Program-made: the position numbers and the translations under genes
In this document: positions 1 through 64,000 of the stretch, in pieces
Layout: each line of letters starts with the position of its first letter
Numbering within the stretch: the stretch's first letter is position 1
Assembly (NCBI GenBank): GCA_947462335.1
Contig: OX381705.1
Coordinates: forward strand, 48,056,898-48,120,897
From: Harmothoe impar
Taxonomy: Eukaryota > Annelida > Polychaeta > Phyllodocida > Polynoidae
Direction of reading: 5' to 3'
Length of the DNA stretch: 64,000 nucleotides
Notes under the pieces: model-generated
Told to the model about the DNA's origin: nothing
Database searches by the model: none
Seen by the model: only the letters and a program-made list of their open reading frames with translations

Positions 1-245
1 CCCCTCAACTAGATCCATTAACCAGTCCTGTAGGCAACACTTGCTTGCTTATTATTGACCACAGTGGGATTTGGAGAGGCATAAGATCATGGGACAAGTG
101 CTGCTATTTACAATATTGGCAACAGTTCCCCTTGTTTTTGAGTCAATAATCAACACTTTCTCACCCATTTTTCGCATTGTGGGATTTGACCTTTACGTAT
201 ATCAAGAGCTTGGATATATAGTACAACCTACTCCCAATATATTTA

Positions 246-416
246 GGGGCTTTCCATAAAGTATGTACGCAAATTTTCTCCAGAAATTGAACCCCCCCAC
301 CCACCCAAAAGTTCTTGTACGCATTAAAACAAAGGGTTTATGTACGCAAAATTTTCCAGAAATTTGACCCCCCCCCCCCACCCCCCTTGGTGCGTACGTA
401 CTTTATGGAAGGCCCC
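246..416. mobile_element. MITE, 171 bp, TA-flanked, ending 7 bp before the EGF gene start
   Basis: The left end GGGGCTTTCCATAAAGTATG and the right end CATACTTTATGGAAGGCCCC-type sequence are inverted copies of about 28 bp. TA lies on both sides (244-245 and 417-418). The interior has two C-rich runs and an internal repeat of the GTACGCAAA end motif. A degenerate relative occurs at 4052-4161. There is no coding capacity. Confidence 0.75.
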
Positions 417-423
417 TAATGCA

Positions 424-18009
<17,586 letters not shown>

Positions 18010-20225
18010 AGTCTTCATTGTGGGATGAGCAATGGACAGCGGGAAAATGATGCAAGCTACACGATCCTTCTATGCGTCACACTAATTCTTCTTTTATTTA
18101 AATATTCACATAGTGTTAGGACCTTAACTATAAAGTTAGCATTCTCTCACTTTAATAAGGGATGAAAATGTATAATGAACCTGGATTGACTATTCTAGAA
18201 ATAATTCCAGAATTTATGAAAGCCTTGTTCATTATTGGATTCTATTCTAACTTTCGTAAAGTTGATATCAAAGCTGTTTCAACTGCATAGTGATTATCTG
18301 ATCTGCCTCTCTCCTGGTAAATGTACCGAAATGTACATAATTATTCTGATTGGATCCTAATTCACGTTCAATTGATATTACGGTGCTTGCTGTTTTTAAT
18401 GTTCCTATCACTGTACATAAGCTATGGGCAACTTAAATACCAATTCCCTTTTTATACATTTTTTCTTAGATAACATTTTGCTACTTTCACAAATCGTATA
18501 GTTAATTTGCAATTTCATTGTTATATATATTTTTGTCTCCAATGACATCTCCTGCTACTTTAACATATCACATGAGTAGTTCTGGGCGTGTATCTTAACC
18601 TGGATGACTATTAAAATTGTAAACCATGTCCTATAGATGACCCAGGATGTCTTATGTATCTACTTACACAAACAACACAATACAGTTGTCATTATCAGTT
18701 ATACACCTAATAGTGAAATAAACAATATAGTCTTTTCTCAAATAAAAAGCGATAGCTAAACTAAAGACTAGAACTAAGTATCTTAAGGCTATAATGTCGG
18801 ATATTGGTTCAACACTGAATTCCCACTAGATCATTAGTTAGAAGGAGATTAACACAATATAGAGTTAAACCTATTCAATAACCCAGTTAGATTATACGTT
18901 AGTGTAGAGCTAGTATTCAATCAAGAGTTTAACAGAGTAAAATGTAGACTACCATAGTACCAACATAATTCCCTCCCATACTTCCTCTTTAAACGGAATT
19001 CTTGATATTATTATTATAATAATAATGTAGAAAAATCAACAGCTAGTTGTCATGGTAATAGAGCTGATTGATCAGATCAAGAGTGTATACAATTTCGATG
19101 AAGTGAGTTCTAAACACAGAGTGTTATTTTGATGTGACATCTTTGCCCTTGACATATTAAGCTATATTATTGTGCCGATCTGGATTTATTCTGTTTATGA
19201 TGATAAGTGCCATTCGACATTCCCGTACGATTATATACTTAATCTTCTGTGCCCTATAGCCCAAATAATATATTTCCTAATAATATGATCTTCTACGAAA
19301 ATAATGTTATGTACTGCAATTAGCTGGCTTCATTAAGACCATCCACACGTACAGTACTCTTAATGCGTATTTTAGGCTAAACGGCTTTTCTACGAATACG
19401 TATTTATGGTTTATACATTCCAATGGACCATCTTGCACATAGGAGCATCAGGGGCTACATGTGTTGTGCAAAACCATGCACCATTATAGAAAATGATAAA
19501 ATAAAGTTTTAAAGTAAGATCTTATGTCTCCCTTTCGCCTAGGGGATATTAAATTTTCACTATTATTGTTGCCCTTACAAGCTGGCAAAACCTTGTAAAT
19601 TTGTGACCAGTGGTCATACATTGTATCCTGTTCATAGTATTAAAATGTAAAAATCATAGTGGATAGATATTATCACTTGAAATAACGTTTCCATTTACAT
19701 TTTATCTGTATTCATGGTTGGTAATCGTAACATGCATGTGGGCCTAATTCCCTTGTTGGTAGCTAAATCAGGATATTCCCAAATTAGACATTGCCGTCAT
19801 TGTCTTTGGCGTGTTACTGCTTTGTGAAACATTGAGATAATGTGTATCATCTCCATTTAAAATTTTATGGATCCCAAGGTGTAACAGTTGTGGCTAAGTT
19901 GTGCCTAATGAGGGATGCCTAATATAACATTATTTAGACATTTTAATAAAGAAAATATGGCTGTCTAATACAATACTGTTTGTTCTCTTTACGTGTCAGT
20001 TCACCTCTTTGAATGGAGGCATTATGCTTATTACTTCATTGAGCTTGTTGTCACATGTATTCTAACAAAATACTTTTCTTTAAAAAGGACCATCAATCTA
20101 AGTGTATACATAGGCCAAGCCCGAGGCCCCTGTGACATCAGATTGGAGCAATACTGTTGGCGACTTGTAGACTTTTAGACCAATATTTGACTATTACATG
20201 TATAATATACCATATAATATAGTAT
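18010..20225. other. 3' UTR and AT-rich intergenic DNA
   Basis: No reading frame with splice support. The sequence is plain AT-rich DNA without an obvious repeat structure apart from the polyadenylation candidates. Confidence 0.6.
18717..18722 (+). terminator. Candidate polyadenylation signal of the EGF gene
   Basis: AATAAA lies 708 bp after the stop codon at 18009. Another AATAAA occurs at 19500-19505, which would give a 3' UTR of about 1.5 kb. Transcript data are needed to choose. Confidence 0.4.
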
Positions 20226-21826
20226 CCCAGCAAATTCGGGTCGTCATGCTCCATGTTTGGTGATCCATGGTGAGTGGACTTTGAGTGATAACGCACTGTG
20301 TCATCTTGAGTGATCTTCTGTCAACTCTCACTTAAAATGGCCCATCATCACCAATGTCTCACACATGATTCTCACTCACTGAGTGAGTATGGGTCACCTA
20401 TTGTCAGCTCTCACTCAGCATGGCCAGTCATCACCCATGTTGCCAGCATTGTCCTCACTCACTGCTTGACTATGCACCATTCACTGTCAGCTCTCACTCA
20501 GCATGACAAGTCATCACCCATGTTGCCAACGTGGTTCTCACTCACTGTGTGATTATGTGCCACCCCTTGTCAACACTCACTCATGATAGAGATCCCTCAC
20601 CAGGATGAAGAGACCAAGGAAGTTGTATGGATGCATGCTGTTTGTACTTTGCAGATAGGACATAGACATTAAATGTTGATTTGATTGGTCTTACCCCATA
20701 TATGAACCAGCTTACTTATATAATTGTAAACATTATGAAAGAAGAGAACATAATGATAGTCAACAATATGATTTTAGATTCATTATTAAGACATAATAGA
20801 CAATTTCATTTGTCTATGGGATATAGCATTGATTTGGAAACATTTATATTTTACACAGTATTAGGACTTTGATTGACCTTAGTCTGTCAGGAATCTGAAA
20901 ATATGATGTTCAGTGACCATTATGGTAGCACACTATCATGAGGAACTGCTAGAAATACTTAATAGGAAGGTAAAACAGATGTTGCAGTGAGTGATAATAC
21001 GGGCACATGCTACATCTGAACAAGCATGGCAGGTTATGACACATGAGTGCCTGTGGGTCACTCCCTGGCAGCTCTCACTCAGCATGACTCATCATCACCC
21101 AACATGACACACTATGTAAGTTCCTGCGTTCTGATTGGTCCATTTCAAATTTCCCGCCATTTCCTTTGTTCTCAGTGCATAGCATCTAGCATTCACAACA
21201 GACAGACAGAGACAGGCAAGGAGAACAGATGTATAAGGTGGGTTGTCCTACAGTACTCCTAGTGTGAATTCTACTTACATATGATTGTGAATTCTACAGT
21301 AGCATAAATTACTGTTGTCTACTATGTCTTTAATCATCTCTAATATATTTATATTTATTCATTTCAGAATAAAAGGAATTCAAGGGACCTTATATCTATA
21401 TATACAACAGACACAAGAATAGAAGATGAAAATGGAGCCAATAATAGAGATGTAACCACACAAGAAACTGCATGGACATGGAAACAGGACCAAACAACTT
21501 AATTGATGATATTAATAAAGTAAACATTTAATAAACAATGTATGATTGCTGGTGAGGCTGCCTCATGACACATGTGTGAGTGTGGGTGAGGCTGGGTGAT
21601 GACACATGTGTGAGTGTGGGTGAGGCTGGGTGATGACACATGTGTGAGCATGAGTGAGACCAGGTGATGACACATGTGTGAGTGTGAGTGAGGCCAGGTG
21701 ATGACACATGGGTGAGTGTGAGTGAAGCTGGGTTATCACTCACACTATGTGACTCATTTTTGATTCAAACAACGCATGGGTGAGGGGCTGCCAACCTATC
21801 ACCCACAGTGGCTCATATTTGCTGGG
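20226..21826. mobile_element. 1.6-kb foldback element with (TCACTCA)-type minisatellite arms
   Basis: The ends CCCAGCAAAT and ATTTGCTGGG are inverted copies. The left part (20300-20590) repeats CTCTCACTCAGCATG(N) CAGTCATCACCCATGTTG. The right part (21550-21800) repeats the inverse, GGGTGATGACACATGTGTGA, about five times at roughly 38 bp. The CCCAG..CTGGG ends and minisatellite interior resemble the element at 60483-62770. A clear target duplication was not found. Confidence 0.7.
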
Positions 21827-22091
21827 ATAGGAAAGTGCTTTGGTGATCTGGGCCCGTTTACTTTTCATACCTCAGAGAGGTAGGGGGCATAGGCATTTCT
21901 CTAATTTAATAGGCAGCTTAGTGACATGATGAACAAAGAAGTTACATCACATAGGTTATGATTCCTAAATTCAGCCGAAATAAAGAGAATTGAAGAGATA
22001 AATAGTTATACAATGTAGTTTGTGGAAAAAAAAAGCTATGCCCACCAGATTACCCATATATCCGACCCCGGATAACCGATCACTGATGTAT

Positions 22092-22306
22092 TATGGGTGT
22101 GGACCACTAAATTCGACATGGCGACATGGGCCCTTTTTGGCTTAGTGACATGTGACATGAGGAATATATGAGATAATGACATGGGACATAGCCTTTTCTT
22201 AAAATCGACATGGTGACATAGACATTTCTTAAAATCGACAGGGCGACATGGCCATTTCTTAAAATCGACAGGGAAAATCGGGACCCCCCATCCAGACCCC
22301 CTGTAT
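22092..22306. repeat. Dispersed GACATGG-type repeat, copy 1
   Basis: Begins TATGGGTGTGGACCACTAAA, repeats the motif CGACATGG(N)CATTTCTTAAAATC several times, and ends GGACCCCCCATCCAGACCCC. Copies 2 and 3 share the same start, interior and end. The two ends are weakly inverse to each other, which suggests an old non-autonomous element. Confidence 0.75.
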
Positions 22307-22440
22307 TGGACAAGCAGAATTTAAATAATTGAGCGAAAGATTTAAGAAGGCCTTATAGACTAATAAAAGGATGCATTTATGTCAGCATGGAGCACTAACG
22401 GCATTATACACAGTTTTTTGTATGCTCAAGCAGCCAAAAA

Positions 22441-22772
22441 CGATTTTATTCGTCATTTTTATTTTTTCCACAAATAATTATGTGGAATGTGTATTGCGGA
22501 CATCCGCAAATTTGTGGAGAAACAGCACCCATGCCTGCGGACTACGGACGTTTAAATGTGTATCATACAGACTTTGGCTAAAGTGTTTCTGGTCATCAAA
22601 TTCTGCATAATGCAGACGTCCGTATTCAAATGGGGCCGGGGACGTCTGTATTTATATGTATAAGTACCATTTGTGCTAAAAGAAACGATTTAGTTTATCA
22701 TATTTATTTTCTCCACAAACGGAATGTGTTGTCCGCAAGTTGCCGACGTCCGTATTTTGTGGAGAAACAGCA
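22441..22772 (+). repeat. Two direct copies of a 90-bp unit about 240 bp apart
   Basis: Both copies run from CGATTT(A/T) through TTATTTT(C/T)TCCACAAA to TTGTGGAGAAACAGCACCC (22441-22531 and 22686-22772), with diverged GACGTCCG-type sequence between. Confidence 0.7.
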
Positions 22773-23499
22773 CCCTGCTGCTTGATGATATACAATCATC
22801 TTCTAAGGCTATTATTTGAGAAACCTTTTTAGTATTACTACACTTGTTATAAGCAGCCACAAACCTAATGCATTTTCAAAGATTTTGCGAGCACTTTTAA
22901 TTTCGGGCAGATCACAGTATGATAGTGGTAGTACATGCATTGCTTAATATTTTGTGTACAGTGTGTCCACCCCATTATTGTTTGACGACTTCTTACCCCT
23001 ATAACTGTTCATAAACTGTCCTGCATAAAATTAAAATCTATGTGCAGCTTTGTGAACATACTTCTTATACGGTAATTATTGGGAGAGTGTTTGCGACCTA
23101 GATACTCCCTCTCCCCTATGCATATTTCAAATCATCCCGATGGGTTTTAATAATATCACACTTGTCGAAATTGTCTGAGTCATCTATTTACTGGATGTAT
23201 TTTTGAATATGCATATCAGAAAGCCTCCTCTTTATGAGGGATTTAAAACGTTTAACTACTGATACAACCAAATACCATCAATCAGCCGGCTGGTAAAAGT
23301 TAATAGAGCACTTGCACATGCCCCATGATGTTATTTTTCGACTGTGAGTGTGAAGGGCATTCAGCGCACCCTCAACGATGTTCTAGTCCTATAGATAGCG
23401 CCACCAGTATCAGTGCACTGGCTGCCATCTTGTGATACCAGAAGATACCAAGGCATATTTGTAAACAACAGGCACCCTCAAATCGTACCAGTTTTGAAG

Positions 23500-23578
23500 A
23501 TGAAATCAGCTAATTCCTTTATGACCAGGTATCTCCTACCTTACCTGTATGGTCTTTGGATGTGCCTGACTACCATAG
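23500..23578 (+). CDS. Exon 1 of the GH-D-like gene: signal peptide
   Basis: Encodes a hydrophobic leader whose core is RYLLPYLYGLWMCLTTI, ending in phase 1 at GTAAGT. The open frame extends upstream to ATG at 23413, which would add 29 charged residues before the leader. I chose 23500 because a signal peptide should be close to the N terminus. The next exon supplies IQVLPLQTASSPAFEVRTSP. Confidence 0.75.
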
Positions 23579-26500
23579 GTAAGTATGCGTTGGTTACCTG
23601 TGCCAAAGAAGCTTAGAAGCATCCACCTGATCTGGGCACCATCCAGCATGAGATGACATAGTAGCCTACTTCTTCAAGTTCAAGAGCTTGTAAGATTGTC
23701 TTCCCCAGTCTCATTTCTATGCAGACACGAAGTAAACGTTGAACCTACCATAGGTTGAATCATAGCCATACGTAGAATAATATCCAGTAGTAGTTAATAT
23801 TATGTCATGTCATACTCATCATTGTAGATAACATGCTCATCATTAATTGTAATATGGGTGTGGACCACCAAATTCGACATGGCAACATGGCTATTTCTTA
23901 TATTCGACAATCGACATGAGGCCTAGTGACATGCGACATGAGGCTCAAAAAACATAGTGACAGGCACCATGAGCAGTTCTTAAAATCGACATGGGACATG
24001 GCCATTATTAAGCGACATTGACATGCGACATGGCCATTTTTTAAGATCGAATATCGACATGGGGACCCCCCATCCAGACCCATCTGGGACCAGACCCCCT
24101 GTAATAACAATTTAATACCGGATACCATTGCACTACTGCTTTCAGTCATCCAGGTCCTACCACTTCAGACGGCGTCTTCCCCCGCCTTTGAAGTAAGGAC
24201 TTCTCCAGGTGGCAGCTATGAGGTGGTGGTACAAGGCAAACCATGGTTACATAGTGATGACATCTTCCTCCGGACTCAGCACACACTATGGACAACACAT
24301 GATGACTCATTGGTGTTGTGTGGCACACGTGGACACAGCTCAGGGAAGGACAAGCTTGGGAGGTATTAAAGATGTACCAGTTTTGAAGATGAAGATGTAC
24401 AGTAGCCTCATGTTCTCATATGTGGCTCCAGATAGGTCAAAAGCGACCTGGGCTGTTTTGGTGGCGACTTCCGACCTAAAGCAATAATGATAAGCGACCT
24501 GGCGACTTTTGGATAAAATTCACTATAGATTAAAGGGTCCAGAAATGCGACTTTTCGACCTGGACCCCTTCATGTAGTAGGTAAAAAGCAGACAAAATAT
24601 ATTTGTCTAAACTCCTCAGACCGTAGTCTAACATTTCCCGCTATGCCCTGTTAAATAATAAGATGTATCTTGAATGTTGAGAAAAGATATATAAGTAAAT
24701 CATCATAATACGGTATTGTGTTTCCGTCATCTGTCACCCATTTCCTCCAAACCTGCCTTGAATGCACTCCTTGCCGAGGAACCTCGCAGGCTCTTGCCTA
24801 TAGGGGCCAAATGGGGGTTCGAGCTGAGGGCCGGAGTGCCCCTTGCCCCCGGGCTTAAAGCATTGGTATCGGAATACCGAATCAGAAGGTCATCCTGGGA
24901 TCGAAGCACAGGTACCTTAATTAATTAAGGACTTTTAAATGCACAACCTGCATAACGTGTTGACCTACTACTGCAATACTTATATTATATATTGCTAGGT
25001 GGGATAGTTTCAACTATGGATATCGACTCAAGTCAGCTGCCCCATGCGTGATGAATGTCAGCATCAAATCATACCCAGAGAAAAACATGGCCATATTCTC
25101 ACAGGTAAGGATATCAGGGGTCCTATATTCTCCTGGACATATAATCTATAACGCTTGAAATATATCATTGTAATCCAACTCCACAATTGAATTCTGTTCA
25201 TGACAACCAGTCAGTTTCATATCTATTTAAACCAAGTCTCCTAATATATTTTCAATCTGCATATATTTATCAGCATCATAGGATGAAACACGGATTTATT
25301 GTAATTCTCCTATGTGTGCGGCGAATAACGTTCTGTTACAGAACTATTCCGTACATTAAACAAATTCAAATTCAATCGTTGATTTAACAATCCTCTTCAT
25401 AGATTGTTCGGTCACTGACTTATTCCTTATGACCACTGTTCTCTACAGACCTTTCCATATGGATTACACAATACCAGTAGTGGGGATATGAATGCTGTTG
25501 TCAGCAGTTTCCCATCCTTCAGCGTTGATGGTGATGGTTCACTCGGTGTGCTGTCATTTGGAGGGCTATTCTCATGGATAGGGCTACAGACTCAAAGGTA
25601 GAAATACAGAGTGATACATGTATAGATGTAGGAGTTATATAGGCCTACTGGATGGATTATGCAAAAATTATGTCTACTTTCCCTTCTACACATCATACAC
25701 TTATAACATAAATGCTAAATTGCCGGCTGTATCTGGTGTTAATATTGATTGTAATTATGTTTGTTTATATGAAGCCCTTAAATAAGTATATTCCATCCGG
25801 GTAACCTCGTCAACTCAAATGCGGGACTTGACTCGGTCATTTTGGACCACTTCACATGGTGGGTGTATCCTCGCACGCCCTTTTACAGCCAAGCCTCTGT
25901 ACACATACACTACAGAATATAGTCCCCCAATTTTACCCCCAGAAATATCGTATTCTTCACTAAATAGTGACAGTATTCGATTCAATTCACCTGGGAATAC
26001 TATATTCTGAAAGAATATGTCACAATATAGGTCTGTGAATATCACTTTTAAAGCTAAATTCGGTCCACAAATTTGGGCATGGCAGTTGGGATTTCGAAAT
26101 GTTGTTTAGGCCAAAAAAAAAAAAAGGTTTGTTTCAGGTCACCTGACCGACCCTATCTAAATAGGGCCGACCCTACGTTTTTTTATGCAATTTTGAAGAA
26201 ATTTTTATATTTTTATAATTTTTTGGGGTCAATTTAAGGTCCACAAAATTTTGGGAAAAAACTCCACATTTTTTCACTTTTTTAGGTCAATTTTGGAGGG
26301 GAAGTAAAAAAAAAAAAGTAAAAAAAAAATAAAAAAATCCGACCTACCGACCCTAGAGTTTCTTCCCATGTTACCTGAAACAAACCTTTTTTTTTATTTG
26401 GCCTTACAAACAAGGCAAGCTGTCAAACTTGGCACAGGCTATTTGACATAGAATATGAGCCATTTTCGGTAAGATATTGACAAATGAATGTTGTCTTATG

Positions 26501-29283
26501 CAGATTATATCTAGATATGTGGGTGACAATGTCTGTATGAAATATTAGAAAATCTGACAGATCCGCGCACATGGGAAGTAGTCCGGACCCTCATGTAAGA
26601 GAAAGGTTCCCGTATTAGAACTTGAGCTTGTAAGTGTGAGTATATTCATGGTGGAAAGTACTTCCATGAACCTAACTGACCACTGGAAGTACTAGTACTT
26701 GGTGTTAATTTCTGAACACAATTTGACAGTGTACTCTTTGTCTTATGTATCTGACATTGCTACTCAATGTATACTTATACAGTTACCAACTAATGCTTTG
26801 ATTTAGAAAAAATAGACAATGGCCACGTTATTGATGTATACGTCATCAATTTACAATTTACAGGTTTACCAAGGGGCTGAATATAACAGATGGCATGGGA
26901 AGTGGACCACTTGTATTATTCGACAAAGCTGGTTCCGCTTTGATCGTGTCAACGTTCTCCGAATTCATGTCTTCTTCCATGTGGTATAATCAACAGCGAG
27001 AGAGCTTACATTGGGGAGTAATGGGTAAAGCCGCAAGGATACCGACCGCATTTACCACTGAAACGATTATATTCTATAGTCAGGAGGGTATAAATCAGGT
27101 AAGATTAACCCACCAATATCTTTATATCTGTAGACATATAAGATAGATGAAGCCATGAGATGATTACATCATATGATGTTTAAACTTTTCAAATTAGCAT
27201 GAGATGATATTGAACTTTCCTTTCAAATACTAAAGTCATACAATATGATGGTTATTAAGAGCTATCCATTCACATGCTAAATTACAAGACTGCCCATCTA
27301 TGATATCCTTGCAGGCCATGTCTGGATGGGGAGACGTATTACGTTTTTGGTATGGAAAAGATGTAACACGGCAGAGAAAAGACCTCACCATCTCCCACCT
27401 AGGTTACTACACAGACAACGGTTAGTTTTACCCAACTCTGACCTTGGCATTCCCCCCAAATTCAGTAGAAAACTAGAAATACAGTGTACCCTGATAAGAA
27501 CATTGCTCCCTGACAGTTTCTACATGTTTGACTAGAGGGGTCATTTACTATCCTGAGCCCCTGTGGGATATGTCACCACCCCCTGGGAATAATACATGTC
27601 AACACACTCAGAAAGGTCAGCGTCATTGTCGCTAAAACCACTCTCACCTGAAAGTCAGGCACTGCCTAAGGGGCTCGTGACTGTAAGGACATGTGCATAA
27701 TGTATATGTTCTATATTGAATTTCCATTATTATTTAAGGTGCCTACTATTACCATAACTTGCAACCACCCTTTGACAACTATGAACAGTTGATGATAGCC
27801 AAAGCAGGCAATAGGAGCATACCTTACAGGTAAGGGATTATACTATGTATTGTCACATAACAAACGATGTACCTAGGTATCTATAACATAATGAAAGGGA
27901 AAACTAGATATATGAAACTAGCAGTGCAAGAATATCCCCTATCGAATGACTGAATGATGGTGGTGTTACAGCAGCTTAAAGGGACTCGCTACTTGTCGCA
28001 GGATTACTGATGTTCTATTGACCTTTGCATATAACTCAGGATTATGTCAGTTTGATTTATTATCTAATAGAAAATAAAGAAATAGTAGTGAATACAAATA
28101 GTTGATTTAGGGAAAGTGGTCTATGTAGGAATATGAATACAGCTTAAAGAATACTTTTCATGAGCTTCGATTTTTGCCACCAGGTGGCTTCTGTGTAGGA
28201 ACCAGCAATTCCCTTTAAAGTGGGTATATCCGCCTTAAATATGTTCCAAATACTGTAAAAAGTATATCTATTATCTATGGATTGGGATACATTAGAATGG
28301 TATGGATCCATGAAAAGTGGGAGCTCAGAAAGGGGGTCCCATGGGATCGTCTTTGCATAGATATGTCTAGGTAAAAAATAGCTAAACCCCATTGGAACAT
28401 ATGTTCTCAAACTTCATTGATATTCATAGGCTTTACCTATCACATGAAAGACTACCATCACAGACATTGAAGTGGAGTTTTGACTATGGTACAGTTAAGC
28501 TTTTTTTTACCTTTAGGTATCTTCAATATGATGACTGGTGGTACTACATCAAAGGACCTGGCTATGGGGCCACTGTCCGGTGGGAGGCCATGCATGATAT
28601 ATTTCCTCATGGGCTTGAGTAAGTTCCACCAGCGGTATAGTATAATAATATCATAGTATAGTAAAAATCCTACATTATGCTACATTATTGTATAACACAG
28701 CTTATCATGGTAAAAATCGACCTTTCCCTTCTATCTCATTGGTCCAGAATAGCATAAGATTGAATTTATAACTCAAATATAAAGTATTTATGTAAATGGC
28801 ACCTACTATTGTTCTTTACAGCTGGTTATACAACAAAACGGGTTTACCAGTGCTAGCACACAATAGATACTGGTTAGTACCCTAATACATAATACTGTCT
28901 ATATATTCAATATAAAGGTATAACAATGCTACTCTAGGGATCATATATTTCGCAATACAGGAAAAATTACTCTAAGTAAAATTCTCTCGCTCTGGCTTTT
29001 GGTGGCATTCTACACATACAAGCAAATTAGAGCTATGGCATGGCCATATTGTATAGCGAACACTATGAACTGCTTGTACATATTATTTTGTGTCAGAGGG
29101 ATATTGCATTTGGTCCTTCCTACAGGTCAAGCACGACACCTTATGCTAAATCGAATGGAGGCGAATTTGAGTTCATCACTTACCAAGGTCACTCAATGCC
29201 GGTGGAACAGGTAGGGTGTATTATAGAACTGCATGTCAGATTTTCCAAACCATTGACAAAATCCTTTACAATCACTCCCCCAT

Positions 29284-29326
<43 letters not shown>

Positions 29327-31768
29327 AGTCTTGCATACTTTCAACTACCCATTTCATCATCCTATTAGAAATTCTGGGAGTGGCTATTTAAAAGAGCAAT
29401 CCGCTGGGGGATGGTGACATACGAACAGGACTGGCTGAACTATCAAACCGAGCGCATCTTCCAACTACACTCGGATGTTGGACTCTCCTCACTATGGCTG
29501 AACCAGATGGGTGTGGCGGCATCACACCACAACATCACCATACAGTACTGTATGGCTCTGCCAAGACACCTCCTCCAGAGCCTACTCATCCCAGCTGTCA
29601 CACAGGTCAGTTAAATGCCATAGGAATTGTGAGAAATTGATTTTCACTGCCTTAATTAGGTCGCTGCCTTAATCAGTAGTATACTGATATGTCAATACAG
29701 CTAATCCATACTCCACTGTCACATACAGGCTCGGGTGAGTTTGGACTACCACCTTAAGACCGACCAGTGGCGGATTGGTGTCTCCTCTATATTTGCTGCT
29801 GCAGTTGGTTTAGCACCTTTCAAGGACAACTTCTGGTCAAGCAGCGTAGAGAGGGGCAATCCATACAGTGAGTGGTGTTTTTTTCTAGTTTGTCATTACG
29901 CTTATTGTAGCTCATTATCATTATAAATACAATACCTGCATCATATCACATAGCTCGCCACAAAATAAGACAACATGCACTTCATTAAATTGATTTGATA
30001 ATCTAGCATTACTCACTTCAGATACCACAGAGAAAAGCCCACTTCTACAAGCTATGGTGTCCATCCTGAGCACTGGACCAGTGGCACCTGGAGACGGATA
30101 CAAGATGTCCAATACAAACCTTATCTCAAGGTAGGAGTCTATTGCCTGGCAAATCGGTTGGGAAGGTCAATCAAATCCTCAAATAATTGCAATAAGTGAG
30201 GGCCTGCCCAGTGAACATTCTGCTACCAAAAGATGGTTTTCCCCAAAGAAAATTATATCTAAAGTTCTTGAATGGATTTATCGCATTTTTCAAACAAATT
30301 CCTCAAATGTATAATCGTTATGAATAGTTTGTAAATCAAGTCTGAATTTGTAAACTCTGACATGTTTGCTTTGCTAGACTGCATCGATCTGATGGACTTC
30401 TGCTAAAGCCGGGCAGGCCAGCCCTTGCCATCAATGCACAAATACATCAGGTATGATATTTAAGTATAGCAGCACCAAATTGGGCTGTCCAGTAATAAAT
30501 TCTCAATATAAATCTGCAACTATTTTATGACTATTTCGCACAATGTACCTGCTTCTTTTTGTCCAAGAGGTGGGATGATTAGCATTATTGATGATGTGCT
30601 ACCTTATGCTTTTGAAATAAAACAAAATAGGCCCTTATAAAATTTAGGCAAAGTGAAGAGAATAATGATTGAATTATAGTGTGTGACATATCTGAGAACT
30701 GCGGTTCATTCTATACAGATGGCATACAAAGATGGGGCAGGTCCTAATGGTGAGGTGTGGAGCACATATTCAGACATCAGTGGACTGCGTTTTGGTATTG
30801 TGTTTGCAGCAGACCTGACTACCCCATACAGCATAGGGCCCACTATAGCAGGCTTTGGTAAATTGGTAAGTGTAGTAAGAAATACATAGTCATGATCATG
30901 ATATCTACTCATCTAGTACTAGTATTAACAGTTGGAAATACAGCAGTAGCATTGGATTGTAATGTGACTTTATCTGAACTGTTGCTATTTCATGCTGTTT
31001 CAAACCTACTGATGATGAGCGTTCAAGTCGATTTTATCCATGTCAAGTGTATTAATTTCATACATATAAAATGAACATTAATTGATCATATAATCCGTGT
31101 AAACTGTAATCAACTTTCAGACACATCCTACAGTGGCATACTCTTATAGAGATAACGGATCCTCCAGAGGTGTGCAGAGATTCAGTGATGAGCACCCTTT
31201 GAAGTTAAAGCACTGTCCCATCACTGAACCATGCCTTTGGTATACAACACCCTATCTCACGTATAGGTATGTTATCTCATCTATTACAATTATTATCCAC
31301 TACACACGGTACATGTTTCAATACTGTCACAGTTAAATGGACTCACATGGTATGCATTCATGGTTATCACAGTTTGTTCAGTATCTTCTAATAAATATGC
31401 TTATCTCTGTAACATATTGCAATGCACCCGTAGGTCAGCAGAGCGGCTGATTGAGAGATTAAAGAATTGGGACATTTGCTCCCATTTGTATTCATATTAA
31501 TGCAATGGTGTATTTCTTTTTTTGCAGTGGGAAGCGTATTGCACTTCTCGGTGAGCTGGACAAGCTTATCCCCATATCACCCCAGCGCATCCTCCAGGTT
31601 ACCGTATCAGCCAATGATGTGCTGGTATTGCTCCAGGGCGTGCCTGGAGAGGTGGTCACCCTCTCTGTGCTAACCGCCAATGGCCAGGTGAAAATAGACT
31701 GTACCAAATTCGGACAACATGGACATTCAGTGATCAGTGTTAGAAAACAACAGTGCTATCCTACTTAA
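23500..31768 (+). CDS. Secreted, divergent clan GH-D-like glycosidase homologue (17 exons, 770 aa)
   Basis: Exons: 23500-23578, 24146-24362, 24999-25104, 25449-25597, 26864-27098, 27315-27420, 27739-27829, 28517-28618, 28822-28872, 29126-29210, 29369-29605, 29729-29867, 30022-30130, 30378-30450, 30719-30865, 31121-31266, 31528-31768. Every junction is GT..AG, every phase matches, and the joined frame is 2313 nt to TAA. Residues 1-26 are a signal peptide. Residues about 27-262 look like a beta-rich N-terminal domain. Residues about 263-530 follow the motif order of GH27/GH36 TIM barrels: LGYYTDNGAYYY (291-302), YDDWWY (332-337), IFPHGLDWLYNKTGLPV (356-372), the WGMVTYEQDW strand (420-429), HNITIQYCMALP (461-472) and APFKDNFW (515-522). 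The C-terminal part is beta-rich. Fold assignment is inference from motifs; substrate is unknown. Confidence 0.9.
23853..24112. repeat. Dispersed GACATGG-type repeat, copy 2
   Basis: Lies in intron 1 of the GH-D-like gene. Starts TATGGGTGTGGACCACCAAA and ends GGGGACCCCCCATCCAGACC, with a partial duplicate of the end. Confidence 0.75.
24763..24915. other. GC-rich island in intron 2 of the GH-D-like gene
   Basis: A sharply GC-richer block in an AT-rich intron, containing GCCCCTTGCCCCCGGGC and TGGTATCGGAATACCGA. It is open in frame on both strands, but it has no splice sites in phase and would break the otherwise exact exon chain. It could be an old repeat; I cannot identify it. Confidence 0.4.
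26109..26403. mobile_element. Harbinger-like MITE, 295 bp (TTA duplication)
   Basis: Begins GGCCAAAAAAA then GGTTTGTTTCAGGT, and ends with the inverse ACCTGAAACAAACC followed by a T-run and GGCC. TTA flanks both sides (26106-26108 and 26404-26406). It sits in intron 4 of the GH-D-like gene. Confidence 0.8.
28517..28872 (+). CDS. Exons 8-9 of the GH-D-like gene: DDWW and FPHGL motifs
   Basis: Exons 28517-28618 and 28822-28872 encode QYDDWWY followed by W-E-A-M-H-D-I-F-P-H-G-L, then GLPVLAHNRYW. In GH27 alpha-galactosidases a DDxW motif (sugar binding) is followed by an FPxG(I/M)xxL helix and a (H/K)xxGLxxGIY strand. Order and spacing here agree, although the spacing between DDWW and FPHG is shorter. 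This is the strongest sequence support for the fold. Confidence 0.7.
29285..29322. repeat. (CA)n microsatellite
   Basis: About 19 CA units in the intron before exon 11 of the GH-D-like gene. Confidence 0.95.
29369..29605 (+). CDS. Exon 11 of the GH-D-like gene: candidate nucleophile strand
   Basis: Encodes RAIRWGMVTYEQDWLNYQ, which corresponds to the clan GH-D strand with consensus WG(V/I)D-x-(L/I)-K-x-D. D428 would be the nucleophile, but the conserved lysine is replaced by E426. The exon then gives SSLWLNQMGVAASHHNITIQ, which fits the helix and strand after the nucleophile in this clan. The residue assignment is inference. Confidence 0.6.
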
Positions 31769-31795
31769 CAAACACGTTCATTGCATTGGATGTAA

Positions 31796-31982
31796 GGGAG
31801 CGATCATCTTTTAACAACAAGGGGTCGAAATTCTTTACCCCCGTCCCACCCTTACGGGTCGGAAATCCGCGCGCGCGCGGGCACTTTGAATCATAGTAAC
31901 GCGCAGGCTTTTTGGGCCCGGTCAAGGGGTCCAATTTTTTTTGTCCCCCCCCCCCCCCTGTTGATAGAAAATGATCGCTCCC
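31796..31982. mobile_element. Harbinger-like MITE, 187 bp (TAA duplication), just after a stop codon
   Basis: Ends GGGAGCGATCAT and ATGATCGCTCCC are inverted copies flanked by TAA (31793-31795, 31983-31985). The terminal GGGAGCG matches the 3.4-kb element at 10622-14032, so the two probably use the same transposase. It starts 27 bp after the stop of the GH-D-like gene and would lie in its 3' UTR. Confidence 0.85.
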
Positions 31983-32472
31983 TAAATAATCATGTGTAAA
32001 TATTTCGAAACTGACTCTGTTTGCCAATCTAAAATGGCACAATCTCCGAAATTCGTGCAGTTTTTTAAAATGTAAGTTTTGGCCAAAAACTGCAGCTCGT
32101 ATAGATCTACTCCAGTGAGTCACTAACTGGTAATGGCTGACCTTGCTTATCATGGGAGTGGGACAATTCGTAGAGGAGTTATAACTTTGCATTATGTGGA
32201 TCTTATCAACGCGTTGGTGCTAGTACTAGTAGTAGGTCTGACCCATAAGAAAAAAGACAGGCGTGCAACTATGTGCATTTCCGATAGTAATAGTTTAGAT
32301 AACGCCATGTCAATTCGGACGGAGAGCCCGGTCTAGAGTAGTATAATTCTTGACCGTTTGTCCCAGGTCCAACAAAGCTACCTTTAAAAGAAAACGATGA
32401 AGCCACATACAATACAAGGGGAGATTTAGGCCAATAGGGAATAGGCTGTTTCCACTTCCCAAAAAGTATGAC

Positions 32473-32478
32473 AATAAA
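32473..32478 (+). terminator. Candidate polyadenylation signal of the GH-D-like gene
   Basis: First plain AATAAA after the stop at 31768 and beyond the MITE at 31796-31982. A second candidate is at about 32787. Confidence 0.35.
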
Positions 32479-32967
32479 AGCACTAAGTAACGCTTATACC
32501 TCACATTTAGTTTATGCCATGTTTGTCCACTAGATATCGCCACAGAGCAATAACGCAATAACATCTTTTGGAGGGACCTCTAGTGGGGACTGCCTTCACT
32601 GTAGGCTAAAAGACACTAGGGGGCTCTACCGAGCCGCCGAGTCACTATACTCGACACTACAACAAACGGAATGAAGGTACGCACAAGGTAGCCTCTTTTA
32701 GCTGCACTGTTTTTGGTCAGCTCCTCTTTCAATTCTAGATATTTCTAGATATTTTGAAATGGACGAAACTGTGCTTCCACTCATCTAATAAAGGTGTTCA
32801 AAACATGATTCTAAGGGACTGCTAAATATAGGAGAGTGGCGCTTTCTGCATGGTCAACTATGATGAATCTGTGGTTTGCATCACAGAAGACGGTACTTTA
32901 CGATATAGGAACATATTTTATTGACGACTAAAGGGGAGTCGTTTCTGACGTAGGTGCCTATAACTCT

Positions 32968-33752
32968 GGGGGTCGATTCATAACAATGTACGACAGGTCA
33001 ATAAGGCTACGACCACCAAAAAACATGTTTGTAGGGAAAAGAGAGCAAATCGTTATTTTGAGATAGTAATAGCTAAGGAATTGCCCAAGGCTGTAGTACA
33101 AATAATTTGATATCATTTCACAATGAGATCATAGAACACAGGTCCATTATATAATCACACTACTACCCAGTAAAAGGTAGCTGTAACAACAAGTAATTTA
33201 AAAATAAATAACTGTTTTGTAGATGGACATGAGAATATAACACAAACTACGATTTAGGGGTAAATTGTTAGATAATGATTTTCAAACAGGGGTAATATTG
33301 TGAATTTATGAGGCACTCATTCTTACAAGGTAATCTACATGTAAATATCAGTCATTACATCTTGGTTTCGTACAAAACAAACCATTATTAAAGAATTTTT
33401 AGATGGCTGAGATGACTTTAGAGTCTGTCTCAGCCGTATGTTGTGAAATGGGCATTTTCTCCCTTACAACCACCATATACAGGTATTCTGTGCAATAGGA
33501 CAATTGGGAAATTTAATCAAATTTTCTTTTGAAATGCACCCCTTTTTTTGTACGACAGCATTCTACAATTTTCTTGAGATAAGCTAGTCGAATGAGATAA
33601 GCTGGTCGTAAGTGTGGTTATTTTTCTACACCCTTACAACTATTATTCAGCTGTCGTAGGTTTGACACAAAATGACCCCTAGACGATCAGCAATGGTCGT
33701 AGCAGTAAAATAGCCCTCTATGTCGTAGAAACTTATGAATCGAGCCCCTGGA
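32968..33752. mobile_element. Probable foldback element with GGGTCGATTCATAA ends
   Basis: The left end GGGGGTCGATTCATAACAAT with TGTACGACA is matched by an inverse right end, TGTCGTAGAAACTTATGAAT followed by CGAGCCCC. The subterminal GTCGTA motif repeats inverted. Exact boundaries and the target duplication were not resolved. Confidence 0.55.
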
Positions 33753-35390
33753 GACGTTTCCTGCCGTCCCTTATCGTGTAACCGTGCACAATGTACGGAT
33801 CGTTGATTGGTCTAGACACAATCATAATGACTTCTCAATTGCTTACTCGGTAAAGTACAACATTATGAGCACCGTGTACTTAATAGCCAATTAAGGGCCA
33901 ATTTACGACCGATCACAGGTCACTGTGCAGATCACTTTGTGTTTTGTATTTGTTTTCAGTTGTGTTGACTGTTCTGGCGTTCTTAGTAACTTGCTTTATG
34001 TCATGGACGGGAAATATAGTTTGTAAATGCTTTATAAAGATAACAAAATACCTGTTTTATGCATGTGTTGACTGTCTGCTAGTTCTACACAAAGAAACAA
34101 ACAGTCAATAATTCAGGATCTGGTCAGAACACCTAAAGGCGTCAGCTTGTGCAATTTGGCTGCTAGATTTTCAAAATGATCAGTTGTAAATCAACATTGA
34201 ACCCTTTCAGTTCCATAGTTGGATTTGGGGCTGAGAATTCCCATACGTTTACAGAGTTTGCAGAGTGATAAACCTGTTAATGTTATACATGCAAAACATT
34301 ACACTATTCCCATTCAAAAGAGAAATTATTGAGTAACTTTTAATGATACATATAACATAAATAGAGGCATCAGACTTACCAAGAATTGTATACCGTAAAG
34401 TTCTTTTTATAAACCCTAGCATTCCTTAACCTCTACTGCCAGAGAAACCCTACAGAGAAATTGCAATGTTTAATTGATACGTGTTTAACAAGTAGTGTGC
34501 TCACTGGGAAGCACGTGTTGTGATTTGGGACTTGGGGACGAAACAGTTATCACATAAACTGCATTATACATGTACAAAGGCGCCGTAAGTTCGGTCCGGA
34601 AGATCATTTTGTATCTTTAAATGCATACTGAATAAAAATTGAAATAATATATTGGGTGTTCAACTCTCCCCACCCCGGCCCAACTCTCCTACTCAACTGA
34701 AGAAGGTTGATAGTGTAGACAAACATTCTGTACACAACCACCACACGGTGACCTGGGGTGTTGTTTCTACCTGCCCCCTTCCCCATCACGGAGCTAGACA
34801 CACACAAAAACATGGTTTCTAGTTTTCTCCTCAATTAACTCCCGACATGCCCGGCGGTAATCTGGTGACCACATCTTACAGGTATAGTTCGCCATTCTCC
34901 CACTGGGTGGCAGAAGTTGCTGATCCAGGGTCGCCCCCCTTTTCTGTATGGCCTCTGTGCCTGGATGCTGCCGCCGCCGCTGCTGATGCTGCTGCTGCTG
35001 CTGCCAGAGAGGAGAACAATGCCTATCTGAAACTCTTGCTGCTGAAACCCAGCTATCACTCCTACTCCCCATCACACCTTTCACGATAACTTCTCTTGTA
35101 AGCCACACTACTGTACCATAGACAGAACTAGATGTGACCTATGTAAAATGTCGTTCATGGTTGAATGGCTTTTATCTGAGAATATTAAAGGGAGTGAGAG
35201 AGTAGGCCATGTGGTCGCGGCGGTAGAGTTGTCGGCGTAGTACTATCAGGTCGGCGCAGGTTGCATGATTTGGGTCGAGGTGGGCAATTCGTCATCATTG
35301 CCGTTCCCGCCCCTGGGCGTGCTGGCACGTCGCGCCAGTTGCTAAATTCTGTCTGCCTATACCTACGTGTACCTTTAGTAACAAGTAGGT
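33753..35390. other. Intergenic stretch with a CAG-type run, no supported gene
   Basis: AT-rich except for 34840-35090, where a TGC/CAG run near 34975-35010 opens frames on both strands. No splice sites in phase and no recognised motif were found, so I do not call a gene. Confidence 0.5.
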
Positions 35391-35637
35391 AATGGGGGTG
35401 GATGGCTAAATTCGACATGGCGACATTGCCATGTTTTAAAATCGACATGCGACATGGAGCTTAGTGACATGAGGGGGAAGCAAGTGGTATGACATAGGGT
35501 ATTTCTTAAATTCAACACTATGGGACATGACAGGTTCTTTGAGGCGACATAGGACATAGGTATTGGTGACATGGCCATTTCTTAAATCCGACATACGACA
35601 TAGGGGACCCCACACCCCCACCCAATCCAGACCCCCA
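35391..35637. repeat. Dispersed GACATGG-type repeat, copy 3
   Basis: Starts AATGGGGGTGGATGGCTAAA, has the CGACATGG interior and ends CCCAATCCAGACCCCC. A shorter, degraded relative lies at about 44590-44680. Confidence 0.7.
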
Positions 35638-36364
35638 AGCTGTCTGTGATATCAGGGCCAAAATGGCCGCATAAAATAACCATACTGGTCAGTTGCAGCT
35701 GTTTAATCTTCATAATTAGACTTTACTTTGTAACTATAAAATCATTATTATTGCAGTACAGCATAAATTATATCCCGAGTTTGGCATTATAATCAAATCA
35801 ATTCCATGATTTGAAAAGAGTGAAAATAGTCCATGTACCGACATAAGCTTTGGATGTACTACATGTATAGTATGGCGTACATCTAAAATTGCCAGTTACT
35901 CAGCGTTTTGTAGACCGATGACTACAACGCTAAAACTATAGACTCAATCACTGTCAATGAGGATAGAGTAGCCTAGGGATCTAGGATCCAACGGATGATT
36001 ATGGTCAACTCATTATTCTAATCAGATTATCATAGACAAACTTATTCTATAAGAGATGTATTTTATTTCGGGTATTGACAGTTTTCTACAATCATTTGCA
36101 CATTACTGCACATGATGAATGTAAAGCTATCCCCTATTGTGTTTTCCCCGGGGGGTTATTCCTCGAGGCTACTAGTAGGCTATATACTACTTTGTCAGTT
36201 TCAAAATATAATTAAAATGATATAATTCTTATTGTGTTTGATCATCAAAATTCTACATTACCATACATTTCCCGCCAAAAGGTCCTAGGGGAGGAAAAGG
36301 TCGTCCCGTATTAACACAGAATTTCATTGTTGCAATCTAGAAACTTTCAGTAGTTGGCATGTCG

Positions 36365-36654
36365 TCTCTGGCCTGCCGCGACTGAAGCCGTCAACACAGA
36401 CGCGGGAGGTCGGCGCGGCGTTCAGCGTGGTGCCGTGTTTACGTGCAGTGCAACCGGCGAGACTGGGTCAACCTCAGAAAACCCTACAGTCCTAGCACAA
36501 CACCCCCTTTAAAGCCCTCAACGACCCTCTAAACCACCTATACACCCCATGTGCGGCCAGGACAGCCTGCCGTGGGACTGACTCTATGTGGATTATCGCA
36601 CCACTGTGAGTTTCCATTGGAGTAGTTGGAGAGCAGACGACAATTTTCCCGAAG
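36365..36654 (+). promoter_or_regulatory. CpG-rich promoter-like block before gene 3
   Basis: Local GC and CpG content rise well above the surrounding AT-rich DNA (for example GACGCGGGAGGTCGGCGCGG near 36400). It ends at a start codon with a signal peptide, so it probably holds the transcription start and 5' UTR. No TATA box is evident. Confidence 0.5.
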
Positions 36655-36718
36655 ATGGAGCTCCGGAGCTGCGCGCTGCTGTTGGCGACGATGGCCGGGC
36701 TGGCCTCAGCTTCTCTCG
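36655..36718 (+). CDS. First coding exon of gene 3: signal peptide (rest not found)
   Basis: ATG at 36655 opens MELRSCALLLATMAGLASAS then L, a textbook secretory signal with cleavage near ASA-S. It breaks off in phase 1 at GTGAGTAG (36719). Signal-peptide exons ending in phase 1 are common in animal extracellular-protein genes. Downstream exons must start in phase 1; the only one that fits loosely is 44809-44913. The family cannot be named from the leader alone. The open antisense frame across this region is a shadow of the GC-rich sequence. Confidence 0.6.
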
Positions 36719-37332
36719 GTGAGTAGTGCTTTCCACCCCGGTCTTCTCTCTCCCTCACTCGATGGCAGGTGGCATGCGCCAGGAGCCATATAAATTGACA
36801 GGCAGTCGGAGTGAATGGGGGAGACTGAGACTGACTATCGTCTGCTTCTCAGGGTTTGATATGGGGTAGTCAGGTGACATACCTTTTGATTTTCAGATAT
36901 GGATTGTGCTATATGATCTAGGCCTATATGCCCCACTTATAAAATGACTATAGGTTCACAAGGTCTACCTGTATAACAGCGTATGGCTACATTATATAGT
37001 AATTAAGATCAGAATTACTACACAATTCCTACATCTCACAGGATATAGTTATTCAGGAGAGCAGTTATATCCAATGTTTGGGGAGATGAGGTGAGGCGTT
37101 CTTACGGTTCTAAGAATCTTAATTATGGGCAAATTATATTGCAAAATACTTTATTGCATGTGATTATAGTATATAATATCGTATTGCCATGTTTACTCGT
37201 CGACTAGGCCTACTTGGTAAATTGTAGGCCTACAGAGTAATGTCTCATGACCTGTCTATTGTTTAGCTGTATATAGGCAACAGATAGGCCTATATGCACA
37301 TAATTGCTAATTGTAAATTGGTAAAGCTTTTA

Positions 37333-38136
37333 CAGGGGCGGCGGAACATCCTCAAAGTTGGGGGGCCAAACACCAAAAAATATTAATTTTCGCTTATTTC
37401 GCGCACTTTCTTGATGTGCGTGAATGTGTCACACAAAAATAGAACGGGGGGGGGGTGTAAATTAAGTGGCAAGTTTCCAAAGGAAAATGTTAGCCTATTC
37501 CTGAAGCATGAATTGTAACAATGGGGGGGGGGTGGTGGTCTGTCCCCTAGGAAATTTTTGAAAATCTAGAAGAGAAATAATCCATTCTGGTGCATTTTAT
37601 GGATGGCTCAGGCCCGTCCACCATGACCCAATCCTATTCTAATACAAAGGACATTAAGGTATACATATGATATAGGAGTAGGGTCTACATGCTTGCTTAA
37701 ATTAAGAAAAAAAATTAAAAGAAAATCGAAATAATTCCTCAATTATTGTGTAGGAATTATGCTATCCTAGGAGGCTATTTTGATTTGCAATTAGATAGAC
37801 CGAGCCACATGAAAGGGAATGTATAATTTACAATTAGCTTTGTACCCTTGCGTTTTCAATATAACACCTCCCACCCCCTCTGCCATTACAAATCTGAATG
37901 TTGGTGAAACGTTTAGGCCCCTATAATACATTTACCATAGCCCTCCATGGGGTAAGGTAGCTGAATGTAGGCCTATACGTTTTAAGTAAGTTAATAGCCT
38001 GATGAAATTAAGAAAATGAGCAAGAACAACATTGGAGGGGCAAAATGTTGGGGGGGCCAAAACATACTCTGGCCCCCCCAACCTGAAAGTTGGGGGGGCC
38101 GTGGCCCCCCTGGCCCCCCCGGTTCCGCCGCCCCTG
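37333..38136. mobile_element. hAT-like non-autonomous element, 804 bp
   Basis: The ends CAGGGGCGGCGGAAC and GTTCCGCCGCCCCTG are perfect inverted copies, and CAGGGG..CCCCTG is the usual hAT end. Long G- and C-runs lie just inside (37440s, 37525s, 38050-38120). An 8-bp target duplication is not obvious (AGCTTTTA against AATTTTAT), and no transposase is coded. Confidence 0.75.
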
Positions 38137-41100
38137 AATTTTATCGGCAATGTTCAGATGTATCACCATTTAAGTGTATACATTAACCTACCTAATCCCA
38201 CTATGGGCCTGTATAGCCAAATAGGAATCTTTAAATGGACCAGTAGATCTCCTGAAGTATGTCCCGGTTCAGCACACTTCGTACTCAATCTGTTTTATAA
38301 AGCAGGACTAAAAGTGTTTTATTGGTATGACCCACCAGTTGTGTGTGCACACTCCCCAGGTCATGTTTTGACTGTTGTCAATAAGCAAGGTTCCCAACCA
38401 AGTCAGGGTAGGGCACAGCATCAGTTGGCCTATAAATACTAACAGGGGCAGATCTGATGACAAATCATCTGGCCTTAATGACGGGAAAAAAAAAACAGGA
38501 GGAAAAAACGAACAGGGACACATGTTATTAATGCCGTATTTTCTTCCTCCCTCTCCCCACCCACCTCCCTACAAACTCCCAATGCAGATCCGCTTTGGGA
38601 ATCGTTCAAAACCTACTGTTTGAAAGATAAAACCTGAGAACTTTCTAGTTAAAATCTCACCAAATGAGATCCACTGGCACGTGCAAGAAATTCACTCAAC
38701 CAAAAAGACGAAGTGAATTAATCAAGTTGACTATTTTTAACAGGATCCTCAATAGAATGTTCCAGGTAATATAGATTGCAATGGAGATTGCAGGTAAAGT
38801 AGTATCCCTGAAGTCTAGGTGTATGATATCAAGGAAACACCGTAGGTGATTTTTCAATCCCCTTTTTACTTTCAAAGGTCATGAGATGGCGGTTGTCAGC
38901 TACACAAAAGAAAGATGAAAGTGTGTCAGATCTTGAGATCGTCACTTGTACTGACTGGGTTCACTACAAGAAACTAACGGTGGAGGTATCTGTGGGTCGG
39001 ATGTACTCATATAGGATGCATAATTATGATTATGAACTAGATATATGAATTGAACCCTGAATATACAGTCTTTGCAAAAACCTTTTCATCCCACAGGACA
39101 TTTGGTCCAGCAAATTTTCAATGTTGAAGGACCAGCTATATTTTTGGGGGACCGGATAGCCACATTATCTGATAATTTCTGCATTTTAAGTATATAAGAG
39201 TTTTGTCCATTAAAAACACATTTTAATTATTATCATTTATGGCCAAATCAGGATTAGATATATACCTAGTTTCACACAATATATTGACATACATATTTCA
39301 GCTTTAGAAGCCCAACTGAATTCTTCCAGTTCATAAAAACCCAAAATGTGACTGGACATTCGGTCCTGCTACACCTGTGAATCTGCTGGACTGGTGGCAT
39401 ATTAGAAGGACTTTGCCACTGTCCTGCATGTTTTCGCAAAGACTGAATATATCCATAAGTATTTAAGACCATACTCAGTCTTTGGGGAGATTAAACCTGT
39501 TTACAAAGATGAGGACACGAACTTAAAGCATGGGCAGATGCCGTTCTTCCTTAGAATGAATTAACACATCTGTACAATAATATCGCCATACCAAGGCTGA
39601 TCTGAACGTGCATCATTATACAAACATGACCTAATATACCATCGTCATAATTATATACGTCTCCGATTCTACAACACACAGTAGGTATTAACAACAGTTC
39701 AGGCCAGCTGTGATCTAAATGACAGACTCTCTCTAACATCGAGGTTGTTCTCTCCATGGTGTACTCTGATAGAATTAGGTAGATTACCACAGGTGTCATA
39801 GTGTTGATCACTTTACAACCATGCTGACAACATAACATGGTCGTTCGCTATGCCTGGTGAGTATAGACCTCATCAGTATGTCAACACCATAGGAGAAGAA
39901 GAAGTAGAGTTAAGCACCATCTGGGTATACATGGGGATTGACACAGGCCATGCAGTTCTTGTCGAGAGGTAATACCTCTCTTGGATGAATAAAATCATAC
40001 ACCAACAAAGGGGTATTAAACCAGGACATCACAAATATTTTCATAGCATGTGTATCCTCTCTATTCGACCTGCTAAGCATTATTATCCCTTATTCTACTG
40101 ATATTCAGTTTTTTTGTTAGAAGATATTCAATGTGTGTTACTGTGCTAGTGAGTTTATACCCTAATCATCTGTAAACCATATCAGCTGAAACTTTCACGA
40201 AGGAGCAGTATGTACATGTAGCGCTGAATATGTTATAGTGGGAGGGGCAGAAAGGAAGAGGGCTGTGGGCTGGGACGTGGTGGTTGAAAGGCCCCAAGCC
40301 CAGGTCACCACCTCCTGCTGCTCAACCACAATGTCTGGTCTGGGCACGAGTTTGAGCCATTGACAAGGGTGTAAAGGGGACAGGATGAGGTGTGCAAAGA
40401 CCACTGACATTTAGCATAGGGGATAGCTAAATGGTTGGTTCTTTATTGAAGAAAATAATTGAGAATAGACTGTTACCTCTGACCTAGACCATGTAGTGTC
40501 CCATTGGTAAGGTATATACTCCACCATCAGTCTTCCATTGACCTCCTTCACCCGATTTACCTCCCACAACTTCACAAGTCCGTCAGACTTGCAAAATACA
40601 TGAGTTGAGAGCTATTAAGAAGTAAACGATTACACAGAATCTAGATAACATGGCACACATGTCATTGTTAAAACGGTTATCAGGTCCTTATGAACTCAAA
40701 ATTGATGGCCTCCGTGCTTGCTATCCTCCATTACCAGTTCAGATGATACTCATGTGTTTAATTGGGCGTGAACCGAAATTGATGCCGCCTGTGGAGGAAT
40801 TAGCCCAAAATCCATATTCGCTTATCACTCATCCCGGCCACCCAAAGCATGCCCACTCACAACACACACTTCAAATGACGGTTTGGTGGTACATTATAAT
40901 AAATAAACACATCAGTCATGATCATCCCAATAACAAACCCTTTCATGCAATTGAATGACAAACGTGGGAAATACACGTACATATGTTGAGATAGACTTTA
41001 CATTGAAATGATTGTTCAGGGCAAGGTATCACATATGAAGTTACTGTATGCTTTTTGAAGTTTACAACGGTGCTGTTGACTAAGTGGTATAGGGTATTAC

Positions 41101-44100
41101 TCAATTAATTTTAGAGGTTGACTAAGAACTGTATATTCAAACTCAGAAATAATTATAAATATACACAACATATAGATCTACCTATTGTCATCCACATACC
41201 CAATTTCGATAATGACAGATGCACAGGGTAATACATTACTGAGGTCATGCCCTAATTTGGCATTCAACACACCTTACCGTGACCTCTGACCTCATATCAC
41301 ACCAAGGTCGCCATTCATCAGTTGGCAACCAATCTCCTTTTGTGTACACATATCCATACATAAATTAGGTTTACTCTCAGCGCACAGAGGAATCTTTATA
41401 CTGGTGAAAACCCATTAAATATCATATGGAAATATCAAGGCCAATCTCGGCTAATAATAACACGTGTGGGTTAAATGAAGCATGGCATACCTTTGTGGGC
41501 ATGAAACTGGGGCAGTGTTATAGAATTCAGCTCCCCGCTTTTTCCTGCAAAGAGAAGGGGAAAAGAATAAAGTTGACGAGCCATGTGCTTTAAAAAGATA
41601 TTAAAAGTGTATGTGCTTTGAAGAAAGGTCCTCATGATCAGACCAAGAACAGATCGGCCACCCAATGGCTCCTAAATCTATCGTCAGCGATGTATATCCG
41701 CTACTGGAAAATACTATTCAGATGCCACTCCTTTATAGATTCAGGATTTTATAAGGTGAATGCATGTGTAAAGGTCCCTACAAATGTAGGTCTGCTAAAC
41801 ATGGGGAATAACAGAATGTAGACTCCCTACTAACAAACAGTACCCCAACCACTCCCCTCTCCATGGCGCCAAAGACCCCTCTGTCAAGACACACTCCCAC
41901 CCTCCAACCACAGGGGTCACTCCTAAATGAGAGTTTAGTACGAGAACTTCCATAGATGTGTGTTGTTTAGGATACAACACAGAAGGATACCAGTGGAAGG
42001 GTGAAGAGTGGCAAGGAAAATAAGTGCCATGTGTAAGTTGTTGTCATTGGTCTTAGGGCTTACCCTTCAGTATGGCAGCTAGTATCCAATGGCTCTTCAA
42101 CACCAAATATATCCCAGTCATTATAATATGACACCCTGTATAGCACTGAAAGGGGTATGGTGTTTCTTGTTCCTATTTGTATTTTACCATTTGGCAAAAG
42201 AAAAAGAAAAAAGAACCTTCTAGCTTTTAGCCCAACCAATCCTATACCAAACACAAGGTTAACCATTATGTAAAAATGGGGGGGGGGGGTAGATTTCCTG
42301 TTCCTGTTTAAAGAATCAATTTAACAAAACCGACCTACTGTTCCTATCAGATCACACTATGTTCCTGGGAACAAACGTTTTTGTTTGTATACACACTACA
42401 TGTATCTGCACTACAGTTATCGGGATTTTGAACATTCCTAATTTCGCAATGTAGGGGACGTACTCAACATGCGAATATTAGTCTAGACCCTAACCCCTGA
42501 TTCTCTTATAGTGTAAAAGTGAATAATCATTAGCCATATTATTATGGCATCATTCCCCATCGTCTCTTTGTGATGACATGATACATGAATATCTTCGGCC
42601 CTTGGGTAGCTAGGGGCTATTCCCTTATACTCTTTTCGCAGGAACATAATTGAATCTACATAAACTTGGTCTTTGAATTATCATTATTCATCCATGTACT
42701 CGTCTTTGTCTTACAAAATACAGAATGTACTAGTAGTTGGTCCATATGCCCTAGTTCCAGAGCTCATACCTTCCTCCAGGGCATGTCTCAGGCAACACCC
42801 AATGTTATGGCTGGGGTAACAGATACTACCCGGAATGTAAACCTACAGCAAGGGGAGACCTCAGCCACGACCTGGAATAAATCATTCTGGGTTTGATAAA
42901 TGGATTCTAAACTTGCAAATGTCAGCGGTTCCAGAGATATCCTCTGCAATTTCACAGGGGAAGGGCATCATGTCGAATCTGCCTATTCATTTGTAAGATT
43001 GAACACTCCAATAGCCACCCACTTTGCATAAAATGTCCGATGGTGCTGTTATATGTTACTAAAATTCACTTAAATGTTTTTAACACATTCGACATTAATA
43101 ATGAACTGCAACTATCTCTACAAGGTGGTTGCATGGAGGATACAGCCTTTAACAATACGTATAGCTTCAACCCCTCAAGCGCCACCCCTTGTCTACATCC
43201 CCACCCTCAGTGCAGCGTGTGCTCTATGAGAAATTAGCCTGGGGCGTTGCAGGCTGCCCAGGGCAGATAGATATCTTATCTCCGGCTCCCCCTGTAACCA
43301 TCCCTCCCTCCCGCTGCCACCACCACCACCACCGGGCTGTCCTGAGGCGAATCCAACCTCTGCCTCCGGGAGCTCCAAGCCGGGGGCAGAACCCCAAACC
43401 ATGTTTTTATTACCATTCCCCACTGACAGGGGAGCTAGGGCACCCATGAACTAAGACTTCATTCTGATGTCAGTTCAACTGTATGAGGTCTCTACTTGTC
43501 TCATCATCAGCCTCACTGATTGTAATATTTGAAAAAGTTGTCATGAAAAACTAGTACACGGTGGCAGCTGGAGAAAAAAGACAATTGTCGATGAACAAAT
43601 GAGGCAATGCAATCTCTAAAGCTTACAGGTAAGCTGATCAGAAGGGACAACGATATATTGCTCACGAACGTGGAAGGGTATTTCTTGTTGTGCAGTGGCT
43701 CTGGTGGTTGACGATAATAGGTGAATAGACGAAGGAGCACGCCACTGGCACCACCTGGAGGGCATGCCCTGTACACTGTTGTTGAGGTGTTTACAGGAGA
43801 CCTCTCTTTTTCCCCTCCCACCTTAAGATACTTTTTCATGTGGTAAAAACAGGATGTCTTGTGTTCAAGTTGACCTATAGCCTAGGGGTACCTGCCGCAG
43901 GAGCAGGCAGAATACTGGTGGGGAGGGATACGATAAAGGAGAAACAACCTGGGGTATCCTTTGGCCTGGTTCCTTCTGAAGAGTCCCAACTCCCAACTGG
44001 AGTGCCCCCTAGGGTTGACCTCTAACACCATGAGGTTAGCTCCTGGAGGATCCCTGAGCAACAGCTGCCCTATAGCCTCCACAAGGTGTCCCATCACTCA

Positions 44101-44560
44101 CTGCACGTTCTTTAACTTCCGTCCACGCATGCGCCGAAGACGATCCTAGACAATCAGTAGTTTTGTTCCGAGGACGTGAACTGGAGGGCATAAGTTACCT
44201 GATACATATTACTAGGAACATATCCCACCTCCCCCACCCCCTTGTAGACACGTGTTGAAAAAATCCCATTATTGTCAATAGCCACCAATTTGCTGATTTG
44301 TACATTAGGTCTATACATTTTGATTATATCTATAAACCAGATAATGGCAGATTGACGTTGCCTATCGCATGCAATGGAACGCTATGATAACTATGTCCCT
44401 CCCTAGTTTGACTGATTTATGTTAAGTCAATCTATAGGCCTACTATAAATACATTGAGTTCAATTCATGATATGAATGTACTGATTACGGCTAAAATGTT
44501 GTTACTATTACTAACGGTGACTATGGATACAACACAATGATGATATCATTCCCGATGGTG
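38137..44560. other. Large intron or intergenic DNA; no convincing exon
   Basis: Mixed AT-rich sequence. Open frames at 40195-40410, 42666-42896, 43193-43449 and 43513-44149 were examined on both strands. They lack matching splice sites, cysteine patterns or recognised motifs. The frame ECTSSWSICPSS from 42723, after a fair acceptor (AAATACAG), is the only mildly exon-like one. Confidence 0.4.
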
Positions 44561-44808
44561 TACAGAAAGAGCTTGAAATGGGCAATTTAGGCTTCACATG
44601 GCTCCTAGATCTCTAAATTGGACATTGTGGCATGGCGCTTGGTGACATGGGACATTTGTATTTCTTAAAATTGTCATGGGAGAGGGTGGCAATGAAGCAT
44701 CGCATCTGCCTGAGCTGACATGAACTCTGAAGACGTCATGATGCCTTCAGGAGAATCTGACATAACCTTCAAAATAACTGATTTTGTTAATTCTCTATTC
44801 TGTGCAAG

Positions 44809-44913
44809 GTGTACCTGCATGGTTCCAAGAAGAGGACAGGCTGAATGAAGGCTCAGATCTGTTTACAGCAGCCGGCCCCATGAACGCTTTGCAAAGGAAA
44901 ATAAGGAAAAAAA
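44809..44913 (+). CDS. Possible phase 1-1 exon (weak)
   Basis: The acceptor-like TTCTCTATTCTGTGCAAG ends at 44808, and a weak donor GTCAAG starts at 44914. The frame reads VPAWFQEEDRLNEGSDLF and then TAAGPMNALQRKIRKK, hydrophilic and protein-like. Its phase matches the signal-peptide exon at 36655-36718, so it could be exon 2 of gene 3 across an 8.1-kb intron. No family is recognised and the donor is poor. Confidence 0.22.
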
Positions 44914-44999
44914 GTCAAGTGTTGAAGGCCAAAGCTTTATTTATAATTTGTCTGACCTCTGGCAGTAAGTCGCTTGATATTTGTACATTTTCTGAGATT

Positions 45000-46660
45000 A
45001 GCCTCGATTAGCTCAGGTTTTTGTAATGGTCAGATCTTTTCATAGCGGTTCTATTTGTAATTTTCATTGTTATACTGCATGTTAAATGTTAGGCTCATGT
45101 CAATTTGGACATTAAATAAAGGGCATGTTTATTGAATGACCTATTGACATTGGTCATTACAGTGAAGTAATAAATGGTTAGGGTTCATTGAAGGTCAACA
45201 AAAGCATAGCTTTTGACTATATTATATACACTGATAGTATGTCAACTGGTACAATGGTACAGCATGTTTCCTGTAGCGCAATGGATTATGTTCATGACAT
45301 CAATCTGACCACAGAATAAACGGACACCGGGTTAATACGGTCATCATAGAAATAGTAAATATCCCTAGGCTTAGGGAGATATCCATTGTTTATTATCAGT
45401 CTACCCCCATTATTATGATGACCAATCTGTCGGTCAGCGAGTCAGGGGCCTCTAGCAGCCTCCCTTGCCTGACCATCAGTGCCATGGTCCCCCAATCACC
45501 TTCTATTGAATGGCTTAATTAGCTTGGTCACTATACCAGGTCCAATTAGGACATAATTACTGGGGTCAAGGTCAGCTCGATCGGGGTCATCGGTCACATG
45601 GGGTGCAGTGCACACGTGGTCTAGATGGGTCCAGTCCCACAATGCATTGGGGCTGATGGGATTTTGGTGAGTAGCTTCAATGGTCTTTATGAGAGTAACG
45701 GCAGTCAGTGGGAGATAGGAGCGTGCCCACTGGGTCACAGAAGGTTGTGGTATGATGGAGGAGGCCAAGGTTTTGAGCTACTCAGGGTGGGACCAAAATG
45801 AGTTGTTCAAAAGCATGCTGTTACGATGAGACTGTTGTGCAGCACTAAGACGTAATATTATAGTCTGGTGTGATAGGCATGGGGAACATAAATCAACAAA
45901 GAGAGAAAATGAACAATTGTATTTATGGAATAGGAGTAACAGGAAGTATTAATGAGGACAGTAAAGAACAGGATGACAGAGACAAGAGAAAATGAAAATG
46001 CAGTGTCTTGGATTCTACCAATGCCGAATAGTTTTATAATTTCAAGAGAATACTGTCAGTAGGCCCCAGTGCTTCTTACTATCAGTGACTTACTATCTTG
46101 TTGCCTTTGAAATATTGAGCAGAGATCGGTCTGGCAATTCACCATGCATTTTGAACTGCAGACATGACAGCAGGCCTAGTAATAACAGAGCATCTGACAC
46201 CCACCAATTGATTCCCCGATGGCAGGCTACATTGAATAACTCTACACTGGCCCTCAGTGCCCCAGGGTGTTAGTGACATTCGGCCACTACTGCGTGGAAA
46301 GGAGCTATTGGAGAAATTCTCCCTTTCCAACTGTATGTTAAAGAATATTGTAAATTGTGCTCAAAAACGGAGGGGGCACCCCCTCTAAATCTGCCACTGG
46401 AAAGGCAATATGTTGAAGTTGTGTTCAGGACTGTAGTGAACTATGTAATCGGAGAACATGTACTTACACACTTTTATATATCTAACTTTCCCAGCAGCAG
46501 TATCCACCCTTTATCAACACGATCTCTGGTCTGACAATATAGATATATCTGCTAACCTTTCGTCCTGCCAACCCTCGCCCCCGCCCCCTCACACTCATCC
46601 CTCACTCTCCGACGTTCCCCCCTTTTGCTCGCCCTCCTTCATGTCCGGCCCTGCCCTGCC
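45000..46660. other. Unassigned non-coding stretch
   Basis: No splice-supported frame. A CCCACTGGG-containing sequence at about 45724 matches the terminal motif of the foldback element at 60483. Confidence 0.4.
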
Positions 46661-46661
46661 C

Positions 46662-46792
46662 TTCCTTCCTTCCTTCCTTCCTTCCTTCCTTCCTTCCTTC
46701 CTTCCTTCCTTCCTTCCTTCCTTCCTTCCTTCCTTCCTTCCTTCCTTCCTTCCTTCCTTCCTTCCTTCCTTCCTTCCTTCCTTCCTTCCTTC
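46662..46792. repeat. (CCTT)n microsatellite
   Basis: About 33 uninterrupted TTCC units within a longer pyrimidine-rich strand (46560-46870). Frames across it are Ser/Phe/Leu/Pro or Lys/Glu/Gly/Arg repeats and are not genes. Confidence 0.97.
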
Positions 46793-46869
46793 CTCTCTCC
46801 TCCCCTTCCCCTATTTATCCTCTCTCTCCGTCCTTCCCCCGTTTGCTCACCCCACTCCCCCGCCCACAC

Positions 46870-49800
46870 TAATGGAAGTGTAGAGCTGTATGGAACATAT
46901 ACCCCTCATGGCTTCTCCTCCTAGAGCAATTTGGTCAGATTAGATTTGCTGGTCTAGGCAGTCATGATAGCAGGGGCGACGGAGGATTCGATAGGTAGTA
47001 CGGTCTGGTGTAGACCTATGGGATTAGTATATGTATACATACAGTGTAAAGGTCTTGTCATTAACAATACAATACATATAGGATAATGCCCCTCCATCTC
47101 CATTATACTATATCTATTCTGCTTATTGTATACCGGTAGCATAGAGATGCTGTATCTAGGAACAGTGAGATAGGGGGCGTTACACCCTATATGGAGACTC
47201 TGTTTCTGCTGTCCAACATGCAACTCTCCTCAGAAATTCATCCAGCTTATACAGTATAACTATCTATGCAGGCATGTGCAATGAATTGGAGTGTTTGACT
47301 TACTTAAATGCATCTCATAAAATTGATTATGTCTACCTCATCAATCATTACTATACATATCAGAGTCAGTCAATTATTCACAACACTACAGACCAGTTTA
47401 TATCACAGGTTGACAATTATCACACGTAGACCCCCTTTGTGAACTCAAGCTTGGAGACTTTGTAAAGAATGAGATCAGTCTCTTGTAGTAGAACCACCGA
47501 TGCATTGCCAAAATATAAAAGGTGATGCTGTCAAAGAACTGGTTCATATAGTATAGAGCACATCACTAGTGATTAGTACTGTGATTGATTGATAAGACAT
47601 GGATCTATCACACTTAGTGATGAGATTGATTATCCCACAGGTATGCCCTTGTCATCCCAATTCCCTCAACCAAACACAGCCCGACAAGGAACACTAACAG
47701 TGCCTATGAATTGTAATATAAAGTGCATTGTGAGCTATATTTAGTTACAATCTGGAAAAGGTGCAGTGGTATGATTACTCAAAATCATGATAGTCAAATT
47801 ATTCAAGTCCAAATGTACATTCATTATTTCGGTACAGCACTGATGACATTCTGACAACTTGATTGGGTGAATCTATAGTTACAATGCAGACTCAACAGAG
47901 CGGGTCCAGACCAATCCCTTGGATCCTCTTTTTTTCTATGTCTGTTTATAAAGTGATTACAATATGTCTGAATGGTCATTGACCTTATGATAGTCTGCAT
48001 GACTACGAAGTATAATGCACTTTGATAGCGTTCCTCACAAGTAAGATACTCCATTATAATTTTCAGCAGCTCATTTAGTGCCAGAGTATGTGCAATGTGA
48101 ATTGAACTCTTTGGTACACTGGGAAATATTCATGTTCATTTTAGAACCAATTCATTTCAAAGTTTAATGTTTACTGAGAGTAATCGACTAAATTCTCTTG
48201 TTAAACGCGTATTTGCATGATAACTACATAATATTGGCTACCTTCACTTCATTCCCAAACACAGGGGTCACCAACATTTTGGAACAGCTTATTCTGTACC
48301 CCATGCTTATATTGTGTGTGTGTTTTAAAGCTCCACAACCTGTGGCAAAAACTGCAGGTTAAACCTTCTCTTGAAGGGGCAGGGGCTTCTGACCTACTAC
48401 TCCCCTAGCATCCCCCTGCCACGCCCCTCAGCTCAAAAAAGAGGTATCAAACAAAAACTCCACATACTAATAGCAGTTAAATAGGGCAGTACCACCTGCA
48501 AATGCAGCTGCAACAGTGACCCATGGCTACTTGTGTGCGTGCAAGCTTATCAATATAATTTCAGATTCCCTTCTAAGACAAGCATTAATGATGCGTTGAA
48601 ATCTGTTGGCATTGTACAATTTTACTTCAGTGATAATTGAGTGCATGGATTTGAATTTCACGTGTGTTCTTTCAAATCGACTACTTAACCATTTTGGGTC
48701 TGCGTAGTCACTGTTCCATCTAACCTGGCTAACTATGGGATGTGCTGTTAGTTGGGCCAGGATGGGTTCAAAGCAGGTACAATTAGCGGTAACCCAGGGG
48801 TGAGAGGAGGAGGGGGAGGGGAGGGGTTGTGATAGGAAGGGGAGGGGTCGGTTTAGGGGTGTGGACTGGGAAGCGCATCACAGCCGTGCCATTAGTAGCC
48901 ATTCAGCCTCACAGCACCACGACCAGGCGGATGGAAGTTTTTCCTTCTTTTTAGGAAGGGAGAGGGGTAAAGGTTAGCGAGTAGAAACATGGGTTTGGGT
49001 AGTTTGGGGGAAAGGACCAAAGAACTCAGCTGGGTGGCTGGGGCTTACTAGAAAAGGGGGTTCACCTCATGGGCACAGGAGGTGCCGCTATTTAAACTTA
49101 AGTTTCCATGGCAAGGACATGATTTTCTTGCATAGGCTATGTCGTTGATGAATATGCTGATATGCTGAACTGTTCAACATCTGGGGTCTATAATGTCATA
49201 AAGAAATGAATGAGTTAACCTTACATTTATTGTTCTTGTTATATGTAATGATAACGCTCCAAGGAGTCCCTACGTAGTGTCCCCAATGCAGAGTAGCAAT
49301 AATATGTGACGAGTGATATAATGGGAACCGATTTAGACGTTAGTACACATCACATTAATTTTAGTTAGAAGCTCAGTGCCCCTATATATAGCGCTGAGTA
49401 CCTGTCCCGACTCCACTCCGACTGCCGCTGGAGGGGTACCGAGACCTGCGGGTTTAAGGGAGTGTGGAATGACACAACAATTCGGGTCATGGCCATGGGA
49501 AAATGTGACATGTAGCACCGTCATTGGGGGTGGAGGTGTGGTATAATCAAGTGTGACGGGGCGTGAAGGTGGTGGTTAGGGGTTTTAGGGACTGCATGCC
49601 ACCCCATACATACCCCCCCCCCCCCTCATCCCCCAGACTCCCGTCGTCACTCAACCCCATGTAGTCAACCATCTCCACCAGCCCCACACACTGAACATTG
49701 AGCTTTGACCTGTCTGTGCTATCGAGGGAGCCACTTTCTCTCCACTTTTATATGAATTAATTCTGTCCATGGCCACATGTCGATGCTCCGGGTTCATGCT

Positions 49801-50290
49801 ACTGCTATGTTAGGTTATACTCTTTGATTGTTAAGATAAAATGTACCATAAAACATGAGCCATAACAATCTCTACAACTACAGCTATCAATTAGAACGTC
49901 TATATTTTGGTATACTCCCAACTATTCTTAACCCAATAAATTGTAGACCTCATTTTATTCTTTTTGTGTAATGTACACTAACCCCCTTCATCAAATGATA
50001 TGCCCGTCGGATTTCAATACCCTAGTCTATAGATCAGTTATAGCTAGAGCTAGGTCAGTACAATAATACATCTATACACATCATCCATTCCAGGTTCTGA
50101 ACTAGTGTAGAGACCCACCTTTTCAGGTCACTGCTCAACACTATTGAACTCAAAGCAGTGTCTCTAACCCTAAGGGCATGTACACCCAATACATCCATCT
50201 ATAGAGTCTAGCCTGTATAAACCCCACCATGAAGGTGAATGATGTCAGCTGTAGTGTATCTTCTAGGTGCAGACATTCAAAGACTTAAGT
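46870..50290. other. Unassigned non-coding stretch with a G-rich tract
   Basis: AT-rich DNA with a G-rich tract at 48800-49020. No frame has splice support. Confidence 0.4.
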
Positions 50291-50291
50291 C

Positions 50292-50392
50292 AATCCCTGC
50301 CAGGAGAACCCCAAGGGATGGAACCCGAACCTTTCAAGATGAGAGGGCATGACTTTGATCACTTGACTACCTTGCCTTGCCGCTTGAGGGCT
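50292..50392 (-). repeat. tRNA-like SINE head (antisense)
   Basis: Read on the minus strand this holds AAGGTAGTCAAGTGATCAAA (A-box-like) and then GGTTCGGGTTCCATCCC (B-box-like) about 35 bp later, the layout of a tRNA-derived SINE promoter. No intact tRNA cloverleaf is formed, so it is not a tRNA gene. Confidence 0.45.
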
Positions 50393-51705
50393 GCTTCTGA
50401 GAGCATCAATATGGAGAAGCTGAACAAGGAAAGGAGTACGTGCTGTGGGGGAAGGAATCACTACATTTTAGATTTCACTAGGTCCAAACTAGTCCATTGA
50501 GAAATAGAATCCGATGTAAGTCCATAGACATAGAGCCTTTGGTTTCATGACCTGTATCATTGACGGATCAGGGGAAAACTGCCCTGCCTCACGAGGAAAA
50601 CCCCAAGGTACAAGGGAATACAATGATACCAGGTTAATAGGAAGCACACGTCAGAAATCTATAGTTGCCTTTTTTTCCTTTCTGCTGGACAAATAGTTCT
50701 CAATAATAGTGTTACCTTTGTAGGTCCTGCTCCTTATAGAATGCCGACCCTGCCTCTTATATCATCTGGAGGAAATTGTCTCCTACCTCCAGCAGTTTGT
50801 GGGCAAAGTAGTGTGCGTATGTTACTGAAGTAATTGACACAGGTAGCTTTGCTACCAGTGTCTTATACGACGCCTTGGTGAGACACCCTGCTGAGAAAAG
50901 AAAAAAAAAATTCATTGATTATTTTTGGGGTGAAAAATTTGGCTGAGGTAAAATTTTTGCCCTATAGCCTAAAGTTCAACATTTTTCCTTTTCTATGATA
51001 TAAAAATCATCCATTTCTATCGACTGGTTGTCCCCTAAAAAATTGAACAAAAAATACCTATCAAAAAATGAGCCTACTTTTCAGCACTGTAGACAAACAT
51101 GAATGTACTAGAATAGACTTTATGTCCTTTTTTGCAGTAGTAGTTAATTCAATATAAACATAGATTTCTCGTGGGGTAAGACACTTTTTTTAAGACCAAA
51201 AGTTCGATAAAAGAGGGCGGGAAACAATCAGTGGACAAAAAGAGGACGCGCAGTACATAAATTACTGCATTCTTTGTCAAACAAAGAGTGGCACCACTGA
51301 TACTTCTCGTACTGCGCGAGATCTCAACGTGTGCAGACGAAATCGTACCACCCATATCTTCGCCGTTTATCTTCCGATCGACTCGCTTTTTGATAGCGAC
51401 AGAAGGCGGTACATGCCCGCAGTCTGCAACTGTCGCCCACACCCACCTGCACACCCACAGCCACCTGCTCTCCCACACCCACCTGCTCACCCACACCCAC
51501 CTGCTGGCCTAAAATGGAATAACATACATGTATGACACATGACTTGAGGGTACCTTTTAACAAGGAATTCATTTCTGATGCCAGAATTGACCAATGAATG
51601 ATTATAAGAGAGTACTGTATCTAAGTACATGATAAGCACTCACCAGCAGGACCCAGATTCAGGATAGGGTTGGGATTGGGACATGAGTTGTACAAATTCA
51701 CTATC

Positions 51706-51965
51706 ACACATATTACACTCACACATATTGCACTCACACATATTACACTCACATATATTACACTACACACATTGCACTCACACATATTACACTCACATAT
51801 TACACTACACACATATTACACTCACACATATTACACTACACACATATTACACTACACACATGACACTTACACATATTACACTCACACATATTACACTCAC
51901 ACATATTACACTACACACATATTACACTCACACATATTACACTCACACATATTACACTCACACAT
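51706..51965. repeat. Minisatellite of ACACATATTACACTC-type units
   Basis: About 17-18 units of 13-16 bp, the variants being ACTCACACATATTAC and ACTACACACATATTAC. A separate CACCCACCTGCTC-type cluster lies at 51436-51503. Confidence 0.95.
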
Positions 51966-52799
51966 AAGTATGTTTATCCAATGAAAAACAAATACCTGTG
52001 TCTTTTGTGATTAGGATCACACGTTAGATTATTCGATTAGAGGGAACTCCCCCGCCACAGGTAATAGGGTCAGAGCATTTCCCATTTCTCTAAACAGGGA
52101 AAAGAAAAGGGAATACAACACAAAACCATTATAGGGATGATATAGATTGGAGGTTCTTTTGTTGTTAGCCTAGGTCAACTGATATATACAGGCCATGTGC
52201 GTGCAGGCTAAATGTTCTTTCATCTGACACACCAAAATTTCCTGGATGCCTTCCCGAAAAGAGAATTGAAAATTGAATTGCGAGAAGGGTGTTAAAATAA
52301 AGCCAAGGTGGAAGTGTGATGACTGGATGGAGTATAAAGATGTGTGAGCTATGTATAGAATATGGGAGATAGGTTATTGTGGCATTTTCTAGTGTAGACA
52401 TGCATGAGTATCCCCGGCGCTCATAAAAGACTGGCGTTCATTCAAGATAATATATACATGTATTTCTAGGGCTTAAGAACTATTTAGAGACTCCCCTACC
52501 CCTGGCGCTTAGACAAGACTTTGCGCTCATTCAATACCCGGTTTTTTGAAAACACAACGGCATACATCTAATCAGTTTTGCTCGACCTATAAAAATCCTT
52601 TCTGAATCAAAGACCAATATATGAGTATTTCCGCCAAAGTGAGAAGGGATTCTGACCGTTGAACACATTGAATTAGCAAGTTACATTCAGTCTCTGAACA
52701 TAATACAGTTTCAGCTAGATAATCCCTAGTGCACTTCTAAGGACAGACACGGTCACTTCTCCCTCCTTCCTATATAACTCCTCACTTCATCACCCACAG

Positions 52800-53215
52800 G
52801 AGAGCATTGTCAACGTATTACCCAACATTCCCTAGCCTCGTCTCGGCGTGATCAATACGAGACAGCGCGAGAACAAGCATGCACAGTCAGCGCCGGAAGG
52901 AGGAAATCACGTTATTGGGCGAGATCTGGGCGAGAGGACGATCAAATTTGTTCCGATGGTTACCGGCAGTTACAAAGTGGTTGGTTTGGTGGCTGGGAGG
53001 TTACCGTCACCTTGCTGTTCAACATGGGAGTGTCCACAGTAGGACGTCTTTGATGCTGTATCAAGGACGGGGGAACTTCCTTGGTAGTCTATATGATGAG
53101 CGCCTAGCCTGTCCACAACATCAGACGCTTAGGCTGACTCTTCATAATGTCATTCTATCAAGGTCGATTTCTGTTACATTTTCATGCTTTGACATGGAGC
53201 GTCAACGATAAAGGT
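52800..53215 (+). other. GC-richer block with a 110-residue open frame, coding status unknown
   Basis: The frame 52879-53211 (MHSQRRKEEITLLGEIWARG onward) is the longest non-repetitive frame in the last 30 kb. It lacks a recognised domain and a matching splice partner, and a second frame overlaps it. It could be a conserved non-coding element, an old repeat, or a small unspliced gene. Confidence 0.25.
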
Positions 53216-56200
53216 CTTCCGGGAAAGAGGGCTACTTTGAAATTGAAGTAATAAGTATTTCGTTGACGTATTTTTAGAAGATGGGTCATTGAACTGACAA
53301 TGTAGGGACAATTTCGGTTAACGACAGACGTATGATGGAACTGGAACAGAGTAGAAGGCAGCCCAATACGAGTTGCTTGACGAGTGTGACTATGTCTAAA
53401 TCTTTACAATGTTATACTGATCAAATAGTTATTCCCAGAAATCCAAAATTGTAGCAAACAGCTGCGCGCAATCTGCTATATTAAATGATCCAGATCAGTG
53501 AATTCAATTAGCCCACATTATATGCAGTAGAACAGGCTATACACCATGCAGTAATGTTCAGATGGTAGATTATACTCGTCCTGTTCCTGACCCAATTTCT
53601 GCATATTAATCACATTTCTATCCTGTCATAATTAACCCTGACATTGTTGGCCCAAGGCCTCACTTGCCAGGCCTTTTGAGATCAAAGGATTCAACCAAAC
53701 CGTACTAATGCCAGTTCACGCCGCCACCCTACCCCCTCTCTACTCTCTCAGTCCTCCCCCCCCCCTGCCTCTCCTCATTCTATCACGAGATGCTATAGGT
53801 GGCAGCAAAAGGGGCTCTGTATGTTTGACGCCATCCTTAACTACCAGCGGCTAATGTAGGCTAAAGACAAACGGTGCTGCTACCCTTTAACATCTAACTT
53901 AATGTGTAATATATGATAATATCTGGGAAAGGACACTGTTCTATCAATCCCAAGCCTGCGCATTTAGGGTAATGTCTCTCCCGGAGACTTGAAATGACCA
54001 GAGAGTATCCTCCTATACCCATCTCAGAATGCCACTTATCTGTTTTACTCCTTCTACTATATATATCCTTATTTTCTCCATGTTCTCCCCCTTTCCATCA
54101 CTTACCTTCTGGCTCCCACTCTTGCTTCTCTGCTTGTTTTTCCACATATATATTATCCTTCCCTCTCCTCCCTTCTCCCTTCTTCCCAACTCCCCAATCC
54201 CCGTTTTGCTCTCCACACACCCCCTCACCCCGCACTCATCACAGCGCTGATGCTATCTGGTTCTCATTAAAACCAAGGCGTAGAAGTGTTGCAGGAGGGA
54301 GAGGGAGATAATTAATTTGGGGCTGGTGGGGCTGAGGGGTCAGCAGTATTGGGCTGAGCTGTTAGAACAAGGATCAGGATGAGGTGTCATTAGTCATCAC
54401 AAGGTGGAAGAACAATGCCAAGACGTTATGCTAACCCAAGTGTCAGAAATCTCCATGAATGTATACGTAGACAAGACCAAATCGTTATCAGGCTGAATTT
54501 GTCACATGGTCCTTTCTCACATGTCCCTTGCTATTTGTTATTGCTCACTTGTCACAGGGATATTTAATTCATATTCATGTATTCCTCTATATATATAGCC
54601 AATCAGGTGAATGCACAGCCATCGCACTTGTACCAAGGATGCTACAATACATCCCTACATCGTATACATGCAGTACATATTTCATATGATAACATCCATG
54701 TCTCTGGACACCCTCATCAGGCCTCCTTAAATGTAAGAACAATTGCCTCTCCCCATAAGGAATGCAACCATTAGGGCAGAGGCGATGAGGCAGGCGTGAT
54801 TGGTGAAGTTGAAATCGTTGAGACTGTGGGTGGGGCTAGAAGAGGAAGCTCAGGGTGTAAGGGAGTTCTGAGGGGTAGAATAGGGATGGGGTAGGGGTGG
54901 GGGGGGGGGGGGTGCTGATGGGAAAGCACTCAGTAAAGCAGGTCAGCAGGGACACGCAGCACGCGTGCACGTGTGTCTGTCTCCATAAGGGTGCATGCAT
55001 GTCTGTGGTGGTGCTGGTGGTGATGACAGGTGGTGCCTGGTGGTGGTGTAAAAATCTATAATGACACTGAGTGCTCCTTCTACTGCCTAGAACCCTCCCC
55101 CTGCCAGCCCTACCCCTCAGTCTAAAATCACGACCACTGCACATGTATATAGGGACCAATTACCAGACTCATTTCATAACACTGGGAATATATAGGCTAG
55201 TTGCCAATTTCTATTAGTATATACATATGGAAGTGACATTAAAGCTGAGAGTTAAACCATAATTAGAGTATGTAGGACAGTATGTCTAAAACTATGAAAC
55301 AGGATATCCCACTAATGTGGAAAGGTATGTCTTCAATAGGTCCGCGCCACTTTGACTATTGCTGGGCGGGAGGCAAGAAGTAAAGCCTTTAGTTTACACA
55401 GCTTAAGAGAATAATGAAAGATGTTTTGTACGGGTGTTACAGTAATGCAGACGATAAGGGTATTTGGGTTTACACCTACAACTATAATATCTACTTCATG
55501 CACATGAAAACATCCGCCGAACACACACCATAAATTTCCCTCAATTATGTAAGTAGCATATGGAAACGTAGGATAATATCTGGCATAGGAGACACCAGAT
55601 TCCTGAGGTGTGACAATGGATCTTTATGAATAGATACGCAGATTTTTGAGAATAATAGAACTACTACAGGTAGGTAACAGGTGTGGTATTGTCCATAATG
55701 GGGTTTATATAGGCCACACCCCATCCCTGGGACCCTGGGACCCTGTGACCCACTCTCACCCCACCACCTCCAACACCTCACTGTAGCTCCCCAGTGACAT
55801 GACCATGCATCCATGTGCAGGAAGGGTGAATGACACACATACTTAGAGGCATGTACAGCCTCACACACCCTGTAAGCTTATTGACTACTCGGCACCTTTT
55901 GTAGGCAGACATGGGATATGTAGAGGCATAGGAATCCTGCGTTAGTAGAGTTATTCTACACCTAAGGTGTGAAGGGAGCTGGTGGAATCCTCTGCCAACA
56001 CATATGCGGTGTGATATACATGCAGTAGTGTTATAACTTACAGGTAAATATGCTGGATGTTATGTGAATCTAGCCGAATAACATCTTTTAACTGAACATG
56101 GTCAAGGAGTTACACAAAAGCGATAGAATCTAATAATAGTATAAACTATATCTCAGGTAAATTATGTCGTCGATGTATTTGCTAGTATGATGAGGACGTA

Positions 56201-57890
56201 ATGATTTTAGGATTAGGTGCTGTGCTAGCAGGTGCATTAGCTATTATTATAGACATGCATCTCAATTGTCTATTACTCTATGCATATAGTATTAGCTATT
56301 CAAGAACATGATTAAATAGGCTAGTATATTCATAATACCTCATCTTTTCAGTATATCATATCAAACATTCCAGCATGCAAAATTGTAGCTTATAGTCTAG
56401 ATAGAGCCTAGATGAATGCCACCTACCTCATCCCATATTAGCTAAGCTGCTGCTTCTAAAAACAGAGGGTTTTAGGAATGCAATTGTTCTTTCATTTACA
56501 GTGTCACCCGTGGAAACACCCCTCGTGGCTTAACGCGAGAAAAAGAGCTGGCATGCACAAAGATTCGATTTGTTTTCTGATATTGAAGAAAAGGATGGAA
56601 AGGATAAAAACACTTATTGTTCTAGCAGGTGCTTAGGGCCATCATCACTGATTATGTATTTTACATTTTCAATTAATATCGAAGCATTACCATTACTTAT
56701 TCAATGTGCAGTGCATCTTTTCACACTTGTTCTTCCAGTATGTGGATGGGGAAGATTTTTTTAAATACTGTAAAGTATAAAATAGATTGTACAAAGATCC
56801 ATGATAATCCTTTTTATAGATATATCATAGTGATAAGATATCATAGGCATGTGCAGATATATAGAGTCACATCTGTTATCCTTTATCATCATGAATAAAT
56901 TGTTGGGTATGTAGCCTTACTTATAATCACTAAAAGAATAGGGTCACGATCCTATGCTTCAAGCGTATTCTTGAAACAGCTGTTGCCACTGTCAAGCAAA
57001 GTATAATGTCATACACCCTCTTACAGCAGGTAAAGCATGCGTGCATACTGATAGCCATGATGTAGGGGGCCAGAAAAGTACATTACGATTCCAATGCGAG
57101 ATAACTGATAATGCTATCTTAACTAGCACAGCTCTCTTTTTAACTCTTTATAATAGCTATACATCCACCTGTTGGCGCTGTGATAGAGCCTCTGCCTCAG
57201 TCACGGTGACAGCAGGTTACTGGGGTGACGACCTGTTGTGACATGGCCATGAAGCACCTAATGACCCTGATCGTCCCGTTACTATAGTTACCGACGCCTT
57301 GATCCTGTAGGGGGACACGCCCCTGTATGAATCACACACGGCAGACGACAATCACACACACATCAAGGCATTCCCGCCTAACCAGCCCGAACACGGCCCC
57401 GACGCACGCCGGAAACAGCCGAAGAGGCAGAGCAGACGACAATCAAGATTCGTTTGAGAAAAAGCGCGGGAAATTAGTGTTATGTGTTTAAGGACGCGCT
57501 GCTTACCTTAACACTGTACAACATAACACTCTGTTTTAGTTACAACCCCCTGGTTATCTTACAGTTACACAACCCTATGCATGACAGTACAGTAATGGTA
57601 TACTTATTGTAGAAGGAATGAGCTAGAGCCGATCACGGGAGCCGATACAAAGAAGTGGAATGTGTCTGGTTGAAACTAGGGTGTGAGTAGTACGTTGTGT
57701 ATAGGAAATGTGGGGTTCTTACCCCTCTCTGTATATCAGTCAAAGAATACTATTAAAATAATGACAATCCATCAATGATTCTATTTTATACAATAATTAT
57801 CAATAAACCATGAACATGACTATAGATATAATATAAAATATTGAGGATGTCTTTTTATTTGATATGTTATATCCCTTTTACTGTTATGCA
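53216..57890. other. Unassigned stretch of the 27-kb non-coding region
   Basis: No supported gene. The direct repeat GCAGACGACAATCA (57341 and about 57432) shares GCAGACGACAAT with the 5' UTR just before the start codon of gene 3 (36632), which may be chance. Confidence 0.35.
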
Positions 57891-57892
57891 CA

Positions 57893-58012
57893 GAATGGTA
57901 CCATTCGGAAGATCACAGCCTCTCCTCCTGGTAGACCCAGAAGGCATGATGGCCATTGTCTTCTTAAATGACAGTCGGCTGCATTTCCCTAGATAGGCGT
58001 TTCTCTCTGTAA
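57893..58012. other. Possible short exon, strand ambiguous
   Basis: On the plus strand GSQPLLLVDPEGMMAIVFLN-like reading ends in TAG at about 57993. On the minus strand a frame from a CTTACAG acceptor to a G|GTACCA donor is also open. Both look protein-like, but neither has a partner exon. Kept only as a candidate. Confidence 0.15.
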
Positions 58013-59898
58013 GATTGTATTTCTGGGTGCATTGAGTACAGCTAGTGTACCTAGCTGACCCTGCCTTATTGATAAGGTCAGTACAGGGTCAGTGCACCTT
58101 ACCGAGTATCTCACGTCTACCAGGATAGCCTGTTAGCAACTCACCTCTTACTGCAACTACCCAGAGGCCGACAACCCAGTATATATGAACACCACACAGC
58201 TCTGTACTTCTAAAAATAGTTAATATATATAAAATGATATAAAGGGACATGTGTCCAGTTCTCAACCTGTAAACACATATCCCTTATTGGCTATTTAACT
58301 TTGTAGTCGAACTATAATTTCCATCACCCCAAATACCAAAATGTCCAGGCTTTTAAGTCTTACTAAAACACTCATACCCTCATCCTTATCAATGATAGAA
58401 TGTATGTATATGCACACCCGTCACCGCAATATACTATATAATCACACACCCCTCCCCTAGCTATGACTTAGGTGTTATCCAGGATCATCCAGTCCTCATA
58501 ACAAACCGAGACGTCCATATCCCAAAGGTTGTCTCACAGGAACCCAATGTATACATAAGGCTAAGAACCATCTTCAATTTATATGCATGCTCATGCCTAA
58601 TAATCCATTCCAATATGCTGTCAGTCATACCCACTTTACCCCTGATACCCCAGATCAACGGAACCAATCACTGGTACACCACTAGGTTTTCGGTAAATGT
58701 TGATTGCAAAACATGTAGTGTCATAATATTGTCCTAATTCAAATGAAGGATCAATTTTGTAATGGAAACAAAAATCCCGATTGGGATTGGGATTTGGCAT
58801 AGGCTATAATAAATACAGTTCAAATACCACCATCACACAACCACAAAATCCCTCCTTATGATAATGGTGATGTTAACTAGGTCTGCATATCATATAGCCA
58901 AGTACTAATACATTAACACAGTAACTATGTGTACCTTCCAGCCCATTTAGTATCCTCACTCCTTTCTCCTCCCCCCCCCCCCCCACTCTTCCACTTCCTA
59001 CCCACCCAGCACCCACCCATCCCAACTCCCTCCCCCCTCCCTCCATGTCCGTTCCTCCCCACCCCCAATCAGCCACATTGTTCATTGAGGGAGAAAAACG
59101 CTGGGTTGTGTTTTGATACCTGGGGCAGAAAGGATCCAATTCCTTCATGAGGCCTGTCCCTCCGGGCACGCCCGGGGGCTGGGGGTATTCATGAGAGGGT
59201 CAGTCCTTACCCATACCGACACGGGAGTTGAAGGAGCTATACCAGGATAGGGTGTGAGGAGTCATTATTACTGGACATCGATTCTCTGTCTCTTTGTAGC
59301 TCTATAGTGATCGATGCCCAGTTTTATACTTCAGACCAGTGGCTCATTTTGGCTGTTTTTTTGCCTCACAGATTGCTCCTAGCGCAAAATCCTGACTAGG
59401 TGTCAATATATTCTCTATGCCAATGTGTAATATGAGGGTAGAAAACACTGGAACCTCAGTTTAAAAAAATCCTACTGAACAGTTTTTGAGAAAATTAGAG
59501 GTTTGTTGCCTTTTTTTGGTGTTTTTAGTACATTTCCTACATAAACCGTGAACGTCAGCATTTCTCACTTTTCAGGTATTTATAATTCGAATTTGACTTT
59601 TTAAAATTCACAGTAGGATTCTTGAGTATCGAGCCATTCTACACAGGGTGTCATTTTGAAGAAATATATATCATTTGATAGTGTATTTGGTCTCCGAAAT
59701 AGAGGGAGTTTTGTCATAGTTGAATTGATTGTTGACAATCCAGTTAAGGGCTATTAGGTTCAGTTCAGTGCAAGTTGCAAAACAAGTGACTTGCACTTTT
59801 TAACTTGACCTCATGTCCACTATGTAGGTCTTCACTATGCCTGGGTCTATCCAGAGTCCGTAAATGGGATCACGCATGGAGGCAGATTCCGCAGCTTT

Positions 59899-60071
59899 TG
59901 GCGAGAAAAAGTTCAACATCACAAAAAGTGAAATTTGCCTAAAAGCACCCTACTTGGCGAGAAAAAAGTTCAAAATTGCAAAAAAAAGTGATATTTGCCT
60001 AAAAACACCCTATTTGGCGAGAAAAAAGTTCAAAATTGCAAAAAATTGAAATTTGCCCAAAAACACCCTAT
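59899..60071 (+). repeat. Three tandem copies of a 56-60 bp unit
   Basis: GGCGAGAAAAA(A)GTTCAA starts at 59900, 59956 and 60016; each unit ends AAA(A/G)CACCCTA. The open frame across it (59864-60049) is a product of the repeat. Confidence 0.9.
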
Positions 60072-60482
60072 GAATGCAGCATGAATACAGACACTCATGG
60101 AAACAGACTCATATGTACACCCACACAGACATACACATAGGCATGAATGTGGCCTTCTCCTTCATAATTATAGCAACCTGTGGATTTCTACTTTGAGGAG
60201 ACTGAATATAGCTTTCTGTTGGAAGGACTCAGATACATGGATGTCGATGTCCAGTTTTAGATATATACCCATATAGTGCATTGGAGTGCTATAATGTTGG
60301 ACTGCTGTATATTTTTTCATTCCTGCTAATCCACTGTCATGGGTTTTGTTCTATCTGGAAGTGTATAGAATTGATGCACAATAGCACTGCATCGTACACA
60401 TTTTTAAACCTATATAGCTAATATAGCTAATTAATAGGCTTACTACGTTCATATAATTATCAGCTGCTGATATACGAATTAT

Positions 60483-62770
60483 CCCAGTGGGCACGACACC
60501 ACTTAGTAAGTGACTAGTAAGCTCTGCACCAAAGTGCTTACTAGCCCGCTAAAATGATATGCTAGCTTGCTCTACAAAGCACTTCATATGCAGCCCTTAT
60601 CGGTCATTTAATCTGCAGCACTTACTAAGCCCTACAGCTAAGGACCTATAAAGGGCTACAAGGCAGTGCTTAATAAAAGCTTTGTATCCTCACTTATTAA
60701 GGGCATCAAATACATCTATTACTAAAGGCTTATTTATGTGCTAACATGATATGCTAGATAGCCCTACAATGCAGTGATTATTAGTCACTAATCTGTAGCA
60801 CTTTTTAAGCCCTTCAATTCTCCAGCTAATAAGGACTTCATATTGTTATGGGAACCAGCTTCACTGAGGAAAACTTTATTGTGGGGGCCATCAATTAGAT
60901 GTTTTGAATACATGCATCTTTGTGTTATTTTCTCCAATCTCTGCTTGGCCTGCCATAAAGGTGATCCCTATGATATCTCCCTTGAGATATATGATCAGCA
61001 GTCAGTCTGGAAACACATAAAAATCAAGGATCAATAAAAAGGGAATATTGAATGTATCTTGCGGTTTAAACAACAGGAATGGTATAAACATAATAAAATT
61101 TCCAATGAGGCTCATATTTACCTACACATACACTACTAAGTCAGCCCATAGTAGGCTATAAACCATAAATTATAAGCTATAGTATGCTATAATTATTATG
61201 CTTTAGTCTAAATTCTCTACCTTCCCCTTTCAGTCTTATTCACAATATAACATGTGATGCAATAAAATGAAAAATGTCAATACTTACCAACATAATATAG
61301 CTAGTGTATATTACTCCAGTGCTAGCTACTGTTGTGGATCCTTCAGAGGTTGGAGTTGGTTTGAATGTGTGAGTTGACAGTTGGAGGGGATAACCCCCCC
61401 CCCCCCCCCCACCAAAGCATCCCCCATCCCTTCCCCAGCCAGGGATTAAGTCAGCTGTGCTAAAAATAGAACTGTCATATTTTGTTAGCAGCAACATGCC
61501 TCTGCATGCTGCCTACACTAGTAGGAAGTAGGTCAGCAGACCTTGAACTTTGCCTTGCTAGTGAGTGTTGCCTGAATGGCTAGTGAGTGCTGCAAGTTTT
61601 AAATTGATATTATAAGTGAAATAGATGCCCAATGTGTTTCTTATCTTTTGTATAATCCCAGAAAGATATAGACACATCCCTATCTGTCCCTCCTGTCACT
61701 CTGTCTATTTAGTGTAGTAATCTAAGAAAACATGACCAACCCCCCTATGACTTATCAGCCCTAAGCTACTAGTGAGTGTTGCCTGGCTGGCTAGAGAGTG
61801 CTGCAAGCTATGAATTAATATTGTGAAATAAATTGATACCTAGCCTGTCACTCAACTCGTATAAAATCCCCCCAAAAAGATATAATCTCTCTGCCCTTCT
61901 CTCCCCTCTCTCATCACATGTACAAACCCACAGATGTATTACCCACCTTTATACCTATCCCTCTACTCTTTCATCTCGTTTGCAAACTCACAATTGTATT
62001 ACCCACCTTCTTTCCTACCCCTCTCCCTAACATATTGTGTACAAATCCACGAATATATTACAGCAGCCTTCATTCAGGGCAATTTCTGAAGCCCTGCAAT
62101 TGTAGCTACTAATAATGCCTCAATTGCAGCTTTTATCAGACACTGCAAAGCCAGCCCTTATTAAGACATGCCCAAGCACTGACTAATAAGTCCTGAATAT
62201 GTGGCTCTTAAAAAGTCCTTTACAAACAGCCCTTATTAAGTGTAACATCTGAAGCCCTCCAGATATAGCTGCTAAAAAGAGCTTACATGCAGCTTTTATT
62301 AAACACTGCAAAACCAGCCCTTAATACGCCATGTCCAAGCACTGACTAGTAGGAACTTACTCTGCAGGGCTTAGTAGGCACTACCTAAACAGCCCTTATT
62401 AAGTACTGCTACTGCATCCCTGCAGTTGCAGCTACTAATCAGGGCTACACTGCTGCACTTAGTAAGGCCTTATCATGCAGTGCTGCATATGCATCACTTA
62501 TTAGAGACTTAATAGTTGATACTTTAATAAGCTGAATTTTGAAAGATCTAAAATGGGCAGGAAACAGTTAGAACTGAGCAATTCCTTCAAATGGTATACA
62601 TCTATGCCAATTTTATTGTGATTTTCTTCAATACAAAGGCTTCATAAATTTTCACTATAATATAGATCTGAGCTTGACCTACTACTGAGTGTTGCCTGAA
62701 TAACTAATAAGGGCTGCAAGCTTACTAGCCACTCAGGCAACGTTTATTAAGTGGTGTTGTGCCCACTGGG
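60483..62770. mobile_element. 2.3-kb foldback element with a 5-bp target duplication
   Basis: The ends CCCAGTGGGCACGACACCAC and GTGGTGTTGTGCCCACTGGG are inverted copies (one mismatch), extending into TTAGTAAG/CTTATTAAG. ATTAT flanks both sides (60478-60482 and 62771-62775). Both interior flanks are built from degenerate GCACTTACTAAGCCCT-type motifs in opposite orientations (60530-60840 and 62100-62740), around a core of unique AT-rich sequence. No transposase frame. The 5-bp duplication rules out TA- and TTA-type families but does not name one. Confidence 0.85.
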
Positions 62771-64000
62771 ATTATGGAACGTAGAAACTAGGGGGGCCTA
62801 CGTTTTCATCTAGAATAATACAAAATCGGGCGTTAATCGACTTTAGCTATATATCTATGGCCATCACCACATGCATAAGCACTGTGATAGGACATGCTTA
62901 TAATATGCATTATCTCAATAATTGAATACAATGTACTTCTTAATGAATATTTCTAAAAGGAAAATCACCATGCGTCAGTATTGTGATGTTCTGAACATTG
63001 TGCAGGTCTGTATTCTGGGTAGCATGACATCCCATAGTCAGCCTCAGATATCAGGGCTTTATCTCTTTGGCGTTGAATCACACATATCTCCATACATAAA
63101 GGTCCTACATCCCCAGGATAGCCCTCCCACGGTTTCACACGCAGGGCACCACTCCCACTGATTGATGGATACAAAGTGTAACCCTCAGGAGCACAGCCTC
63201 CTCCGCATTGGAGGTATACTCCATACAGGCTCTGCTGATGGGGAAGTATTCTGTCAGGAGAATATGGGCTTTGGTCTGCCAATTATGACTTGGTCTGTCA
63301 TGGTTTGGGTGTGTGGCAAGCTCTGCGATGAGGGACCTTAGTGTAGGGTACACATAAGTCTCATATAGGTTCTATATAAACGTGAATAAACGGTGTATTT
63401 CATCATGCATGGTTAATACTTGTTATCTATGGGGAGGCGCTTAAACTGGTTAGCCCAATGGATCTGATTATGGAACTTTCTACCCATTAATTAAGTATAC
63501 CTTATGATAAGGCCTATATCATACCCTCGGTCCTATATCCTTTGTGGCTCGTACTTCTCCGACTAATGTCCCACTCGGAATCCAAGCCCCGTTTGGAAAG
63601 AATGTAAAAAGAACCAAGGATCGAATAACACGTGAACAGCAAGACCAACGTATAGAACCTATATAGATATACATGTAGAGAGAGATGCAGAGAAATTAAT
63701 TACTTATGATATGAAAACAAATCTCAGCATGGAAGTCCTACAGATGGGCCTGGATCATGTGTAAGAACCCCCAGGCTTTATATCTGTTGCGGCACTCTAT
63801 ATGCTGACTGCACAAACTATGTCTCCTGTCAGTGGCATAATGCATAGGGTAGCATCACTCCCCTACCCCCTCAGCTATGCACAGGGACCCTTGTCTATAT
63901 ACTGTATTTGCATTTATGAAGACACTAGCCCAGGCAATTGCCTTTATTGCTGCAGCATTCTGATGGCTGTAGAAGGAGGATTTGAGGTAGTTTGTAGAGG
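62771..64000. other. Right end of window; no gene seen
   Basis: Frames at 62922-63353 overlap on both strands without splice support or motifs. Confidence 0.4.

What the first reader, a model, noticed from the sequence alone, without database searches (positions are those of the whole stretch)
23500..31768. Divergent secreted clan GH-D-like protein with a replaced catalytic-strand lysine
The 17 exons join without a frame break into a 770-aa secreted protein. Seen: DDWW, IFPHGLDWL, GLPV, WGMVTYEQDW and HNITIQYC appear in the order of the GH27/GH36 TIM barrel. Known: clan GH-D nucleophiles sit in a K-x-D motif. Inferred: here it is E426-Q-D428, with D519 (APFKDNFW) as possible acid/base. The protein may be a new glycosidase family or a lectin-like pseudoenzyme for marine glycans.
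Basis: partly seen in the sequence, partly recalled or inferred. Interest (0 to 1): 0.75.

Follow-up and report, generated by a model that had tools for sequence, protein, structure and literature searches.

The report
Uncharted family of secreted sugar-cleaving enzymes
This animal gene encodes a probably secreted protein that very likely has the fold and catalytic pair of plant and bacterial alpha-galactosidases, but it belongs to a large, unnamed family in which a sugar-contacting lysine is a glutamate in every relative compared, so its substrate may be a different sugar and is unknown.

The parts
23500..31768 (+). Gene: 17 coding exons, 770 aa. Exons 23500-23578, 24146-24362, 24999-25104, 25449-25597, 26864-27098, 27315-27420, 27739-27829, 28517-28618, 28822-28872, 29126-29210, 29369-29605, 29729-29867, 30022-30130, 30378-30450, 30719-30865, 31121-31266, 31528-31768
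   Evidence: all 16 introns GT/AG, phases close, stop TAA at 31766-31768; homologs over nearly the whole length
23500..23578 (+). Exon 1: start Met, basic and hydrophobic leader (signal-peptide-like; cleavage site not predicted)
   Evidence: judged by eye, no signal-peptide program was run
24146..27098 (+). Exons 2-5: N-terminal beta domain (about residues 30-262)
   Evidence: DSSP of model m2b5721ad020e of P0002, boundaries by eye; structural match from model residue 26 to chain residue 5 of 7exg
28530..28535 (+). D333-D334 after barrel strand β2; D333 is the likely counterpart of D243 of AtAkαGal3 (galactose contact)
   Evidence: D333 214 of 214; position 334 is Ser in 190 of 214 and Asp in 9 of 214; paired with IIDDGW in the forced global hhalign
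29423..29431 (+). E426-Q427-D428 at the end of barrel strand β4; D428 = proposed nucleophile, E426 in the place of the lysine of K-x-D
   Evidence: E426 and D428 each 213 of 213 aligned residues, one gap; β4 = model residues 410-415, D416 next
29732..29746 (+). R488-x-S490-x-D492 at the end of β6; D492 = proposed acid/base, R488 = proposed sugar-binding Arg
   Evidence: R488 213 of 214, D492 214 of 214; aligned with R443-A-S-D-D447 of AtAkαGal3
29822..29827 (+). K518-D519 after β7: barrel rim; not the acid/base. D519 may be the counterpart of D477 or D479 of AtAkαGal3
   Evidence: 213 of 213 aligned residues each, one gap; β7 = model residues 503-505, K506-D507 next; in the alignment K-D stands against M474-Q475, two residues before D477
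30719..31768 (+). Exons 15-17: C-terminal beta domain (boundaries by eye)
   Evidence: DSSP of the model; structural match to chain residue 749 of 7exg

Best explanation
The gene encodes a probably secreted and active retaining alpha-glycosidase of the clan GH-D type. It has three domains (N-terminal beta domain, (β/α)8 barrel, C-terminal beta domain) laid out as in the plant GH36 alkaline alpha-galactosidase. D428 after β4 attacks the anomeric carbon and D492 after β6 is the acid/base; D333 and R488 hold the -1 sugar. Shown: the fold (by prediction, on a 45%-identical relative), the near whole-length structural match, the alignment of D492 with a proven acid/base, and the invariance of these residues. 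Inferred: the chemistry, the residue pairing at β4, and that E426 in place of the lysine of K-x-D, together with the invariant K518, changes which sugar is taken in the -1 subsite. The likeliest role is breakdown of dietary or environmental alpha-glycosides outside the cell or in digestive vacuoles. The substrate is unknown.
Against: No enzymatic data were found for any member. The confident profile alignment covers only β5-β8; forced global hhalign placed β4 three residues off, with no confidence there, so the pairing of E426/D428 with K381/D383 rests on spacing and on the predicted strand end. The model is of P0002 (Liolophura), not of the window's own protein. The window protein has no Pfam match at E <= 1, and the members shown singly stay below every GH cut-off. 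The loss of the lysine and, in most members, of the second Asp of the β2 pair could also mean lost activity.
Confidence: 0.8

Rival explanations
1. It is simply a divergent GH36-type alpha-galactosidase, and the glutamate does not change the specificity.
For: The closest structures are alpha-galactosidases. The window protein and eight other members keep the Asp-Asp pair (D333-D334) that contacts galactose in AtAkαGal3 (PMC9912918).
Against: In AtAkαGal3 K381 hydrogen-bonds the galactose (PMC9912918), and at the proposed counterpart lysine is never seen (0 of 213). In 190 of 214 members the second Asp of the β2 pair is Ser.
Confidence: 0.25
2. It is a transglycosylase (synthase) like the raffinose and stachyose synthases, not mainly a hydrolase.
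For: The nearest structure is an enzyme with both hydrolase and stachyose synthase activity, and its relatives include RFO synthases (PMC9912918, abstract and section 3).
Against: The leader suggests secretion (by eye), and the named taxa are mostly feeders on other organisms (lifestyles recalled). Nothing here tests acceptor use.
Confidence: 0.15
3. One reading: a non-catalytic, lectin-like pseudoenzyme.
For: The lysine of K-x-D is replaced; no curated sequence model passes its cut-off.
Against: D428, D492 and the sugar-site residues D333 and R488 are invariant or missed once in 214 sequences from animals, protists and a bacterium. Pseudoenzymes normally lose such residues.
Confidence: 0.06
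4. The β4 register is shifted by two: E426 is the nucleophile and D428 is something else.
For: Both residues are invariant and, two apart on a strand, should point to the same side; hhalign does not settle β4.
Against: The spacing to D492 fits D428 exactly (64 in both families). In the model the strand ends just before the Asp at β2 as well as at β4. The same comparison with a GH36 model was too poor to count (pLDDT 58.6).
Confidence: 0.07

Closest known systems
AtAkαGal3, Arabidopsis alkaline alpha-galactosidase, 'probable galactinol-sucrose galactosyltransferase 6' (GH36; PDB 7exf, 7exg, 7exh, 7exj; Pfam PF05691)
   Different: Only 13-14% identity in the structural alignment; K381 of K-V-D is glutamate in the new family; no lysine stands against K518 in the profile alignment; members score below the PF05691 cut-off (best 15.4 bits against 20)
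GH36 bacterial alpha-galactosidases (e.g. Thermotoga maritima GalA, 1zy9, 6gwg)
   Different: Shorter match; Pfam Melibiase hit by one of 35 members only, 20.9 bits against a cut-off of 27
GH27 alpha-galactosidases and alpha-N-acetylgalactosaminidases (1uas, 1r46, 1ktb)
   Different: No counterpart of the N-terminal domain in the match (model 267-674); GH27 carries K-x-D (PMC9912918)
GH31 (YicI 8t7z, MYORG 7qqf) and GH97 (8wg1, 2jka)
   Different: Weaker matches than AtAkαGal3; the GH31 barrel model is hit by one of 35 members, 18.3 bits against 23.5

Membership tests
Clan GH-D / alpha-galactosidase superfamily | (β/α)8 barrel of the alpha-galactosidase type | tested here: met
Clan GH-D / alpha-galactosidase superfamily | Nucleophile Asp at the C-terminal end of β4 | tested here: met
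   β4 = P0002 410-415, D416 next, = window D428; invariant. Strand rule from PMC1249566, passages. Coordinates were not superposed and the profile alignment does not settle β4
Clan GH-D / alpha-galactosidase superfamily | Proton donor at the C-terminal end of β6, in R-x-x-x-D | tested here: met
   β6 = P0002 472-476, R476 last, D480 = window D492; aligned with RASDD447
GH27 and GH36 | K-x-D motif at the nucleophile | tested here: not met
   E-x-D in 213 of 213 aligned residues
GH36 raffinose synthase / alkaline alpha-galactosidase (PF05691) | Score above the Pfam curated cut-off | tested here: not met
   Window protein: no match at E <= 1. 5 of 35 members match weakly, best E 0.0042; the three seen singly score 11.1-15.4 bits, cut-off 20
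GH36 raffinose synthase / alkaline alpha-galactosidase (PF05691) | Three-domain architecture | tested here: met
   VIA-align 600 residues, model 26-748 against chain 5-749
GH36 raffinose synthase / alkaline alpha-galactosidase (PF05691) | Activity on alpha-galactosides | not testable with these tools
   Needs a bench assay
GH27 | Match to a GH27 sequence model | tested here: not met
   No GH27 model among the matches of the window protein or of 35 members in Pfam
GH31 | PF01055 score above cut-off | tested here: not met
   1 of 35 members, 18.3 bits against 23.5
GH97 | Sequence or structural identity with GH97 | tested here: inconclusive
   Foldseek E 4.1e-16, weaker than AtAkαGal3; no GH97 Pfam match
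A CAZy family already defined outside Pfam | Assignment by CAZy or dbCAN | not testable with these tools
   Neither is held here

The most novel reading that the evidence does not exclude
The family is a new glycoside hydrolase family of clan GH-D with a charge-swapped -1 subsite: the lysine that contacts the sugar in GH36 has become an invariant glutamate on β4, while an invariant lysine (K518) has appeared after β7 beside D519, giving a specificity not seen in GH27 or GH36. It would be an old secreted enzyme shared by invertebrate animals and protists, and lost or absent in vertebrates and insects (no such name among the listed hits, which are capped lists).
Probability: 0.55. Interest if true: 0.65.

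Novelty: new variant of a known kind. Interest (0 to 1): 0.5.

Why it matters
At least 319 proteins, those with readable names being 'uncharacterized' or 'hypothetical' with one exception, can be given a fold, a catalytic pair and a testable chemistry. A strictly conserved change at a residue that contacts the sugar is a direct handle on a possible new specificity within a clan of much-studied enzymes (the human Fabry-disease enzyme belongs to it; recalled). It may also help to explain which algal or microbial glycans these animals can digest.

Tried and rejected
Rejected: D519 as acid/base (it follows β7). Rejected: chance assembly of exons. Tried without result: Pfam, NCBIfam and PDB sequence searches with the single protein gave nothing at E <= 1, 1 and 10. 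Pattern-based scan of viral contigs: 8 stretches, 0 relatives. Rfam (gathering thresholds) and tRNA scans of the window: nothing. Printed work: nine paper searches were answered; judged from the listed titles and starts of abstracts, none was on this family. One search looked for five LOC numbers and one older gene name of members and found 0 papers. The library holds only open-licence papers, so this is weak evidence of novelty. The UniRef name 'Alpha-L-fucosidase' of the Prorocentrum member P0149 has no Pfam support and was not used. A GH36 control model from 20 plant sequences came out poor (pLDDT 58.6), so its strand ends, although consistent, are not counted as evidence. hhalign could not fix the β4 register and put it three residues off. 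Families absent from the 50 rows were not taken as evidence.

Substrate guesses such as amino sugars or algal galactolipids were considered and left out of the explanation, because nothing here tests them.

Full report
What is there. The window carries a 17-exon gene on the + strand at 23500-31768. It starts with a hydrophobic leader (by eye), has eight N-glycosylation sequons, and has no second copy in the window. Upstream are open frames with calcium-binding EGF domains.

It belongs to a real family. A search of about 5.8 billion proteins gave 319 matches at E <= 1e-3 among the 7993 candidates scored, 120 listed, the best 45% identical over 99% of the searched region. Searching from a distant member (P0116) gave 308, 120 listed. 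As far as the lists print names, they are 'uncharacterized', 'hypothetical' or 'unnamed', except one UniRef 'Alpha-L-fucosidase' without Pfam support. No vertebrate or insect name appears in the two lists, but both are cut at 120. Haliotis rubra, H. rufescens and Littorina saxatilis each have several members with neighbouring locus numbers, which suggests tandem expansion. In the collection of one genome for each of 84,980 prokaryote species, two peptide patterns found four stretches, of which one is a relative: an intron-free 786-aa frame in an Armatimonadetes MAG, among genes that look bacterial by eye. The pattern scan is narrow, so other bacterial members may exist. In a midpoint-rooted FastTree tree of 196 of 214 sequences (18 with more gaps dropped) the window protein groups with the two Capitella proteins and one unnamed one (support 0.997), then with Owenia P0048 (0.921); the named ones are annelids.

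Sequence link. The 35-sequence profile finds AtAkαGal3 in the PDB at E 0.0015, with the next family, ribosomal S18, at 0.15. Against 20 plant GH36 sequences hhalign gives probability 92%, E 7.5e-7, and 92%, E 6.7e-7 with the 79-sequence profile; reversed profiles score 17 instead of 64-66. The match covers β5 to β8. Pfam matches of members are weak: Raffinose_syn 5 of 35, Melibiase 1 of 35, GH31 barrel 1 of 35, all of those seen singly below cut-off.

Catalytic residues. In AtAkαGal3 the nucleophile is D383 in 381-KVD-383 and the acid/base is D447 in 443-RASDD-447. The authors report that D383A and D447A abolish raffinose hydrolysis in their TLC assay, and also that D383A crystals slowly hydrolysed raffinose. 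K381, R443, D243, D244 and W307 contact galactose, and D479 does so through water (PMC9912918, section 3, parts 1 and 2 of 3 read). In GH27 and GH31 the nucleophile sits at the end of β4 and the proton donor at the end of β6 (PMC1249566, passages). In the model β2 is 319-322 followed by D323, β4 is 410-415 followed by D416, β6 is 472-476 with R476 last and D480 four on, β7 is 503-505 followed by K506-D507. In window numbers these are D333, D428, R488, D492, K518 and D519. The acid/base is thus D492, and this pairing lies in the confident part of the profile alignment. D519 may be the counterpart of D477 or D479 of AtAkαGal3: in the alignment it stands two residues before D477. The nucleophile pairing D428-D383 rests on strand position and spacing: the distance to the acid/base is 64 in the window protein, in 176 of the 202 family proteins in which both motifs were found (of 212 searched; 19 more have 63 or 65), and in 114 of 118 plant proteins (of 120). 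Forced global hhalign aligned β4 three residues off with no confidence, and a GH36 control model was too poor to use.

Conservation. In an alignment of 214 sequences (212 database proteins, the window protein, the MAG protein), D333 and D492 are 214 of 214, R488 213 of 214, and E426, D428, K518 and D519 213 of 213 with one gap each. Position 334 is Ser in 190 and Asp in 9, among them the window protein and its three tree neighbours. The barrel is the best conserved part: mean identity to the window protein 48.5% (213 sequences), against 30.7% for the N-terminal (189) and 32.6% for the C-terminal domain (203). Such constraint on both catalytic acids speaks for active enzymes.

Interpretation. 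What it works like: a retaining alpha-glycosidase of clan GH-D. What it is a member of: the clan by fold and catalytic positions as far as tested, but no named family, since the K-x-D motif is absent and no curated sequence model passes. The glutamate in place of a lysine that holds the sugar, and the invariant K518, suggest a different -1 sugar; this is inference. A role in digesting food or environmental glycans is also inference, from the leader and the taxa.

Limits. No activity data, no coordinates for superposition, no CAZy search, and the genome-search service did not complete, so the organism and its other copies are unknown.

Noticed in passing
L001:5905-8265: An intron-free relative (786 aa, 37% identical) lies in an Armatimonadetes MAG contig among bacterial-looking genes: a possible transfer between a eukaryote and a bacterium, in either direction.
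   Followed up: partly
window 9026-9855: Two open frames with calcium-binding EGF domains, probably exons of an upstream gene; by eye a membrane segment and proline-rich tail at 16171-16875.
   Followed up: partly
window 28533-28535 (residue 334): The second residue of the β2 pair is Ser in 190 of 214 members but Asp in the window protein and eight others, which may mark a subgroup with galactose-like recognition.
   Followed up: partly
window 12032-13242 and 46449-46924: Long repetitive stretches that give spurious long open frames (seen; no repeat finder was run).
   Followed up: no
P0149: UniRef names the Prorocentrum member 'Alpha-L-fucosidase' although no Pfam domain is found in it.
   Followed up: partly
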